Shown piece after piece: positions 1 through 64,000 of a DNA stretch of 64,000 nt (within the stretch, counting starts at the first letter, position 1; each line of letters opens with the position of its first letter). The stretch spans positions 248,001-312,000 of the forward strand of contig NZ_MAXC01000046.1 in assembly GCF_001693485.1 (NCBI RefSeq), read 5' to 3'. The notes under the pieces are model-generated. The model saw only the letters and a list, made by a program, of their open reading frames with translations, was not told where the DNA came from and ran no database searches. The translations under genes were made by a program, and so were the position numbers. This stretch comes from Bradyrhizobium sp. LMTR 3. GTDB lineage: Bacteria; Pseudomonadota; Alphaproteobacteria; Rhizobiales; Xanthobacteraceae.

Positions 1-11
1 GAGGAAATAGA

Positions 12-986
12 ATGAAGCGCCGAGATTTTCTGGCCGGAAGCGCCGCGTGTTCGCTGGCGGCGATAACGGGCAAGGCATTCGCGCAGGCCGGGCCGCTGAC
101 CAAAATCATCTTTCCCTTTGCCGCCGGCGGCGGCGGTGATGCACTTTGCCGGCTGCTGGCGCAGCACATCAGTCCATTGCTCGATCGCAACATCATCGTC
201 GAGAACCGCACCGGCGGCGACGGGCTGATCGGCATTAAGGCGGTGAAGGGGGCTAATCCCGACGGCACCACCATCCTCGTCACCACGGGGCCGACGATGT
301 ATCTGCTGCCGATGGTCGAGACCACGCCGAGTTTTGACGCAATAAAGGATTTCGTCCCGGTCAGCCAGCTCGTGCGGTTCGAATTCTGCGTCTTCGTCGG
401 CAAAGCCGTCCCGGCCGAGGTCAAGGATTTCAAGCAATTCGTCGCCTGGTTGAAAGCTAATCCGGATCAGGCCACGTTCGGCGTGCCGAGCAACGGTACC
501 ATTCCGCATTTTGCCGGCTCGCGGCTCGAGCAGGCGCTGGGCGTCAAGCTGACCCGCGTGGCTTATCGCGGCAGCGCACCGATCATCAACGACCTCGTCG
601 GCGGCCACATGCCGTTCGCGATTTCCACGTTGACCGATGCCATCCCGCAGCATCGCGCGGGCAACGTCCGGATTCTCGCGGTCGGCAGCGCGCAGCGCTC
701 GCCGTTCCTGCCCGACGCGCCGACGTTAAAAGAGAGCGGCGTCGATCTGGTGGCGGACGCCTGGTACGGCATGTGGCTGCCGGCAGGCGCCTCGCCGGAT
801 CTTGCGAAAAAGCTGAGCGAGGCAGTCGCCACCGCGCTCGCCAAGCCGGAGGTCAAGGAAAAGCTCGCAGCGATCGGTCTGATCCCGGTCGGCTCGACGC
901 CTGAAGGCCTGACGAAGGAGCTCGCCGCCAATAACGCCTTCTGGCAGCCGATCGTGAAGGAGACGGGGTACAAGATCACGAATTAG
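12..986 (+). CDS. Bug/TctC-family tripartite tricarboxylate transporter substrate-binding protein
   Basis: Periplasmic solute receptor of the Bug family, which captures carboxylates and similar small acids for TctAB-type transporters or for sensing. The 324-residue length is typical. The N-terminus has a twin-arginine pattern (MKRRDFL) and a hydrophobic stretch ending in AFAQ, so Tat export is likely. The mature part opens with the family pattern KIIFPFAAGGGGD and contains VENRTGGDGLIG near residue 60. A GAGGA ribosome site lies 7 bases before the ATG. No TctA or TctB gene is next to it in the window, so it is an orphan receptor as far as can be seen. The substrate cannot be read from sequence. 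Confidence 0.92.
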   Translation: MKRRDFLAGSAACSLAAITGKAFAQAGPLTKIIFPFAAGGGGDALCRLLAQHISPLLDRNIIVENRTGGDGLIGIKAVKGANPDGTTILVTTGPTMYLLPMVETTPSFDAIKDFVPVSQLVRFEFCVFVGKAVPAEVKDFKQFVAWLKANPDQATFGVPSNGTIPHFAGSRLEQALGVKLTRVAYRGSAPIINDLVGGHMPFAISTLTDAIPQHRAGNVRILAVGSAQRSPFLPDAPTLKESGVDLVADAWYGMWLPAGASPDLAKKLSEAVATALAKPEVKEKLAAIGLIPVGSTPEGLTKELAANNAFWQPIVKETGYKITN

Positions 987-1012
987 GGCGGGCACTCTAC
1001 TTGCATCGACGA

Positions 1013-1040
1013 AAAATGGCCCCTTGAAAGGGGCCATTTT
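1013..1040. terminator. Rho-independent terminator after the TctC gene
   Basis: Two perfect 11-base arms (1013-1023 and 1030-1040) enclose a 6-base loop. The AAAA start and TTTT end make it A/T-flanked on both strands. It closes the binding-protein transcript. Confidence 0.8.
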
Positions 1041-1162
1041 CACTCGTCACCGTCCTTAGTAGTCGTCCCAGCCGCGTCGTTGAACGAGTGTGATGAGATT
1101 GCAGCGCCGTCGTTCGACCTAGCCGATGCGGAGTGCAAAAGTCTGCTTAAGTTCATGGAGCA

Positions 1163-1176
1163 TTGACCAAAATCAA
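1163..1176. promoter_or_regulatory. FNR/FixK-like box upstream of the MBL hydrolase
   Basis: TTGACCAAAATCAA reads as TTGA-N6-TCAA, the consensus shape of FNR/FixK binding sites. It lies 30-43 bases before the GTG start at 1206. Regulation by oxygen tension is an inference from shape only. Confidence 0.4.
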
Positions 1177-1205
1177 CCTGGTAAACAAGGAGGGTTCCTT
1201 GGGCG

Positions 1206-2264
1206 GTGAAGGTAGAGTGGCGCGCAAGCCGCGTGAAAAACCTGCTGCATAGTTTTGTCATGCGACCGATCTTCCATCCGAGCCTGGTCAACGGTCGCTA
1301 CGGCGACCCGACGGTCTATGTGGAGACGCTGTTCAAGACGCACAGCGTGCTGTTCGATCTCGGGGAAATCGCTTCACTGTCACCGCGGAAGATACGACGC
1401 GTCGATCAGATCTTCGTTTCGCATGCACATATCGATCATTTCGTGGGCTTCGATCATCTGCTCCGTTTGCTCGTAGGACTGGAGAAAACTGTACATCTTT
1501 ACGGCCCGGCCGGCTTTGCCGAGCGCGTCTTTCACAAGCTTCAGGCCTATCAATGGAATCTGGTCGAAAGCTACGACGCCGATCTGGTCTTCGTTGTCAG
1601 CGAACTTCAGACGCCGAACGCCATCTCGACCAGGAAGTTCCGGCTGAAGAAGGCCTTTGCCGCGGAACCGCCGGTGTCGAAGACAATTCTTGACGGCGTC
1701 TTGTCTGACGAACGGACCTGCCGGGTTTCAGCCGCCATCCTCGAGCATGGCACACCCTGCCTGGGCTTTGCCTTGCAGGAAGCGGCCCATGTCAACATTT
1801 GGAAGAATCGACTATCCGAGCGCGGGCTTCCGGTCGGTCCGTGGTTGCAGTGGCTCAAGCAGGCGGTTGTGGAAGGCCGGCCGGACGATCATTTGATACG
1901 GATCGACGGGGCGGCAGCTTCGGACAGTCGCCTGGAGCCGCTCGGCAACCTGCGTGACCTCCTGACGGTCACTGCCGGCCAGAAAATTGCCTATGTTACC
2001 GATGTTGCCGACACGCCAGCCAATCGCGCCGCCATCGTGGCGCTCGTTCAAAATGCGGACATCCTCTTCATCGAGGCGGCATTCGCGAGGACGGATGCTG
2101 CGTTGGCGAGCGAGCGGGCCCATCTTACAACGACGGCTGCCGGAGAAATGGCGCGGGAAGCCAATGTGCGCCGTGTCGAGCCGTTTCACTTCTCTCCGCG
2201 CTATGCGGGAGAGGAGGAGCGCATGCTGGCCGAGGTGATGACAGCGTTCAGGGGGCCCATCTGA
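1206..2264 (+). CDS. RNase Z-like MBL-fold metal-dependent hydrolase
   Basis: Metallo-beta-lactamase-fold hydrolase related to RNase Z. The metal-binding motif SHAHIDH is at about residues 72-78. A later VTDVADT aspartate and a C-terminal HFSPRY motif match the tRNase Z layout. It is long (352 aa) because of an insert around residues 120-240. Start choice is open: a strong AAGGAGGG site at 1187 supports GTG at 1206, whereas family alignment (MRPIFHPSLVN) would favour ATG at 1260. It is followed after 24 bases by a CapA-like gene in the same direction, so the two may share a transcript. Whether it processes tRNA or another phosphodiester is not known. Confidence 0.85.
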   Translation: MKVEWRASRVKNLLHSFVMRPIFHPSLVNGRYGDPTVYVETLFKTHSVLFDLGEIASLSPRKIRRVDQIFVSHAHIDHFVGFDHLLRLLVGLEKTVHLYGPAGFAERVFHKLQAYQWNLVESYDADLVFVVSELQTPNAISTRKFRLKKAFAAEPPVSKTILDGVLSDERTCRVSAAILEHGTPCLGFALQEAAHVNIWKNRLSERGLPVGPWLQWLKQAVVEGRPDDHLIRIDGAAASDSRLEPLGNLRDLLTVTAGQKIAYVTDVADTPANRAAIVALVQNADILFIEAAFARTDAALASERAHLTTTAAGEMAREANVRRVEPFHFSPRYAGEEERMLAEVMTAFRGPI

Positions 2265-2288
2265 CGCAAGAACCTGAGCGGTATTTTC

Positions 2289-3437
2289 ATGCTCGAGGAA
2301 AGACATTTGCCGGCTGGGCATCGGAAATTGGTACGGCTCTTTCTGTGCGGAGATGTCATGTGTGGCCGCGGCATCGACCAGGTGCTGGCGCACCCCTGTA
2401 GCCCCGAGATTTACGAACATTACGTGCGATCGGCGGAGGGGTACGTGCTGCTCGCCGAGCAGGCCAACGGACCCATTCCGCGGCAAAACGGGCCGTCCTA
2501 TGTTTGGGGCGCTGCGCTAGGTCAGTTGGAGCGCATGCAGCCGGATGCGCGGATCATCAATCTCGAAACGGCAGTGACCCGCAGCAACGACCGCATGAAC
2601 AAGGGCATCAACTACCGCATGAGCCCCGAGAATGCAGAATGTCTCGTGGCGGCCGAGATCAATTGCTGCGTATTGGCCAACAATCATGTGCTCGATTGGG
2701 GCCGCGCCGGTTTGCTGGCGACGCTGACTACTCTGCAGAAACTCAACGTCAAGGCAACGGGCGCGGGACGCAACGATCATGAAGCGCGCGCGCCCGCGGT
2801 GCTGAACCTTGGCAAAGCGCGGCTCTTGATCTTTTCGTTTGGATCGACATCGAGCGGCATCCCGCTCGAATGGGCCGCGACGTCAGACGCTCCAGGCGTC
2901 AACTTGCTGCCTGATCTCTCCGAGGCGAGTGCATCTGATGTCGCCGACCAGGTCATAGCGCTCAGGAGGCCGGGCGATCTCGTCGTCGTTTCAATCCATT
3001 GGGGATCCAATTGGGGATATCACATTCCCCACGAGCAGAGAATTCTGGCCCGGGCCCTCATCGACAAGGCAGGCGTTTCGATCGTTCACGGGCATTCTTC
3101 TCATCATCCGCGCGCGATCGAAATTTATCGAGACCGCCTCATTCTCTATGGCTGCGGTGATTTCCTGAACGACTATGAAGGCATCAGTGGTTACGAGCGC
3201 TACCGTGACGACCTCGTCTTGATGTATTTCGCCGACCTGGATCCGACCAGCGGAAACCTCCACGCGCTCAAACTGGTTCCCCTGCAGATCAAGAACTTTC
3301 GTCTCTCCATTCCAGCGCGGCAGGACATCGAATGGATCCAGCGGACACTGGACGGGAGATGTCAGCAGTTCGGAACCAGGATCATTCCTGATTCCGAACG
3401 GCAGCTTGTCGTAATCGGGCCTCGGGCGGCGACCTAA
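2289..3437 (+). CDS. CapA/PgsA-like metallophosphoesterase-fold protein
   Basis: Member of the CapA family (poly-gamma-glutamate capsule protein PgsA), which has a calcineurin-like metal-binding fold. Family landmarks are FLCGDVMCGRG near residue 18, INLETAVT, ANNHVLDWG, VVSIHWGSNWG and GHSSHHP followed by YGCGDFLNDY. The length of 382 aa is normal. No signal peptide or membrane anchor is visible, unlike membrane-bound PgsA, so a cytoplasmic hydrolase role is possible. It lies directly behind the RNase Z-like gene. No capB, capC or other capsule genes are nearby. Confidence 0.85.
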   Translation: MLEERHLPAGHRKLVRLFLCGDVMCGRGIDQVLAHPCSPEIYEHYVRSAEGYVLLAEQANGPIPRQNGPSYVWGAALGQLERMQPDARIINLETAVTRSNDRMNKGINYRMSPENAECLVAAEINCCVLANNHVLDWGRAGLLATLTTLQKLNVKATGAGRNDHEARAPAVLNLGKARLLIFSFGSTSSGIPLEWAATSDAPGVNLLPDLSEASASDVADQVIALRRPGDLVVVSIHWGSNWGYHIPHEQRILARALIDKAGVSIVHGHSSHHPRAIEIYRDRLILYGCGDFLNDYEGISGYERYRDDLVLMYFADLDPTSGNLHALKLVPLQIKNFRLSIPARQDIEWIQRTLDGRCQQFGTRIIPDSERQLVVIGPRAAT

Positions 3438-3636
3438 CGCTGGATGCAGTAGATATCGCGGGCTGCGTCCTGGCCCGATGCTTCGTGCGCCGACGACGAA
3501 TGGCGCGCTCTACCGCCGCGAGGAAGGAGGCGATCCAATGATCGAGGATCCAGCCGGCCTGGCCAAGTCCTCCCTGGCCAAGTTCTCCCTGGCCAAGTCC
3601 TCGATTGCCTTGTTTTGCTTGTAACGTCTGCGTCAT
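3382..3636 (-). CDS. possible small protein with LGQG repeats
   Basis: An 84-codon reading frame with an AGGTG ribosome site 9 bases before its ATG. Its N-terminal part contains a threefold L-G-Q-G/A repeat made by the DNA repeat at 3559-3603, followed by the amphipathic stretch WILDHWIASFLAAVERAIRRRR. The tail overlaps the end of the CapA gene, which argues against the full length being real. No family recognised. Confidence 0.25.
   Translation of the reverse strand: MTQTLQAKQGNRGLGQGELGQGGLGQAGWILDHWIASFLAAVERAIRRRRTKHRARTQPAISTASSVRSPPEARLRQAAVRNQE
3559..3603. repeat. three tandem 15-bp repeats
   Basis: Three consecutive copies of CTGGCCAAGTYCTCS. The unit is a multiple of three, so in any frame it encodes a 5-residue repeat (LAKSS on plus, GQG-type on minus). 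Confidence 0.85.
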
Positions 3637-3650
3637 GATTAGGCACCTTT

Positions 3651-3678
3651 GCCACCGGAGAGCAGTGCTCCCGGTGGC
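3651..3678. terminator. strong hairpin between convergent genes
   Basis: GCCACCGG at 3651-3658 pairs with CCGGTGGC at 3671-3678, with extra pairing inside. It lies just past the stop of the minus-strand methyltransferase. No T-run follows on either strand, so it may be a weak terminator or an mRNA 3'-end stabiliser. Confidence 0.4.
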
Positions 3679-3702
3679 CTAAGAAGCGACACGCGGTCAG
3701 TC

Positions 3703-4776
3703 TTATCGCCGCGCTTCGAGCACGATGTTGAAAGGTGTCTCGGCTGCGATCCGGACACGGCTAAACCCGGCTTCGCGCAGAACCGCTTCCAACCGCTTTG
3801 GTCCTGCCTGCCCACCGAGCGCGAGCCCGACCTCCTGCGCCAGGGAGACCGGCGTGCAGATCATGGTGGAGCCGGCATAATAGAGGCGGCCGACCGGATT
3901 GATATTGTCCTCCAGCCGGTCTCCTGCAAGCGGCTCCACGGCCATGAACGTGCCATCAGGGGCGAGAGCCTGGAGAATGCGGCTCGCCGCGCCGACGGGA
4001 TCACCAAGGTCGTGCAGCGCGTCGAAACAACAGATCAGGTCGAAATTGCCGCCGACAAAATTCTTGGCCGTGGCGACATCAAATTCCGTCCTGGCTGCGA
4101 CGCCGTCGCGTTTCGCGGCGTCGCGGGCGCAGGCGATTGAATCTTCGTGGTTGTCGATTCCGAAAAATCTGGACCGTTCGAATGCTTTCGCCATCAGGAT
4201 GGTCGAGATGCCATGGCCGCAACCGATATCCGCGACCCGCGCACCGCGGCCGAGTTTTTCGACCACGCCGTCCAATGCGGGAAGCCATTCCTGCACCAGA
4301 TGGGCCTTGTAGCTCACGCCGAAGAAGCGTGACATTCCGCTGAACAGGCAATTGCACCGCTCGTGATAGCCGGAGCCGCCGCCGTTGCGGAAAGCCTTGC
4401 TCACCTTGGGCTGGTCAACCATCACGGCCTGGCAAACCTCGAACGAGCCCAGCATGTAGACCGGGCTGTCAGGATTGCCGAACACCATGGCCTGCTCGGG
4501 ATTCATGGAGAAGCGCTTGGTCGTAGCGTCATAGTCCAGATAGCCGGCGGCGGCGTGGGCGCTGAGCCATTCGCGCACAAGGCGCTCGACCGTTCTGGTC
4601 TGGCGCGCCAGTTCTTCCGGCGTCACCGGTCCCGACGCGGCGAGCGCGCTGTACAGTCCGAGTTCGTCACCAATGCGCACCAGCGGTGCAATCATGGCGG
4701 CGCCGAGGTCGCCCAATATCCGCGTAACAAATACGTCCAGCTTCTGCTCGTTTAATTCTCTGACCAAAATGTTCAT
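3703..4776 (-). CDS. class I SAM-dependent methyltransferase with N-terminal winged helix
   Basis: The 357-residue protein has a winged-helix dimerisation part (about residues 15-100) followed by a Rossmann methyltransferase domain. SAM motif I is VADIGCGHGIS, and a later FDLICCFDALHDLGDP is motif IV/V-like. This arrangement resembles the Rv2258c-type methyltransferases acting on small molecules. The start at 4776 is preferred because AGGAGGC lies just upstream; an in-frame extension to 4992 would run into the divergent regulator region. The AraC gene starts 150 bases away on the other strand, so that regulator may control this gene. The substrate is unknown. Confidence 0.85.
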   Translation of the reverse strand: MNILVRELNEQKLDVFVTRILGDLGAAMIAPLVRIGDELGLYSALAASGPVTPEELARQTRTVERLVREWLSAHAAAGYLDYDATTKRFSMNPEQAMVFGNPDSPVYMLGSFEVCQAVMVDQPKVSKAFRNGGGSGYHERCNCLFSGMSRFFGVSYKAHLVQEWLPALDGVVEKLGRGARVADIGCGHGISTILMAKAFERSRFFGIDNHEDSIACARDAAKRDGVAARTEFDVATAKNFVGGNFDLICCFDALHDLGDPVGAASRILQALAPDGTFMAVEPLAGDRLEDNINPVGRLYYAGSTMICTPVSLAQEVGLALGGQAGPKRLEAVLREAGFSRVRIAAETPFNIVLEARR

Positions 4777-4926
4777 GGCTGCCTCCTTTGGCGCGATGGG
4801 ACATAGGTCCTCGCGGGGGTGCGGCAAATGACCAGACTGCCGGATGGCTTGACTGAGCGTCTGAATCCTTCCTATTTTGCCGTTCGTCCAAGACGCGTGA
4901 CCGAACGTCCGATTGGAGCTGCGACT

Positions 4927-5904
4927 ATGGGGGCGGATGCGCTGTCCGATGTGTTGCGCGCCGTACGACTCAGTAGCGCGATGTTCTTCCATCTTGACGT
5001 CCGCGCACCGTGGGTGGCCGAGGCGCCGGCATCGGCCGCCTGCGCTTCAGCCGTCTTGCCGGGGGCACAGCACGTCATCGAGTATCACGTGGTGGTCGAT
5101 GGTCGCTGCTGGGGCGGATTGATCGATGCGCCATCCGTGCGGCTCGAGGCCGGCGATATCATCGCATTTCCGCAAGGTGCAGCACATGTGCTTTCCAGCG
5201 CTCCGGGCATGCGGTCGATTCCTGATCTGAGCGTCTATGGTCAAGCGAGAGCAGGTCAGCTTCCGCTCATGATGCGCCTCGGTGACAACGGACCCGCCGA
5301 TGCGCGCATCCTGTGCGGATTTCTCGGCTGCGACACGCGTCCCTTCAATCCGCTGGTTGAGGCGCTGCCTCCGGTCCTGCATCTGCAGGGAAGTTCATAT
5401 CGGAAGAATTCGGGACTTGGTTACCTGATCAATGCCGCACGGGTTGAATCGGAGGGGCGCCGGACCGGCGGGGAGGGCGTGCTGGCCCGACTGGGCGAAC
5501 TGCTCTTCGTCGAGGCAATCAGATGCCACATCGAATCGCTTGGCCCCGAACAGACCGGCTGGTTTGCCGGCCTGGCTGATCGACACGTCGGTCAAGCGCT
5601 GAATCTCCTGCATGGCGAGCCAGCGGCGGATTGGACATTGGATGATCTCGCGAAGGCCGTGGGGCTGTCGCGATCGACGTTCGCGCAGCGGTTCACCCTC
5701 CTGATCGGGCAACCGCCGATGCAGTATCTGACGCGCTGGCGCATGCAACTCGCTGCCGGTCTGCTGGCTTCTGGAAGCGATCCGATCGCCCGCGTGGCGG
5801 AGGCGGTTGGCTACGATTCCGAAGCCGCCTTCAATCGTGCGTTTCGCAGAACCGTAGGGACGCCACCGGCCGCCTGGCGGCAGACGCAGATGTCGCCAGA
5901 GTAG
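4927..5904 (+). CDS. AraC-family regulator with cupin sensor domain
   Basis: 325-residue regulator with an N-terminal cupin (AraC-binding, cupin_6 type, residues about 1-175) that opens with the standard ALSDVLRAVRL. The C-terminal double helix-turn-helix contains LDDLAKAVGLSRSTFAQRF and IARVAEAVGYDSEAAFNRAF. ATG 4927 is preferred over GTG 4819, because GGAG lies 8 bases upstream and the family begins here. It is transcribed divergently from the methyltransferase gene, the classical arrangement for a regulator and its target. The inducer is unknown. Confidence 0.9.
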   Translation: MGADALSDVLRAVRLSSAMFFHLDVRAPWVAEAPASAACASAVLPGAQHVIEYHVVVDGRCWGGLIDAPSVRLEAGDIIAFPQGAAHVLSSAPGMRSIPDLSVYGQARAGQLPLMMRLGDNGPADARILCGFLGCDTRPFNPLVEALPPVLHLQGSSYRKNSGLGYLINAARVESEGRRTGGEGVLARLGELLFVEAIRCHIESLGPEQTGWFAGLADRHVGQALNLLHGEPAADWTLDDLAKAVGLSRSTFAQRFTLLIGQPPMQYLTRWRMQLAAGLLASGSDPIARVAEAVGYDSEAAFNRAFRRTVGTPPAAWRQTQMSPE

Positions 5905-6243
5905 GCGCGCGATTGCACTGATTCACGGGGTAAAGGGGCTCACGAAACGATCGTGACTGGTTGGCTGAACGGCAACACCCGCGGGAAAACTATCGCAATT
6001 CGTGGCGGTTCCCGAGACCCTGTACGACGCTAATCGCCTGAATTACTGCATGATTTGTCAACGTTGGCACCGGGCTCAAGGGAGTGTCAAACGTGCCGAG
6101 TCCGCGTTTTGACTTGATGATGATTTCCTAGTTTAACTACCATTCTGTCTCTGATGGAAGTTGGGGCATCGAAGCCAGGTGCGATCGGGATTTTGGTCGA
6201 CCCGTCTGGCCGCGTCTGCCGATAGCAGGGGGATAAGCACCGC
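5905..6243. other. 339-base intergenic stretch, nothing recognised
   Basis: No coding potential of note, no tRNA and no clear terminator was seen. It presumably contains the promoter of the DUF962 gene. The DNA around 6110-6135 is more AT-rich than its surroundings. Confidence 0.5.
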
Positions 6244-6756
6244 ATGAGTTCGTATTTTCGGCGGCAGCTTGCAGATTACGTCGAGTATCATCGTGACCCC
6301 TGGAACTGCGCAATGCATGTGTTCGGCATCGTGTTCCTGTTCCTGGCCGCTATCCTTCCGCTCAGCCTGTGGTCCATCACCGTATTCGGGTTCCAAACCA
6401 GCGCGGCAACCATTGCTGTCATACCGGTGCTCGTCTACTGGTTTCTGCTCGATTTCGCGCTTGGTGCCGGAATCCTCGGAGCCGCGGTTGTGTTGCTCTC
6501 GGCCGCTGCCACGATCGTTGATCATGTGACGATTGCCGGCATGTGGTCACTTACGGCCATCTTGATTGTCGTTGGCGTCGCATCGCAGATTATTGGGCAC
6601 CGCGTGTTCGAGCGGCGGCAGCCGGCGCTGGTCGACAATCCGACTCATCTGTTGCTGGGCCCGATGTTTGTCATGGCAAAACTGTTTATCGCGCTGGGCT
6701 TTCGGCGCGATCTCGCCACCATCATCCAAGTGCATCCGCAAGGCGCCGCATCTTGA
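6244..6756 (+). CDS. Mpo1/DUF962-like membrane protein
   Basis: 170-residue protein of the DUF962 (Mpo1-like) family. It starts with the family pattern YVEYHRDPWNCAMHVFGI; the paired His residues are ligands of the iron centre in yeast Mpo1, which alpha-oxidises 2-hydroxy fatty acids. Four hydrophobic segments follow between residues 25 and 120. The C-terminal half has the family pattern IGHRVFERRQPALVDNPTHL and FVMAKLF. It is first of three co-directional genes (epimerase/reductase, ICMT-like) and may take part in lipid modification; that role is inferred from the family only. Confidence 0.82.
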   Translation: MSSYFRRQLADYVEYHRDPWNCAMHVFGIVFLFLAAILPLSLWSITVFGFQTSAATIAVIPVLVYWFLLDFALGAGILGAAVVLLSAAATIVDHVTIAGMWSLTAILIVVGVASQIIGHRVFERRQPALVDNPTHLLLGPMFVMAKLFIALGFRRDLATIIQVHPQGAAS

Positions 6757-6788
6757 TCTCAAATAGTTCAGCTTGAGTGCCCCGTAGC

Positions 6789-7841
6789 ATGACGCGCATA
6801 CTGGTCACAGGCGGCAGCGGATTCATCGGAAAGCACCTGGTCGCGGCGCTGATAGCGCGAGGTCGGCAGGTGAGGGTGCTCGATCTTCAGCCACCCCCTG
6901 GCGCGTTGCCGCAGGTTCAGTATGTCAGGGGATCGGTGCTTGATCGGGACCTGGTTGACCGCGCGATGGACGGGGTCGACGAGGTCTACCACCTGGCCGG
7001 CTTGCCCGGGATGTGGCTGCCGCGGAAAGCCGATTTTCACGCCGTCAACTTCGGCGGCACCGAGATCGTCATTGAGACGGCGCGCAAGCGCGGCATAAAG
7101 CGCTTCCTGCACTGCTCGACGGAATCCATTCTGTTCCGTGCCTCGCCATCGATGGTTCCTGTCGCTGACGATGCGCTCCTGCCGGACGACATGCCGGGTC
7201 CATATACGCGATCGAAAATGCTCGCCGACCGGTTCGCCATGCAGGCGGCCGCATCCGGATACCCGGTGGTTATCGGCTGTCCCACCATGCCCGTCGGGCC
7301 TTATGACCATAACGTTACCCCGCCGACGGCGATGCTCCGCTATTTTCTCAAGCGACGTCTTCAGTTGCACCTTGATTTTGTAGTGAACCTCGTCGATGTG
7401 CGCGACGCCGCCGAAGGGCTGATCTTTGCCATGGAGCGCGGACAGGCCGGACATCGCTACGTTCTCGGTGGCGAAAGCATGCCGCTAAGACGGGTTCTCG
7501 AACTCATGTCCGATATCAGCGGCCGTCGCTTCCGGTGCATTCAAGTGAACGGCAAGGTCGCCGAAATGGTCACTGCAACGCTGGAGTTCATCGCCGATCA
7601 CGTGACGCGCCGGCCTCCGTCCGGTACGGCCGAAGGCGTTCGTATCGCTTTGCGGGCGGGGGCGTTGTCGATCGAAAAAGCGCAGCGAGAGCTCGGCTAT
7701 GCGCCGGGTCCCGTCGAACCCGTATTGCGTGAAACCATTGCGCATCTGCTTGATGCCGGCCACAACCAACCTGAATGGGACTCAATGCCGAGCACTCGTT
7801 TCACGTCGAGCGCGTGTTCGGCAGTAGATCCAATCGCTTAA
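6789..7841 (+). CDS. NAD-dependent epimerase/dehydratase (extended SDR)
   Basis: 350-residue extended short-chain dehydrogenase. The N-terminal nucleotide motif GGSGFIGKHL and the catalytic Y-x-x-x-K (YTRSK, after GP) are visible, with a substrate-recognition C-terminal half. It resembles the dihydroflavonol-reductase/hopanoid-associated epimerase (HpnA) branch, but no hpn genes are next to it, so the symbol is not given. ATG 6789 is used; a GTG 12 bases earlier is less likely. It sits 32 bases after the DUF962 gene and 13 bases before the ICMT gene, indicating one transcript. Confidence 0.85.
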   Translation: MTRILVTGGSGFIGKHLVAALIARGRQVRVLDLQPPPGALPQVQYVRGSVLDRDLVDRAMDGVDEVYHLAGLPGMWLPRKADFHAVNFGGTEIVIETARKRGIKRFLHCSTESILFRASPSMVPVADDALLPDDMPGPYTRSKMLADRFAMQAAASGYPVVIGCPTMPVGPYDHNVTPPTAMLRYFLKRRLQLHLDFVVNLVDVRDAAEGLIFAMERGQAGHRYVLGGESMPLRRVLELMSDISGRRFRCIQVNGKVAEMVTATLEFIADHVTRRPPSGTAEGVRIALRAGALSIEKAQRELGYAPGPVEPVLRETIAHLLDAGHNQPEWDSMPSTRFTSSACSAVDPIA

Positions 7842-7854
7842 GGTGGTCCGCGAC

Positions 7855-8481
7855 ATGCTGAACGATCCTGGTCAATGGTTGGCTTTCGCCTTGAGTGGCT
7901 GGACCACTACCTGGCCCACACAGTTGCTCGCCATCATCTGGATTTTGTGGGTCATGAGTTGGGTTTTGGCGTCGTTCTGGTCCGGTCAAACGAAGAAACA
8001 CGTGATGACCTGGGAGTCGCTCAAATACCGCTCCCCCATTCTCGTAGGGGCCATCCTTTTCTTGCCATTGACTGGCAAGGTCCTGGGCGAAAAGCCGCTC
8101 TGGCAGTTTGGCAGCCTTGGCATCTACGTGCTCGCGTGCCTTGTCCTCGCGGGAATCTCATTCACATGGTGGGGGAGAATTCATCTCGGACGATTCTGGT
8201 CGAACGCGATCACGCACAAGGAGGGCCATCAGGTCATCGACACCGGCCCCTACGGGCTGGTGCGCCACCCGATCTATACCGGGCTTATCGCCGGGATGCT
8301 GGTGACGGGTATAGCGGTCGGAACGGTGACCGCGATGCTGGGTGCGGCGCTGATTTCGCTCGGGATGGGATTGAAGGCCCGCATGGAGGAGGGCTTCCTC
8401 ACGGCGGAACTCGGTGCGGATGCCTATGGATCGTATTGCCGTCGCGTTCCGATGCTGATTCCGTTCCTGCCGCGCACCTGA
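7855..8481 (+). CDS. isoprenylcysteine carboxyl methyltransferase-like membrane methyltransferase
   Basis: 208-residue membrane protein with four to five hydrophobic segments. Its ICMT/PEMT-type C-terminus has [13 protein letters not shown] and a later EE-containing R-M-E-E-G-F segment, the SAM-binding signature of this superfamily. AGGTGG lies 8 bases before ATG 7855; a GTG at 7843 is the alternative. It ends a three-gene run that suggests membrane-lipid or isoprenoid-type modification. The true substrate in bacteria is generally unknown, so only the family is assigned. Confidence 0.82.
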
Positions 8482-8494
8482 CGTCGCTCTACAC

Positions 8495-9433
8495 CTACCG
8501 TTTCCGTCGCGAGACCGCTGATGTCGCGACAGGTGGAGCAAGACGGCGCGGAACCAGGACGCGTTGGCCGACTGACAGTGGTGCACTGTCAGAATACTGA
8601 TTGGCCTGGGTAAGGGACCACAGCGGTACCTGGTTCAGTGCCGCAAGCCTTTGCAAGGTATCGCCCGAACGGGCGAGTTGCTGCGTGCCGCTGTCCCACA
8701 GCTCCAGCGGGGCATCGGGAGGAACGACGTAGCGCAGCGGCACCGCCTCTCCCTTGGCCGGCGTCGCCGCAAGTTGCGCAATTGCTGTCACCACTTGCTC
8801 GTGGATGGAATCCATCTTGTCGATGTTGATGTGGGTGACTTCCCCGTGCTGCTTCAAATCGAAGCTCGCGTAGTGCCCCTGGTAACCCTGCTCCGCCACC
8901 ACATCGCCGCCGCCCAGTATGCTGTCGGACAGGAAAATATTGATGTAACGCTCGACATTCAGCGGCACCTTTGGGCTTGCCTGAGCCGGATCAATGGTGA
9001 CCACCAGGCTTACCTGCATGTTTTCGGACTTCAGTATGCCGGCGAACGTCAAGGCGCATAGTCCGCCCATCGAATGACCGATCAGGACGATCGGAGCAGG
9101 ATCGTTCCGGAAATCGCGGATCGCCTGATCCGCAATCAGCCGGCAAATCGTGAATTCGTAGACGTCAGCCCGGATACCGGCTTCCTGGAGACGATCGGTC
9201 AGGCGGTCCATCCCGCGCGAAAAGATCGGGCCGAGCGCGCCGCGGAACAGGTACACGCGCGCCTGCGGCTGGGCCGCGGCTGGCGGCGTGTCGGGCGCGG
9301 CGGTTGCGACAGCATTGGTCGTGCGTGCGACCGGATCGGCGACCGCCAGATTGCAAACGGCCGACAAGATGCAGACGGAAAGGGCTGCACGGATCACCAC
9401 GGCTGCAACCAGCGTCGGACTTTTCATGTACAT
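8495..9433 (-). CDS. secreted alpha/beta hydrolase with C-terminal LysM-like segment
   Basis: 312-residue protein with an N-terminal signal or anchor segment (hydrophobic residues 8-32). The lipase-like core has the nucleophile elbow GHSMGG at residues 119-124. After about residue 235 a separate segment follows (SGDTLQRLAALNQV, then SVGQRVLVP) with the shape of a LysM carbohydrate-binding domain, suggesting attachment to peptidoglycan. The next gene upstream on the same strand is a paralogue without this tail. Function as an esterase or lipase is inferred. Confidence 0.75.
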   Translation of the reverse strand: MYMKSPTLVAAVVIRAALSVCILSAVCNLAVADPVARTTNAVATAAPDTPPAAAQPQARVYLFRGALGPIFSRGMDRLTDRLQEAGIRADVYEFTICRLIADQAIRDFRNDPAPIVLIGHSMGGLCALTFAGILKSENMQVSLVVTIDPAQASPKVPLNVERYINIFLSDSILGGGDVVAEQGYQGHYASFDLKQHGEVTHINIDKMDSIHEQVVTAIAQLAATPAKGEAVPLRYVVPPDAPLELWDSGTQQLARSGDTLQRLAALNQVPLWSLTQANQYSDSAPLSVGQRVLVPRRLAPPVATSAVSRRKR

Positions 9434-9574
9434 TCCGCTCGCGATTTAGGCGTAGAGGTGCCGGACCTTGAAGGCCGGCGGGCCACGCCACCCGGCGCTT
9501 CTAGCGGGTGATCTATCGTCGAGGAATTGGCAGAATTTGCGGCGCTCGTCGCTTCGGCGACGGCGTTCGAAGTA

Positions 9575-10324
9575 CTAACGTACCGCCGCGGCGCTTGCCG
9601 TGCCGGACCTCGCCGTGCTTGCCGCTTCCGGCTGCCGCGGCCTCTGCGCCCCCGAAGCTGGTACGGATCGGCCGAAGACGACAGCGTCGATCTCGCTTAT
9701 CACCTTCTGCTGCATGATCAGGTTCTTTTCGATGGACATGTGCCCGACGCCTGGCACGTTCTGCACGTTCACATTCTCGAGCTTACCCTGGAATTGTCCG
9801 GTTTTCTGAACCGGCGTGCCGGCGCCGTTGGCGATGTAGAAGTTTATATAGCGTCCCACGCGTCCCGAGAGGCTGGTGCGGAAGACCGAATCCAGGCCGA
9901 TGGCGAGCTTAACGGGAGCGCCAAGCTGATCCAGCTTGGCGACCATGTCGGGAAGCGCGGTCGCGCCCGAGGAATGCCCGACCAGAATGATCGTCTTGAT
10001 TCGGCCACTCTTGTATCCGGCGGCGGCTTCGTCGGCGAGCGACGACCAGGAGGCAAAGTTCGCGACGGTGACCGGGATGCCTTGCGCTCGCAGCTTTACC
10101 GCAATGTCATCGAGCCCCAGAGAAAAGATATTGAGCACGCCGCGGAGCAGGTAAACATGAGCAGTCGAGGCTGCCGACGCGGAACTCCTTGCCTGTGTGG
10201 GGCTGGCGCCGATCGCCAGGAGCAGCAAGGCCGCGATAGCTATCGCGTGCAGTCGACGCAACGATGCCAGGCAGAGAAAGGATGACCAGCCGACAGATTC
10301 GATATCGCCGCGATATGGCTTCAT
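9575..10324 (-). CDS. secreted alpha/beta hydrolase, paralogue of the neighbouring gene
   Basis: 249-residue protein with a hydrophobic export segment (about 28-45) ending in QA. The core is similar to its neighbour: AHVYLLRGVLNIFSLGLDD aligns with RVYLFRGALGPIFSRGMDR, and GHSSGA replaces GHSMGG as nucleophile elbow. The AGGAG ribosome site is well placed. The pair is separated by about 140 bases and probably arose by tandem duplication. Both conserve a GRYINF/ERYINI segment and a late GHMSI/THINI histidine segment that probably holds the catalytic His. Confidence 0.72.
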   Translation of the reverse strand: MKPYRGDIESVGWSSFLCLASLRRLHAIAIAALLLLAIGASPTQARSSASAASTAHVYLLRGVLNIFSLGLDDIAVKLRAQGIPVTVANFASWSSLADEAAAGYKSGRIKTIILVGHSSGATALPDMVAKLDQLGAPVKLAIGLDSVFRTSLSGRVGRYINFYIANGAGTPVQKTGQFQGKLENVNVQNVPGVGHMSIEKNLIMQQKVISEIDAVVFGRSVPASGAQRPRQPEAASTARSGTASAAAVR

Positions 10325-10691
10325 TGCGCTCCTCGAAGGGCTGCGAAGTGCTTCGCCGGGCGACCGTAGCGCCCGCGCGCTCGGAACTGCAATAAACGTG
10401 GCGTGAGCGGCCGCAATTTACCAACCCGACGTGTCTCCGCCGCAACACTGGTCGTCCGGACTCAAAAGGCCGCTCTTTCATTCAATCGCGCGCAAATCAC
10501 TATTGCGATGGTCCGACCACTTGGGGCTCGGCCAGCAGGTGTCGCGTCGAGTGGTGTGCACGCGATGGTGCGGTCGCGGTACCGAAGCGCAACAGACGAG
10601 CACAATCAGATGTCAAAAGTAGAATTGAAATGATGGAACCCACCAGACTCAGGTTAGATTCCATGCGGCTGGAATTTGGCAGGGGGCACCA
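10325..10691. other. 367-base intergenic stretch, nothing recognised
   Basis: Lies between the divergent hydrolase gene (minus) and the DUF6894 gene (plus) and must hold both promoters. No convincing operator, terminator or small gene was seen. Confidence 0.45.
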
Positions 10692-10916
10692 ATGCCATAC
10701 TTCAATTTTGATCTCGTCATCGGCGCGGAGTTCAAAAACCAGGGCGGCATGTATCTCGAAAACACAGAAAACGCGATCGATAAGGCTGAAAGCCTCGCGA
10801 GCGAGCTTTGCATCGTTCGTCCTGAACTGTGTTCGACGGGATGTGCTGTGCGTGTCACCGACGGAGATAGTAACGAGCTCTACCGTACTCCGGTCGAGCT
10901 TATCGGCCGCGGATGA
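10692..10916 (+). CDS. DUF6894 family small protein
   Basis: 74-residue protein with the family layout: an MPYFNFDLV opening, an aromatic and acidic core, the ALE/ESLASELC helix and a C-terminal VTDGDSNELY strand. DUF6894 proteins are numerous in Bradyrhizobium and relatives and have no known function. The family normally opens with a shorter loop; here VIGAEFKNQGG is inserted. A purine-rich AGGGGGC site lies before the ATG. It is single, with no obvious operon partner. Confidence 0.78.
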   Translation: MPYFNFDLVIGAEFKNQGGMYLENTENAIDKAESLASELCIVRPELCSTGCAVRVTDGDSNELYRTPVELIGRG

Positions 10917-10980
10917 GATCGTCCCGTCGCGCACGACGAGCGTCGTAAGCGCGCGAGATCGAACTGGTCTGCAGTGTAGA

Positions 10981-11256
10981 TTACGGCAAGGGCAGTAGTT
11001 GAGTTGGTAGCGATTTCTTGCCGAGGGAGCAGCTCTTTCGGTCCTCTAGGGACTGAATCTGAGCTGCAGATTCGTTGGAATGGTTCGGATCAGAAGCCGA
11101 CGACTCGGTCGCACTCATCAGCTCGACCACGTCGGCATTCGATGACGATTCCACGTAACTAACAACGGCGAACGTAAGGGCGAACAGGGTGAAAAGCCCG
11201 ACCACCACGATGGTGCCCATTCCCCGCCAATCGATCTGGCTATTGAATAATGGCAT
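10981..11256 (-). CDS. small single-pass membrane protein, unknown
   Basis: 91 residues with one membrane helix (TIVVVGLFTLFALTFAVVSY, residues 15-34), a short cytoplasmic start and a Ser/Glu/Asn-rich soluble tail. GGGAGAC precedes the ATG. No family recognised; it could be a bona fide small membrane gene or a chance frame. Confidence 0.45.
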   Translation of the reverse strand: MPLFNSQIDWRGMGTIVVVGLFTLFALTFAVVSYVESSSNADVVELMSATESSASDPNHSNESAAQIQSLEDRKSCSLGKKSLPTQLLPLP

Positions 11257-11389
11257 GGCTCGTCTCCCGAATCCGGGTTTGGGACGGCCTTAGATCAACT
11301 CGCGATTCTCAACTGTGAAATGCCTCACGTCTCACGCTCACTTGACGTCTTCTTGCTGGGATTCCGTCGCGCAATGCGCATCACCGGTC

Positions 11390-12365
11390 TTATGACTTGA
11401 TCCCGATCCTCTCTCTGATCGCGCCAAGCTCGGCCTCGTCCCAGATGCCGATCGGCACGCCGTTGTTTACCTGCAGTTGCCGGTTGGCATAGGCGGCGAT
11501 CTTTGCGTTTGGCATCGCGTGACGTGAATCTTCGGATGCTGGGCCCAGTCGAAAAGCTGCTTGGATAGAAACTGAGAAGCTCCCCAATCCAGGTGGAAGT
11601 CGATACCGTTCTGGTACTGCGTATCATTGTTCTTGAAATTGTAGGTGAACCCGGCAACCGCAGAAAATTCGTGCCCCGCCTGCGGATTGAAGTAGGTGTA
11701 GCCGCCGCCGGCGTCGATGGCGGCGTGACCGATGCCGAGATTGGCGAGGCGCCTCGAATCGTAAGCTCCCGTCGGAATATCTCCTGTCACATAGGTCATG
11801 AAATTGTGCACGCCGGCGTTCCACTTGAGTGTCGCTGCGGGTAGAGGTCGCCGACCGAGGTGATCGAATCGCCGAAGCTGCCCGTGCGCGTTACCGCCAG
11901 CGGGCCGACGGCCGCCGTCAGCGTTCCGGCAAGATTTGCGCTCGACCGTCCGAACAGTCCGGTCACGCCGATGGCGAGTTGTCCACCCAGCACTGGCGTT
12001 GCAAACGTATAGGTCGGATTGAGCAGCACGAGATCGGCGTGCGCGTTCAGATGAAGGTTCAGGTCGACGTTCACCGTGGCGGGGATTCTGCCGACGTGGA
12101 TTTCCCTGGCAGCCGCTGCATTGCCGAAGGCACTTACACTGGTGTGATAGTAAACCTCTGCCATCGACCAGCCGGGCACCTGCGGGGTCGCTGCAAGGCT
12201 GCCGAAGCGGCCGGGAAGCCAATATGAAACGCCGCCTTCATCGGCGTAGACCGTTGCAGACGAGAGTGACGTCATCGCAATGGCGATGACTGAATTTCTG
12301 AATGGGAGACGGATTCCGGGTTTTGATATACTTCGTCTATCTTCCCTCTGTCCGACGATCAGCAA
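11390..12365 (-). pseudogene. SphA/phenol-MetA-type outer-membrane protein, frameshifted and fused to a sulfatase tail
   Basis: The 5' part encodes a signal region ending in VYADEGG followed by SYWLPGRFGSLAATP, typical of the SphA/MetA-pathway porin-like family (pfam13557). A lost base near 11836 shifts the frame between LYPQ and ATLKWN. After DWGASQFLSK (near 11560) the porin sequence stops and continues as a sulfatase C-terminus (LFDWAQHPKIHV), again shifted near 11525, ending with LGAIRERIGIKS at 11390. The intact sulfatase at 16595-18232 has the same tail. The gene is therefore a decayed recombination product; no functional protein is expected. Confidence 0.8.
11396..11560 (-). repeat. 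divergent direct repeat, copy 1 (sulfatase 3' end)
   Basis: About 165 bases recognisably similar (roughly 80 percent by eye) and in the same orientation as 16601-16762, the 3' end of the intact sulfatase. The two copies bracket the DUF1254-AraC segment. Confidence 0.8.
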
Positions 12366-12515
12366 GGCACATCACATCCCTCCCTATGTTTTGAGCCTAT
12401 CGTGCAACGATTCGTGCTGCCCGCCTGATCGGGCTGTTCGCGGCGGCACAGCGCAAGCGCCAAGGCGCCTAGGCTCATGCCGACCCACCCCTCGGGCCGG
12501 CATGAGTTCAAATTC

Positions 12516-13943
12516 TCAAACGACCTTCTTGGCGGCGGGAACCGTCCATGTGCCGTTGATGATCGACGGGTCCGTTTCCTGCGGCCAATACATGCGCAGC
12601 ATGAGGATGAAATCTCCCGCAGGCGCAGGAAGCCAGTTTGATTCCTTGTCTTTGCCCGGAGAGTCTTTTTGAATGTAGAGGTCGATTGAGCCGTCAGGAT
12701 TTTCCTTCAGGTTTTCCCGCGCGCTGATCGAGTAGCGGTTGATCGGATTGTTCACAAAGAAGTAGCCGCTGTCGTACATGGTGAGTGACCAAAATCCCTC
12801 CACGGGAGGCAGGTGGCCCTTGGGAAACCGCATGACATACTTGTGTGTGCCATTGTACTTGTGGCCCTCTGCATCTTTTTGCGAGGTCGGGTAGACCGCA
12901 TCCTGCGGACGGTTGGCGCCGAGGCCGATGGCGGTTACGAGGGCCCGCATCAGATAGTCGGTACCGTAGATGCCGGTTTTGGTCGTGAAGGCAAAGCCGT
13001 TCTCGTCCTTGATCGCCTTGTTGATCTTGAACTGGAGCATGATCCTGTCGAACGACAGTTCCGGCACGCGCTTCAGGAAGTCCGCCTTGAGCTTGCTTTC
13101 ATCAAAATCCTGCCCGGGAACGATGCCGATGCGCGCAAACTTGGCAAGCTGGGGTGCGTCCGCCGCGTATGGCGGATTAGTCTTCATGAGTTCGCACAGC
13201 AGCTTGAAGTACGATACCGCGTCCATGCGGTTCACCTGCTCGCGAACAGCCGTCTTCATGTCGATCGATGCATCAACTTTGCCTGCGGGCGGCGTGTACG
13301 GCTTGCCGTAGGAGCTGAGCGGAACGAGCTTGCACTCGTCCTGCAGCTTGTGCACGGCTGCATAATCCTCCGGCGTGCCGGTGCAGTAAATGCGACCGAG
13401 CAGCCAGACGATGTTGGTAGCCGACTTGTACTCCTTGACGCCATCCGGCAGTTTGCCTTTCCAACCGGGGCCGGTGATTGCGTAGGTCTGTGCGCCGGTG
13501 CCGGTGGTGCGCTTGCCTGGGACCTGGAACACCGTCGTCCAGCCATCCAGCATCGGCATCAGGAAATAGCGTCCCTTCATGTCGGGGATGCTGAGGACCC
13601 ACGGTTCTTTCCCGACGTCGAAAAAGGAAGTCGTGTAGAGAGTGTCCGCGTTCGGCGCCGTGACATCCCTGAACGAGGCGTCGGGATATTGGCGCAGCTT
13701 GATGATGTGGCCCATCGGCCCTCGCGTGCCAACGGGTTCGGCGACGTTGGTGATGATCCGGCGGGTCATCTCCATCGTCACCAACGGATAGCCAAATATG
13801 TAGGCGTCGCTCGCGAGCCAGAAATCCTCCAGGCCCTGACCCACTCCAAAGAAAGAATCCTGGGCAAAGGCTGATCGTGTTGCGGCCGCACCTGCCAGCA
13901 GTCCCATTCCACCAAATGCGAGGGATCGACGGGTAATGTTCAT
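12516..13943 (-). CDS. DUF1254/DUF1214 domain protein, exported
   Basis: 475-residue protein with a twin-arginine signal (ITRRSLAFGGMG, ending in SAFAQ). The DUF1254 domain covers about residues 40-170 (LASDAYIFGYPLV, PNADTLYTTSFFDVG) and the DUF1214 domain the C-terminal 120 residues (GFWSLTMYDSGYFFV, RYSIS, DLYIQ). AGGAAA lies just before ATG 13943. Paralogues are common in soil bacteria and are often linked to envelope or xenobiotic genes; no enzymatic activity is established. It lies next to another small exported protein on the same strand, 155 bases apart. Confidence 0.87.
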   Translation of the reverse strand: MNITRRSLAFGGMGLLAGAAATRSAFAQDSFFGVGQGLEDFWLASDAYIFGYPLVTMEMTRRIITNVAEPVGTRGPMGHIIKLRQYPDASFRDVTAPNADTLYTTSFFDVGKEPWVLSIPDMKGRYFLMPMLDGWTTVFQVPGKRTTGTGAQTYAITGPGWKGKLPDGVKEYKSATNIVWLLGRIYCTGTPEDYAAVHKLQDECKLVPLSSYGKPYTPPAGKVDASIDMKTAVREQVNRMDAVSYFKLLCELMKTNPPYAADAPQLAKFARIGIVPGQDFDESKLKADFLKRVPELSFDRIMLQFKINKAIKDENGFAFTTKTGIYGTDYLMRALVTAIGLGANRPQDAVYPTSQKDAEGHKYNGTHKYVMRFPKGHLPPVEGFWSLTMYDSGYFFVNNPINRYSISARENLKENPDGSIDLYIQKDSPGKDKESNWLPAPAGDFILMLRMYWPQETDPSIINGTWTVPAAKKVV

Positions 13944-14098
13944 GGTATTTCCTTTCCTCAAACAAACGCAATGAAGGATAGCGATTTCAGACTTGGGCTC
14001 CCTTTGCTGCTAAGGCGTTGGCGGTTTCCTCATGACAGGGTGGTCCAGGAGGAGATGCGCTGTGCTGCTACGGCTGCGATGCCGCTAGCATTTGCGGC

Positions 14099-14767
14099 TC
14101 AATAGCAAGGCGGATAAGGATAGTATCCGCACCGTGGCGCGTAGTATGGATAGGCCGCAGCTCCTGCCACGGCAGCCGCTCCAGCAACGGCAGCACCACG
14201 ATAGAAAGCACCGCGCCAGGCCGTTCGGCGGGCGACGCCGGCAAACGACATCGGCGTAAACGGTCGACCAATGATGTCGATAAAGATCGATGCCGGTCCG
14301 TCAGTTCCCGCAAGGTCTCCTTCAAGCACATCGACATCGAAAGTCAGCTTGTCGCCTTCAAGCTTGGGCGATTTGAGCACCACAACTGCGTCGGCCACCG
14401 ATGATCCGTCTTTCTTGAACCCGGAAACTGTTGCGTTTGGAGGATCCTTCGCAAAATTGTCGCTGCCGTTACCCCAGTCCTCGACAATTCGCGCCGTAAG
14501 ATCGTGACCGGCCGCGCGAACCGGTCGATCCGCAAACACGATTGCATTCGGTGAAATTCCCGTCAGCACAAGCTTTCCGTCTTTCAAGCTTGCGCCGCGC
14601 GAATTGAGGACGAAGAGGGAGGGGACGACTTCCGGCTTGGCCTGGCCGATGGATTTCTCAAGCGGGATGTGTGGCTTGTTCTCGGATGCCGATTGAGCAA
14701 AAAGATCTTGGGGGAGGACTACCAATCCGGAGGCGCAAACTGCAATCAGGGCTGCACGAAGTATCAT
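14099..14767 (-). CDS. exported protein with Ala/Tyr/Pro-rich tail, unknown
   Basis: 222 residues from ATG 14767, which has GGGAGAG upstream; the longer in-frame opening to 14959 lacks signal features. A signal peptide (residues 1-24, ending LFAQ) leads into a beta-rich domain with alternating hydrophobic strands (KLVLTGISPNAIVFADRP, GDKLTFDVDVLEGDL). The C-terminus is an Ala-Gly stretch followed by YPYYAPRCGYYPYPPCY. The pattern suggests an envelope or periplasmic protein. No named family recognised. Confidence 0.65.
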   Translation of the reverse strand: MILRAALIAVCASGLVVLPQDLFAQSASENKPHIPLEKSIGQAKPEVVPSLFVLNSRGASLKDGKLVLTGISPNAIVFADRPVRAAGHDLTARIVEDWGNGSDNFAKDPPNATVSGFKKDGSSVADAVVVLKSPKLEGDKLTFDVDVLEGDLAGTDGPASIFIDIIGRPFTPMSFAGVARRTAWRGAFYRGAAVAGAAAVAGAAAYPYYAPRCGYYPYPPCY

Positions 14768-14974
14768 AGTGGTTCTCTCCCTTGAAAGCGGGTTGTTTTC
14801 TTTATCGGCGGACCACCGGCTTTCCCAAACTTGCCCGCATTCGTTGCAGGCTTCATCGACAAGCAGCGGCTCCTTGGGAGCTTGGCAATTAGTTTCAGCA
14901 AGCAGCTTCGCTAAACATTTTGCGCCATTCAGATCGCGCGTCTTGCCATTTCGCGCCAATCCTTTGGAAATAGT

Positions 14975-15340
14975 TCAACGGTGTGATGGCGCCTGCCTAT
15001 GCTTACGGGCAAGTTGCTGCCGTCTGTAAACAACGGGTTGAACTTTCATCAAACGCACGAAAGTGCGGCTGAAGCTGCTGGCGTTGGTATAACCGACTGA
15101 TTTAGCGATATCCGACAGGCGCTCGCTTGAATTCACGAGCAAACGGCAAGCCATGTCCAGCCGGACCTCCGCGAGCATTTCGCTGTGACTTGTGCCCATT
15201 CGACCGAGATGGCGCTGCAAAGTGCGCACGCTGATCTTGAGTGCGCGAGCCGTACTATCGAGGGTTGCGTCACCGTGTCGCAGCGACGCGACAATCGCCG
15301 CTCGGACCGCTTGGAGTGAAGGCAAACGGACAGCTCTCAT
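14975..15340 (-). CDS. AraC-type DNA-binding domain without sensor domain (probably truncated regulator)
   Basis: 121 residues, almost entirely the double helix-turn-helix of the AraC family: LKISVRTLQRHLGRMGTS and LSDIAKSVGYTNASSFSRTF. Related regulators such as the one at 15552 have about 200 further N-terminal residues. No sensor domain can be found in any minus frame upstream, and the plus-strand regulator begins 212 bases away. It may be a remnant of a duplicated regulator or a stand-alone DNA-binding protein. Confidence 0.6.
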   Translation of the reverse strand: MRAVRLPSLQAVRAAIVASLRHGDATLDSTARALKISVRTLQRHLGRMGTSHSEMLAEVRLDMACRLLVNSSERLSDIAKSVGYTNASSFSRTFVRLMKVQPVVYRRQQLARKHRQAPSHR

Positions 15341-15551
15341 CGGTTGGTGAGGCGTGAAGCCTGTGCTCCCTCCAGGAAAACAGCCAATTCTGCAACGCTA
15401 GAGCCGTTTCGGGGACTAGTCTGGCCATCCGCTGCCAAAATTTTCGAAGGAAATTGGTCGAGAGCCTTACCCCCGATGCACACGTCAAAGACGAGGAAAG
15501 AAAATTGGCGGCCTGCTATCTTGCGATGGCGACAAAGGGGGTAAAATAATA

Positions 15552-16568
15552 ATGACCGTCATTCCTTTGACTCGTTGCCAATTCCTCATGCCTTTCGCAG
15601 AGATTCACTCTGAGATAGGCGGACCAACTTCCGCGCTTCTGGCCAAATTTCAGCTTCCTACGTGCCTGGAAGAAAAAGCGGATCACTACGTACCGCTGCT
15701 GCCGGCCGTTCGCTTCGCGACGGCTGCCCAGGGAAAACAAGGAATATCAGAGATTGCTTTTCGAGCGTCTCAGCGTCTGTCTTTCGCTCATCTGAGCGAA
15801 GCTTTGCGCGCCAGAATCCGCCATTCGCCAACTCTACTGGTTGCTCTTCAGCAGGCGTGCAAGTGGGCACCGATCGAAGATACAAATCTCCATCTATGGC
15901 TAGAGCCATGCGGCGAGAGCTTGAAAATCTGTAGCAAGCTGCTTGGAACGGAAGGCATTTCACATCTTGAGATGTCCCAATGGCTTCAGAACATATTCGT
16001 CATGCACATCGTCCGTCAGTTCGCTGGAGCGAACTGGACTCCTGCAGTGATCGCCTTTGAAGCAATCTATACCCCCAGCATTGAAGTTCAGTCGTATTGG
16101 CCGAGCACCCGCTTCTTGTCAGGTCAAACGGCCTCATGGATCGAAGTGCCGCTGCAGCTTTTGAGCCTTCCCAATCTTGCCGATGCCGCCTCGTCGAAGG
16201 CATCTGAGAACGAGCCGCAGTCGTTCGGGAAGGACATCGTTGGCGTTCTCAAGTTGAGCCTGCCTTCCTACCTTGATGAAGGTGGTCCTACGATAATTCA
16301 GGCGGCTGAGATGATTGGACTGAGTGTCAGGAGTCTGCAGAGGAAACTTTCGCTTGCGGGACTTACATATTCGGGTTTGCTCGAACAGGTCCGCTTCAAC
16401 AATGCGATAAAACTCCTGAGCGATACTGAGAGTAAGATCATCGACGTAGCGTTCTCGTCGGGCTACGCTGACCCTGCTCACTTTACTCGCGCTTTCCGTC
16501 GGATCGCCGGATGCACCCCACGACAGTTTCGCGATAGATGGAGGCGCGCTAACGAGTCCGTGCCCTAG
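15552..16568 (+). CDS. AraC-family transcriptional regulator (arabinose-binding-type sensor)
   Basis: 338-residue regulator. The N-terminal half (about 10-200) is the PF12625-type ligand-binding domain found in OruR/ArgR-like AraC proteins (LSFAHLSEALRARIRHSPTL). The C-terminal double HTH contains IIQAAEMIGLSVRSLQRKL and IIDVAFSSGYADPAHFTRAF. It is divergent from the truncated AraC protein and convergent with the sulfatase, ending 27 bases from its stop. Its targets may include the DUF1254 or hydrolase genes nearby; that is not shown by any visible operator. Confidence 0.85.
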   Translation: MTVIPLTRCQFLMPFAEIHSEIGGPTSALLAKFQLPTCLEEKADHYVPLLPAVRFATAAQGKQGISEIAFRASQRLSFAHLSEALRARIRHSPTLLVALQQACKWAPIEDTNLHLWLEPCGESLKICSKLLGTEGISHLEMSQWLQNIFVMHIVRQFAGANWTPAVIAFEAIYTPSIEVQSYWPSTRFLSGQTASWIEVPLQLLSLPNLADAASSKASENEPQSFGKDIVGVLKLSLPSYLDEGGPTIIQAAEMIGLSVRSLQRKLSLAGLTYSGLLEQVRFNNAIKLLSDTESKIIDVAFSSGYADPAHFTRAFRRIAGCTPRQFRDRWRRANESVP

Positions 16569-16594
16569 GCTAGGGCGATAGAGACCGCTTCTTC

Positions 16595-18232
16595 TCAAGG
16601 CTTGATCCCGATCTTCTCCCTGATGGCGCCGAGCTCGGCCTCGTCCCAGATGCCGATCAAAACGCCGTTCTTGACCTGCAGTTGCTGGGCTGCATAGGCG
16701 GCGATCTTCGCATTCGGCGTGGTGATGTGCATCTTCGGATGGAGCGCCCAATCGAACAGCTCGGCTTGCAGCCTCGCCACGATGTCGGCGCAGGCCGGGT
16801 CGGCGCCGCGATCGCAAAATTCCTGCGGATCGGTTTCGAGGTCGTAGAGCATCGGGCGGAAGCCGGACGCGTGAATGTATTTCCAGCGGCCGTCGAACAC
16901 CATGAACAGGCGGCAGCGCTCGATCGGCTGGTTCAGCATCACGCGGACGTCCTGCATGGCGTAGTCGTATTCGGAGAACACCACCTTGCGCCAATCGGCA
17001 GGCGGCGCGCCATGCAGCAGCGGCACCAGCGAACGTCCTTCCAGGATATGATCCGGCGGCGTGGCGCCGAAATAGTCGATGAAGGTCGGCGCCAGGTCGA
17101 TCGCCTCAACCAGCGCATCGCTGATCGTGCCACGCGTGGCATCGGCGGCAGGCGAGGGATCGATGACGATCAGCGGGATTTTCGCCGATTGTTCGTGGAA
17201 CAGGTCCTTCTCGCCCATCCAGTGGTCGCCGAGATAGTCGCCATGGTCCGACGTGAACACGATCATGGTGGTGTCGAGCAGGCCGCGCGCTTCGAGGAAC
17301 TGCATCAATACGCCCATCTGGTCGTCGATCTGCTTGATCAGCCCCATATAGGTCGGGATGACCTTCTCGCGTGCCTCGTTGCGCGACATGTTGCGCGAAT
17401 AGCGCATGTCCATATAGGCGGCGAACACCGGATGCGCGTTGGCGCGCTCTTCCTGCGAACGGATCACCGGCTGCACGTCCTGCGGCCCATACATACTGGC
17501 GTAGGGCTCCGGCGCGATATAGGGCCAGTGCGGCTTGATGTAGGACAGATGCAGGCACCATGGCCTTCCGTCGTCCTCGGCTTCCGCGATGAACTCCATC
17601 GCGCGCCGCGTCATGTAGGGTGTCTCGGAGTGCTCGTCGGGCACGCGTGCGGCCTTGTCGGCGTGAACCAATAGCCAGCCGTTCTGCAGGCTACCGTCTT
17701 CGGCCGCGCCGGAATTGGCCCAGTGCTCCCAGGGATTGGGCGCGTCGTAGCCATGCTGACGCAGATAATTGTCGTAGGCCGGCCGCGGCCGTCCCGTCGG
17801 ATGCAGGCCGTCGTCGCGCTCATAGGGCTCGAAGCCGCATTCCGACACATGCACGCCGATGATCGAGTCGGCGGGTATGCCGAGGCTCTTCAGCCCCTCG
17901 AGGTCCGGCGCCATGTGCGTCTTGCCGACCAGCACGTTACGGACGCCGATCTTCTTCAAGTGATCGCCGAGCGTCGGTTCGCCGACGCGCAGCGGCCAGC
18001 CGTTCCAGTGCGAGCCGTGCGAGCGCATGTAGCGGCCGGTATAGAACGACATCCGCGACGGGCCGCAGATCGGCGACTGCACGTAGGCGTTCGAGAACGA
18101 CACGCCGCGTTTGGCCATCGCGTCGATGTTCGGCGTCTTCAGCACAGGGTGCCCGGTGCAGCCGAGATAATCGTAGCGAAGCTGGTCGCACATGATCCAG
18201 AGCACGTTCTTTGCAGGCGTTTTGGCTGTCAT
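16595..18232 (-). CDS. sulfatase (alkaline phosphatase superfamily)
   Basis: 545-residue sulfatase. The modification motif C-G-P-S-R at residues 56-60 marks Cys56 as the formylglycine precursor. Metal ligands are in VLWIMCDQLRYD (Asp16, Gln17) and FTSDHGDYLGDH. No signal peptide is seen, so it is cytoplasmic; phosphonate or choline-sulfate-like esters are possible substrates for this soluble group, but specificity is unknown. The start could also be the ATG at 18241. A second sulfatase tail lies 5 kb away in a pseudogene. Confidence 0.9.
   Translation of the reverse strand: MTAKTPAKNVLWIMCDQLRYDYLGCTGHPVLKTPNIDAMAKRGVSFSNAYVQSPICGPSRMSFYTGRYMRSHGSHWNGWPLRVGEPTLGDHLKKIGVRNVLVGKTHMAPDLEGLKSLGIPADSIIGVHVSECGFEPYERDDGLHPTGRPRPAYDNYLRQHGYDAPNPWEHWANSGAAEDGSLQNGWLLVHADKAARVPDEHSETPYMTRRAMEFIAEAEDDGRPWCLHLSYIKPHWPYIAPEPYASMYGPQDVQPVIRSQEERANAHPVFAAYMDMRYSRNMSRNEAREKVIPTYMGLIKQIDDQMGVLMQFLEARGLLDTTMIVFTSDHGDYLGDHWMGEKDLFHEQSAKIPLIVIDPSPAADATRGTISDALVEAIDLAPTFIDYFGATPPDHILEGRSLVPLLHGAPPADWRKVVFSEYDYAMQDVRVMLNQPIERCRLFMVFDGRWKYIHASGFRPMLYDLETDPQEFCDRGADPACADIVARLQAELFDWALHPKMHITTPNAKIAAYAAQQLQVKNGVLIGIWDEAELGAIREKIGIKP
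16601..16762 (-). repeat. divergent direct repeat, copy 2 (sulfatase 3' end)
   Basis: The 3' end of the intact sulfatase gene, matching 11396-11560 in the same orientation. See the pseudogene at 11390-12365. Confidence 0.8.
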
Positions 18233-18486
18233 CTCAGGCATTTCGGCTGGCGTTGGGAGGGGGCTGGATGGTGCGATATGTCGGCGCAAATGACAATCGA
18301 GCGGGCGGCCCCCGGGGTCGGCCTTCCGATCCCCGAGGCGTTAACGTTTGGATAGCGTCATTTCTCGCAATTGAATGGCGATCCACGGTTGCGCGTTAGC
18401 CTTACCGGCAATTTGGCCGACGGCCTTAACCCCTGAACCGGCCTGTTGGATTAAATTGGGACGTTGGAAAAACCGGATCCCAAGCG

Positions 18487-18933
18487 ATGCGCATCGGCGT
18501 CACACTGGCACTTTTCATCGCGACGACGTCGACCGCCTGTGCCGGCGGCGGCTTCGAGATCGTGATTCCGGGCCGTCCCGGCGTTCCCGTCATCATTAAC
18601 GGCGTCGATGCATCCTATGCGGTGGTCGAGGGGGACTGGGGCCTCGGCAAAGGTACCCATGTCGAGCCGACCGTCTATGGCGGCCGCTATGTCGATCCGG
18701 TCCCGCGCGTCGGTCATTATTATCCGAGCGCCGGCCGCAAGCCCGGTTACGGGCGCCTGGAAGTCGAGCCGCCGGCGAATCGAAGGTTGCCGCAACCGGC
18801 CGAGAGCTACCACCAGTCCTGGTCGGCGCAGTCGGCGCCGTTGCCGGCGCAGTCCAACGTGCCCGTCGATCCGCCCGAAATCATCTACGCGCCGCGCGAT
18901 GACAGGCGATGGCCGCATCACCTTCCACGTTAA
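18487..18933 (+). CDS. small exported proline-rich protein, unknown
   Basis: 148 residues with a signal peptide (MRIGVTLALFIATTSTACAG) and a short domain containing GVPVIINGVDASYAVVEGDWG, followed by Tyr/Pro/Gly-rich sequence and a disordered tail. The pattern is shared by exported proteins of Bradyrhizobium-like genomes. It is followed after 31 bases by another exported Tyr/Gly-rich protein in the same direction. No function known. Confidence 0.65.
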   Translation: MRIGVTLALFIATTSTACAGGGFEIVIPGRPGVPVIINGVDASYAVVEGDWGLGKGTHVEPTVYGGRYVDPVPRVGHYYPSAGRKPGYGRLEVEPPANRRLPQPAESYHQSWSAQSAPLPAQSNVPVDPPEIIYAPRDDRRWPHHLPR

Positions 18934-18964
18934 GAAGACCAGCAAATACGAACAGGAGAGAGTA

Positions 18965-19360
18965 ATGCGTCAGATACTTAAAGGATTGATCGCGGCAGCG
19001 GCCGTCATGGCTGCAGCCCCCGCGATGGCCTGCGGTTACGCCCCGTGCGGAGCGCCGGTCTATGTCGCGCCGGTCGCGGCTTACGGCTATGCCGGCTGCG
19101 GCCCCTGCGGCGGCTGGGTGCGCGAGCGTCTGCCCGATCCGGAGCAGCAGTATTACTATGTCAACCAGGGCCCGACCTATACCGGTCCGGGCAATTTCGC
19201 GCCTTATCCGGTCTATCGCGAAGGCTCGATCTCCGGCTACGGCTATGGCTACAACCGTCCGTACTACGGCTATCGCGCGCACCGCTACTACCACCGGAAC
19301 GGTTACCGTTACACGGGGCGTTATTACCACGGCCGGCCCGTGCTCCGCCGCTACTACTGA
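18965..19360 (+). CDS. small exported Tyr/Gly-rich protein, unknown
   Basis: 131 residues. A signal peptide ends at AMA, after which come CGYAPCGAPVYVAP and a Tyr/Gly/Arg-rich, low-complexity tail (GYGYGYNRPYYGYRAH). ATG 18965 is chosen because AGGAGAG lies 5 bases upstream; the open frame extends back to 18608 only as a shadow of the previous gene. Four Cys residues near the mature N-terminus could form disulfides. A strong terminator follows. Confidence 0.72.
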   Translation: MRQILKGLIAAAAVMAAAPAMACGYAPCGAPVYVAPVAAYGYAGCGPCGGWVRERLPDPEQQYYYVNQGPTYTGPGNFAPYPVYREGSISGYGYGYNRPYYGYRAHRYYHRNGYRYTGRYYHGRPVLRRYY

Positions 19361-19385
19361 TCTGATCGATAACTGAAGCCTTCAG

Positions 19386-19412
19386 CGCCCGTTCGCTTCC
19401 CGCGAGCGGGCG
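19386..19412. terminator. terminator between convergent genes
   Basis: An 11-base-pair stem (19386-19396 with 19402-19412, one G-T pair) and a 5-base loop, followed by TTGTTCATTTC on the plus strand. It can end the exported-protein transcript, and lies just past the RlmB stop on the other strand. Confidence 0.7.
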
Positions 19413-19416
19413 TTGT

Positions 19417-20244
19417 TCATTTCATCAGTCCGAGCCGGCTCGCGCCGATATAGAGCGCGAGCACCGCGGCATTCGAGACGTTCAGGCTCTTGATCTCGCC
19501 GGGCATGTCGAGCCGCGCCACCGCGCGGCAGGTTTCGCGGGTCAGTTGCCGCAGGCCCTTGCCCTCGGCGCCCAGCACCAGCGCCAGCGGTTGCTGCAAG
19601 GGCACGGCGGCGAGGTCCTCGGTCCCCTCGCTGTCCAGCCCGACCGTCAAGAAGCCGCGGTCGTTCAGTTCAGTGAGCGCGCGGGCGAGATTCTGCACGG
19701 TCACCAGCGGCACCAGCTCCAGCGCGCCGGAGGCGGATTTCGCGAGCACGCCGGTAGCCTCCGGGCTGTGGCGGGCGGTGGTGACGATCGCTTTCACCGC
19801 AAAGGCCGCCGCCGAGCGCATGATGGCGCCGACATTGTGCGGATCGGTGATCTGGTCGAGCACCAGCACGATGCCGTCCTGCGGCAGCGTATCGATATCG
19901 GGCGAGGGCAGGGGATCGGCCTCGGCCAACAGCCCCTGATGCACGGCATCCGGGCCGAGCCGTTGGTCGATCGCGTTCGGCCGGACGATTTCCGGGGCAA
20001 CGCGGGTATCGATATTTTCGTCCGCCAGCCGCCGGGCGGCATTTTCGGTCAGGAACAGCTTGCGGATCCGCCGTTCCGGGTTGGCTAGCGCAGCCGAGAC
20101 CGTGTGCCAGCCATAGAGAATCGCCGGCCCGTCGGAGCTTGTTTCCCGGTCGCGCCGGCCTGGCGGACGGGCGAATTTGCGCCCTTTTTCGAAGGGTTTG
20201 CCGCCGCCGCGGCGGAACGGCGGTTTTCGGTCGCGATCGCTCAT
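19417..20244 (-). CDS. rlmB: 23S rRNA (guanosine-2'-O-)-methyltransferase RlmB/TrmH family
   Basis: 275-residue SPOUT methyltransferase that 2'-O-methylates 23S rRNA (G2251 in E. coli). The SpoU substrate-binding domain (about 40-115) is followed by the knotted catalytic domain with the three family motifs: DQITDPHNVGAIMRSAAAF, LVLGAEGKGL and IKSLNVSNAAVLALY. The N-terminal 40 residues are a basic, Arg/Gly-rich extension common in alphaproteobacteria. A plus-strand tRNA-Tyr gene follows upstream, so two translation-related genes are adjacent. TrmH-type tRNA methylation is the alternative specificity. Confidence 0.9.
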   Translation of the reverse strand: MSDRDRKPPFRRGGGKPFEKGRKFARPPGRRDRETSSDGPAILYGWHTVSAALANPERRIRKLFLTENAARRLADENIDTRVAPEIVRPNAIDQRLGPDAVHQGLLAEADPLPSPDIDTLPQDGIVLVLDQITDPHNVGAIMRSAAAFAVKAIVTTARHSPEATGVLAKSASGALELVPLVTVQNLARALTELNDRGFLTVGLDSEGTEDLAAVPLQQPLALVLGAEGKGLRQLTRETCRAVARLDMPGEIKSLNVSNAAVLALYIGASRLGLMK

Positions 20245-20450
20245 GGGGAGCTTGTGTCACGGGGGGCCGAATATGGCAATTTGGCCTGATCGAACCCATT
20301 TTTGGTGGTCCGCGTTGGTTGACTTTGCCATCCCGCTTCGCCCATAAACGCGCCGGTCGCAGCCGGTTCGAAACGGGCTTTCGGCCTCAGCGTCATCCTT
20401 GGGTCCGGTCCTCCGCCACTCGGGCGGTCGGTTCGGTGACGCTGTTGGAC

Positions 20451-20536
20451 GGGGAAGTGTCCCGAGTGGCAAAGGGAGCTGACTGTAAATCAGCCGCCGT
20501 ATGGCTTCGAAGGTTCGAGTCCTTCCTTCCCCACCA
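20451..20536 (+). tRNA. tRNA-Tyr (GTA)
   Basis: A full cloverleaf with a long variable arm can be drawn. The acceptor stem is GGGGAAG with CTTCCCC. The anticodon stem GCTGA/TCAGC encloses the loop CTGTAAA with GTA at 20485-20487. The T stem GAAGG/CCTTC holds TTCGAGT. Discriminator A and a genome-encoded CCA end at 20536. Confidence 0.95.
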
Positions 20537-20539
20537 TCC

Positions 20540-20640
20540 TGCTTCGCGCCAAGGCGCTTCGCAGGATCGCAGCCTGCCTGACCGCGAAGCAGGATGCCCT
20601 CCGAAGCAGGATGCCCTCCGAAGCCTTGGCGAAGGAGGGC
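20540..20640. repeat. repeat-rich spacer after tRNA-Tyr
   Basis: Contains a tandem 17-bp repeat, GAAGCAGGATGCCCTCC, at 20586-20602 and 20603-20619. It also has inverted GCGAAGC/GCTTCGC and CCAAGGC/GCCTTGG elements that can fold into hairpins. It looks like a small dispersed palindromic element. Confidence 0.6.
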
Positions 20641-20648
20641 CGCCCCGG

Positions 20649-20887
20649 ATGCACTATGTATACTTGTTACAAAGCGAAAGCTTTTCCGGCGGTACGTCGG
20701 GATGGCGTCCGACGTTCAGAGGCGACTGTCGGACCATAATGCTGGCAAATCTCCGCATACCTCGAAGTTTCTCCCGTGGAAGCTGGTTACATACATTGCA
20801 TTCTCTAACGAACAGAAGGCTCGCACATTCGAGCGCTATCTGAAATCCGGCTCCGGGCACGCCTTTGCCAGAAAACGGCTCTGGTAG
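20649..20887 (+). pseudogene. GIY-YIG nuclease-like small protein, frameshifted
   Basis: The start (MHYVYLLQSESF) and the continuation (RRYVGMASDVQRRLSDHNAG, ending SGSGHAFARKRLW) are the two halves of a UPF0213/GIY-YIG-type protein of about 80 residues. They are in different frames: the join lies at the TTTTCC run near 20686, where one base is gained or two are lost. GGAGGG precedes the ATG. GIY-YIG proteins of this size are putative endonucleases. A sequencing error in the short T run would equally explain it. Confidence 0.75.
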
Positions 20888-20922
20888 ACTGCCGCGCCAG
20901 CAGCATGCCACCACCCCGAAAT

Positions 20923-21657
20923 TCAAGTACAGGCGCTGTGTCGAGCCGGAAGCGCTGGTCGTTCGGTGTCATTGAACTCCGTAGCATACAGATCCCGAAC
21001 AGTTCGGTGGCACTCGCACGCGCGGCGCTGCAGGAGATCCTGGTCCAGGATGCTTAGTTTGCCCCTGCTGTACGAGATCAGGCCCTCCTTTTGCAGGTGG
21101 CTGGCAACACCGGTGACGCTGGTTCGCCTCACGCCCATCATCTGCGCCAAAAATTCCTGCGTCACCGGCAGTTCGGTGCCCACCAGATCGCACATCCTGA
21201 CCAGCCACTTACACGTCCGCTGTTCGACGCTGTGAACCGCGTTGCAGGCAGCCGTCTGCTGCACCTGTCCGAGGAGGAATTGTTCGTACTTGATGAGCAG
21301 GGCGAGCAGGTCAGGAGAAGACAGGGCAACCGCTTTGAGGTGCTCCGCATCCACGACACTCGCAAGGCCGGATACCTGGACCACCACTTTATGCAGCGAC
21401 GCCTTGCTATCGATCGCTTGTGCAGCTCCGAAAGCACCATCGTTTCCGATCATGCCGCTTTCGATCGCCCAACCATCTTCCAGTTCAACAACGCACGAAA
21501 GTATGCCGCCGTGCGGGAAGTACACCTGATTGACGCGCGCGCGACTCTCCACAACGACCTTGCCGCGTTGCATTTCGACAATGCGAAGATGCGGCCGGAG
21601 GTCTTCGAGATCGACAGGGCTTGCTCGGGACAGAATACGATTGGCTGAATGAGGCAT
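20923..21657 (-). CDS. Crp/Fnr-family transcriptional regulator
   Basis: 244 residues. A cyclic-nucleotide-binding-type beta-barrel (about 20-130, VYFPHGGILSCVVEL) leads through a long helix to a winged HTH with QEFLAQMMGVRRTSVTGVASHLQKEG. The four cysteines of an FNR iron-sulfur cluster are absent, so it is not a classical oxygen sensor. AGGAGA lies 6 bases before ATG 21657. It belongs to a group common in rhizobia whose ligand is unknown. An FNR-like palindrome lies at 23183, upstream of the neighbouring transport gene, as a candidate target. Confidence 0.88.
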   Translation of the reverse strand: MPHSANRILSRASPVDLEDLRPHLRIVEMQRGKVVVESRARVNQVYFPHGGILSCVVELEDGWAIESGMIGNDGAFGAAQAIDSKASLHKVVVQVSGLASVVDAEHLKAVALSSPDLLALLIKYEQFLLGQVQQTAACNAVHSVEQRTCKWLVRMCDLVGTELPVTQEFLAQMMGVRRTSVTGVASHLQKEGLISYSRGKLSILDQDLLQRRACECHRTVRDLYATEFNDTERPALPARHSACT

Positions 21658-21892
21658 CGTATCTCCTTTCCTTTGCAGGCGGGAGCACAACACTCTCTGC
21701 CACCGACGCCTACGAGCACTGGTTGTGTCGGTGGTGTATTCAATGTGGGGGTCGGTGGCCCCGATAGCGAGTCAATAATGTTTGTTGAGGTTCGCTGCGG
21801 TGCAGCATGCCGGTGCCCCTGGGCATCCGCAGCCTCATCGCCAGCGTGAAACGTCAGCCCCTGGAGCCGCCGCCGGCTCGAACGTGCGCCAC

Positions 21893-23122
21893 TTACTTTT
21901 GGGCGTTGGAGAAAGCCGTTTCGAGCACGTCGCCAATCGGCAGCCACGTGCGGCCGTCGAACTGAATTAGTCGCAGGTGTTTGATCGGCCGAAAGTTTCC
22001 AGGTCCAGTACTGATTTTGATCCCAGGTAGCAACATTGAGCCTTGATAGTCTTGAAGGGCCGCTGCCTGCTTCATGACGTTCTCGCGAGACAGGTCGTTG
22101 CCGCATTGTTTGAGCACCTGTGCCAACGTCTCGGCGGCGGCATAGCCGAAGACGGCAGCACTATCGTCCTTGCCTCCGGCGCGATGATATTTCTCAGCAA
22201 ATGCCTGCCAGTCCCTAATGGCCTGTTCGTCCTTCCAAGCCGGATCATTTGCATCCTTCAGGAAGGCGGCTGTAATGACGCCTAAGGCGCTTCCCGGACC
22301 GGCGGGCTGCGCCGTCGCGATCGATGAAGCCATATGGTTCAAGATGAACACCGGATGCCAATTGAGATCCGCCGCTACTCGGACGACTTTCGCTGCATTT
22401 GCAGGTGCCCCCGCAAACACAAAAATTTCAGCTCCTGATCGCTTCAAGATCGATACGTGCGTGTCGAGATGCTCATCTGCGATATCGTAGGCGATGTCGA
22501 CCCTGATCATCCGGGCGACGTCACCGAGCCCGTCTTCCAACCCCTTGAACAGTTCTCGGCCGAAATGATCGTTCTGCCAAAGAGCTACGATCCTTTTTCC
22601 GGGGTAGAACGCTTGTATGTAGTTGGCGTAGATGCGCCCCTCTTCCCGAATGGAGGGCTGCCAGCCCATCGTCCACGGAAACAACGATGGATCGCTCAGA
22701 TGATCGTCTCCGGAGGCGACAAAGAGTTGAGGAACCTGCCTTTCGTTCAAGTACGCGCGAACGGCAAAATTCCCCGGCGTTCCGAACGAACCGAACATCA
22801 AGAGGACGTCGTCTTTGTCGATAAGACTGCGCGTAAGGTCTAGCGCGGTCGATGGATCGGATTTGTCATCATATGAGATAAAGCGCACCTTACGGCCGTT
22901 GATCCCGCCGCGTTCGTTGATCATCTCAAAATACGCCGCCTCGGCTTTTCCAATCGCTCCGAAGACTTTCAAGCTCCCGCTATAGGGCATAACGTTCCCG
23001 ATGCGAATCTCAGTGTCGGTTACGCCTGGTTCGCGCACTCGCTCGGTGATTGCGCTCAATGACGTAAGTGCCAGGACAAGTGCCAGGACAAGAGCGATCA
23101 GTGTTCGGACTCTGGTTTGCAT
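21893..23122 (-). CDS. branched-chain amino-acid-type ABC transporter substrate-binding protein
   Basis: 409-residue periplasmic receptor of the LivJ/Leu-Ile-Val type I fold. A hydrophobic export segment (LIALVLALVLALTSL) is followed by VTDTEIRIGNVMPYSG and the family's INERGGINGRKV. Two lobes are present. There are no permease or ATPase genes next to it, as is usual for orphan receptors in rhizobia; substrates are often aromatic acids or amides. A 12-bp tandem repeat in its signal region encodes the doubled LVLA. An FNR-like box lies about 60 bases upstream. Confidence 0.9.
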   Translation of the reverse strand: MQTRVRTLIALVLALVLALTSLSAITERVREPGVTDTEIRIGNVMPYSGSLKVFGAIGKAEAAYFEMINERGGINGRKVRFISYDDKSDPSTALDLTRSLIDKDDVLLMFGSFGTPGNFAVRAYLNERQVPQLFVASGDDHLSDPSLFPWTMGWQPSIREEGRIYANYIQAFYPGKRIVALWQNDHFGRELFKGLEDGLGDVARMIRVDIAYDIADEHLDTHVSILKRSGAEIFVFAGAPANAAKVVRVAADLNWHPVFILNHMASSIATAQPAGPGSALGVITAAFLKDANDPAWKDEQAIRDWQAFAEKYHRAGGKDDSAAVFGYAAAETLAQVLKQCGNDLSRENVMKQAAALQDYQGSMLLPGIKISTGPGNFRPIKHLRLIQFDGRTWLPIGDVLETAFSNAQK

Positions 23123-23447
23123 CGGATGAACTCCGTTACAAAGAGTGCAGCCAGATTTCGAGACCTACGGGAGGCGCGTAGCCTGATCTGGATCAAGCGC
23201 CGAGAGCAGCGGCAACGTGATCGTCATTTTTCTTACGACAAAATGGATGAGCCTATGTCCCGACCGACTCATACCGAAAACGGCTTTAGCTAGTGGCAGG
23301 CTAGCGCAAGTTCCCGCAAGACGCGATGCGACAAGCGTACGCTGCCGATCGGTTGTGTCAACGCATCCGCCTTTGTTCCCTTGGAGGCCATCCACCCCCG
23401 GCGAAATTCGCCGCGCTTTTGATCCGGAAATTCGTCGCCTCGAAGCC
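23123..23447. other. 325-base intergenic stretch
   Basis: Holds the promoter of the ABC receptor gene, including the FNR-like palindrome at 23183-23196. Apart from that no gene, tRNA or terminator was recognised. Confidence 0.5.
23183..23196. promoter_or_regulatory. FNR/FixK-like box
   Basis: CTGATCTGGATCAA contains the palindrome TGATC-TG-GATCA and differs by one base from the FixK/FNR consensus TTGAT-N4-ATCAA. It lies 61-74 bases before the ABC receptor start, a suitable place for activation. Confidence 0.5.
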
Positions 23448-23843
23448 TTAGCCTTGATCGCCTTCTTGCGTGGTTTCCGGCAGCGCTTCGCCGGGGAGAT
23501 AGAGCCTGATCGGGCGGATTTCGTAGACGGCGGATGGATTGGCGCGCCGCAGGTCGCGGGCAATCGCGATCGCTTCCTCCTCGTTGGCGCAATTCAACAC
23601 GTACAGACCCAGCAACTGCTCCTTGGTCTCGGCAAATGGTCCGTCGATGACCATTCCCGCGCCCGGTCCGCGCAAGGTGCGGGCTTCCGCCGTGCCGCCC
23701 AGCCGCGCCGCCGGCCCGAGCACTTTCTTTGCGTTGAGCCGCTCATGCACGGCCAGCAGTTCGCTCATCAGGGCCGCGTCCTCCTCCGGCGTCCAGGATG
23801 TGACCTCGGCTTCGACGTGATAGGCCAGCATGGCGTAGAGCAT
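23448..23843 (-). CDS. YciI-like protein
   Basis: 131 residues of the YCII/DGPF family: MLYAMLAYHVEAEVTSW opening, the Asp-Gly-Pro-Phe motif in VIDGPFAETKEQLLGLYV, and the characteristic AIAIARDLRRANPSAVYEIRPI. These dimeric alpha/beta-barrel proteins often accompany ECF sigma factors, but none is next to it here. GGAGAAA is the ribosome site. A terminator hairpin lies just upstream (23898-23932), so the gene either has its own promoter or is reached by read-through from the leader transcript. Confidence 0.88.
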   Translation of the reverse strand: MLYAMLAYHVEAEVTSWTPEEDAALMSELLAVHERLNAKKVLGPAARLGGTAEARTLRGPGAGMVIDGPFAETKEQLLGLYVLNCANEEEAIAIARDLRRANPSAVYEIRPIRLYLPGEALPETTQEGDQG

Positions 23844-23897
23844 CGCTTTCTCCTTTCTGGCGGGCAGGACTGGCTGCCTTTCGAGGACGTTTAAGAA

Positions 23898-23932
23898 ATA
23901 AAAAGGCGCGGCGGGAGAACTCCCGTCGCGCC
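23898..23932 (-). terminator. Rho-independent terminator between leader ORF and YciI gene
   Basis: A 13-base-pair GC-rich stem (23905-23917 with 23920-23932, one G-T pair). On the minus strand it is followed by a CTTTTTATTT tract. Its place before a coding region is that of an attenuator or the end of a small RNA. Confidence 0.8.
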
Positions 23933-23995
23933 CCAACTGTTGTGCTCGCTGGTCCAGGGCTGAGAGCGCCCCGATGCCAGGCCAAAAAGGCAAGC

Positions 23996-24040
23996 CTAGC
24001 GGGCGATCCCAGCGAGGTGACAGCGCTTGGTATAAGACAC
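23996..24040 (-). CDS. 14-residue leader peptide or sORF with complete Shine-Dalgarno
   Basis: GTG-initiated frame encoding VSYTKRCHLAGIAR. The upstream sequence AAAGGAGGTGATCCA (24041-24055) is complementary over its whole length to the known 16S rRNA 3' end, and the spacing of GGAGG to GTG is 7. A promoter lies at 24075-24103 and a terminator at 23898-23932, giving a transcript of roughly 165 bases. It may be a regulatory leader for the YciI gene or an independent dual-function small RNA. The peptide is not recognised. Confidence 0.55.
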   Translation of the reverse strand: MSYTKRCHLAGIAR

Positions 24041-24074
24041 TGGATCACCTCCTTTCGTTGTTGATGGAAATCCG

Positions 24075-24103
24075 AATATAAGCGGCGAATCGGCCCCTGT
24101 TAA
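24075..24103 (-). promoter_or_regulatory. sigma-70-type promoter for the leader transcript
   Basis: On the minus strand TTAACA (24098-24103) and TATATT (24075-24080) are 17 bases apart, close to the TTGACA/TATAAT consensus. Transcription would start near 24068, about 12 bases before the ribosome site. Confidence 0.6.
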
Positions 24104-24199
24104 GGGGTACGGACCGGTCGAGAGGTCCGCACAGGACATGCGGACAGGGGCGGCGGGGCGGTTGAGGCCGCCTGCGCGTCGTGTTAGGTCAACGCCAGC

Positions 24200-24273
24200 G
24201 CGGGTGTAGCTCAATGGTAGAGCAGCAGCCTTCCAAGCTGAATACGAGGGTTCGATTCCCTTCACCCGCTCCA
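24200..24273 (+). tRNA. tRNA-Gly (TCC); integration site
   Basis: Cloverleaf: acceptor GCGGGTG with CACCCGC, D arm AGCTCAATGGTAGAGC, anticodon stem GCAGC/GCTGA region with loop CTTCCAA (TCC at 24232-24234), and T loop TTCGATT. Discriminator T at 24270 and encoded CCA end at 24273. An integrase gene begins 139 bases downstream in the same direction, the usual layout of an attL at a tRNA 3' end. No second copy of the tRNA 3' end was found in the window. Confidence 0.95.
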
Positions 24274-24411
24274 AACTTCTTGTCTCAAATCGTCTCGTTA
24301 CCTGTTGAAACAATTGCCATTTTTGCTAGCTTGGCTCTCGTGGACGGAACATGACGACGCGCCGCGTAGCACGGCGTCTCATCGGTTTCCGGAGCCAAAA
24401 CGGAGCCAAGA

Positions 24412-25530
24412 ATGGCGAAGCTTGCTTTTACCGAGCTGACGATTCGAAATCTCAAGCCGGGATCCTACTTCGACGAGAAGACACCGGCCTTCGGCATCAG
24501 AGTCGGCAAGAACAGGAAGACCTGGATCGTTGTCCGCGGCCGTGAGCGTCTGCGCACGCGGGTTGGTCACTACCCCGCATTGCCGTTAGCCGAGGCGCGC
24601 AAGAAGGCACTGGTGCTTCTTGGAAGCCCTCTGGACGCCCATTCGCTCTCAACCTTCGCCGATGGTCGGGAGCTGTTTCTGCGCACCCACTGCGCGCAGC
24701 ACCAACGCGAGCGCACGCGCAAGGAAACCGAGCGGCTGCTGACCAAGCATTTCGCCTCGCTTGATCGCAAAAAGCTCTCAGGCATCACCACGGGCCAGAT
24801 TACCGCCATTCTGGACGGGTTGCTGCCGACGCCCTCTGAAGCGCAACACGCGTTCAAGGTGGCGCGGACCTTCTTCCGGTGGGCGGAGGCGCGAGGCTAT
24901 TGCAAGAATCCGTGCACGATGCCGGCACCGTCGCGCGACGTGGCGCGCGACCGTGTCCTGACAGACGATGAGCTGAAGCGCATATACCGGGAGGCAAAGG
25001 GACAGTTCGGGCAGATTGTCCGCTTGCTGATCCTGACCGGTCAGCGCCGCGGTGAAATCGCCGCTCTGAAATGGGAGTATGTCGATCTGGACAAGGGCGA
25101 GATATCGCTGCCGCCCGAAATCGTCAAAAACGGGCGGCGACACACGTTCCCGATCGGTCCGATGGTCAAGAAAATCTTGCAGGCTATGACGGCTTCGGAA
25201 GGGTATTTGTTTCCCGCGCGTCGACGGCAAACGCCATTCGCAGGTTTCTCCGCCGCGAAACACGGGCTGGACAAGGTTGCGGGCGTCGTGGACTGGACCC
25301 TTCACGATCTGCGCAGGACCTTTGCGACCAATCTCGCGACACTGGGCGTGGCGCCGCATGTCATCGAGCGGCTGCTGAACCACATCACCGGGTCGCTCTC
25401 GCCGATTGCCCTGCGCTATAACAAGGCGAAATACGACAAGGAGATGCAGGAAGCATTACGAACCTGGGAAACCAGATTGACCGCGATATTGGCGCCTTCG
25501 CGAATTCCGCGAACATCTCGTCGGGCATGA
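24412..25530 (+). CDS. tyrosine-type site-specific integrase (tRNA-targeting island integrase)
   Basis: 372 residues. The N-terminal arm-binding domain of the DUF4102 type (LKPGSYFDEKTPAFGIRVG) and a core-binding helical domain precede the catalytic domain. Catalytic residues are visible: Arg in LTGQRRGEIAAL, HDLRR (His and Arg), His in LLNHITG, and Tyr in ALRYNKAKY. It is the first gene of the island and likely recombines at the tRNA-Gly(TCC) 3' end. No excisionase was identified. Confidence 0.93.
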   Translation: MAKLAFTELTIRNLKPGSYFDEKTPAFGIRVGKNRKTWIVVRGRERLRTRVGHYPALPLAEARKKALVLLGSPLDAHSLSTFADGRELFLRTHCAQHQRERTRKETERLLTKHFASLDRKKLSGITTGQITAILDGLLPTPSEAQHAFKVARTFFRWAEARGYCKNPCTMPAPSRDVARDRVLTDDELKRIYREAKGQFGQIVRLLILTGQRRGEIAALKWEYVDLDKGEISLPPEIVKNGRRHTFPIGPMVKKILQAMTASEGYLFPARRRQTPFAGFSAAKHGLDKVAGVVDWTLHDLRRTFATNLATLGVAPHVIERLLNHITGSLSPIALRYNKAKYDKEMQEALRTWETRLTAILAPSRIPRTSRRA

Positions 25531-25718
25531 AATGCAGCATGTCGTAATGGGTCACATCGCGTCGCTGCGTCAATTCGCCGAACATTTTCTCTCACGGTGA
25601 AGTTGTCTCCGCACGGGTCGGCGTGGTGCAAAGTGACACATTCCTAAACATGACGTCCCGTTGCACGACAAACCATCGGCTGTAATTGAGATGTCTCTTT
25701 CATCAGGAGATATCTCCC

Positions 25719-26150
25719 ATGTCTGCCAACGTAGCAGTCTCTGTCAGCGCCTTTGATGAATGGGCCGCGCCGCAGAATTACTTTGACGTCATCGACGAGC
25801 GTTACGGGCCATTCCTGCTCGACGTCTGCGCAACCCCCCAAAACGCAAAGTGTGAGCGCTTCTACACGAAGGATGGGCTCGCGAAACCTTGGTCGGCAAA
25901 TAACTGGATGAACCCGCCTTATGGCTGCGATGTCGGCAGTTGGATCAAGCGGGCCTTCGACGAGACGAAAAACGGCAACACCACGGTTGCTCTCCTGCCG
26001 GCGCGGATCGATGCGCGTTTGTTTCAGGAATACATATGCGGCAAGCAGGAATTCTACCTGCTCGGCGGTTGCACTGAATTCGGAGGTGGGGGAAGCCGTT
26101 CGCGATTCTCTGCCATGCTTGTCATTTTCGGCCGACCGCCGCGAACCTAG
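25719..26150 (+). CDS. phage-type DNA N6-adenine methyltransferase
   Basis: 143 residues of the phage Dam family. The catalytic motif is NPPY in NNWMNPPYGCDVGSWI, preceded by the FLLDVCATPQNAKC segment that binds SAM. It is somewhat short for the family (about 170). AGGAGA lies 8 bases before ATG 25719. Such lone methylases on mobile elements protect them from host restriction or mark DNA; no cognate endonuclease is adjacent. Its 3' end overlaps the convergent relaxase gene by 4 bases. Confidence 0.87.
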   Translation: MSANVAVSVSAFDEWAAPQNYFDVIDERYGPFLLDVCATPQNAKCERFYTKDGLAKPWSANNWMNPPYGCDVGSWIKRAFDETKNGNTTVALLPARIDARLFQEYICGKQEFYLLGGCTEFGGGGSRSRFSAMLVIFGRPPRT

Positions 26151-27550
26151 AGTTCGCGGCCAAAATCCTGTCCTGAATGGGTGCGGCGCCACGCCTCCAT
26201 GTCCCGCTTGACTTGTTCAGCCCGTGACGATTCAGGTTCGGCAAAGATCAGCAACCGCCAGGCAGCGTCGTTAAAGTGAGGTTCAAGGTCGCCGACCGGC
26301 CGGTCCTTCGCAGGCTCCGGCAGCGCCGAAGGCTTCAGGTCAGCTGCCGTCTTCGCTTTCCCCTCCATGATTTTGTCGATTGCTGCGTCGTGTTGAGCCC
26401 TCTGCTGCTCGCGCTCGGCTGTTTGCCGTTCCTTCAGCGCGCTGAACTCGGCCTTGTGCTTCTGCCAGATCTTGTCGGTCAGGGCGCGGGTCTTCGTCTT
26501 CTCGTCGCGGGCCAGTGATTGCCGTTCGCGCTCATGAACGCGGCCGAGTGTCTTGGCGAGGCTGTTCGTGGAAACGATATGGCGGAACATCTGCCGGAAG
26601 GTGAGGGGCTTGCCGCCACCCAGCCGCTCGCGATTGCGGAACACGAACACGGCCCGCTCGAACGGATGACTGGCGCGCTCGGTCACGAAGCGCATTTCCT
26701 TGGCCTGATTGCGGTAGAGCTGACGCCATTTGGGCCGCGCCTCTTCCCGCATGCGCGCGCGGATGGCATCGTGCCTGGCTTGGCTCAGGTCATCAAGTGC
26801 ATCCCGCTCCCGCCGCTGGCGCTCCCATGTGACGTCACGCGCCAGCTTGTTCGACTTGGCGACTTCTTTGCGCAGCTCCCACCGCCGGTCCTTCTCGGCT
26901 TTCTTCTCCAGCCATTCGCGGCGCTTGGGGGACAGATCTTTGATCGGCACGTATGGCTTTGCGGCAGCGGGAGCGAATTCCTGCGCCAGCCGCTCTTCCT
27001 TGCGCAAGCGGCGCACACGCTTACGCTCTTCCGCGTTGCGCAGGCGCTCGTTGCAATGCACCCGCCCAATTTCCTGTTCATATTCGAGAGCCCATTCGGA
27101 CAGCCGCTCCTTGGTAAATTTCAGCGCGGCCGTTCGACCCGTGTAGGGATGCACGGTGTTGGCAACGATATGCAGGTGCGGGTGCTTCTTGTCGTGGTGT
27201 CCCACGATCAAGGCTTCGTGCCCCTCAAGGCCAAGCTGTTTGAGGCTCGCGATTGCTGCCGCTTTCATCTGCTCTGGCGTCGGCGCATCGTCCGCATGCC
27301 AGGAAAGCGTGTAGTGCAGCACCGGCGTGGTGTTCTTCCGCCCGCGTGCCGAAAGCCCGGCATTCGCCTTTAGCTTGGCCTGGTTCTGGCACGTCTCATG
27401 CATCTCGAACCAGGCATGCTCTGGTTCGCTGGTGAGATTCTGCGTCATCATCCAGGCGACGCGGTCTTGAGTTTCAGCCTTGGGATCGTGAAGGACGTAC
27501 CGACACGACCCTTTGAAACTCTTGCCGCGGGCTTGCAGGCGCGGAATCAT
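26147..27550 (-). CDS. MobA/VirD2-type relaxase
   Basis: 467-residue relaxase that nicks oriT and pilots single-stranded DNA. The N-terminal nuclease domain has the HUH metal motif in HHDKKHPHLHIVANTVHPYTG and upstream LHYTLSWH. The N-terminal Tyr in SCRYVLHDPKAE is the likely nicking residue. The C-terminal half is a charged Arg/Glu-rich helical region without a helicase domain. AGAGGTG is the ribosome site for ATG 27550. The gene's start overlaps mobC by 77 bases, so the two are co-translated. Confidence 0.9.
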   Translation of the reverse strand: MIPRLQARGKSFKGSCRYVLHDPKAETQDRVAWMMTQNLTSEPEHAWFEMHETCQNQAKLKANAGLSARGRKNTTPVLHYTLSWHADDAPTPEQMKAAAIASLKQLGLEGHEALIVGHHDKKHPHLHIVANTVHPYTGRTAALKFTKERLSEWALEYEQEIGRVHCNERLRNAEERKRVRRLRKEERLAQEFAPAAAKPYVPIKDLSPKRREWLEKKAEKDRRWELRKEVAKSNKLARDVTWERQRRERDALDDLSQARHDAIRARMREEARPKWRQLYRNQAKEMRFVTERASHPFERAVFVFRNRERLGGGKPLTFRQMFRHIVSTNSLAKTLGRVHERERQSLARDEKTKTRALTDKIWQKHKAEFSALKERQTAEREQQRAQHDAAIDKIMEGKAKTAADLKPSALPEPAKDRPVGDLEPHFNDAAWRLLIFAEPESSRAEQVKRDMEAWRRTHSGQDFGREL

Positions 27551-27923
27551 CACCTCTCTCCTTTGCATCGCGGAGCCGCTGCAACAGCAGCTCATCGCGC
27601 ATCAATGTGTGGATCAGATCGCGCAGGTTACCTGCCGTGAACAGCGTGTCCGGCGGCAGGTTCGAATTCAGCGCGTGGGCGATCTGGTTCAGATTGTTGC
27701 CGATGCGTTTCAGCTCCGCGATCAGCGCTGGATCCAGAGGCGCCGGCATCCTCGAGGCTTCCACCCGCACCGTGCCGCGCGTGACGTAACGCTCGGCTAA
27801 CCCCGACACGCTTGCGCCCGCCTGTGCGGCTTCGGCCTGCAGACGCGCATATTCGGACGGAGTAACGCGCACGGTGATCGTTTGAGTGCGTGCAGCATGC
27901 GAGTGAGTACGGGGTCTTGGCAC
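27474..27923 (-). CDS. MobC-like relaxosome accessory protein
   Basis: 149 residues from GTG 27923, with GGAGG 7 bases upstream. A ribbon-helix-helix-like start (TITVRVTPSEYARLQAEAA) is followed by the MobC-family core LKRIGNNLNQIAHALN. It would help open oriT and recruit the relaxase. An open frame extends back to ATG 28061 through the intergenic inverted repeat, but this upstream part is low-complexity and overlaps the repeat arms, so it is not used as the start. Confidence 0.82.
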   Translation of the reverse strand: MPRPRTHSHAARTQTITVRVTPSEYARLQAEAAQAGASVSGLAERYVTRGTVRVEASRMPAPLDPALIAELKRIGNNLNQIAHALNSNLPPDTLFTAGNLRDLIHTLMRDELLLQRLRDAKERGDDSAPASPRQEFQRVVSVRPSRSQG

Positions 27924-28013
27924 GAGGTGGCCTCCGAGAGGATGGGGTTCGGGGCGTGAGCCCTGACAGGAAGGGGTCCCGGGGAAGAGCGGAGCGGCTC
28001 CCCTGGGCGAGAG

Positions 28014-28059
28014 GGATTTGATTTCGAAACCAAGTTTTTTGGATTTCGAAATCAAATCC
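28014..28059. repeat. perfect 16-bp inverted repeat; oriT candidate
   Basis: Arms 28014-28029 and 28044-28059 are exact reverse complements with a 14-base spacer. It lies in the 408-base gap between divergent mobC and the coupling-protein gene, where oriT sits in related mobilizable elements. Alternative roles are an autoregulatory operator for MobC or a transcript hairpin. The rest of the gap (28060-28331) is AT-rich with no gene recognised. Confidence 0.6.
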
Positions 28060-28331
28060 ACATCTCGCTACCCCAAAACTTTGTACGGGCGTTTGCTTCA
28101 TCGCTGAATCTCTCTCCCTTCAGTTATTCCCAACTTTGCTCCGCGCAATCATTTCACTTTTCGTAACTTCCGCACTCGCCAAGTCTCTTCGCGTACTATC
28201 TTGTCTCGCTGTGTCGCCTAACTTTTTGATTTTTATTTTGATCTCTTGTGTCGCGCTTCTCTCGTTCGCAATTCGAGTCTCTGAACAGCCGCGCGTGCGT
28301 GCGGTCCATGCGCTGCATACGGGAGCAATCG

Positions 28332-29714
28332 ATGCATCATCATTTTCCACCGCGTGGGTCCGATATCCGCGGCGCGAGCGAATCGTCACCGTCGCAAGTG
28401 TGGTGTGATCCGGCTGATCTTGATGACAGCTGGACCTGGTCGCCGGGCTGCGTTCTGCTTGGTCGTTGGGGCGATCGTTGGCTCGGCCGTAAGGACGGCC
28501 GGCACGTCATGACAATCGCTGGTACGCAGGCGGGAAAATCATCGAGCGTACTTATCCCGAACCTGCGCCGCTACCCGGGCTCTGTGGTCGTACTTGATCC
28601 GAAGGGCGAGCTGGCTGCGGCATGTGCGGAGTACCGCCGGGCGATGGGACAACACGTCTACATTCTCGACCCATTCGAAGAGCTCGGGCAGGAGTCGGCC
28701 TCGTACAACCCTTTCTCGGAGCTTGGGCTCGGCAGGATCCGTCACATTGCTCCGGACGTATCTCAAAGTTCCGATGCGCTTATCATCAACAACGCACGTG
28801 ATCCGCATTGGACCGATGCCGGGAAGAATCTCACCCGCGGCGACGTGCTGCTGACGCTTGCCGAGCGACGTCTTCCAACCTTGCGTGGCCTAAGGCGGTT
28901 CCTGTGTTCGACGCCGCCTGAGATGGAGCGCCGTCTCACCGTCATGGCAAATACTCCCGAGTTCGACGGCATCATCAGTAATATCGGCTCGACCTTTCTG
29001 GGAAAGCTTACCGGGAGTCCACGGGAGATGCAGAGCATCCTCTCGACGGTGCAGGAGCAAACAGCGCCGCTCGATGATGTGTTGCACATCACCGAGCGCA
29101 GCGACTTCCGGCTCGCGGACCTCAACACAGGAAAGCTGTCGATCTTCTTAGTGCTGCCCGGCATGCGGATGGGGACGCATTTCAGGTGGCTGCGCCTGAT
29201 CGTGCAGCAGGCACTCTCTGTCCTGGAACGTGCGCCCGTGCCACGCGGCAGGCTGCCGGTGTGGTTCGTGCTGGAGGAGTTTCCGACACTCGGCCATATG
29301 CGCAGCCTTGAGACGGCGGCCGGGCTGATGGCTGGCTTCGGGGTAAAGCTGTGGTCAGTCCTGCAGGACCTGACGCAGCTTCAGACCAACTATCCGAAAT
29401 CCTGGGAGACCTTCCTTGGCAATGCCGGCATCATTCAGGCTTTCGGCAACGTGGACCTGACGACGACTGAGTATCTCTCCCGCATGCTGGGCAATACCCA
29501 GATCATCGAGACCCAGGATATCCGCGTATCAGGCGGGCAGATGAGCCAGGGTGACCTTGGCCGCAGGGAGCACGTGCGCAACGTACGCCTGCTTGAGAAC
29601 TTCGAACTCCGGCAGCACTTCGCGGCGGAGGCGTGTCGCCAACTCGTCATCGTGCCCGGCAGCCCGCCCGTTTACATGAATCGGCTCGAGCCGGAAGGGA
29701 GGGAGACCGCATGA
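28332..29714 (+). CDS. VirD4/TraG-type conjugative coupling ATPase lacking membrane segment
   Basis: 460-residue T4SS coupling protein, which links the relaxosome to a secretion channel. Walker A is AGTQAGKSS near residue 62, Walker B is VVVLDPKGE, and WFVLEEFPTLGHM and TLGHMRSLETAAG are family motifs. Typical VirD4 proteins have two N-terminal transmembrane helices; here the sequence starts directly at the soluble domain. GGGAG precedes ATG 28332. The next gene overlaps by 4 bases and encodes two membrane helices. Confidence 0.88.
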   Translation: MHHHFPPRGSDIRGASESSPSQVWCDPADLDDSWTWSPGCVLLGRWGDRWLGRKDGRHVMTIAGTQAGKSSSVLIPNLRRYPGSVVVLDPKGELAAACAEYRRAMGQHVYILDPFEELGQESASYNPFSELGLGRIRHIAPDVSQSSDALIINNARDPHWTDAGKNLTRGDVLLTLAERRLPTLRGLRRFLCSTPPEMERRLTVMANTPEFDGIISNIGSTFLGKLTGSPREMQSILSTVQEQTAPLDDVLHITERSDFRLADLNTGKLSIFLVLPGMRMGTHFRWLRLIVQQALSVLERAPVPRGRLPVWFVLEEFPTLGHMRSLETAAGLMAGFGVKLWSVLQDLTQLQTNYPKSWETFLGNAGIIQAFGNVDLTTTEYLSRMLGNTQIIETQDIRVSGGQMSQGDLGRREHVRNVRLLENFELRQHFAAEACRQLVIVPGSPPVYMNRLEPEGRETA

Positions 29715-30268
29715 GCCATCAGATAATCAGGGAGCACGACATTGATGGCAAGCTCGTGGCGGCCGGCTATGAATGGGGGGAGCATAACGACCTCATCACG
29801 CATCTGTCGGCTGGCTTCATATTGGTGGCTGTCGGTATCGCGACCATATCGTTTCACGTTATGAAGACGCATGTCCTCGGCGGCCTTTTGCTTCTGAGCG
29901 GAAGCGCGCTGCTCGGGTACGCTGGCTATAAGTTGTCCAAGGTCGTGTTTCGTCCGCGGTCCTTCATCTTCGATCTCGATGGTGCAATGCGGATGCCACA
30001 CGGCGTGCCCGAATTCTGGCGGCTGCGCGCTATCGATGGCCATCACGTAAAAATCGGCACCATCGAGAAAATCCGTGACGAGGGCCCTCACGGCGGGCCC
30101 CGCGTTGTTCATCGCGTCGCCATGTTCAGCAAGGAAGGCCGCATCGTGCGCATTTCAAAGGCGCTTCATCCAGACGACGCCCATCTGGTCTCGGTGCAAC
30201 TCACCGCCGCCCTGCAGGAGATCCGCGACGAAATCGCGTGGCGTGCCCGGGCCCGGGGAGCGCGGTGA
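29711..30268 (+). CDS. two-TM membrane protein coupled to the VirD4-like gene
   Basis: 185 residues. Two hydrophobic helices (about 33-52 and 57-80) are followed by a soluble domain of about 100 residues that reads as a mixed alpha/beta domain (RSFIFDLDGAMRMPHG, VKIGTIEKIRDEG). ATGA overlap with the coupling-protein stop shows translational coupling. It may anchor the coupling ATPase at the membrane; this is inferred from context only. No family recognised. Confidence 0.65.
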   Translation: MSHQIIREHDIDGKLVAAGYEWGEHNDLITHLSAGFILVAVGIATISFHVMKTHVLGGLLLLSGSALLGYAGYKLSKVVFRPRSFIFDLDGAMRMPHGVPEFWRLRAIDGHHVKIGTIEKIRDEGPHGGPRVVHRVAMFSKEGRIVRISKALHPDDAHLVSVQLTAALQEIRDEIAWRARARGAR

Positions 30269-30318
30269 TGTGGGTCGCAAGACGAGCGGAAGCTGGTTCG
30301 TCAGCTTCCGCCGTGACA

Positions 30319-30528
30319 TCAGTCGATGCTATTCCGCAGGGTGTCGGAGTCGAATGCCTCGACGCAGCCGTTGCGGTAGCGAAGCAAGGTATCGCCGTCG
30401 AGATCGAAGAGATCGTCAGGCCGGCAGATCGCGAATCCGATTGCAGCTTCGAATGCGTCAGTTGCAATCGGGCCCGTGAACGGCGCGAGGGCATGCCCTC
30501 GCGCCGCGGTGCGTGCCACCGAACTCAC
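30319..30528 (-). CDS. small protein, unknown
   Basis: 69 residues from a GTG whose first bases overlap the stop of the upstream gene (GTGA). The C-terminal part is acidic (DDLFDLDGDTLLRYRNG). The first 20 codons lie across a perfect 26-bp palindrome (30481-30506), so the true start may be later or the hairpin may control its translation. No family recognised. Confidence 0.4.
   Translation of the reverse strand: MSSVARTAARGHALAPFTGPIATDAFEAAIGFAICRPDDLFDLDGDTLLRYRNGCVEAFDSDTLRNSID
30481..30506. repeat. perfect 26-bp palindrome
   Basis: The sequence equals its own reverse complement, with centre GGGCATGCCC. It lies just after the stop of the gene at 30525 on the minus strand and could act as a hairpin or a protein-binding site. 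Confidence 0.75.
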
Positions 30529-30740
30529 GCTGCGCTCGCTTCTTCACCGGTCTTCTCGGTGATCTCACGCAGCTGGATGCGGCCGTTAAGCGGGAAAGCA
30601 TCGAACATCAGCTGGAAGCCATTGCCGTTCTTGTTCGGCCAAGCGGAGCCGATGCGGGTCCAGAAGCTTTTTTCCTTCTCGCCGCGCACCTGGTAGATGG
30701 CGTGTGTCGGGCGCTTTTTCTCGTTTGTCTTGTCGGTCAT
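30525..30740 (-). CDS. small conserved island protein, unknown
   Basis: 71 residues: a charged start, then a compact beta-rich domain (THAIYQVRGEKEKSFWTRIG, FQLMFDAFPLNGRIQLREI). Genes of this shape are frequent beside relaxase genes in rhizobial islands. GGAGA precedes the ATG. It appears to be first in a two-gene transcript. Function unknown. Confidence 0.65.
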   Translation of the reverse strand: MTDKTNEKKRPTHAIYQVRGEKEKSFWTRIGSAWPNKNGNGFQLMFDAFPLNGRIQLREITEKTGEEASAA

Positions 30741-30780
30741 TTTTAAGTCTCCATAAGTTGTTTCGGCCGAGCCACATGCT

Positions 30781-30937
30781 GGCCTTGTGGGGACGTGAAA
30801 AGCGGGACCATGAACGCAAGGTCACACGCCGCGCGTCAGCGCGCCGCAAGGGGCGGAGCTGCACAAGCCGAAGGCGCGGAAGCGAGCCGCGTTGATCCTC
30901 TAGCGTTCGGTCCCGCTTAGACCCCACAAACAAGGCC
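30781..30937. repeat. long imperfect inverted repeat in a 415-base gene-free gap
   Basis: Arms 30781-30821 and 30896-30937 are imperfect reverse complements over about 40 bases: GGCCTTGT, GTGGGG, AGCGGGACC and GAACGC blocks recur in order with small indels. The loop is GC-rich and itself hairpin-prone. The gap 30741-31155 has no recognised gene. It may be a structured RNA or the ends of a small non-autonomous element. Confidence 0.55.
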
Positions 30938-31155
30938 GGCAGGCTTCGTGCCGAAAAAGCCGGAGACAGAAGAGACCGTCAGCAAACCACAAGGTTGCGT
31001 CCGAGCTTCGTCGATGCGGAAAGTGGGGGGAAGGTGGTGGCGTAAGACCGGTTTCGGCGGCAAGGCCGGAAAGGCAATGGTGAGCTCCCGATCAGGTGGA
31101 CTTCCGTTCCGGCAGGAGATCAGCAGACGTCACGGAAATGCATGCAGGGGCAGTG

Positions 31156-31773
31156 TCAGTGCGGCGCAGCGACCGCAAGCGTCCACATACGTCCGGCGAT
31201 TTCACGCTCTTCGGGTCCGATAGCCTGCAGGTAGATGCTCGTGGTCTCCATGCGGGCGTGCCCGAGCCAGCGCTGAACAAAATTCAGCGGCACGCCGCTA
31301 CGGATCGCTTGGAGTCCAAAACCGTGACGCAATCCCTTCGGCGTCGCGTGGATGCCGGCCTCGATATGCGCTTCGGTCATGATCGCCTTGACCAGCTGCC
31401 AGGCCCGGCACCGGCACCATGTCCACAGCTTGCGTGCTTGCTCCCCGGTAGCGAGGCCATGCACGCGCACGATTTCCGCCATGACATCGTCGGGGAGGGG
31501 GATTTCGCGGATGACGACAGCATGGCTGCGCTTCTTCAGACTACGGACCGCAACGAAACACTCGGTGACGTCAAAGGATTGTGCGGTCAAGGCAAGGCAT
31601 TCCGAGATGCGGCATCCGGTGTAGGCGAGGACCAGACAAAACGTACCAAGATCGCTGCGGGGGCACGCCCAGGCGGCGGCAATGAAACGGGCGCGCTCGC
31701 TCGGCGAGAGATATTTGCGGCGCCCGGTGGGCGTATAGAGACAACCGCCGGAAATTTTGCGTGGTTTGGGCAT
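31156..31773 (-). CDS. short tyrosine recombinase/integrase
   Basis: 205 residues covering little more than the catalytic domain: Arg in YTGCRISECLALT, GLRHGFGLQ (Arg and the following His), WLGHARMETTSIY with His and the nucleophile Tyr. The HxLR histidine is replaced (T-P-K-G-L-R-H), as in a known group of short integrases. It lacks the arm-binding domain, resembling Xer-like or integron-type short recombinases. Candidate core sites lie upstream at 31818 and 31941. A decayed copy is at 35001-35316. Confidence 0.85.
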   Translation of the reverse strand: MPKPRKISGGCLYTPTGRRKYLSPSERARFIAAAWACPRSDLGTFCLVLAYTGCRISECLALTAQSFDVTECFVAVRSLKKRSHAVVIREIPLPDDVMAEIVRVHGLATGEQARKLWTWCRCRAWQLVKAIMTEAHIEAGIHATPKGLRHGFGLQAIRSGVPLNFVQRWLGHARMETTSIYLQAIGPEEREIAGRMWTLAVAAPH

Positions 31774-31817
31774 GGGCCGCTCCTACCGGGGCTGTGCCGG
31801 TACCGGGGCGACAGTCT

Positions 31818-31959
31818 TGCCTATTCTGTTGAATGGTCTGGGACGCTTGAAATCCGGGGCTTCCGGAGCGACCTGGATTTTTTGATACCACGTCGTGGAA
31901 TCCGGATCAACGGATCAATCCGCGCGTTATGGCCAATGCGACAGAATAGGCAATTCTGT
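31818..31959. repeat. paired recombination-like sites upstream of the short integrase
   Basis: TGCCTATTCTGT at 31818-31829 recurs inverted as ACAGAATAGGCA at 31941-31952. The latter is part of a 19-bp palindrome, ACAGAAT-AGGCA-ATTCTGT (31941-31959), shaped like two recombinase arms around a 5-base core. Confidence 0.55.
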
Positions 31960-31985
31960 TGAGTGACCTCGGAGCGCTGCATCAA

Positions 31986-32014
31986 AGCCTTGGGAGATAG
32001 CTCAGGGCTTTTTT
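31986..32014 (+). terminator. terminator-like hairpin with T6
   Basis: AGCC/GGCT and a short inner stem with two G-T pairs (31986-32009) are followed by TTTTTT. It separates the integrase promoter region from the gene at 32065. Confidence 0.55.
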
Positions 32015-32064
32015 GATTCTGGGACGTCGGGGGCGGACCATCCTCAACAGTGGAGTCATGTCCT

Positions 32065-32469
32065 ATGAACGCACCTCTCTCCCGATCCGATATCGCACAG
32101 TGGAATCATCTGCAGGATATTCACGACGTTCAGCCTCTGGACGAACGCGACCGCGCCTGCCTCGATGCCGTGCGCGGCGTGCTTGAGCAGTTCGATTGCC
32201 TCGACCGCTTCGGGGTCAATCTCCTGCACAAGCACTTCGAAATGGCCTCCGACGAAATCCTCGTCGAGCAGGTCGATGAAGCGGGCCGCAAGCTTGTGAC
32301 GGAGCCTTTGAAAGTCGATCTCGTCGCACACGAGATGGCAAGCGCTTACGAGACGCAGTGGCACTGGCAGCGCGGATCGGACGGCGCGGTCTCGCTGATT
32401 TGCGTCTCGCGGTGCTTTCCGGGCAACTATGAATCGCCTGGCCACGCCCGGCAGCATACGAGCTGGTGA
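32065..32469 (+). CDS. conserved hypothetical protein of mobilizable islands
   Basis: 134 residues, acidic, no signal or membrane segment. The core is helical (RDIAQWNHLQDIHDVQPL-like start, then ACLDAVRGVLEQFDCLDRFGVNLLHKHFE), followed by a strand-rich DEILVEQVDEAGRKLVTEP. GGAG lies 9 bases before ATG 32065. Family not named. Its stop lies 59 bases before the next gene in the same direction. Confidence 0.65.
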   Translation: MNAPLSRSDIAQWNHLQDIHDVQPLDERDRACLDAVRGVLEQFDCLDRFGVNLLHKHFEMASDEILVEQVDEAGRKLVTEPLKVDLVAHEMASAYETQWHWQRGSDGAVSLICVSRCFPGNYESPGHARQHTSW

Positions 32470-32527
32470 TCTCGCGGCTGGCCGTCGGGAACGGTGGCCA
32501 GCCCTCCCATATTTTGCAGGAATAGGA

Positions 32528-33427
32528 ATGACGTTTATGAAACGATCGATGATCGCGCTTGCGCTTGCGTTTGCGACAACCAGCGGTGCAGGTGCGCAGC
32601 AGGACGAAATCAAATGGACCCAAACCGTCAACGTGCCTAAGGGTCAGAATATGCCACGCGACCGCGCCGACATTCTGGGGCTTGAACTGGGCGACACGTA
32701 CGACGAAGCAAAAGCCAAGCTTCAGAAACTGGCTTCCGAAGGTATCCAGCCGAAGCCGATTGGCGGAAGTGCGGCGGAGCGGATGGCGGCAAAGATGGAC
32801 GGACAACGCAGCGGGTCGCCCCCGATGCGGGAAGAGCGACGCGTCTATAATCTCAAATCTCCCGGCGCGAACTCGACGATATCGGCAAGTTTCGTGCAAA
32901 AGATCGAACTCTCCCGAGAGCTGCCGTCCGCCAATGGAAAGATCAGCGACTCTATCGCCGTCTACTTCAGCGCTCCGTCCTCAGGGCATCAGATCGTTGG
33001 CGTGACGCGGTCGATCACCTACGGGCGGGACGGCGATCAGCCGTTGATGTCCGATACGCTCGCGCAGCTCAAGAAAAAGATGCAGTTCGAGCCGCAAGTC
33101 ATCAATGCAGGAAGCATGAAGTACCGCTTCCAGTTCAACGATGGAAAGCCGTACGCGCCGTCCAACCCCTCGGTCACCTCGTGCCTGTCGAGCTACGGCC
33201 TCGATCATGCCGCCGGATTGAAGCAAGTCAATCAGACGGGTGATTGCGACGCTTTGCTGGAAATGAGTGTGCAGACCGGCATATCCAGCAACCACGCCAG
33301 CATTCTCTTCTTCACACTCAGCGACAATGACCGCACGAAGACGAACCTGACCGCCGATTTCGCGTTTCTATCGGACTACGTCCAAAAGCTACAACAAGAC
33401 ACACGCGGCGCACCGCCGAAGCTTTAG
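32528..33427 (+). CDS. exported protein, unknown
   Basis: 299 residues with a signal peptide (SMIALALAFATTSGAGAQ). The mature protein has mixed charged and strand segments; a motif DILGLELGDTYDEAKAKLQKL near the start resembles periplasmic repeat-type ligand domains that precede protein-protein contacts. One Cys pair occurs late (SCLSSYG, DCDALLE). The start follows AGGAATAGG. It may share a transcript with the genes on either side (spacing 58 and 7 bases). No family recognised. Confidence 0.65.
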   Translation: MTFMKRSMIALALAFATTSGAGAQQDEIKWTQTVNVPKGQNMPRDRADILGLELGDTYDEAKAKLQKLASEGIQPKPIGGSAAERMAAKMDGQRSGSPPMREERRVYNLKSPGANSTISASFVQKIELSRELPSANGKISDSIAVYFSAPSSGHQIVGVTRSITYGRDGDQPLMSDTLAQLKKKMQFEPQVINAGSMKYRFQFNDGKPYAPSNPSVTSCLSSYGLDHAAGLKQVNQTGDCDALLEMSVQTGISSNHASILFFTLSDNDRTKTNLTADFAFLSDYVQKLQQDTRGAPPKL

Positions 33428-33434
33428 CCCGCTC

Positions 33435-33860
33435 ATGTCAAAAACAAGCAGACGCGATGTAATGAAGGCTGCTGCGGCGTCCGTTTTGGTCGTCGCAGGC
33501 CTGCCGCCAGACGGCGGACCGCGCCCGGAATTCATGCTTCTTGCGGATAAGCTTGAGCACGCGGTAGTGGAATTCCGTCGAGCGCGCATCGCGTCCCGGC
33601 TGGCTCGCCCGCGCATCCTAGAAGAAATACGAAGCGAGGGAATTGGCCGCTTCTTCGCCGCGTCGGAGATTCGGGCGCGGTCGCGAGCACGGCATGCCGC
33701 ACAAGCCGCAGCCGAAACCTTGTGCATGCCAATCGCCGCGAATGATGGCGAAGCTCGATTTCAAGAGGCAGCGCTGGCTGTTTATGAGAACGAGCTTGGT
33801 GGGTCGGTCGGCTTCCGCGACCGCTTCCCGCCCAGTCGTAGACACAGAGGATGCGAGTAG
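33435..33860 (+). CDS. Tat-exported small protein, unknown
   Basis: 141 residues with a twin-arginine motif (TSRRDVMK) and a short hydrophobic stretch ending in VVAGLPP. The rest is Arg/Ala-rich and helical. It starts 7 bases after the preceding exported protein gene. The last 30 codons (SRRHRGCE end) read as unusual composition, and the gene may be truncated at its 3' end where the repeated 125-bp element begins soon after. Function unknown. Confidence 0.5.
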   Translation: MSKTSRRDVMKAAAASVLVVAGLPPDGGPRPEFMLLADKLEHAVVEFRRARIASRLARPRILEEIRSEGIGRFFAASEIRARSRARHAAQAAAETLCMPIAANDGEARFQEAALAVYENELGGSVGFRDRFPPSRRHRGCE

Positions 33861-33912
33861 AAGCGTTCGTAAACGAAAGCGCAAAGTGTATTGACCGATA
33901 GCAACGAGACAC

Positions 33913-34036
33913 CTGGAAATCATGTCGCTTCTCGACAGTATGGCCCGGAGGTGGCGTTGTATGCCCAAGCATCGCGGCCACAAAGCGCCGCGCCGCTACT
34001 TTCTGTGAGTGAGCGGTTTTGAACTCCCGGCCACCA
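33913..34036. repeat. dispersed repeat, copy A
   Basis: About 124 bases in direct orientation with 37688-37809 and mostly identical (CTGGAAATCATGTCGCTTCT at one end, CCCGGCCACCAG at the other). On the minus strand both copies can encode a similar short peptide (TTPPPGHT, EKRHDFQ). Confidence 0.8.
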
Positions 34037-34128
34037 GGCGTGTTTAATATCGACTTGGTGGCTATTGCTGCAACGGAGGACAATGCACTTCGGCGGCCAC
34101 GCGTGGCAGTTCGAATACCGGGAACGAA

Positions 34129-34884
34129 TTACGCGCGTTCGATTACTTGTAAAACCTTCTCGATGGCTGTTCCTTGGAAAGCCTTTTGACCGTGCCTCCA
34201 ATGCGTGCCAATCCCCGCAAGGCGAACGTTTCCACCCGGGACAATCGATACGACTGACACTGGCACAGCAAAGATTGCCCCGCCGCTCATTCCATACGGA
34301 TCAGGGGCAGTCACTTGCTGACGCGTACCAGCAGTCACGTTCTTGCGCTTATCAAACTTTATGAAGATCTTTCCGTCGGTTTCCTTTAGAACGAAATTGG
34401 CCATCGAGAACATATCGGTCTTGACGTCAGTCGTGCCTCTCAGGACCTTGGATGCTGTGTGTGGATAGCCAAACACCGCCGCATATTGCTTGTTTCCTTG
34501 AGGCGGCGCTGGCCGAATATCATTCTCTGACAACGTGGGATAACGGGACAGTTCGTCGATCTGCGTCGTGGAAAGCGCCGTCACGGCGACATCAAGAGCT
34601 TTGTCTATTGTGAAATATCCGGTGAGCGGCGTTACTATTCCACTGCTCCCGAAGTAATGAAGCGAACCGGGATGATCTTCGAGAACGTGATTGGCCGTGA
34701 TGAGGTATCGAATATCCTTGAGCTTCAGGAGGACCGCGCTTCCAACGGTCGCAGGTTGTCCACGGTGCGGGGCAACGAGCGGTATGACGGCATTTCGAAG
34801 TTTTTGTACCTGACCGTCAAAAGCCTGTTGAAACGCTCGACCCACAGGAAGCTCGGCCTTCAGGGTAAATTGACGGGGCGTCAT
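34129..34884 (-). CDS. trypsin-like serine protease, no signal peptide
   Basis: 251 residues with a chymotrypsin-fold catalytic triad. His66 is in LITANHVLED, Asp98 in ALDVAVTAL and Ser200 in PYGMSGGAIF. Such short cytoplasmic trypsin-like proteins without PDZ domains are often found in defence or mobile islands as effectors cut loose from an accessory partner. ATG 34884 is used; GTG 34926 is the alternative. Flanking genes are degraded, so a partner may have been lost. Substrate unknown. Confidence 0.8.
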   Translation of the reverse strand: MTPRQFTLKAELPVGRAFQQAFDGQVQKLRNAVIPLVAPHRGQPATVGSAVLLKLKDIRYLITANHVLEDHPGSLHYFGSSGIVTPLTGYFTIDKALDVAVTALSTTQIDELSRYPTLSENDIRPAPPQGNKQYAAVFGYPHTASKVLRGTTDVKTDMFSMANFVLKETDGKIFIKFDKRKNVTAGTRQQVTAPDPYGMSGGAIFAVPVSVVSIVPGGNVRLAGIGTHWRHGQKAFQGTAIEKVLQVIERA

Positions 34885-35000
34885 GAGAACATGTCTCTCT
34901 TTGCAACAAGGGATCTGTCGGTTCACTCGTTAGTCGATTCTCGTATTGATCCAGAATTCCACATCCGCGCCGCAAACTTACGCTTTTCGTTACCCATCGC

Positions 35001-35316
35001 CTAAGCATAAATCGCTGCCGTTTCCATGCGCGCATGATCAGGCCACCGTTGGACGAGGTTGAGCGGGATTCCCGAGCGGATGGCATGCAGCCCAAAACCG
35101 TGCCGCAAGCCCTTCGGGACCGCGTGGATGCCTTCGGCAATGCTCGCCTGCGCCATGACCGATTTCACGAGCTGCCACGCGTGGCTGCGCGACCAGCTCC
35201 AGAGCCGCCGATGCCCCGCCTGCGGTCAATCGGTGAACCCGTCTGAGCGTCCTGACGAGGGATTGCGGCACGGGCAATTCGCGGACGATCACGGGGCGGC
35301 TTCGCTTTTCAGGTTG
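35001..35316 (-). pseudogene. decayed short integrase, fragment
   Basis: Two minus-strand frames together give VIVRELPVPQSLVRTLRRVH, then PKGLRHGFG and RSGIPLNLVQRWPDHARMETA, closely matching the intact integrase at 31156. The N-terminal half is absent, a frame shift lies near 35170, and the conserved WLGH is altered to WPDH. It is a dead copy of the short-integrase family. Confidence 0.8.
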
Positions 35317-35488
35317 GTTCTCGGGCAACTGCGAAGGGCCTGTGGCGAGACCGCGCGGCGGCAGGACCAGCCGTCGAGTACTCAATGGCGATGCGCACCG
35401 TCGATTGGCCGTCCTTAGAAGTATGCTCGCCAACCTTCTCGCCTTTGTAGGTGATGGCGCCCGTTTGCGGGTCACGTTGCAATGACAT
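35309..35488 (-). CDS. small protein with truncated 3' end
   Basis: 59 codons with AGGAG well placed before the ATG. The first 40 residues (SLQRDPQTGAITYKGEKVG, then DGQSTVRIAIEYST) look like a genuine beta-rich small protein. The remaining residues run into the decayed integrase in a different frame, so the original C-terminus has probably been lost. Unnamed family. Confidence 0.45.
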   Translation of the reverse strand: MSLQRDPQTGAITYKGEKVGEHTSKDGQSTVRIAIEYSTAGPAAARSRHRPFAVAREPT

Positions 35489-35585
35489 GTTGTTTCGATC
35501 TCCTCACAGTGCGCAATTGGTGTTCCAGACGAGAAAGGGGACATCATTGATGCCCCCTTACCTGAGTCCGATCGCTTACCAGAAA

Positions 35586-35942
35586 TCAGTATTCGCTCGG
35601 CAGCAGGATCACTTTATCGGTAAACCATAGCGTAATGCCCGGAGCAGGAAAATCGGTAAAGGGAATCTCCTTGGTGTAGACCGTTGCGTCGTTGCCGTCG
35701 CCGCAGGTTAGCGTGGCGCGGCTGCCGTCGACCTTCAGAATCCACACTTGGAACGCTTCGGCCCTGACGGCCGGGACGCCGATTTGAGCGAGGGCGATTT
35801 CATCGAGGAGCCAGTACGCCCCCGCTTCGTCGGCCACGTATTTTGCGCCATCGGTGAACGTCACGGCTGGATTGAGCGCGTGGCGAAACCAGTGTTCGCT
35901 GCCGGTAAATTGCCTGAGTTGCGTGAGTGTTTTGTCCGTCAT
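35586..35942 (-). CDS. DUF6876 family protein
   Basis: 118 residues of the DUF6876 family: LTQLRQFTGSEHWFRHALN start, then TDGAKYVADEAGAYWLLDEI, a WILKVDGSRATLTCGDG strand region and the characteristic end PFTDFPAPGITLWFTDKVILL. AAGGAG lies before ATG 35942. These proteins occur on plasmids and islands in rhizobia and cyanobacteria and have no known function. No operon partner is evident; the next genes are remnants. Confidence 0.85.
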   Translation of the reverse strand: MTDKTLTQLRQFTGSEHWFRHALNPAVTFTDGAKYVADEAGAYWLLDEIALAQIGVPAVRAEAFQVWILKVDGSRATLTCGDGNDATVYTKEIPFTDFPAPGITLWFTDKVILLPSEY

Positions 35943-36146
35943 TGTTTTCGCTCCTTGGTTTTCGGGTTGCGCATGCAAACCGACTAGCCACGCGGCAATG
36001 AGCGGGGGTTAGCTGTCACAGGCCGAAAGCGGAGGCTGGCGCGGGCTGGAGCGAAGCGACGACACGGGCTGACGCTTTTGCCCCTAAGGGGCTTGGCCTT
36101 GACGGCAACGGGCGGCACGCCCCCATTTTTCGTGGTAAGAAAGCAA

Positions 36147-36341
36147 ATGCCTCACGGTGAAACCGAGATTGAGATGGCCCGGCGCCATGTCGCCGAACAA
36201 GAGCTGCGCATCGAGCGGCAGCGCGCCTTGATTGCGCGCTTAAGCGCGCAAGGCCATTCCATCGAAGATGCCGAAGAGTTTCTCGCGAGAATGGTTGAGC
36301 TTCTGGATCAAATGCGCGCGCATGTTGCGCGCCTCCAGTGA
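36147..36341 (+). CDS. small coiled-coil protein, unknown
   Basis: 64 residues, almost wholly helical with heptad-like charge pattern (EIEMARRHVAEQELRIERQR, then EEFLARMVELLDQMRAHVARL). Proteins of this shape are common in Bradyrhizobium islands. Function unknown. Confidence 0.6.
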   Translation: MPHGETEIEMARRHVAEQELRIERQRALIARLSAQGHSIEDAEEFLARMVELLDQMRAHVARLQ

Positions 36342-36834
36342 CCTTTGACTATCAACGCCGGACGGCAAAATGGCACCCGCAGGAGCGTCAGCATAGCGCC
36401 GCCATTGGCGGGACGCGGGACCGAGTGCAGCCGTGAGACCGGTTAAAAAGGCACCCGCGTTCGAGGCAGTGATAGCGACGCCGAAACGGCGGGCCTCTAA
36501 TGCGAGTGCCTCCGGCGAGCGGCTCATTATTCCCTTGCGCGAGGGATCGTCACCGGATGGCCGGGACAGACGTTCCGCGCCTTCGCGGCAATCGGCTGGC
36601 TCGGTGAGCGAAAGCGAGTAGAGCCCGGGCCTTTAGGACGCGGCCAAAGACACCCAGCTTTATTGACGAATCCATGGAATGCGGTAGAATTTCCTCGGCC
36701 TTAAGCACAGGCCAGTGTGCCCACCGCTCGCGAAGCTTAGCAGTGCTTTTCAATTTGCATCATGACCGTTCCCGATTGGGCGGACTGATTGGCAGTGGGC
36801 ACCTAGTCAGATCCGTGCATCTAAGGAATGGATC
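36342..36834. other. 493-base gene-free stretch, hairpin-rich
   Basis: No convincing gene. The segment 36540-36645 is GC-rich and can fold (GAGGGATCGTCACCGG, GCGCCTTCGCGG, GCCCGGGCC). It has the look of a dispersed structured element seen in Bradyrhizobium-type genomes, but this is from memory and not confirmed. Confidence 0.35.
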
Positions 36835-37503
36835 ATGACTATCCAAAATGAACTCGACGAATTCCGTATTTTTGCAAAGCGCCTCTCGCGCAAGCATCAA
36901 ATTCGCCATCACGATGCGTTAGACATCATAGCGAGGCAGAAAGGGCATCCGCACTGGAAGGCCCTTATGAAGGCCTGGGACCAAGGATGGCGCCCTGAAC
37001 CTTGGGACGTCGTCGATATAAACGAGTCCAGCATTATAGAATCCCCGATCAGGGGCTTCGATAAGGTCAAAACGACCGAAGGCGAGATCGCGGGCGAGCC
37101 GTACACTCTTAGCGTCTACTTCGATGAGGTTCTTATCAGCGGCAGCGGCTGGGGAATCCATCTTGGGCATGCGCCGTCCGAGCCTGCCGAAATCGAGACG
37201 TACACAAAGCCAAATCCTCTCGATGATAAAGCGTTCTTTTCTCAAGTCATGAAGATTGCCATGGAAGCTGCTGACGGAGTGCGGGAGGCAATCGCGAAGG
37301 ATTGGGGACCTGCTTCAATGCAGCCGGATAAGGATGGCTGTGTAAAGCATCCGCTGTTCGGCGGCGTTTCCGCCGAATGGTTCTGCATGCATTGCGATGC
37401 GCGTTCGACCGGAGCGCAGATGGCAGCCAACATGTGGCACTGCCCGAAATGCAACGCGACTCCCATAGACATATTTGCAGCATCCTTCTGGAAAGCCGGT
37501 TGA
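36835..37503 (+). CDS. hypothetical protein with C-terminal zinc-ribbon motif
   Basis: 222 residues. The N-terminus (LDEFRIFAKRLSRKHQIRHHDALDIIARQKGHPHWKALM region) is a helical module met in several rhizobial island proteins. The C-terminus carries FCMHCDAR and WHCPKCNAT, two C-x2-C knuckles that would bind zinc. There is no signal or membrane segment. It may be a nucleic-acid-binding island gene. Family not named. Confidence 0.65.
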   Translation: MTIQNELDEFRIFAKRLSRKHQIRHHDALDIIARQKGHPHWKALMKAWDQGWRPEPWDVVDINESSIIESPIRGFDKVKTTEGEIAGEPYTLSVYFDEVLISGSGWGIHLGHAPSEPAEIETYTKPNPLDDKAFFSQVMKIAMEAADGVREAIAKDWGPASMQPDKDGCVKHPLFGGVSAEWFCMHCDARSTGAQMAANMWHCPKCNATPIDIFAASFWKAG

Positions 37504-37687
37504 TTAAACCGCGCGCGGCTTGCCGAGCGCAGAGCCTTCGTCCACGTTGCGCGATACTTTTGCGCTATGGAAAACGATGCGCGTTTCGAAGCCTATTGAC
37601 CGACAGACAGTAGGGCCTTTACCATTGTACACGCGTCGGATTTCCGACCGGGGCTTCAAAACCCATCATCGTAGCGGCAGACATGAG

Positions 37688-37809
37688 CTGGAAATCATGT
37701 CGCTTCTCGGCAGTATGGCCGGGAGGCGGCGTTGTACGTCCAAGCCTCGCGGCCAAAGAGCGCCGTGCCGTCTTCTGTGAATGAGCGGTTTTGCAGTCCC
37801 GGCCACCAG
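37688..37809. repeat. dispersed repeat, copy B
   Basis: Second copy of the element at 33913-34036, same orientation, within the 351-base gap (37504-37854) before the tail-fibre-like gene. Nothing else was recognised in that gap. Confidence 0.8.
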
Positions 37810-37854
37810 CCATTGCGGTTGGTGGCTATGAGTTCGCTTTTGCGATGAGGATGA

Positions 37855-39456
37855 TTGCGTTTTCTATATCTGCTCTTGTTTGTGTTTGTCTCGACCGCTG
37901 CGTATGCCGACTGCACGCCAGCCAACGATCTCGTCGGCCCGCAAACCCGCACGAGCTGGGTCGAAGGCGGTCTCGTCTACGACACCACGAACGACGTTCT
38001 TAAGACCTGTGACGGCACGAACTGGACGACCGTGGGCGGCGGCAATTCGGCTTCCGTGCCATCTTTCTCGGTTTACCGCGCAGCAACGGCGCAGACGGCA
38101 GGTGTCAACATCGTTCTGGATATGGACACGAAGACGTTTGATACCGCCAATAGTTTCAACCTGACGACAGATCGCTATACGCCGACCGTCGCCGGAAAAT
38201 ATTTCTTCCGTTCAGCCACCTATTGCAGCACCAGTTCAGTCTGCCAAGCGCTGATTTATAAGAACGGGGTCAATCAAGTCTACTCGCACACCTCAGGCGC
38301 CGGTGACCGACCGGTAGCGACAGTTATTTTGGATATGAACGGCACTACGGACTATGTGGAGGCGCGCGGCTATGCATCGACTGGGGCTAGTGACAGCTTT
38401 GGTAACGGCAGCGTGGGCACCACTTTCTCTGGCTTCCTGATCGGGGGCGGTGGTGGCGGTTCGGGGACGCCGGGTGGAGCGAACACACAAGTCCAGTTTA
38501 ACAACAGCGGCGTCTTCGGCGGCTCCGCTAACCTTGTTTGGGACAACGTCAACAACCGCCTGGGTATTGGGACCACAACGCCGCAATCAAAGCTTGACGT
38601 CACTGGTGCATCAACCGCCTACAACAGCACCCCGTTATTCCGACTGACGACGGGTACAGGTGCGGGAACTGACGAGGCGCTGACCTTCGGTGTGCATGAT
38701 ACGGACTATGCTTGGGCGCAGGCGATTAAGCAGGGGACAGCGTTCCGGAATTTGGTGCTGCAGCCGAACGGCGGCAACGTCGGCATCGGGACGACAGGGC
38801 CTACAAATCCGTTGAGCGTTGACGGCACTGGCATGGGAAGCAACGACAGTGCCATTGTCGCCTACACATCCGCCGCGAATGATGTTTTTTCAATTATGCC
38901 CTGGAGTGGAATGACGTATCTCGGGTCTGGCCTCTATTTCAAGGATGGCGCCTGGGTCCACGACGGATACAACGCATCGAACGCGGTGTTCGCCTTTGGC
39001 GGCGGCAGCGGCGCGACCTGGTATGCTTCAAACAATGGTACGGCGAGCTGGAACGTAGCCAGCGCCATCAGCCTTTGGAATGCCTCGGGAGTCCTCGCAG
39101 GGGCGTCGTCGCGCACTTTCAAGGAAGGGTTCAGGGCATTGGACAAGAGTTCCGTGCTAGATCGGATTTCACATCTCAAAATCGACGAATGGAAATACCG
39201 GCATGAACCTGGTTCCGTTCGCCATATCGGACCAGTCGCGGAGGATTGGCATGAAGCCTTTGGAACAGGGGACAGCGATAAATATATTCCGCTTATGGAC
39301 GGCGTCGGCGTCACTCTTGTTGGTGTGCAGGCGTTGAAGGAAAAGAATGACAGTCTGTATGCCGAGGTTGAGTCGCTGCGCGCCGAGCTCAAAGCCGCCA
39401 ACGACAACTACGAAGACCTGCGCCGCGAGGTCGATGCTTTAAAGGCCGCCCGCTAA
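37855..39456 (+). CDS. exported protein with C-terminal tail-fibre (S74-type) chaperone domain
   Basis: 533 residues from a TTG start with GAGG 5 bases upstream. A signal peptide (LYLLLFVFVSTAAYA) precedes a C1q/TNF-like beta region (about 60-200), then Gly-rich repeats typical of fibre stalks (RLGIGTTTPQSKLDV, NVGIGTTGPTNPLSV). The C-terminal 120 residues match the intramolecular chaperone/auto-protease of phage tail spikes (SSRTFKEGFRAL, IGPVAEDWHEAFG), ending in a coiled coil. It would form a self-trimming trimeric surface fibre. A signal peptide is unusual for such proteins and suggests a cellular adhesin. Confidence 0.8.
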   Translation: MRFLYLLLFVFVSTAAYADCTPANDLVGPQTRTSWVEGGLVYDTTNDVLKTCDGTNWTTVGGGNSASVPSFSVYRAATAQTAGVNIVLDMDTKTFDTANSFNLTTDRYTPTVAGKYFFRSATYCSTSSVCQALIYKNGVNQVYSHTSGAGDRPVATVILDMNGTTDYVEARGYASTGASDSFGNGSVGTTFSGFLIGGGGGGSGTPGGANTQVQFNNSGVFGGSANLVWDNVNNRLGIGTTTPQSKLDVTGASTAYNSTPLFRLTTGTGAGTDEALTFGVHDTDYAWAQAIKQGTAFRNLVLQPNGGNVGIGTTGPTNPLSVDGTGMGSNDSAIVAYTSAANDVFSIMPWSGMTYLGSGLYFKDGAWVHDGYNASNAVFAFGGGSGATWYASNNGTASWNVASAISLWNASGVLAGASSRTFKEGFRALDKSSVLDRISHLKIDEWKYRHEPGSVRHIGPVAEDWHEAFGTGDSDKYIPLMDGVGVTLVGVQALKEKNDSLYAEVESLRAELKAANDNYEDLRREVDALKAAR

Positions 39457-39638
39457 CCGCGACTGCATCCCTTCAGGTGAGCAACCGCCTCCGACGCCTT
39501 CGCCGAAGCCGTGAAGATGACGCGGGGCTGTCGTCCTTCATTAGCTTGAGCCATTGCGCCAGATACTCCTTGTAGAAGACGACGAGCGAGGACTCCTCAC
39601 CCTTGCGCACCTGGCTACCCAGCTCGCACACTTGCGCT

Positions 39639-40163
39639 CTAGCCGGCTCCGAGAAACCAACTGCTGCCGAAGGTGCCGAGTCCCAGCACAATGCTCGCCC
39701 ACAGCATTGCGGCGGCAAAACTCGCCACGGCGAATTGAAGCACCGGCATCTCGCGTATGACGGCCACGAGCGGCGTAAGGGGGCGCAGCGGGCTCATGAA
39801 GCGGGAAGCAAAGAGGCTGATCCAGCCCCACCGCTCGAAGAAGCGATGGCCGTCGTCGAGAAGCTGCCTGTTGTTGCGGAGCGGCCAGCTCTCCTTAAGC
39901 TAATGCTCAACGAAGTAGCCGATTGCATACGAGATCCAATCATCAAAGCATGCGCCAAATGTCACCGCGAGCCAGAGCGCGCGCACGTCGCTTCCGCTTG
40001 CCACGAGTGCGGCCGAGGTCGCAATAGGGAGGGCGGTGCTGGGAACGAAGAAACCGACACCAACGATTGATTCGGTCGCGCCAATTGCGAAGGCAATTGG
40101 CAGAGCCATGGCTTGATTTGTCTTCCAGCAGCATAAGGCGGCATCGCCAAAGCGTTTGCCCAT
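39639..40163 (-). pseudogene. DedA-family membrane protein interrupted by an amber codon
   Basis: The frame is open from ATG 40163 to a TAG at 39900-39902, then continues in the same frame to a TAG at 39639. Together it encodes a DedA/SNARE-associated protein: FAIGATESIVGVGFFVPSTA, ACFDDWISYAIGYF before the stop, and ERWGWISLFASRFMSPLRPL, with PLVAVIREMP, after it. Only one substitution separates it from an intact gene, so loss is recent, or the codon is read through. It is divergent from the TetR gene, with an operator between. Confidence 0.8.
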
Positions 40164-40232
40164 GTGGTGGCCAAGCCGTGTGTGGAGGCGCCGATCCAGT
40201 GGGTCAGCGGGTTTCAGACCAAAGGGCAGTTG

Positions 40233-40250
40233 ATAGACCGATTACTCCAG
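40233..40250. promoter_or_regulatory. ATAGA-N8-TCTAT operator, site 1 (TetR/DedA)
   Basis: ATAGA-CCGATTAC-TCCAG; in reverse orientation it matches the GTAATC core of the other sites. It lies 14 bases before the TetR start and between divergent genes, fitting autorepression. Confidence 0.6.
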
Positions 40251-40264
40251 TTTAAAGAGTAGGC

Positions 40265-40912
40265 ATGCGAAAACTCGACCCTGTGAAACACGAAAAAAAG
40301 CGTCAGGAAATCCTGGGCGCTGCAATGCGCTGCTTTCTTCGGAGCGGCCTGAAAGGTGCGTCGACGGCTGAAATCTGCGCGGAAGCCGGAATCAGCCCGG
40401 GACACCTGTATCACTACTTTGACACCAGGGATGCGATTGTCGCCGCGTTGATTGAGGGAAGGCTCGAGAAGGTCACGGAACAATTAAAGGCCGGCATCCA
40501 GGGCGCGCGCTCCATCGTAGAGACTCTCGCACCAGAGCTGGAAGGTCAACCGGGCGGGGCGGCCGCTATGGCGCTGATCTTCGATATGATGGCGGAGAGC
40601 AAGCGCAATCCGGAGATGGGCAAGATCGTGAACAGCCACAACCGAGGCATCCGCGAGATCCTTGTGGAGATGCTTCGCTATGGCCAGTCGCGGGGTGAGG
40701 TCGAGGCCAAGTTGGATTTGGAAGTCGCGGCCACGACCATCATGGCGCTTATGCACGGCGCGAAGGTGGTCGCGATGCAAAACCCGAAGGAGGCGGGAAA
40801 GGCCATGCCTGTTCTCCGGCAACTCCTGGTCCACTTGCTTATGACTCCCATGGAAAGCGCGGGAGCAGAACCGCCCCGGGCCAAAAAGACAGTGGCGCGC
40901 GCTAGATCTTAG
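40265..40912 (+). CDS. TetR/AcrR-family transcriptional regulator
   Basis: 215 residues. The N-terminal HTH reads STAEICAEAGISPGHLYHYF, typical of TetR; the C-terminal helical ligand domain is about residues 65-190 (TetR_C-like, FDMMAESKRNPEMGKI). An operator overlaps its own promoter, and six more copies of the same site lie in front of genes up to 49.7 kb. It is therefore the best candidate for the local repressor. The inducer is unknown, but a linked RND pump suggests a hydrophobic compound. Confidence 0.9.
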   Translation: MRKLDPVKHEKKRQEILGAAMRCFLRSGLKGASTAEICAEAGISPGHLYHYFDTRDAIVAALIEGRLEKVTEQLKAGIQGARSIVETLAPELEGQPGGAAAMALIFDMMAESKRNPEMGKIVNSHNRGIREILVEMLRYGQSRGEVEAKLDLEVAATTIMALMHGAKVVAMQNPKEAGKAMPVLRQLLVHLLMTPMESAGAEPPRAKKTVARARS

Positions 40913-41338
40913 TCAAGTCGCCGGCCGGAGGGTTGCAGCGAGCAACCGCGCTCGGAGGTCATACGTTCGAGGGTTCAAGGCACTTTTGGCGAGGAGGACG
41001 CGGGTCCGCGATGTCTCTCTCTCGACTCTTTTTCGACACATATTGAGCACGACGGTTAAAGCACTTTGCGGGACATTCCCGCTCTGCACCTTTCCGTCGA
41101 GGTCGCCTGCGACATCCTAAAATAGTTCGATCAGTCTAATTTTAATTGACAGGCAGGCTCTCGCTCGATAATTGATAGAGCGTATGATCTATCAATGTGA
41201 AGCCGCAACTGCGTCGATTGAAAGAGGGGCCGGCGTGCAGCGGCCCTCTACACCGCGGATGCTTGGACGCGGGATGAGGCCTCGGGCGAGGCCCATAGGC
41301 ACTATCGAAACACGTTCATCTCTCGGGGAGCAAAAGGC
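40913..41338. other. 426-base control region before the hydrolase operon
   Basis: No gene seen. It carries a TTGACA element at 41146-41151 with an A/T-rich -10-like GATAAT at 41167-41172, directly followed by operator site 2. The rest has no recognised feature. Confidence 0.5.
41171..41196. promoter_or_regulatory. operator site 2, perfect 9-bp arms (hydrolase-SDR operon)
   Basis: ATTGATAGA and TCTATCAAT are exact reverse complements around an 8-base centre. This is the most symmetric of the seven sites and overlaps the end of the -10 element, as expected for a repressor. Confidence 0.8.
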
Positions 41339-42532
41339 ATGAGACGCAAGTTCAACGCCGTATTGCTGGCTTGCGTCATCGCGACAGCGCCTCCCGCGAA
41401 AGACGCGGATGCACAGGCCGCACGTACGCAGCAAGAAGTTGCGCCTTTTCAGACCGTCGATTTCGATTGGGTCGACGCCTCCAGGGGGCGCCGGGTTCCT
41501 GCGCGCTTGTACTGGCCGGCCGCTGCGTCGTTCGGGCGGGTGCCGTTGATCGTGTTCTCGCATGGCATCGGGGGTACCAGAAATGGCTACACCTATCTTG
41601 CGAGACAATGGGCTGCGTACGGCATTGCGAGCCTGCATGTCCAGCATACCGGTAGCGACTCCGGGGTTTGGTTCGGCAATCCCTTTGGAGTCGTGAATCG
41701 TCTTCAGACCGCGGCCCAGGATGGCGAAGCGGCCGCGCGGGCCATCGACTTGCGCTTTGCGCTCGACAGCATTCTCTCAAGCGCGAGTCCGTATGCCGCC
41801 GTCATTGACCCCCGCCGGATTGTCGCCGCGGGACATTCGTACGGAGCCAACACCACACTACTGACGGTCGGCGCGCGGGTCATCCGTAACGGACGATGGG
41901 TCCAGTTCCGAGATCCGCGCTATCGGGCCGCGATCGTGATTTCTGCGCCACCGTTCTACGGCGAGAAAAATCTGGCTGGTGTGCTCGCCAATGTTACCGT
42001 TCCGACACTCCACGTAACGTCGACCGAGGATGTCATAAGAATTCCGGGCTTTTACTCGCCTGCCAGCGATCGCGTCGCAATCTTCAACGCCGTCGCCAAT
42101 CCTCGAAAACTGCTGGCCGTGTTTCAAGGTGGGTCTCACAGCATGTTCACTGACCGGCCTCTCGTCGGAGGCCCGGCGCTCAATCCGCGAGTCAAGGAGG
42201 CCACAGCAGAGTTGACGCTCGCTTTCCTTGATTACGCCTTCGCGGGCCAAGTGAACGGTTTGAGCCATTGGCACAGCACTTGGCAGAGCATTCTTGCCGA
42301 GCCCCCGGCAGCGATGATGGCCGCCACGACGCCCGCACAGAAGCTGTTGCAGCCGGCGACGGCAACCATCACCGAAGTAAGCGCCGAGGGGCGGATGGCG
42401 ATCGGCGAGGGCCGGGGTCCCGCTGCAGCGCGCTGTGCGCCGCGCCGCACGGGCTTTCTCATGGGCTCTGCTGCGTGGGCCAGCGGAAGCTGCACGGACC
42501 GGAATGGGACGGTGAACTATGGGCCAGGCTAG
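41339..42532 (+). CDS. exported alpha/beta hydrolase (PAF-acetylhydrolase/dienelactone-hydrolase-like)
   Basis: 397 residues with a weak signal peptide (residues 1-26, ending AQAA). The hydrolase core has the oxyanion segment VFSHGIGG, nucleophile elbow GHSYG at 165-169, an Asp in HVTSTEDVIRIPG and a His in GGSHSMFTD. It is likely a periplasmic esterase or lipase. The C-terminal 90 residues look like a separate segment with a Cys pair. It overlaps the following SDR gene by 14 bases, so both are made together. Confidence 0.8.
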   Translation: MRRKFNAVLLACVIATAPPAKDADAQAARTQQEVAPFQTVDFDWVDASRGRRVPARLYWPAAASFGRVPLIVFSHGIGGTRNGYTYLARQWAAYGIASLHVQHTGSDSGVWFGNPFGVVNRLQTAAQDGEAAARAIDLRFALDSILSSASPYAAVIDPRRIVAAGHSYGANTTLLTVGARVIRNGRWVQFRDPRYRAAIVISAPPFYGEKNLAGVLANVTVPTLHVTSTEDVIRIPGFYSPASDRVAIFNAVANPRKLLAVFQGGSHSMFTDRPLVGGPALNPRVKEATAELTLAFLDYAFAGQVNGLSHWHSTWQSILAEPPAAMMAATTPAQKLLQPATATITEVSAEGRMAIGEGRGPAAARCAPRRTGFLMGSAAWASGSCTDRNGTVNYGPG

Positions 42533-43430
42533 ACCGCAGCGCGTTGTTGTCATGACGGGAGCCACGTCCGGGCTTGGCGCGCACGCGCTCGCGCAAATCG
42601 TCGCCCAGTCCAACACACGCGTGTTCGTAGGAGCCCGCGGCAGCGGACGAACGGTGCCGGAGGGCGTCGAGGTCCTTCCGCTCGAACTCGCGTCGCTCGC
42701 CAACGTCCGCGCATTTGCAGATGCGCTGACACGCCGGCTCGGGGATACCCGGATTAACTTGCTGGTGCTCAATGCCGGCCTCCATGGTTCCAACGCCAAG
42801 CAGCGCAGTGCAGACGGCTATGGTCTGACCTTCGCGGTGAACCACCTTGCCCACTATCTGCTGGCCCAGCTCCTGCTGCCGCATATGGCCGAGCATAGCC
42901 GCCTGGTGATCACCTCGAGCAACATGCACAATCCTCCGTTCAAGCGAATCGCGCCCAAGTCGCTCGACTTGCAGGAATGGGCCCACCCGACCCCGAATGG
43001 TTCTGGCGCGGGCATACGCTCCTACACGGCTTCAAAGCTGTGCAACATGATGACGGCGCTCTCCTTGGCCCGGCTCGACGAGGTGAAGGTCCGCCAGATA
43101 AACGTCGTTGCTTTCAATCCCGGACTTACTGGCGGCGTTGCAGGTCGTGACGCCTCGGCCTTGCAGAGAGCGTTTGTCAAAGCTCTGACGCGTACGGTTT
43201 TTCCTCTCATTGGCCTTTTCCGTCCCGAGTTCGTCATGAACACACCGGAGCACTCCGGAAACATGCTCGCCAACGTAGCTCTTGGTGCAATCAGCCCGCC
43301 GCCTGGCCGAATCTACGTCTCCCTGGTCAAGGGCGAACCGACATTTCCCGATCCCTCGGAATTGGCGCGAAGCCAAGAGGCGCAGGACCGGCTTTGGCGC
43401 GAGAGCGCAGCGATGCTCGGCATCGAATAA
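42519..43430 (+). CDS. short-chain dehydrogenase/reductase
   Basis: 303-residue NAD(P)-dependent SDR. Cofactor motif TGATSGLG is at residues 13-20, LVLNAG follows, and the catalytic Tyr-x-x-x-Lys is YTASK. NHLAHYLLAQLLLPHM is the classical NHL segment. It resembles the retinol-dehydrogenase/protochlorophyllide-reductase-like branch. It overlaps the hydrolase gene by 14 bases and shares its operator-controlled promoter, so a two-step hydrolysis then oxidation or reduction of one substrate is plausible. Confidence 0.9.
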   Translation: MGQARPQRVVVMTGATSGLGAHALAQIVAQSNTRVFVGARGSGRTVPEGVEVLPLELASLANVRAFADALTRRLGDTRINLLVLNAGLHGSNAKQRSADGYGLTFAVNHLAHYLLAQLLLPHMAEHSRLVITSSNMHNPPFKRIAPKSLDLQEWAHPTPNGSGAGIRSYTASKLCNMMTALSLARLDEVKVRQINVVAFNPGLTGGVAGRDASALQRAFVKALTRTVFPLIGLFRPEFVMNTPEHSGNMLANVALGAISPPPGRIYVSLVKGEPTFPDPSELARSQEAQDRLWRESAAMLGIE

Positions 43431-43523
43431 GAGGCGATCCACGAAATGCAGATGGGGCACGCGCCGTGATGATCACGGCAAGAGCCCGGCTGCTTAAGGC
43501 AAATCAATGAAGAAAGGAAAACC

Positions 43524-43874
43524 ATGAAAACACATCTCAGGCTCGCGATGGCCGCCGTCGCAGTCCTTGCCGCAATCCCTGCGCTCGCTGCGGAGCGGTT
43601 CCTGCCAGCACAGAAGGCAACAGCCATGATCGCCGACGGCGCTCCGTGGTCAGCCAATGCGCCGAATGGCAGGAGCTTCAAACTCACCCTCAACAAGGAC
43701 GGCACTGGAGGCGTGCAGGGGACCCTGTTTTCGCAGTCCGTTACGTGGTCGGTCAAAGGCGACGCGATGTGTCTCTCCGGCACTATGATGTCAAAGTGCC
43801 TTCGCTTCCAGGAAGTTGCTGGAGGCTTCCAGGCTTGGGAAGGTGATAAACCTGACCTGAAGCTTAGCCGCTAA
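43524..43874 (+). CDS. small exported protein, unknown
   Basis: 116 residues with a clear signal peptide (RLAMAAVAVLAAIPALAA). The 95-residue mature domain is beta-rich (SFKLTLNKDGTGGVQGTLF, VTWSVKGDAMCLSG) with two Cys residues. The strand pattern is that of small periplasmic proteins of the lipocalin-like DUF type. It follows the SDR by 93 bases in the same direction and is followed by a nested hairpin. No family recognised. Confidence 0.65.
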   Translation: MKTHLRLAMAAVAVLAAIPALAAERFLPAQKATAMIADGAPWSANAPNGRSFKLTLNKDGTGGVQGTLFSQSVTWSVKGDAMCLSGTMMSKCLRFQEVAGGFQAWEGDKPDLKLSR

Positions 43875-43884
43875 GGTTTCGGGA

Positions 43885-43930
43885 TGGGGCGGCAGTGCTC
43901 GTTAGCACGACAGCAGCCTTGGCCGCCCCA
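43885..43930 (+). terminator. nested hairpin after the hydrolase-SDR operon
   Basis: TGGGGCGGC (43885-43893) pairs with GCCGCCCCA (43922-43930), and a GTGCT/AGCAC hairpin lies inside. No T-run follows, so termination is uncertain. Confidence 0.45.
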
Positions 43931-44049
43931 CACACCCTGTCGCCGAAAACAGGGAGTCACGATCTTCCGCGACCGCGCGTCGCTTAGACGCTTCGATTTG
44001 GAAGTGCACGCCAGCTCCTCCTCCTGATCAACAACGTCGAGTTATTCAG

Positions 44050-44679
44050 ATGAAAATTGCGTTTACGAAAAAGGTTCATGAATACGATGACGTTTACTCG
44101 TTCTTCTTCGAAGCGACCGGCGTCAACTACAAGGCTGGGCAGTACACTCACTTGGCAGCCGGCGGGTTATTGGACCTTTCGATCCGCGAGATGTCCTTCG
44201 CTTCAGTTCCCGGGGATCCTGAGGTCATGTTCAGCATGCATGTTGGATCAAAGAGCAAATTCAAGGAAAGGATGAGCGCGCTCAATCCAGGCGACAGGAT
44301 CAGGCTCTTTGGTACAGGCGCGCACGTCGCGCTGCCCGAAACAGGAAGCGGCGGCTTGGTTTTCATAGCGGGCGGCGTGGGGATGACGCCCTTCCGCTCC
44401 ATGATCATTGAAGCACGCAAGAGAGGCAATCATGACATTGCTTTGGTCCAGGTGCAGCGAGGCGACTTCCTGTATCGCAAGGAGCTTGAGCCCCTTGTAT
44501 CGGAGTACAGCCCCGTCTGCCGGGACGCGTTCGCGGGCGCGCTTACGAAGGTAGCAAGGGAGTATGGTGATTCGATCTTCTATGTATGCGGATCAAGCGG
44601 ACTCATCGCGTTCACCGTTATGTCCCTCAAAAAGGCCGGCGTTCAGAAAGACAAAATAAAGATAGAAAGTTACAAGTAG
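44050..44679 (+). CDS. FNR-type FAD/NAD(P)H oxidoreductase
   Basis: 209 residues covering both domains of a ferredoxin-NADP-reductase-like flavoprotein. FAD-binding residues are in KAGQYTHLA and the following IREMSFAS, which replaces the usual RxYS. The NAD(P) motif is AGGVGMTPFRS, and the closing VCGSSGLI is the CG-type segment. There is no iron-sulfur or globin domain, so it is a stand-alone reductase. It is in the same direction as the SDR operon but 175 bases after it. The electron acceptor is unknown. Confidence 0.85.
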   Translation: MKIAFTKKVHEYDDVYSFFFEATGVNYKAGQYTHLAAGGLLDLSIREMSFASVPGDPEVMFSMHVGSKSKFKERMSALNPGDRIRLFGTGAHVALPETGSGGLVFIAGGVGMTPFRSMIIEARKRGNHDIALVQVQRGDFLYRKELEPLVSEYSPVCRDAFAGALTKVAREYGDSIFYVCGSSGLIAFTVMSLKKAGVQKDKIKIESYK

Positions 44680-44722
44680 GATTCGAAAACGCCGGCTCGG
44701 CGCTAGGGAGTGGAAGCAATAC

Positions 44723-45709
44723 TCAGCGCGAGAGGATCAGGCCCTTGCTGGTGATGACCACCCAGCGGCCATCCTGCTTGCGAATGGCATCGACACGGCC
44801 GAGGCCGGGTACGGGGTCGCCAGCATAGACCTCATATATGCCGCCGCGGCTCTCGATAAGTGCGCTGCCGTTGACGACGTCCCGCAATACCCAACCTTCG
44901 ACCGTCGGCAGCCGCGCAATTTCGGGCTTGGGCGAAGTCAAAGGAGAACGTGCGGCGGCGGTGGGTATCAACCCGTTCACGTCCTTTACGGGAGCCGGCG
45001 CGGCAGCAGCCATCGTCGCCGATGCCTGGGCGGCGCGAAGCTTCTCGACGGTTTCGCTGAGCTTTGCGAGTTTCGTGGCAGAGTCGGCCTGCGCTCTCTC
45101 GATCTTGTCCAGCCGGTCGCCGGCCCTGTTGGATCGGTTGATGTCCCCCTCGGCAGCATGTTCGATGCTCCTCTTCAGCGTGGCGATATCGGCATCGATC
45201 CGCGCTGCAAAGCCCTCCAGCGGATGGCCTTTCGCCGGCGCACCCGAAGCGGTCTCCACCGTGATCAACTTTCCAATGCCTGCGGTTGCCAGCGCCCCGC
45301 CGAACGCACCCGCTATTGTGGACGCCACCAGTACGGCGGCAACCGCCCCGAAACGGCGTTTGCCGGGCGATGGCTCTGCTGACCCAGACTTTGCGTCGGC
45401 GCCGAGACGGTCGCCAGGCAAGAGTATCGTCACGTTACCGGAGAAGCGCGGTGCTTCCTGTTTTCCGGCGTCGACCGGGGGAGCTTCGCCCCCTGAGGCC
45501 TCAGGGATTGGCGCTTCAATCTCGATGGTCTCCGGCTCGCGCGCGTCTGGCTTTGGTGAAGTTTCTTCCTGATCGGGCGACACTCTCGTTGTCTCCACGT
45601 CATCTGAGGCAGCCGCCGGCGCGCCGGGTGCCGGCATGCCAGGAGCGGCGGGGCCGGCGCCAAGGATCACAGTTTCACCGCTGGCAGGCTGGGATTGCTG
45701 ATCACTCAT
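44723..45709 (-). CDS. membrane-anchored coiled-coil protein, unknown
   Basis: 328 residues. A long Pro/Glu/Ala-rich cytoplasmic part (1-115) precedes one membrane helix (VAAVLVASTIAGAFGGALAT), a coiled coil (about 165-215) and a compact C-terminal domain (VEGWVLRDVVNGSALIESRG, DPVPGLGRVDAIRKQDGRW). This layout is common in Bradyrhizobium-type genomes and suggests a periplasmic domain tethered to the inner membrane. ATG 45709 has GGAGAG upstream. An operator lies 31 bases before the start. Confidence 0.72.
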   Translation of the reverse strand: MSDQQSQPASGETVILGAGPAAPGMPAPGAPAAASDDVETTRVSPDQEETSPKPDAREPETIEIEAPIPEASGGEAPPVDAGKQEAPRFSGNVTILLPGDRLGADAKSGSAEPSPGKRRFGAVAAVLVASTIAGAFGGALATAGIGKLITVETASGAPAKGHPLEGFAARIDADIATLKRSIEHAAEGDINRSNRAGDRLDKIERAQADSATKLAKLSETVEKLRAAQASATMAAAAPAPVKDVNGLIPTAAARSPLTSPKPEIARLPTVEGWVLRDVVNGSALIESRGGIYEVYAGDPVPGLGRVDAIRKQDGRWVVITSKGLILSR

Positions 45710-45740
45710 CACGACTCTCCGGGAATGAACGTCGCTATTA

Positions 45741-45758
45741 GTAGAGTAATCAATCTAT
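45741..45758. promoter_or_regulatory. operator site 3 (membrane coiled-coil gene)
   Basis: GTAGA-GTAATCAA-TCTAT; four of five bases in the left arm and all five in the right match. It is 31 bases upstream of the minus-strand start. Confidence 0.75.
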
Positions 45759-45809
45759 CTATGGGAAATGTGTTCCTATAACGGCACCTGCCGCGCGCTG
45801 TGCCGACCC

Positions 45810-46433
45810 TCAATAGATCAGGAGAGGCGTTTGCCCGATGTACTGAGGTGACTTGGCCTGCGAAAGCATGAAGTCGGCAACGTCGGTACGTGAAATCTTG
45901 CCGCCGCGGATGCCGGTTAAGTCAGTGAGCGCGCGATAATGCCCCGTGTGCGGGCCATTGGTCAGGAAGCCGGGGCGCACGATGATCCAACGGGAAAGGT
46001 TCGATGTGATGATCCGTTCCTGCTGATCCTTGTCGGCATACATCCTGCGCAGGACAATCGGCATAAATAGGTAGTCGTACAAAAGGCCGCCGTGTCCTCT
46101 GCTATCGCCGCTTCCAATACCGGTGACGGCGATCAGCAATTGTTCGGGCTTCAGCACTTTCGCGAGATTCTCGGCGCAGCGTGAGAACATGGATATCTTC
46201 TGGGTGACGTTGGTCGTGCCCAGGCAATCACAAACGACATCCTGCCCCTCCGCGACCTTCGCGATAGCATCGGGGTCCTGGGCATCGCCTGCGACGATGC
46301 GCAGGTTTGCGTGGCTCAGTGGCATGCGTCGGGGCGTCCGGGCGAGCGCCGTGACGTCATGGCCATCGGCCAGAGCCGCCTGGGCCATCGCCAGCCCAAT
46401 GCCGCGGGTCGCGCCGATGATGGCGATTTTCAT
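45810..46433 (-). CDS. NAD(P)-binding protein of the atypical SDR type
   Basis: 207 residues with the N-terminal Rossmann motif IIGATRGIGLAMAQAAL. The late WIIVRPGFLTNGP is typical of NmrA/SDR_a5-like NAD(P)H-binding proteins. The catalytic Tyr-Lys pair of classical SDRs is not obvious, so it may act as a redox sensor or flavin-type reductase. It sits opposite the DUF3108 gene, with two operators in between, suggesting divergent control. Length is normal. Confidence 0.83.
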   Translation of the reverse strand: MKIAIIGATRGIGLAMAQAALADGHDVTALARTPRRMPLSHANLRIVAGDAQDPDAIAKVAEGQDVVCDCLGTTNVTQKISMFSRCAENLAKVLKPEQLLIAVTGIGSGDSRGHGGLLYDYLFMPIVLRRMYADKDQQERIITSNLSRWIIVRPGFLTNGPHTGHYRALTDLTGIRGGKISRTDVADFMLSQAKSPQYIGQTPLLIY

Positions 46434-46551
46434 GGGATATCTCCTGAATATGTGGGGCGAGCGCCGGCGCCGACCTGGCGGCCCGTACTGTCGCGCCGAT
46501 GTCCTAAGTGGACTGGACTAGTGGTCTGGTCAGAGTGACGCATAGCAAAAA

Positions 46552-46569
46552 ATAGAGCAATCTGTCTAT
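46552..46569. promoter_or_regulatory. operator site 4 (NAD(P)-binding gene side)
   Basis: ATAGA-GCAATCTG-TCTAT; both 5-base arms are perfect. It lies 119 bases upstream of the minus-strand start and 75 bases upstream of the DUF3108 start. Confidence 0.78.
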
Positions 46570-46606
46570 CATTGGCGTTGCCATTCTGTGACCACATTGA
46601 TAATAG

Positions 46607-46624
46607 ATAGAGCGAATACTCTAA
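46607..46624. promoter_or_regulatory. operator site 5 (DUF3108 gene side)
   Basis: ATAGA-GCGAATAC-TCTAA; one mismatch in the right arm. It ends 19 bases before the DUF3108 GTG start, next to its ribosome site. Confidence 0.72.
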
Positions 46625-46643
46625 TTATCAAGGAGGGTCGATC

Positions 46644-47525
46644 GTGGAGTCGGACGTGGCAGGCGGGTGCGACAGGGGAGGGGATTCCGCTCAGTGCAAG
46701 GCCGCCGCGGCGATCCGGTTTGCGGTTACGTTATGCCGGGCCATCGCTATTTTTCTTTTGACCCATGTACCTTCCGCTGCCGCGGACAGCGACATACGGG
46801 CCAGGTATGAGGTCACGCTCGCCGGCCTCACCATTGCGCGGGCCGACTCGGTGATCGCAGTACGTGGCAACACCTATTCGATCCGGGTCAGCTATCGGAC
46901 TTCTGGCGCGGCGCACCTGATGGGATCAGCGACTGGCGAGGCGGTGTCGAGCGGTGTTTACAAGAGTGGCCGCCTCGTTCCGACCCTGTTCAATCTCGAT
47001 CACAAGGGTAGCCGACGGGCGCAAAAGGTTAACCTCGTGATGGCGGATGGTGCCGTCAATGCAATGACCATCGATCCTCCGATCACGGCGGGGTCTCGAG
47101 GCCCCCCGATCACGCCGGAGCATCTGAAGAATATCGTCGATCCCGTGAGCGCTCTCTTGGCACCCGCTCTCACTGCCAACGGGAGGGGAGAAGTCGGCAT
47201 TTGCGATCGTACGGTCCAGATCTTCGACGGCTTGCGCCGATTTAACTTGGTCCTGAAAACGAAAGAAGCGCGCACGATGGCTCAGGGCCCGTATGTGGGG
47301 CCGCTCGTGGGATGTCAGTTGCAGATCGCGCCCATCGCAGGAGAAGTCGCCGGTGAGAGCAGTGCTGAGGGCAGGCCGCCGAACAGAATGCTCGGCGAGA
47401 CGGAATTGACGTTCGGGCTCGCGAATGAGCAGAAGATTTACATCCCTGTCTCGCTGTCGGCAAAGATAGGTTACGCGACACTCGCGGTGCGGCTCACGCA
47501 ATTTACAAACGCGGCATCAAACTAA
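46644..47525 (+). CDS. DUF3108 family exported protein
   Basis: 293 residues from a GTG with AAGGAGGG upstream. An internal hydrophobic segment (FAVTLCRAIAIFLLTHVPSA) serves as signal peptide after a 25-residue leader. The mature protein has the DUF3108 beta-sheet pattern: RARYEVTLAGLTIARADSVI, TSGAAHLMGSATGEAVSSG, and FDGLRRFNLVL. The C-terminal part mentions a target-like fold seen in lipoprotein-carrier-like proteins. Function unknown, probably periplasmic. Confidence 0.75.
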   Translation: MESDVAGGCDRGGDSAQCKAAAAIRFAVTLCRAIAIFLLTHVPSAAADSDIRARYEVTLAGLTIARADSVIAVRGNTYSIRVSYRTSGAAHLMGSATGEAVSSGVYKSGRLVPTLFNLDHKGSRRAQKVNLVMADGAVNAMTIDPPITAGSRGPPITPEHLKNIVDPVSALLAPALTANGRGEVGICDRTVQIFDGLRRFNLVLKTKEARTMAQGPYVGPLVGCQLQIAPIAGEVAGESSAEGRPPNRMLGETELTFGLANEQKIYIPVSLSAKIGYATLAVRLTQFTNAASN

Positions 47526-47572
47526 GCCCGAGGCCGAATCCCGACTCCGGCATGAACAGGCTTGATAAATAG

Positions 47573-47590
47573 ACAGAGCAATCGATCATA
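47573..47590. promoter_or_regulatory. operator site 6 (MBL gene)
   Basis: ACAGA-GCAATCGA-TCATA; each arm departs from the consensus but the GCAATC core is kept. It is 25 bases upstream of the MBL start. Confidence 0.6.
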
Positions 47591-47614
47591 GTTCTATCGA
47601 GAACGGAGCTTCTT

Positions 47615-48743
47615 TTGGACGGTATTACAGACCCCGAGCACCTGCGACCTGCAGCGAGTGAGGACCGCGGCGAGAAGGCGCATGGACTGCCTTCTCAGGA
47701 ATTGCCCGTGCAGGGTGGTTTGCGCGGGGCGTCCGGTGCGTGGCCGCTCTCGGATCACTTTGACGGGCAGCGCTTCCACAATCCTACCCTTCCAAGAGGA
47801 TTTGCTCCGCGCATATCAAGCGCGTGGCGAATGGTTTTTGAAGGGCGCAGTCGGTGGCCTACCTCTGTAGAAAACACGGCAGCACGCGGACTGAACGCGA
47901 TGCGCCATACCGGTGATATCGCCGTAACGTTCGTGAACCACGCGACATTCCTGATTCAGTGCGCCGGTCTGAACATTCTGAGCGATCCGATTTGGTCGCT
48001 CCGTGCAAGCCCGGTCGGGTGGTTCGGCCCGAAACGGGTGAGAGAGCCCGGCTTGGCGCTTGATGATCTGCCGCCGATTGACGTCATTCTCATCAGCCAC
48101 AATCACTACGATCATCTGGATATAGGGACGTTGCGTCGCCTTCACGCGAAGTTCTCCCCGGTTGTGCTGGTGGCGGCCGGCGATCGCGATCTGGTGCGGT
48201 CTGTCGGGTTTACACACGTCCACGAGTTTGACTGGTGGGAAGACTTCGAGATCGGGCCGGGCTGCAAGGTGACCTTTGCGCCGACCCAGCATTTTTCGGC
48301 GCGCGGAATCCGGGATCGTCAAAGAAGTCTATGGGGCAGCTATCTGATCCAGGACGGCGATCGGCGCGTCTATTTTGGCGGCGATAGCGGCTATTCCCAC
48401 CCACTTCTCGGACATCAGGAGAAGACTGGGGTCTCCCGACATCGCGCTGTTGGGGATCGGTTCCTACGAGCCGCGGTGGTTCATGACGCCGATGCATATG
48501 AATCCCGCCGAAGCCGTCCAGGCGCACCTGGATCTTGGCGCGAGCCAAAGCATCGGGATGCATCACGGGACGTTTCAGATGTCCTCCGAAGCGATCGATC
48601 AACCGCTGTTGGACCTGGCAACCGCCATAAAGGCGACAGGCTTAGACGAGGGCGCATTCATCACGCTTCAGGAGGGTGAGACCCGGGTCTATCGCGCGAC
48701 CGAAGTCCAACGGCAGAGACTGTCCGCCTTGAGTCCAGGTTGA
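47615..48743 (+). pseudogene. MBL-fold metallohydrolase (NAPE-PLD-like), frameshifted
   Basis: The first frame has HATFLIQCAGLNILSDPIWS, ISHNHYDHLD (metal motif), APTQHFSARG and YFGGDSGYS, as in N-acyl-phosphatidylethanolamine phospholipase D-like hydrolases. After GYS (near 48398) the family sequence continues one frame away as HFSDIRRRLGSPDIALLGIG, MTPMHMNPAEAV and GMHHGTFQ. An extra base in the CCCACCC run is the likely cause. TTG start with GGAG upstream. If the base is a sequencing error, the gene is intact and of normal length (about 375 aa). Confidence 0.8.
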
Positions 48744-48748
48744 AAGAA

Positions 48749-49606
48749 ATGAAATCCAGTCGAGCGGCGACGCTTATAACAGCATTGTCCCTACTGACGG
48801 CGGGATGCGCGACGGCGCCGCTCGATCGGGCGGGCTCTCTTGCGACCTACGACAATCTGAAAACATCGGACGGTGTTCTGACAAAATCTGTCGTTCACGT
48901 CGACAAGGATGACGTCCTGGCTGCCAAGACAGTGCGGATCGCTGAAACGCGCTTCTCTACCGCGGCGGTGGCCGGAGCTTCATTCACGGAAGATCAGCGC
49001 CGGCTTATGGGCAATGCCGTCGATCGGGCATTGTGTTTTGGACTGAGCGACCGGTTCCAGATCGTCGGCTCTACAGACCCGGCCGACCTGGTCGTCCACG
49101 CGGTTATCACTCGTGCAGCGCCGACGGACCCCACTGCCGCGGGCGCGTCCAAGGTTGTGTCCGTCGTGCCGTCCATTCTCCTTCCTGGCGTGCCGGTGCC
49201 GGTTCCGCGCATTCCAATCGGACTGGGCAGCTTGTCGGTAGAAGCGGAAGCTCGCGATCCACGAGGGAGACAAAAGGCGGCCATAGTTTGGGGGCGCGGC
49301 GCGAATTCCTTCACCAGTGCAGGCAGGGTATCGACCGATGGCGATGCCTATGACCTTGCAGGAGCATTTGGTGCTGACTTCAGCAAATTGCTTGTAACCG
49401 GCAGCACGCCTTTTGGGGCCGGGCCATCTCTGCCATCGGCGCAGAGCCTGAACACAGCTTTGGGTGGAGCGCCCAAACAAGTCGCGTGCGAGGCCTTTGG
49501 CAGGAGCCCAGGCGTTGCTGGAATGATCGGTGAGAGAATCGGGCTTCCGCCGGATTGGACCGACAAGGGTGGCGCTGCGCCACCAGCCCAGGCAGCCAAC
49601 CAGTGA
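48749..49606 (+). CDS. DUF3313-like lipoprotein
   Basis: 285 residues. A lipobox (LLTAGC) follows a signal peptide, so it is a lipid-anchored protein. The mature domain opens with GSLATYDNLKTSDGVLTKS, matching the DUF3313 family of outer-membrane lipoproteins of unknown function; the C-terminal 60 residues (Pro/Gly-rich) are not family-typical. ATG 48749 is used, with a TTG 9 bases before as alternative. It is 6 bases after the damaged MBL gene and likely shares its transcript. Confidence 0.75.
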   Translation: MKSSRAATLITALSLLTAGCATAPLDRAGSLATYDNLKTSDGVLTKSVVHVDKDDVLAAKTVRIAETRFSTAAVAGASFTEDQRRLMGNAVDRALCFGLSDRFQIVGSTDPADLVVHAVITRAAPTDPTAAGASKVVSVVPSILLPGVPVPVPRIPIGLGSLSVEAEARDPRGRQKAAIVWGRGANSFTSAGRVSTDGDAYDLAGAFGADFSKLLVTGSTPFGAGPSLPSAQSLNTALGGAPKQVACEAFGRSPGVAGMIGERIGLPPDWTDKGGAAPPAQAANQ

Positions 49607-49706
49607 GAATCTTGTTGGCCGCTGCGATGCGCCAGCAGGCGGATTTTCCATAGCATCATTAAGCGAGCTGCTGCGGCGCGTTGACTTCAAAGATCGCGTT
49701 CATTAA

Positions 49707-49724
49707 ATAGAGTAATCAATCTAA
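49707..49724. promoter_or_regulatory. operator site 7 (RND efflux operon)
   Basis: ATAGA-GTAATCAA-TCTAA; same centre as site 3, one mismatch in the right arm. It ends 4 bases before the ribosome site of the adaptor gene. Confidence 0.75.
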
Positions 49725-49738
49725 TAAAGGAGAAGCGT

Positions 49739-50953
49739 TTGTCACTGTCCAAGCCGCGCCCGAGGATTGTTGCCGATACGATGGACTCGCCCGCCGCGGC
49801 GGCGACCTTTGCCCGATCGGCTCTTCCTCGCCGTCGCCGGAGCATGACATTTGCAAAACTTGCCGCGTCCGCCATCGCGCTCGTCGCGGCTGCCGCGATG
49901 GTGATTGCCATCGTGCAGCGCCGCGCGTCGCCGGTCACCGTGCCCGTTCAACAGGCTCCCGCTTTGACGGCCACGAGTACAATGCCCCGCGCGCTGAAAT
50001 GGGACATGGCGATAGAAGCGTCGGGCGCAATCGCTGCATGGCAGGAAGCGAGCGTTGGCGCGCAGATCGGCGGTTATCAGCTGTCCGACGTCCTCGTGAA
50101 CGTCGGCGACCAGGTCCGGCAGGGCCAAGTGCTCGCGCGGTTCGATCCCAGCCTGTTGCGCGCCGATGAAGTGCAGCTGAAAGCGCAATACGATCAGGCC
50201 GAAGCCAACCGGCAGCGGGCACAGCGGTTGAGGGGAAGCGACGCGATCAGCGACAAGGATGCCCTGCAGCGTGAGACCGAAGCAAAGACCGCGGAGGCGC
50301 TGCTCGCAGCCAAGCAATTGCAGCTGAAATATACCGAAGTTGTGGCGCCAGATGACGGCGTCATTAGCTCGCGTATGGCGACCCTCGGCGCTGTTGTCCC
50401 GGTTGGCCAGGAACTGTTCCGCCTGATCAGGCAAAACCGGCTTGAATGGCGTGGGGAACTCACGGCGGCACAGCTCACACAAATCACACCGGGGCAGCGC
50501 ATCGCACTGACCTTGCCGAACGGCGGCACCGCCATGGCGACAGTTCGCCAGCTGGCTCCGTCTCTGGACCCGCAGTCGCGTCTTGGCTTGGTCTATGCCG
50601 ATATCGACCCCGGCAGCCGCGCGCGCGCCGGCATGTATGTCAGCGGCAGCGTTATCCTGGGCGAGAGCAAGGCGCGCGTGATCCCTGCTGAAAGCGTAGT
50701 CATTCGAGACGGACGCAGTTACGTGCTCAAGGTCGCGGCGGAAGGAGAATTGAGACCGCGCGTGACGCTTCAGGCGGTGACTACGGGCCGCCGGCAGGGC
50801 AGGGATGTCGAGATCACTTCCGGTATCGCTGGCGATGATCGGGTCATTGTCCAGGGCGCAGGCTTCCTTAAGGACGGCGATATCGTGCGATTGGCCGGGG
50901 ATAGCGACGCCGATCGCGTGTCTGCGACCGCTCAGGATGAAAGCGATCGATGA
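49739..50953 (+). CDS. RND efflux periplasmic adaptor (membrane-fusion protein)
   Basis: 404 residues from TTG 49739, which has AAAGGAGAA just before it. A single membrane helix (residues 38-62) is followed by the classic barrel-sandwich (biotinyl-lipoyl) halves and hairpin: ASVGAQIGGYQLSDVLVNVG, GDQVRQGQVLARFD, then KYTEVVAPDDGVISSRMAT. A beta-barrel and membrane-proximal domain end the protein. It bridges the RND pump and an outer-membrane channel; no TolC-like gene is next to it. The pump gene starts by ATGA overlap. Confidence 0.92.
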   Translation: MSLSKPRPRIVADTMDSPAAAATFARSALPRRRRSMTFAKLAASAIALVAAAAMVIAIVQRRASPVTVPVQQAPALTATSTMPRALKWDMAIEASGAIAAWQEASVGAQIGGYQLSDVLVNVGDQVRQGQVLARFDPSLLRADEVQLKAQYDQAEANRQRAQRLRGSDAISDKDALQRETEAKTAEALLAAKQLQLKYTEVVAPDDGVISSRMATLGAVVPVGQELFRLIRQNRLEWRGELTAAQLTQITPGQRIALTLPNGGTAMATVRQLAPSLDPQSRLGLVYADIDPGSRARAGMYVSGSVILGESKARVIPAESVVIRDGRSYVLKVAAEGELRPRVTLQAVTTGRRQGRDVEITSGIAGDDRVIVQGAGFLKDGDIVRLAGDSDADRVSATAQDESDR

Positions 50954-53900
50954 ATTTCGCAACGTGGTCGATCCGCAATCCGATACCTGCGATCATGCTG
51001 TTCGCAGTTCTGGCGATCGCCGGTCTGTGGGGCTTCCGATCATTGCCGATCCAGAGCTTTCCGGATCTCGATCTGCCCGTTGTCAACGTCACGCTGGTTC
51101 AGCCGGGGGCGGCACCTTCCCAACTGGAGACGGAGGTCGCCCGGAAAGTTGAAGACTCGCTTGCGACGCTCGGCGGCCTCAAGCATCTGCGTACATCGGT
51201 CACAGACGGCCAGGTCGCCATCCGGGTCGAATTCGTGCTTGAAAAGAATCTCTCGGAGGCCTTGATTGAAACCAAGGATGCGGTCGATCGTGTACGGTCA
51301 GACCTGCCCCTGGACGTCCAGCCTCCGATTGTCAGCGCTCAGCGAGCCGGCAGCAATGCGCTGCTGATCTACGCCATATCGTCCACGCGGCTCGACGAAG
51401 AAGCACTGTCATGGTTCGTGGATGACACCGTCGCAAAGATCGTTCTCGGCGTGCCTGGCATCGGCCGCTTTGAGCGGGTCGGCGGCGTGCAGCGGGAAGT
51501 GCGTGTCGAGGTCGATCCCGTGCGTCTCGCCGCCCTCGGCGTCACCGCTGCAGATGTTTCGCGGGCGCTCCGTCAGGTACAGCAGCAATCATCCGGCGGG
51601 CGCGCACAACTGAGTCAGAACGAGCAGGCTGTCCGCACGACCGCAATCGTGCGCCAGGCCTCTGATCTCGCGGCCCTGCCGATCGCAGTTCCCGGCGTGG
51701 CCAAGGTGCGCCTGGATCAGGTAGCCGATGTTCGGGATACTATCGCAGAGCGTACGCAGGTTGCTTTACTGAACGGCAAGCACGTCGTGGGATTTCGGGT
51801 ATATCGCGCCAAGGGTTTCGACGAGGCGGGTATTGCCGATGCCGTCGGGCGAGCGATGGAGCAGCTCCAGAAGACCGACCCGACACTCGATATCAAGCTG
51901 ATATCTGGTTCAATCGACTACACACGCGAGCAGTATGCGGGCTCGATGCACATGCTTTACGAGGGGGCATTGCTGGCGATCCTTGTCGTCTGGTGGTTCC
52001 TACGCGACTGGCGTGCAACGCTCATTTCCGCAGCCGCTCTTCCGCTGTCGATCCTTCCTGCCTTCGCCGCGATGTCGTGGCTGGGATACTCCCTCAATAC
52101 AGTGACGCTTCTCGCGCTCGCGGTGATCGTCGGGATCCTGGTCGATGACGCGATCGTGGAGATCGAGAATATCGAGCGTCACCGCGCGATGGGCAAGCCG
52201 ATGCGCGAGGCGGCAAGTGAGGCCGTGACCGAGATCGGACTCGCAGTTGTTGCAACGACGATCACACTGGTGGTCGTGTTCCTGCCCACAGCCTTGATGA
52301 GCGGCGTGTCAGGTCTGCTGTTCAAACAATTTGGGTGGACTGCCGTGATTGCGGTTCTGGCATCGTTGCTGGTCGCGCGCCTGCTCACACCGATGATGGC
52401 TGCTTATATGCTCTCGTCACGACCATCAACGGAGCACAAGGACGGCCCGTTGATGACAATTTACCTGCGGACCGTTGGCTGGTGCCTTGGTCATCGCAAG
52501 ACAACAGCGTTTGGGACAGTCCTATTCTTCGCCGCGTCGCTTGCCCTAATCCCGCTGATCCCAACTGGATTGATCCCGCCGGCGGACCGCGGCTCGACGA
52601 CGGTGAATATCGAGCTCCCGCCCGGCAGCCCGATGCAAAGCACGCTCAAGGTCGCGGAAGATATCCGCGCGGTACTGAAGGATGTGCCAGGGATTGCCAG
52701 TGTATTCACAACAGTGGGTGACTCGCAGCAACTCGGGCCCGGAACACAGCAGGCAGGGGAGGTGCGCAGAGGCGCCATGGTTCTGATGCTGGCCCCCCGT
52801 GGCGAACGTGAGCCGCAAGTCACGATTGAGAACAACGTTCGACCGAAGCTCCTTGGTATACCCGGCGCACGCTTCGCCATTGGCGGTGGCGGGCTGGGCG
52901 AGAAGATTCAGTTCATTCTCTCGAGCGATAACGTGCAGGCACTTAAGGCGAGCGCCGAGGCGCTCGAGCAGGATCTGCGGGGGGCTGGCGGATTTACGAA
53001 TATCAAGTCCACGGCCAGCCTCGAACGTCCCGAGGTTATTGTCCGCCCGGACCTGCTGCGGGCGGCGGAGCGGGGCGTCACGACCGCCTCGATTGGCGAT
53101 GTCGTTCGGATCGCGACCAGTGGCGATTTCGATACGCAGGTCGCTCGGCTCAATCTTGATAGTCGTCAGGTCTATATCCGCGTGCGTGTAACGGACGCGG
53201 CGCGGCAGAAGATAGATACGCTTGCCAACATGCGGGTGAATGGCCGGAACGGGCCGATCCCATTGTCGAGCGTCGCCGCAATTTCCATGGAAAGCGGCCC
53301 CTCGCAAATCGACCGGTACGACCGCCGCCGCTACGTCACTGTCGAGGCCGATCTCGGCGGGATGGCGCTCGGACCGGCGCAGGCGACCGCGATGGCGTTG
53401 CCCGCAATTAAAGACCTGCCGTCCTCTGTCAGCCTCATCCGGACCGGCGATTCCGAACTCGCGGGAGAACTCGCGACTGGTTTCGGCATGGCAATCATTA
53501 TCGGCATTGTGTCGATGTTTTGCGTGCTCGTGCTACTGTTCAAGGACTTTCTCCAACCCGTCACCATTCTCTCGGCGCTTCCGCTCTCTGTCGGCGGCGC
53601 TTTCGTCGCTCTGCTCATCGCGCGCAGCCAACTCAATCTCCCCGTCATGATCGGCTTCGTGATGCTGATGGGTATTGTCGCGAAAAACTCAATCCTGCTC
53701 GTCGAATATGCCGTGGTCGGAATTCGCGAGCGTGGACTATCCATGCACGACGCGCTGATTGACGCCTGCCACAAGCGCGCCCGCCCCATCGTCATGACCA
53801 CAATCGCGATGATCGCAGGAATGCTGCCGATCGCCCTTGGGTTCGGCGCCGACGCGAGCTTCCGCCAGTCGATGGCAATCGCCGTCATCGGTGGCCTGCT

Positions 53901-54027
53901 AACCTCGACCGCTCTTTCGCTCCTGGTTGTGCCTGTGGCGTTCGTCTACGTCGACCGGTTTGAGCAGTGGATCGTCCGCTTTGGCCGCCGTCTGTCGTAC
54001 CGACCGCAATTCAAAGGGCAGCGCTAG
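50950..54027 (+). CDS. RND efflux transporter permease (AcrB/MdtB-like)
   Basis: 1025 residues, normal for the family, with 12 predicted membrane helices in two sets. TM4 carries the proton-relay aspartate pair in GILVDDAIVEIENIERH. Family landmarks include IPAIMLFAVLAIAGLWGF at the start, PQPPIVSAQRAGSNALLIYA-like porter segments and LMGIVAKNSILLVEYA. It pumps toxic compounds from periplasm or inner membrane to the outside. Translation overlaps the adaptor by 4 bases. Control by the ATAGA operator upstream of the adaptor suggests induction by the pumped compound. Confidence 0.94.
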   Translation: MNFATWSIRNPIPAIMLFAVLAIAGLWGFRSLPIQSFPDLDLPVVNVTLVQPGAAPSQLETEVARKVEDSLATLGGLKHLRTSVTDGQVAIRVEFVLEKNLSEALIETKDAVDRVRSDLPLDVQPPIVSAQRAGSNALLIYAISSTRLDEEALSWFVDDTVAKIVLGVPGIGRFERVGGVQREVRVEVDPVRLAALGVTAADVSRALRQVQQQSSGGRAQLSQNEQAVRTTAIVRQASDLAALPIAVPGVAKVRLDQVADVRDTIAERTQVALLNGKHVVGFRVYRAKGFDEAGIADAVGRAMEQLQKTDPTLDIKLISGSIDYTREQYAGSMHMLYEGALLAILVVWWFLRDWRATLISAAALPLSILPAFAAMSWLGYSLNTVTLLALAVIVGILVDDAIVEIENIERHRAMGKPMREAASEAVTEIGLAVVATTITLVVVFLPTALMSGVSGLLFKQFGWTAVIAVLASLLVARLLTPMMAAYMLSSRPSTEHKDGPLMTIYLRTVGWCLGHRKTTAFGTVLFFAASLALIPLIPTGLIPPADRGSTTVNIELPPGSPMQSTLKVAEDIRAVLKDVPGIASVFTTVGDSQQLGPGTQQAGEVRRGAMVLMLAPRGEREPQVTIENNVRPKLLGIPGARFAIGGGGLGEKIQFILSSDNVQALKASAEALEQDLRGAGGFTNIKSTASLERPEVIVRPDLLRAAERGVTTASIGDVVRIATSGDFDTQVARLNLDSRQVYIRVRVTDAARQKIDTLANMRVNGRNGPIPLSSVAAISMESGPSQIDRYDRRRYVTVEADLGGMALGPAQATAMALPAIKDLPSSVSLIRTGDSELAGELATGFGMAIIIGIVSMFCVLVLLFKDFLQPVTILSALPLSVGGAFVALLIARSQLNLPVMIGFVMLMGIVAKNSILLVEYAVVGIRERGLSMHDALIDACHKRARPIVMTTIAMIAGMLPIALGFGADASFRQSMAIAVIGGLLTSTALSLLVVPVAFVYVDRFEQWIVRFGRRLSYRPQFKGQR

Positions 54028-54215
54028 CGCGAGCGAGTGAGCCCGGCCGGGCTACCGGGGGCGTCCACGGCCGTGACCTCCAGCTAAGTCGCGGGAAATT
54101 CACGCCTTTCCGGTTATGGGCCTCAACTCTGGGGAAAAGGACATAGTTATCCACACCCATTGCGAGAACATGATTTTCATGTTTTGTTCACTGTAGCGAT
54201 TCTGATGGGGCGCGG

Positions 54216-55490
54216 ATGAGTTCCTTCCAGTTTATCCATACCGGAGATATCCACCTCGACAGTCCTCTAAAAGGGCTAAGCGGCCAGGAGGGGGCTGCCG
54301 CCGAGCGCATCCGGACGGCGACCAGAACCGCCTTCGAAGATCTCGTTTCCCGGGCGATTGAAGAGCAGGTCGCCTTCATGGTCATTGCCGGCGATCTTTA
54401 TGACGGCGACTGGCGCGATTTTCAGACAGGTCTCTTTTTCGTCCGGCAGATGGGGCGTCTTCGCGCAGCGAACATCCCCGTATTCGTGCTCCACGGCAAT
54501 CACGATGCTGAAAGCCAGATCACGCGGCGGCTCACCTTGCCAGACAACGTGCAGGTGTTTGGCTATCGAAAGCCGCAAACGTTTGAGCTGGAAGAATGCC
54601 GCGTCGCACTGCATGGCCAAAGCTTCAGAGTGCCGGCGACGACAGACAACCTTGCGGCGGTTTATCCCCCGCCGGTCAAAGGCTTTTTCAATATCGGCGT
54701 GTTGCATACCGCCCTCGGAGGCGTGAATGGACCTCACCAGAATTACGCGCCGTGCAGTATCGATGAGCTTGTGAACAAGGGCTACGATTATTGGGCGTTG
54801 GCGCATGTGCATCAGGCCAGCGTTCTGCACGAGAATCCTCATGTCGTTTTCTGCGGTAATCTGCAGGGCCGCCATATTCGCGAAACAGGTCCAAAGTCAG
54901 CCTACCTGAACACGGTTGAGGACGGCGTTCTGCAAAGTATTGAACCGCTTCACACCGACGTCGTCCGCTGGGCGCAGATCGACGTGGCGGTTGGCGCGTG
55001 CGCGCAGTTTGGCGACGTCATAGATGAAATCAAAAACAAGATTGATGCGGCCACGATGGATGCAGAGGGGCGGCGGCTGCTGGCATGCCGCATCCAGTTG
55101 ACGGGTGCGACCGCTCTCCATGGCGAGTTGCTGGCGTCAGAGTCGCAGCTGCTGGCCGAGGCACGGGCCGCTTCCCTGGCACTGGGCGAAGAGATCGCGT
55201 GGATCGCAAGCGTGGCGAATGCGACGCAGCCAGCATCGACAATGTCGGGGGCAATGGATCAGGAGGCGCTCAACGATCTGAACGTTTTGCTGTCGCAGGC
55301 AACCGGCGATCCCGAATTGCAGGTTCAACTAGCGAACGAACTGGGCGAACTCATTCGCAAGCTTCCGCATGACGCTGCGCTCGATGTGGACGATGCGCTT
55401 CTTCAAGCCGCAATCAACAAGGATTTTGCCGCGGTGATCGGCCAGGCTGGCACGTACTTAAACGCACGCCTGAGTGCGGGGAGGCGTTGA
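54216..55490 (+). CDS. SbcD/YhaO-like DNA nuclease (calcineurin-fold phosphoesterase)
   Basis: 424 residues. The five-motif metallophosphoesterase core is clear: HTGDIHLD (Asp11, His13), IAGDLYDGD, LHGNHDA (Asn94, His95), VLHTAL and LAHVHQ. It belongs to the Mre11/SbcD branch close to Bacillus YhaO. The C-terminal 150 residues are helical and would bind the partner ATPase. The partner gene begins 3 bases after its stop, so the two form one complex. Substrates would be DNA ends or hairpins. Confidence 0.9.
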   Translation: MSSFQFIHTGDIHLDSPLKGLSGQEGAAAERIRTATRTAFEDLVSRAIEEQVAFMVIAGDLYDGDWRDFQTGLFFVRQMGRLRAANIPVFVLHGNHDAESQITRRLTLPDNVQVFGYRKPQTFELEECRVALHGQSFRVPATTDNLAAVYPPPVKGFFNIGVLHTALGGVNGPHQNYAPCSIDELVNKGYDYWALAHVHQASVLHENPHVVFCGNLQGRHIRETGPKSAYLNTVEDGVLQSIEPLHTDVVRWAQIDVAVGACAQFGDVIDEIKNKIDAATMDAEGRRLLACRIQLTGATALHGELLASESQLLAEARAASLALGEEIAWIASVANATQPASTMSGAMDQEALNDLNVLLSQATGDPELQVQLANELGELIRKLPHDAALDVDDALLQAAINKDFAAVIGQAGTYLNARLSAGRR

Positions 55491-55493
55491 ACA

Positions 55494-58400
55494 ATGCGTT
55501 TGCGTTCTCTTGATCTTATTCGCTACGGGCATTTCACCGGCCGGACGCTCGCTTTTCCGTCAGGCGGGCCGGATTTTCACATCGTGTACGGTGAGAACGA
55601 GGCTGGGAAATCGACGACAATGTCGGCGATTGAAGATTTGCTGTTCGGAATCCCCGGTCAGTCTCCTCGCAACTTTCTTCATGAAAACGCTGCCCTTCGG
55701 ATTGGTGCGACGTTGGAACACGATACGAATACGCTCGCCATTCGGCGGCGCAAGGGCAATAAAGATACCATCCTGGGATGGGACGATCTGCCCTTGAGCA
55801 CAGGCGACGGGACGCTTGGGCCGCTGCTCGGAGGGATTGATCGCGCCTTTTATTGCAGGATGTTCTGTCTCGATCATGAGCGCCTGCGCGTCGGCGGGCG
55901 TGACATTATCCAGGCCAAGGACGATGTCGGCGCCACCTTGTTCGCGGCCGGGGCAGGCCTGTCGGGACTTCGCGGGCGCCTTGCGGCGATGCAGGAAGAG
56001 GCGGAAGGACTCTGGGCCAGCCGCAAAGCGGGGCATCGAAAATATTACCAGGCCGAAGACCGTCTCAAGGATGCGGATACTGCCTTGCGGCAACACACCG
56101 TGACGGCAAGCAAATGGCAGGAACTGAAATCAGCTTTCGATGATGCGCGCGAGCGCTGCGCGGGTCTTGAAAAGGACATCGAAAGTCAGGTCACAGAACT
56201 TGCGAAAATCGCGCGCATTCGGCGCGTTTATCGCGCCGTGCGGCGTCTGGCGGAAATCGAGCGTGAAATCGCCGGGCTTGGCGGTGTTGCTGTTCTCGCT
56301 GCCTCCGCCGCGAGCGAATTCGAGAAAGCGGCCTCCGATAATGCCGCTGCAGACGTGCGCATCGGTGCGTTCGGCGAACAGATCGCGGCCATCGGCGTGG
56401 AGTGCGCTGGCCTGGTCATCGATGACAACCTCCTGCAGCACGGATCGGAAATAGAGCGGCTTTACGAACGCCGCATCCAGATCGCATCGGGGAAGGCTGA
56501 CTTACCCAAGCGGCGCGCGGATCTCGCGGCCTCAGAAGAGGCGCTAAAACGCTTGGCGACCGAACTGGAATGGACAGCTCCAACGGTCGAGGATTTGATC
56601 AACAGGATTCCCGTACGTGCCAAGGTCTCGGTTGTCCGTGGGTTGTTGACCGAACGGGGCAGCCGTTTCACGGCGGTAGGAAATGCACGGAAAGCGGTCG
56701 AGGACGCGCTTGAGAAGGTAGAGGATATTCGCATCCGCATCGAAGCGGTGGGTGTCGCGCAGGATGTTTCGGCGTTGGCGGGCGTCGTGAAATCCATCCG
56801 CGCCCTCGGTGACCTGGATGCGCGCCTGCAGGCGGCCGAAAGAGAGCGGCGGGACGCCGATAATCTCTGTCGGCAGCAAATGGCGTTGATGAATCCCGTG
56901 GTCGCAGATGAGGAAAGTTTGCGTGCCATACGGATTCCGGCCAACGCAACGGTCAAAGCGCATCGCGATGCTGCCCGCGAACTGGAACGCCGCATCCATA
57001 ATCACGCGGCCGCAATCCGTGAAGCCGCCCGGATGGTCGAGAACAATCGCAAAGCGTATCTCCGGCTTGTCTCGGATGAAGGGATCGTGTCCGCAGCCGA
57101 GCTGACGAGATTGCGGGAACTCCGTGATGCCGGTTGGTCCATCATAAAACGAAAGCACATTGAGAACGTCGCCGTTCCAGATGCCGACGAGCAGGAATTC
57201 ACGAAGGGCGCTTCCCTGCTGAACGCATTTGAGGCGAGCATCGGTCATGCTGACGGAGCTGCCGATCAGCGTTTTGAGAATGCGCAATCGACGGCCGAAG
57301 CGATGGTGCTGGCCCGGCAGATTGCTGAACAGGAAGACGGACTACACGCGCAAAAAGAAGAACTAGAAGTGCTAACCCTGGAGCGGTCTGGACTGACCGC
57401 CGCATGGGTTGACATGTGGACGGGTGTTACGGACTCGCCATCGAACCCGGATGAAATGCTCGAATGGCTCGATGCTAGGGCGGTTTTGCTTGGCCAAGTC
57501 GTCAAGCGCGACGCTGCCCTCCGGTCGTCGGCGTCACTGGAGCAGGAGATTGCAGACGCCAGGAAGCAGCTTGTTGGCATACTGCAGGACCCTGCTATGG
57601 CTGCCACCGCGGAAAGTTTGCCGCTCAACGGCATGCTGGCGACGGCGGAGCTGCGCATCCGGACACAGGAGACGATTGCGCAAAAGCGCGCCGAGCTGGA
57701 GCTTGAGGAGCGCAAGATCAAAACTGACGCAGAGCGAAAGGCCAAGGCCCTCGAAAGCGCCGAGAAAGAGCAGCACGAGTGGGAACGCCAATGGAAGGAG
57801 GCCTTGGCAGCGCTGAACTTATTGGGAGAGGCGGCGGTCGAAACCATACAAGGCCAGATCGAAGCTCTGGAACAGATGCGCGACGTCGCTGCAAAAATTG
57901 CCGACCTGCAGCATGAGCGTATCGGCAAGATCGAACGGGATATTACAGCATTTGAAAACGAGGTAGCGAGACTCGCCGCGTCCGTGGCAACGGATTTGGC
58001 AGGCGCGGATGCTGACGACGTTGTTATCAAAATGCAGGCGCGGCTGAATGAGGCGAAGCAAAGCCAGGCAACGCTCGGCGAAAAGAAGGCGGCCATAAAG
58101 GGCCTTCAAAAGAAATTAGAGGACTGCGACAAGTCGAGAGAAGCCGCGCAGGAAATTATCCTGAAGCTGCAACAGGCGGCTTGCGTGACGCTCGATGCAT
58201 TGCGCGCAGCCATAGGGCAGTCCGATTTGCTGCGCGGGCTTAAGGATGAACAGGCAAGCCTGCATGTAACGCTCGAAGCGGACGGTGATGGTCTTGGCAT
58301 TGAAGCTCTTGTCGAGGAGTGCCGCAACAGCGACCTGGATCAGGCGGCGGCGCGCGAACAGACGCTAACGCAATCCCTGAAGGATCAAAGACAGCGCCAG

Positions 58401-59036
58401 CTTGAGGCCATCCAGCATCGCAACGACGCGGCGCGGGTTTTCGAAGCACTCGGCGGCGACGCTGCCGCCGCAAAGGCTGCGTCCGACCGTCAGGCCGCGC
58501 TCGCGGATATGAGAGACGCTGCCAGCCAATATACTCGTGTTCGTTCGGCATCGCTCATCCTGCAATGGGCAATCGAACGTTTCCGACGCGAAAAGCAGGC
58601 GCCGCTGCTTAAGCGGGCGGGAGAGCTGTTCTCGATCCTGACCGGCGGATCCTTTGAGAGGCTCGCGCTCGAATACGATGAGAAGGACGTTCCTCATCTC
58701 GCAGGTGTCCGGCGCGATGGGAGCGCGGTTGGGGTTTCTGGCTTAAGTGAGGGGGCTGCCGATCAATTGTTTATGGCTCTGCGCGTCGCCGCGGTCGAAG
58801 AATATCTCGCTCATGCCGGGCCGGTGCCGTTCATCGCGGATGATCTGTTTATCAATTATGACGATGAACGCGCGGCTGCCGGGTTCAAAGTGCTGCGCCA
58901 GCTCTCGGAAAAAACGCAAGTGCTGTTCTTTACCCACCATCAGCACCTGATTGGCGTGGCCCGCACCGCATTCGGCGGGAATGTGTCGACCGCCGTGCTT
59001 GACCATCATGATGATCCCCTGAAAAACGTGGCATAG
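55494..59036 (+). CDS. SbcC/YhaN-like AAA ATPase with long coiled coil
   Basis: 1180 residues. Walker A GENEAGKST is at residues 33-41, followed by AIEDLLFGIP. Long coiled coils cover about 190-1000. Near the C-terminus SGLSEGAADQLFMALR is the ABC-type signature and FIADDLFINYDDERA the Walker B. This is the Rad50/SbcC architecture but without an obvious zinc-hook CxxC, as in YhaN. It works with the preceding nuclease and probably tethers and opens DNA ends. Such pairs occur both in repair and in anti-phage systems. Confidence 0.9.
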   Translation: MRLRSLDLIRYGHFTGRTLAFPSGGPDFHIVYGENEAGKSTTMSAIEDLLFGIPGQSPRNFLHENAALRIGATLEHDTNTLAIRRRKGNKDTILGWDDLPLSTGDGTLGPLLGGIDRAFYCRMFCLDHERLRVGGRDIIQAKDDVGATLFAAGAGLSGLRGRLAAMQEEAEGLWASRKAGHRKYYQAEDRLKDADTALRQHTVTASKWQELKSAFDDARERCAGLEKDIESQVTELAKIARIRRVYRAVRRLAEIEREIAGLGGVAVLAASAASEFEKAASDNAAADVRIGAFGEQIAAIGVECAGLVIDDNLLQHGSEIERLYERRIQIASGKADLPKRRADLAASEEALKRLATELEWTAPTVEDLINRIPVRAKVSVVRGLLTERGSRFTAVGNARKAVEDALEKVEDIRIRIEAVGVAQDVSALAGVVKSIRALGDLDARLQAAERERRDADNLCRQQMALMNPVVADEESLRAIRIPANATVKAHRDAARELERRIHNHAAAIREAARMVENNRKAYLRLVSDEGIVSAAELTRLRELRDAGWSIIKRKHIENVAVPDADEQEFTKGASLLNAFEASIGHADGAADQRFENAQSTAEAMVLARQIAEQEDGLHAQKEELEVLTLERSGLTAAWVDMWTGVTDSPSNPDEMLEWLDARAVLLGQVVKRDAALRSSASLEQEIADARKQLVGILQDPAMAATAESLPLNGMLATAELRIRTQETIAQKRAELELEERKIKTDAERKAKALESAEKEQHEWERQWKEALAALNLLGEAAVETIQGQIEALEQMRDVAAKIADLQHERIGKIERDITAFENEVARLAASVATDLAGADADDVVIKMQARLNEAKQSQATLGEKKAAIKGLQKKLEDCDKSREAAQEIILKLQQAACVTLDALRAAIGQSDLLRGLKDEQASLHVTLEADGDGLGIEALVEECRNSDLDQAAAREQTLTQSLKDQRQRQLEAIQHRNDAARVFEALGGDAAAAKAASDRQAALADMRDAASQYTRVRSASLILQWAIERFRREKQAPLLKRAGELFSILTGGSFERLALEYDEKDVPHLAGVRRDGSAVGVSGLSEGAADQLFMALRVAAVEEYLAHAGPVPFIADDLFINYDDERAAAGFKVLRQLSEKTQVLFFTHHQHLIGVARTAFGGNVSTAVLDHHDDPLKNVA

Positions 59037-59150
59037 CGTTCCAGCAATCCTCTTCCTCTTCCCGGGGCCGCTCGCATCGCAATTGCCAAGATGAACAGTC
59101 AGAGAAATGTCACCGGGATAGCTGATCAGGAGGAGGGTTAGCCTTGGTTG

Positions 59151-61067
59151 ATGTCTCCTAAGTGCATGCAGAGACAAGACGTGAGTAGAATAAGCACCAA
59201 GGATCGGGCCTTGCTCGACGAAGCGGCCCGCCGGATGGTCGAGGAGGCGCAGGCGGCAAGCAATGACCGCATTTTCTCGGCCACCGGGTTCGCTCGTGAG
59301 CATATATCGATCGTTCATCAACAGCTGCGGTGTACGAATCTCGCCTGGGCACTCGGCCACACGAAGAGGATCAAGCGCGGCGATGTGGTTGCGATTGTCG
59401 GTGGATCGTTCTCGGCCCTTATGCTGGCTGTCTCGATCGCCATCACCGAGGGCGCGATCATCTACATTTTCGAAAAGGAGCGGTGCTTGCTCCACCGGTT
59501 TCTTGATAAAGGCCACCGCCATCTTTCACCGAATCTGAATTCGCGTTATTTGGGAAAGCGTTTCGATCCGGCATGGTCAGCCCCATTTTTCGAACCGCCC
59601 ATATTCAAGTGGAGACGCGGCGTTGCGAGCAGTGTCGCCCACGAATGGCTGCACGAGTTCGACCGCCATAGGCGCAAGCTGCCAATCTTCGCCTTCCTTA
59701 ATCTGGAAGTTAGTAAGCGGCACATCAAGCCACGGGTCGGAGGTCTCACCATTGACCTTCGCAGTCGGGCCAGGCCACACCTTAGAACGATCGATGTCGA
59801 TCTGCTGATCGACGCAACCGGCTTCGGCGAGGAGGGGAACCCTCACGATGTCGCCGATTACAGCTATTGGGAATCTGGCCACCGACTGATCTATGATCAT
59901 CTTCCAAAGTCCTGTGATGTGTTGGTTTCTGGGTGTGGCGACAGTGGACTGATCGAGGCCATGCATTACGCGATGAGCGGGTTCCGCCACGCGCTGGTCG
60001 AGAACTTCTGGCCGAGCGGCGCCAATCTTGAAGCGAGGTTGGATATCGGGCTGGAAGAGGCAAAGCTTGATGACATCCTGCAGAGCCCGGAAGTTGAACG
60101 TTATGACGGCCGCGTCATCTCAGAAGTGTGCTGGTGGTTGGACACTTGGTTCAGGTTGGAAAATTGGCAAAGTGCCAACTGGTCTTTGCGCAGCGGGGGT
60201 GCACACAATGAACCGATCTTCAAAGCCATTGAGGATATCTTGCGGCCGCATCTTAAGGCTGCCTTTCCACGGCGCGACCTTGCGCGGCTCGATTGGGATG
60301 AGCGTGAGACGTTCGTTCTAGATCTTCCGCTTAAGGTTCAGCTTCAGGCTAGGGAGGCTGTCCGCCCGCTCGCCGACGCCGCGATCAGCCGCGGCATTGA
60401 TGCCCTGGCAGGTACAATTGTCGTTGGCAAGCTGTTGCGCGTGGGTGAACTCCATAAGCGAATCCGACCCGGTGTGCGGCTTACGCTCAACGGCACGACG
60501 CCGACCCCATACACACGCCAACTCTCGACATACAATGTCTGGCTGATGCGGGTGCTGATGAGCTTCCCGAATGTCCGATATCGCCAGGGTAGGATTTCAA
60601 AGGTCACGGCCGATCGTAATGGCCGATTCAGTATAGCCTTCGACGACGGCACAACTGATGTATTTGACCGAGTGGTAACGCGTTATGGCCCTTCGTCGAC
60701 GAAGGGCCGCCAAACGATGTGGGCGTCCCGCCCACGCGATTCCCATGCGGGAAGCTGGTTGCTGACGCCTGTGTCGTACACCGTTCCCACCAAGGATAAG
60801 AACGTTTATCGCAGGATTTATCCGGCGATCGACCGGGTAAAAAGCAGGCTACATGAGGTGGAAACGCGACAGGCGTCTCCCCGAGCTGACAAGTTGGACA
60901 AGGCTATGTATGAGCGCTGCTTGTTCCTGAAGCCAATGATAGCGACGTCAGACGATCCAATTTATCGGGATCCGCAGTCGTGGCTTTCGGCGAAGCTGCG
61001 GAAAGGTAAGAATCCGAACTACACAGAGAACATTTTGCGGGAAGCAGCGCAGTACTGGAGCTTTTAG
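59151..61067 (+). CDS. FAD/NAD(P)-binding Rossmann protein of unknown role
   Basis: 638 residues. Two nucleotide-binding segments are visible: VVAIVGGSFSALMLAVSIA near residue 80 and VLVSGCGDSGLIEAMHYAM near 260, with DLLIDATGFGEEG between them, a pattern of flavin-dependent two-dinucleotide-binding-domain enzymes. Long unrelated stretches (about 120-200 and 330-480) make it much larger than a simple oxidoreductase. AGGAGGAGGG precedes the start; TTG 59148 is an alternative. It follows the ATPase gene by 114 bases in the same direction. Base composition is more AT-rich than the surrounding genes. No named family recognised. Confidence 0.72.
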   Translation: MSPKCMQRQDVSRISTKDRALLDEAARRMVEEAQAASNDRIFSATGFAREHISIVHQQLRCTNLAWALGHTKRIKRGDVVAIVGGSFSALMLAVSIAITEGAIIYIFEKERCLLHRFLDKGHRHLSPNLNSRYLGKRFDPAWSAPFFEPPIFKWRRGVASSVAHEWLHEFDRHRRKLPIFAFLNLEVSKRHIKPRVGGLTIDLRSRARPHLRTIDVDLLIDATGFGEEGNPHDVADYSYWESGHRLIYDHLPKSCDVLVSGCGDSGLIEAMHYAMSGFRHALVENFWPSGANLEARLDIGLEEAKLDDILQSPEVERYDGRVISEVCWWLDTWFRLENWQSANWSLRSGGAHNEPIFKAIEDILRPHLKAAFPRRDLARLDWDERETFVLDLPLKVQLQAREAVRPLADAAISRGIDALAGTIVVGKLLRVGELHKRIRPGVRLTLNGTTPTPYTRQLSTYNVWLMRVLMSFPNVRYRQGRISKVTADRNGRFSIAFDDGTTDVFDRVVTRYGPSSTKGRQTMWASRPRDSHAGSWLLTPVSYTVPTKDKNVYRRIYPAIDRVKSRLHEVETRQASPRADKLDKAMYERCLFLKPMIATSDDPIYRDPQSWLSAKLRKGKNPNYTENILREAAQYWSF

Positions 61068-61096
61068 GAAACCATCATAGTAGAGGGGCCTAGATC

Positions 61097-61954
61097 GTGT
61101 ATTTCGCGCAGGAAGCAATCGATCGCCTCACCAGCGATTATGAAGCAATGGCGGGCAAGCGGAGTGAGGTCCTTGATGCTCTGCTATCGCGGAACTACGA
61201 CGTTCCGCGAGCAAAAGAATTCGCTGCCCACGGTGTATCGCGGCGGCTGAAGACGATGTCTCACTGCATCGAGAAGGTGTTCGCTACGCTGCCGCCTGAG
61301 CGTGAAGATCATCCCTCGATGGAGGAACTCATAGATGCTGTCATTCACATTCAAGCTTTCACATTTAATGCTTTCGCCTGTCTGGATAACTTGGCGTGGA
61401 TTTGGGTTTGCGAACAGAAGCTGACGACTGACAAGGGAGAAGAAATACCGCCCACGAAAATTGGCTTGGGAAGAAAGTGTCGGATCGTCAGGCGATCGTT
61501 ACCGGCGGATTTTCAAAAGCATTTGAAATCACTCGACGGCTGGTTCGATCATCTTGAAAATTTTCGTCACGCGCTCGCGCATCGTATCCCGCTCTATATT
61601 CCTCCTGCGGCCATACGGGAGCAGGACGTGCCGAAATATGAGCTGCTTGAGAAGCAAATGGCAAAGGCCCATCGGAGGCGTAACTATGACAGGTACGAGA
61701 AGCTAAAAGCTGAGCAGCAGGCACTTACCAAGTATCAGCCAGAGATGATGCACTCACCTGAAGACAACTCGAAACGAATTGTTTTTCATCCGCAATTGCT
61801 TTCCGACTTCGGTACGGTTTGCGATCTTGCGCAAAGATTGAATAGCGCACTTGATTCAGAGCCGAAGTCGACGGTTGAGCGAAAGTTCTGGACTGGTGTT
61901 TTCAGCTTGAAAAAGATGCTTGCACGCGCAGCGTCCCTATTTAGGAGGGCCTGA
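61097..61954 (+). CDS. HEPN-like protein, unknown
   Basis: 285 residues, mostly helical. The segment FRHALAHRIPLY contains Arg157-x4-His162, the R-x4-6-H motif of HEPN RNases, preceded by a helical core that could dimerise. GTG start with AGAGGGG upstream, 29 bases after the FAD protein stop, so co-transcribed. Cthe_2314-like HEPN proteins have this length and layout. HEPN proteins are often toxins or RNA-cutting effectors in defence systems. Assignment rests on the motif, not on full family match. Confidence 0.6.
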   Translation: MYFAQEAIDRLTSDYEAMAGKRSEVLDALLSRNYDVPRAKEFAAHGVSRRLKTMSHCIEKVFATLPPEREDHPSMEELIDAVIHIQAFTFNAFACLDNLAWIWVCEQKLTTDKGEEIPPTKIGLGRKCRIVRRSLPADFQKHLKSLDGWFDHLENFRHALAHRIPLYIPPAAIREQDVPKYELLEKQMAKAHRRRNYDRYEKLKAEQQALTKYQPEMMHSPEDNSKRIVFHPQLLSDFGTVCDLAQRLNSALDSEPKSTVERKFWTGVFSLKKMLARAASLFRRA

Positions 61955-62042
61955 TCCGTATCTGGACCACCTGCGTGCCGAGCTGATATGAGGTCGTCAT
62001 CGACACGTTGTCTCGTTAGAGAAACGATGGAGGTGAGGGCGG

Positions 62043-62621
62043 TTACACCGTCGTGATGATCTGATCATCGTCCGAGAAGGGCAGCAGGGTACCTAGCTCC
62101 GTGGTGTAAAGAGCGATTTCCGTTGTCAGTGCTCCAATCTCTGAGATCTGGTCATTATCGTCCTTTTCGCTAACTTCGACTCTCTCGCTCCATGGTCGAC
62201 CGATCTCGCGAAAAACCTTGCCGCTGCTCCAAGTCAAGAAAGTATGTCCGATCAGGTTTCGCTTTTCACCAAGCTTTCGGGCTCGTTCGCTGAGTGTGTT
62301 CCATTGGCTTCGCAGGGTCTTAAGCTTTCGATCGGTTGATACGACATTCGCGACGTGCTGGGCGTCGAAGGCTTTTGTTGTCAGCCGGAGGCGATCGTTC
62401 AAATGAGCGTACTTGTCCCAATTCGCGCGCTCGGTGCGCAGAGCGAGTTGCCTATCGGAAGCTGTAGCTTGGGGATTGTCCTTGTCCCAAGAGAAGGCAG
62501 TAAGCTGCCATTGTAGATAAGCAACAGCTTCTTCAAGGCGACTGCCGGCATTGATAATCATGCCAACGCGCTGATGCGCTGAAAGTAGCTCCTCGTCCCC
62601 TAGCATTCGGATGCGGGCCAT
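62043..62621 (-). CDS. second HEPN-like small protein
   Basis: 192 residues, helical. KRNLIGHTFL carries Arg121-x4-His126, again the HEPN-type R-x4-H, following a long helical start (SAHQRVGMIINAGSRLEEAV). AGAGGA is the ribosome site. It lies downstream of the type ISP restriction enzyme gene on the same strand (124 bases) and faces the first HEPN-like gene. It may be an RNase effector or accessory of the restriction system; inferred only. Confidence 0.5.
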   Translation of the reverse strand: MARIRMLGDEELLSAHQRVGMIINAGSRLEEAVAYLQWQLTAFSWDKDNPQATASDRQLALRTERANWDKYAHLNDRLRLTTKAFDAQHVANVVSTDRKLKTLRSQWNTLSERARKLGEKRNLIGHTFLTWSSGKVFREIGRPWSERVEVSEKDDNDQISEIGALTTEIALYTTELGTLLPFSDDDQIITTV

Positions 62622-62745
62622 TGATTCCTCTGAAGTTACAAATGCGCAATTGTGGATTTGCCTAAGCTAAGCCCTTATTCCAAAGCAAAAATACGCTGAG
62701 TGATAATATAGATTAGGGAAAATAACGCATGTGCAGACCGCTAGC

Positions 62746-64000
62746 TTATAAATCAATATCTCGCGCCGTGTTCATGCCGGGGACTGCCGGGCGTTCCAAT
62801 TCTCGCATCGCAGTTACGATCTTCACTGTCTCGAGGCTGACGGTTGTCACGCGCCCCAACAAGTCGATCATTGCTTCTTTGTGTGCGGCGAAGCGGTAAG
62901 AGTCGAACTTCTCACGGATAACGGGATCACGCGGGGTTTTTTCCTTGTGCTGGTCAAGCACCCAATCAATGGCTGACCTGTTACCAAGCACGTATTCCCA
63001 TGCTTGTGCTGGAATGCCGCTCAATGTCGTCTCGGTGTCCACGGCAACGCTGCCGGCTTCGCGGTCGGACCTTAGGATTGGACGCGGGTCAACCTTCGCA
63101 GCTCGCGCCTTTTTGTCGGGCACGTCGATCCTGCTTAGCGTGTGTGGCTGTGCCGTCTCAAAATTTAGATGGAGATCCATCAACGCCTGACCCCATTCTG
63201 CCCACGTCCAAAAATCGGCATAGAAAGGAATTCGAGCGAACTCGCGCTTGAGATTGGATGCATACGAGGAGCGATAGATGGGGTCGTAAAGCACTGCGTA
63301 CACGTAGTGAAAGATGGCGTCCTTAGTGATGGGACGCTTTCGCTTGCCTTTCCCCTTCTCGTAGAATTCTCTGAAGCGATTGAGCGACCAGTCTGTCACG
63401 TTGTCGATGCGCTCGCCATCAACATATCGGAACCGGGCGATCTGCTGATAAGCGTCGATCGCCGCGCCGAAGTGAAGGTCCGCGGGTCCATCAACGGCTA
63501 ACACGCAGTAATTCGACCTGGACGCTACATCGCTAAAGCATATCGCGACGTTGGATTGCCCTGCCGGGAAAAATACGTCGGAAAGGCCTGGCCTGTCGAT
63601 ATAGAGTTCGGACAGGTAGAGCCATACGGGCGAAAACGGTCGATAACTTGTCTTCCGTATTCGTCCCGCATCAAATGGCTCAGCTGCGCCGCTTTTCTTT
63701 CGCCGCTTCAAGGTTTCGGACCATTTGATGGTAGAGGGAAAATCGTCGTCCTCAACGGGCTTGCGGTACTCAGCTGCAAGCAGCTTGACCTTGGACGTAA
63801 GCGTTTGCCTGTCCTCGTCATAAAGCCACTCGTCTCTATTTGTGGATATGCCGAGAGAGTATTGCTTGAATATCGCCCGATCTTTTCCGCGGTTGTTAGT
63901 GGCTTTGGTCTCTTTGTCCGCAACAGGCAGGAATGAGTCGAAGTCGTTTTCGTTTTGATTGATCCAGGTGTGGTGCTTATCCGGGGTGATCTCTTCGAAA
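62746..64000 (-). CDS. type ISP restriction-modification/helicase enzyme, C-terminal part (runs off the end)
   Basis: The frame is open from the window edge to the stop at 62746 (417 residues visible). It shows the C-terminal target-recognition domain of single-chain type ISP enzymes (LlaBIII/LlaGI-like): WINQ and GISTNRD segments, IKWSETL, YRPFSPVWLYLSELY, then ITKDAIFHYVYAVLYDP and GIPAQAWEYVLGNRSAIDW. Such enzymes combine nuclease, translocase and methylase on one chain of about 1,500 residues; those parts would lie beyond the window. It protects against phage and foreign DNA. A DEAD/DEAH helicase-methylase without cleavage is the alternative. Confidence 0.82.
   Translation of the reverse strand, partial: FEEITPDKHHTWINQNENDFDSFLPVADKETKATNNRGKDRAIFKQYSLGISTNRDEWLYDEDRQTLTSKVKLLAAEYRKPVEDDDFPSTIKWSETLKRRKKSGAAEPFDAGRIRKTSYRPFSPVWLYLSELYIDRPGLSDVFFPAGQSNVAICFSDVASRSNYCVLAVDGPADLHFGAAIDAYQQIARFRYVDGERIDNVTDWSLNRFREFYEKGKGKRKRPITKDAIFHYVYAVLYDPIYRSSYASNLKREFARIPFYADFWTWAEWGQALMDLHLNFETAQPHTLSRIDVPDKKARAAKVDPRPILRSDREAGSVAVDTETTLSGIPAQAWEYVLGNRSAIDWVLDQHKEKTPRDPVIREKFDSYRFAAHKEAMIDLLGRVTTVSLETVKIVTAMRELERPAVPGMNTARDIDL

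Follow-up and report, generated by a model that had tools for sequence, protein, structure and literature searches.

A TetR gene and candidate operators before neighbouring efflux and detoxification genes in Bradyrhizobium sp. LMTR 3

Comparison with described TetR loci

The classical tetR/tetA system has a divergent promoter with paired palindromic operators, and a 200-bp rule is given for the TetR family (available portion of PMC3511530). In Bradyrhizobium, two comparable loci are outlined in the accessible part of PMC4070704. The genistein-induced BjG30 locus of B. japonicum USDA110 comprises an RND pump (bll7019-bll7021) and the TetR genes blr7023 and bll7024, while FrrA-FreCAB consists of blr4322 and bll4319-bll4321. 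The locus described here lies in a 64-kb stretch of Bradyrhizobium sp. LMTR 3, hereafter the window. As in tetR/tetA, so far as the available text describes it, most relatives of our locus carry paired palindromes between tetR and a divergent target. In the window itself, in contrast, 6-7 promoters over 9.5 kb have operators and tetR is not divergent to a target.

On the partial description available, BjG30 belongs to the same genus as our locus and likewise groups TetR genes locally with an RND pump and genes of oxidoreductase type, which respond jointly. Membership in BjG30 was nevertheless rejected, as no orthologous TetR, pump or operator was found there: its TetRs are only weakly similar to ours (phmmer 2e-8 and 8e-7 among 80 frames), its pump permease is 24% identical, and 39.9 kb of the locus contain no TAGA-N8-TCTA. 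FrrA-FreCAB, compared by its description, resembles our locus in having a TetR adjoining a flavonoid-responsive RND pump. The USDA110 genome contains no match to our TetR at E<=1e-30. The nearest solved structures by sequence are UidR (PDB 6ayi) and 6ayh, with E values of 7e-18 and 2e-19. UidR functions in glucuronide use; the scanned cluster proteins included no recognisable glucuronidase. Neither motif nor cluster is described in the titles and abstracts among the matches listed, a coverage that mostly excludes subscription journals.

Candidate operators in the window and in the genome

The first-pass annotation had listed seven copies of ATAGA-N8-TCTAT, each upstream of a gene. The placement upstream of genes holds, as do the perfect 9-bp arms at 41171 (span 41171-41196), and the observation as a whole is partly confirmed. 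Exact copies number two (41175 and 46552), the five others having 1-3 mismatches; one site, 41122, had been overlooked, and 47573 fits better as the overlapping register 47569. A single mismatch is found at each of 45741, 46607, 49707 and 47569, two at 40233 and 41122, and three in register 47573. The motif is better given as a 16-bp palindrome, TAGA-N8-TCTA, with TAGAGCGATCGCTCTA as its fullest form.

Table 1. Candidate operators and genes of the locus (window coordinates).
Feature	Position	Strand	Remarks
Candidate operator	40233..40250	-	Degenerate: TAGA half intact, TCCA in the other; 15 bp upstream of the tetR start
TetR-family regulator, 215 aa	40265..40912	+	TetR_N and TetR_C_6 above Pfam cutoffs
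Candidate operator (overlooked)	41122..41139	+	Matrix score 20.9
Candidate operator	41175..41192	+	Exact match; perfect 9-bp arms; TTGACA 28 bp upstream
Hydrolase, PAF-acetylhydrolase/PETase-like	41339..42532	+	Pfam PF03403 above cutoff
Short-chain dehydrogenase (SDR)	42519..43430	+	Pfam adh_short; overlaps hydrolase gene
Flavohaemoprotein/ferredoxin-reductase-like protein	44050..44679	+	Profile scans; also in G345 and G380
Membrane protein, predicted-looking coiled coil	44723..45712	-	No Pfam or NCBIfam family matched
Candidate operator before coiled-coil gene	45741..45758	-	Matrix score 22.3
NAD(P)H-binding protein	45810..46433	-	NAD_binding_10
Candidate operator, left pair member, divergent NAD(P)-binding/DUF3108 promoter region	46552..46569		Exact match; matrix
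Candidate operator, right pair member, before DUF3108	46607..46624		Matrix ranking
DUF3108 protein	46644..47525	+	Profile scan
Composite degenerate candidate operator before MBL gene	47569..47590	+	Overlapping registers 47569 and 47573
Metallo-beta-lactamase-fold (MBL) hydrolase	47615..48679	+	Profile scan
DUF3313 lipoprotein-like protein	48740..49606	+	Profile scan
Candidate operator before RND pump genes	49707..49724	+	15 bp from start codon
RND pump membrane-fusion protein, HlyD type	49739..50953	+	Profile scan
RND pump permease	50950..54027	+	NCBIfam RND_permease_2, below its cutoff yet E 1e-194

The possibility that the palindromes are due to chance or base composition draws on the fact that only two listed sites fit the original pattern exactly and that loose matches are common. 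With up to two mismatches, the window contains 22 matches against 8.1 expected (maximum of 15 in 100 shuffles), 14 of which lie outside 40.2-49.8 kb. The original pattern was too loose to decide the matter and was dropped as the sole criterion. Exact matches exceed expectation (2 against 0.02), and other spacers are rarely matched: lengths of 4-7 and 9-11 gave 0-1 matches per region and a spacer of 12 gave 1-3, partly due to TAGATAGA repeats adjoining true sites. We also scored the window with an independent matrix, built exclusively from tetR promoters of relatives (29 sites, 23 distinct, from 16 of 20 genomes). The eight best scores in 64 kb are, in order, 49707, 46607, 46552, 45741, 41175, 41122, 47569 and 40233, ranging from 29.7 to 16.3, while the top score across 50 simulated windows was 14.9; register 47573 reaches 2.4 against 16.7 for 47569. 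Together with clade co-occurrence and clustering in relatives (below), this ranking refutes chance for the strong sites and makes it a negligible explanation overall. It is a possible origin of 40233, the weakest of the eight, and of 47569 taken singly, as simulation predicts about 5 scores this good per genome.

A genome-wide scan had been proposed, with many similar sites elsewhere as the adverse outcome; this outcome holds for the loose pattern, not for the full motif. The loose pattern at one mismatch gave 68 forward and 48 control matches. By contrast, TAGAGYAATCNRTCTA, a consensus derived from these very sites, occurs at up to one mismatch in 4 places genome-wide, all at the locus, and at two mismatches in 7 further places, one at the locus; with up to three, the reversed control becomes commoner (131 and 118 vs 69 and 56). 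The strict pattern WTAGA-N8-TCTAW has 7 sites in the 7.83-Mb genome, 4 of them in this locus, against 9 for its reversed control. In the three relatives discussed below the control counts are 14, 8 and 7 against 6, 5 and 9 forward. As the control is as frequent as the strict pattern, the genome totals are not raised, and the information lies solely in the clustering. The three strict sites outside the locus are provisionally taken as chance occurrences: C1:713389 lies between frames read as GMC oxidoreductase and CoA-transferase, C3:232100 overlaps a frame that looks coding, at its 3' end, and C1:867557 is in a stretch lacking any evident gene.

The TetR clade and its rearranged clusters

The regulator has an N-terminal TetR helix-turn-helix (PF00440, 49.7 bits, cutoff 24) and a C-terminal ligand-binding domain of BetI type (TetR_C_6, 49.8 bits, cutoff 27). 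Seventeen NCBIfam equivalog families (ScbR, MtrR, FadR, BetI and others) were matched, none above cutoff, the best being ScbR with 61 bits against 150. Its recognition helix, ISPGHLYHYF, is identical in all 25 aligned clade members and differs in both outgroup TetRs, which lack the site. A clade TetR is present in 44 of the 265 Bradyrhizobium genomes searched. For this genome, where 10 or 11 out of 58 first-look candidates were scored, only one came to light. Further afield, a scan of named genomes gave 3 distant loci (26-36% identity), and the best identity among the 20 matches listed from 73 plasmid records was 39%; neither set entered the later comparisons.

The same sites were found around orthologues elsewhere, as had been anticipated, with operator pairs co-occurring with the TetR clade. 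Of the 265 genomes, 44 encode this TetR and 34 of these have a site pair, as opposed to 7 of the 221 that lack it (Fisher 4.5e-27, relatedness uncorrected); for 33 of the 34 pairs, a tetR is no more than 102 bp away. The seven TetR-less genomes, which share one identical sequence, were counted as contrary results. At family level a pair is seen in 9 of 296 genomes, 8 of them with a close orthologue and 7 of these at tetR; the reversed control gave 3 of 296. No exact site was found in the 300 bp before tetR in four genomes possessing the TetR (G024, G394, G419 and G427).

Three relatives (G345, G380 and G428) contain the cluster in a different order, with most units still bearing operators. Exact sites number 9, 9 and 11 in their 39.9-kb regions, with about 0.2 expected, and strict sites fall inside the cluster in 5/6, 5/5 and 7/9 cases, compared with 4/7 here. 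The operator is kept at four units in all three and at the MBL gene in two. Site 49707, with the window's top score, has an exact counterpart in all three, and sites orthologous to 46607 precede DUF3108 in each. The 45741 counterpart is exact in G345 and G380 and has one mismatch in G428, where the ATAGTTC variant seen at 41122 also precedes the hydrolase gene. At the MBL gene, G345 and G380 have a one-mismatch counterpart at the same place, in the originally proposed register 47573, and G428 has none. The 40233 block is similar in G345 (score 15.6) and G380, whereas the CTGGA form of G428 scores 6.6. In G428, the NAD(P)-binding gene lacks a site up to a distance of 230 bp. The reshuffling suggests that a local regulon can be maintained by operators on single units and not by gene order.

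Proposed repression and alternatives

One operator stands before several units at one locus and is tied to its regulator across genomes. The local-regulon reading survives comparison on the strength of clade co-occurrence, operators in rearranged relatives and clustering of strict sites. Very probably, one TetR repressor, which a ligand would release, controls a compact local efflux and detoxification regulon. Binding of this TetR to the predicted operators is well supported by these sequence patterns. The claim fares less well for tetR itself and the NAD(P)-binding gene, for which control is weakly supported; at tetR only the degenerate 40233 is present, where relatives have pairs.

In the proposed mechanism, a TetR dimer would bind the 16-bp palindrome, which at each promoter overlaps the -10 region or comes directly after it and is paired in two places (41122/41175, 53 bp start to start, and 46552/46607, 55 bp). 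TTGAC occurs 25-34 bp upstream of sites 21 times in 132 oriented segments, against 0 for a control word. Bound TetR would repress the hydrolase-SDR, coiled-coil, DUF3108, MBL-DUF3313 and RND pump units. The flavohaemoprotein/ferredoxin-reductase-like gene, without a site of its own, is likely read from the upstream operon. A putative ligand, probably hydrophobic, would release TetR, and pump, oxidoreductases and hydrolases would then be induced together in a detoxification role.

An activating TetR, or one that occupies its sites without repressing, is very improbable. Some TetR-type proteins do activate, for example AtrA (in the available portion of PMC3511530), but the sites, as read by eye, are not upstream of -35; they coincide with the -10 region or come just behind it, which is the position of a blocking repressor. 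Somewhat less improbable, though still unlikely, is that a different regulator, whether a paralogue or some unrelated factor from another locus, mainly binds the operators and this TetR is a bystander. The clusters of G345, G380 and G428 do contain a second clade TetR with exact sites at its promoter, which could be the main repressor there, and in G024, G394 and G427, whose orthologues are closer (51%, 51% and 52%), tetR is not preceded by a site. However, canonical operators are kept here although only one clade member was found in the genome, both paralogues have an identical recognition helix, and the pairs follow the distribution of the clade.

Repression by this TetR might belong to a wider, tentative picture of a portable modular regulon, in which each unit has its own operator and units are reshuffled, gained and lost under one TetR code of interchangeable paralogues. 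Its ancestor would be a divergent tetR-target promoter with a DUF3313, MATE-like or patatin-like partner (in many relatives, DUF3313 and tetR are divergent neighbours), leading to the four-genome cluster directed against a single lipophilic compound from plants or soil. If true, the defence block would unite efflux, reduction, hydrolysis and envelope proteins. An uncharacterised TetR clade gains a well-defined putative operator, which offers a ready reporter in the search for the inducing compound, and DUF3108, DUF3313 and the coiled-coil protein, of unknown function, become likely contributors to a single induced response. Among single genes, the hydrolase has a copy 79-83% identical in 3 other genomes (265 searched), and the MBL frame is broken relative to G345 and G380, with the remainder in 48375-48743.

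Operator sites of the window

For motif definition, regions of 20-40 kb were fetched around tetR orthologues. An exact TAGA-N8-TCTA site lies ahead of tetR in 16 of 20 scored relatives; the palindrome TAGAGCGATCGCTCTA of G201 shows it most clearly. A matrix was built from 29 sites of these relatives (23 distinct), without any window sequence, and applied to the window (contig C44, 248001-312000, within a 7.83-Mb Bradyrhizobium genome). The top eight matches in the 64 kb score 29.7 to 16.3 and stand above the next non-overlapping site (12.1) and above the best score of 50 simulated windows (14.9); we therefore recognise eight sites. All lie in 40.2-49.7 kb, in agreement with the clustering described by the first-pass annotation, which had listed seven and lacked 41122. 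Its pattern, ATAGA-N8-TCTAT, is exact at only two listed sites, the other five carrying one to three mismatches; the idea of a single shared motif was right, though better defined from other genomes' sites.

Simulation over 7.9 million positions gave about five sites per genome as good as 40233 or 47569, and never reached the scores of the remaining six. The simulation underestimates real DNA, in which such sites are commoner: three WTAGA-N8-TCTAW sites (the strict pattern) lie outside the cluster in the window's genome. Site 40233 is degenerate, and in relatives the sequence of this block could possibly be read as an N-terminal extension of the TetR.

Features of the window and its genome (operator sites by falling matrix score)
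Feature	Position	Context
Operator site	49707	before RND pump
Operator site	46607	NAD(P)-binding/DUF3108 divergent region
Operator site	46552	NAD(P)-binding/DUF3108 divergent region
Operator site	45741	before coiled-coil gene
Operator site	41175	before hydrolase-SDR
Operator site	41122	before hydrolase-SDR
Operator site	47569	MBL
Operator site	40233	before tetR
tetR	40265-40912 (+)	215 aa
Small protein	43524-43874	no Pfam family
MBL gene	47615-48743	two frames, 47615-48679 and 48375-48743
Open frame	49742-50962 (-)	406 aa, antisense to membrane-fusion protein gene
Second hydrolase copy	C1:402255-403226	window's genome (G000)

Site pairs and the TetR clade

At the family level, a pair (two TAGA-N8-TCTA sites 28-43 bp apart) was found in 9 of 296 genomes searched, and the reversed control in three. 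Eight of the nine have a close tetR orthologue, with the pair at tetR itself in seven of these; the pair of the ninth, G090, looks like chance. At the genus level (265 genomes, TetR presence being a match at E<=1e-30), pairs occur in 34 of 44 genomes with the TetR versus 7 of 221 without it, and the reversed control in two; the Fisher value of 4.5e-27 overstates independence because the genomes are related to one another. An identical 64-bp stretch, which looks like conserved coding sequence, matches the pair pattern without the TetR in G338, G340, G341, G433, G434, G435 and G533.

When the 34 pairs were compared with tetR positions (for G345, G380 and G428, a single pair out of three, set against the second tetR), 33 lay within 102 bp of a tetR. 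The only exception is the window's genome, where the exact pair precedes DUF3108, 5.6 kb from tetR. Pair sites vary in sequence, while half-sites and spacer are constant. The predicted recognition helix ISPGHLYHYF is found in 25/25 aligned clade members; two outgroup TetRs (G104, G037) have a different helix, and their promoters lack the site.

Conservation of the cluster and its proposed controller

The genes for the pump (85-90% identity), hydrolase, SDR, coiled-coil, DUF3108, MBL and DUF3313 proteins are found inside 40 kb in three relatives (G345, G380, G428), in changed order. Their clusters contain 9, 9 and 11 exact sites, respectively, against about 0.2 expected from base composition. 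Spacer lengths of 4-7 and 9-11 gave 0-1 matches per region, and a spacer of 12 gave 1-3, partly from TAGATAGA repeats. All three keep an operator at the pump, DUF3108, hydrolase (about 350 bp upstream in G345 and G380) and coiled-coil genes (the last with one mismatch in G428); two keep one at MBL. Among the three, only G428 has the NAD(P)-binding gene in the cluster, with no operator inside 230 bp. The flavin-reductase-like gene is present there in G345 and G380; additional cluster proteins are an ABM-domain protein, a zinc-type dehydrogenase and an aldo/keto reductase in G345, with a fatty-acid hydroxylase and a patatin-like protein in that of G428. The small secreted-looking protein is 75% identical in these relatives; there its gene occupies a different part of the region and has sites close by. 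No site precedes the window copy. MBL is one frame in G345 and G380 (379 and 371 aa), and its split in the window is a sequencing error or a damaged gene.

Strict sites fall mostly in the cluster (4/7 in the window's genome; 5/6, 5/5 and 7/9 in G345, G380 and G428), so the regulon looks local. At or near tetR lie 2/2 in G201, 2/5 in G135, 1/2 in G427 and 1/3 in G394 (both just downstream), 1/6 in G419 (7 kb distant) and 0/3 in G024; G321, without a match to the window's TetR, has 0/1. Counting against the reading, reversed controls occur across whole genomes at roughly the frequency of the strict pattern, in the window's genome and the relatives scanned. Hydrolase copies of at least 79% identity are confined to 4/265 genomes, the same four that have the large cluster, which is thus rare, the tetR-plus-neighbour module being commoner. 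The window's genome has a second hydrolase copy, 66% identical; copies like it also occur in genomes without the window's TetR.

Counting against the window-type TetR as controller, a second TetR of the clade (42-44% identical, same recognition helix) lies inside the G345, G380 and G428 clusters (L105-L110); its promoter bears a site pair, and it might be the main repressor there. It was not found in the window's genome among candidates scored. Furthermore, G024, G394, G419 and G427, among the 20 relatives scored, have the TetR and no exact site inside 300 bp before tetR. With operators kept at most of the same genes in three rearranged relatives, the earlier proposal of a local TetR regulon holds: the window cluster is well supported as a real one, with TetR binding predicted from sequence. 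Adjoining the orthologous tetR of G024 and G427 (L050, L112), which has no operator ahead of it, are apparent DUF3108 remnants of 42 and 53 residues, perhaps remains of a lost cluster.

Promoter layout and related systems

Across 132 oriented segments there are 21 occurrences of TTGAC at 25-34 bp before TAGA and none of a control word; AT-rich -10-like hexamers, judged by eye, abut or overlap many operators. This arrangement suggests that a TetR dimer bound at the -10-like region would block polymerase. Sites paired at a distance of 47-56 bp have the same two-operator arrangement as tetR/tetA (PMC3511530). The set of RND pump, SDR, NAD(P)-binding, flavin-reductase-like proteins and hydrolases suggests that the cluster protects against a lipophilic compound.

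G321, placed in the genus of the window's genome, was taken as USDA110, 8/8 tried primer sequences from PMC4070704 matching at the expected place. The plan of its genistein-induced BjG30 locus, as described there, resembles the window cluster; however, its TetRs are distant, its pump is 24% identical and it has no such sites. blr7984 (PMC5017801) and ExsFGH (PMC10760861) provide context only. A search of titles and abstracts returned no motif or cluster of this kind among the matches listed.

The divergent partners of tetR in other genomes include DUF3313; read from their translations, that of G123, G135 and G292 is a MATE-like transporter and that of G212 is patatin-like. The antisense open frame of the window is probably a by-product of high G+C.
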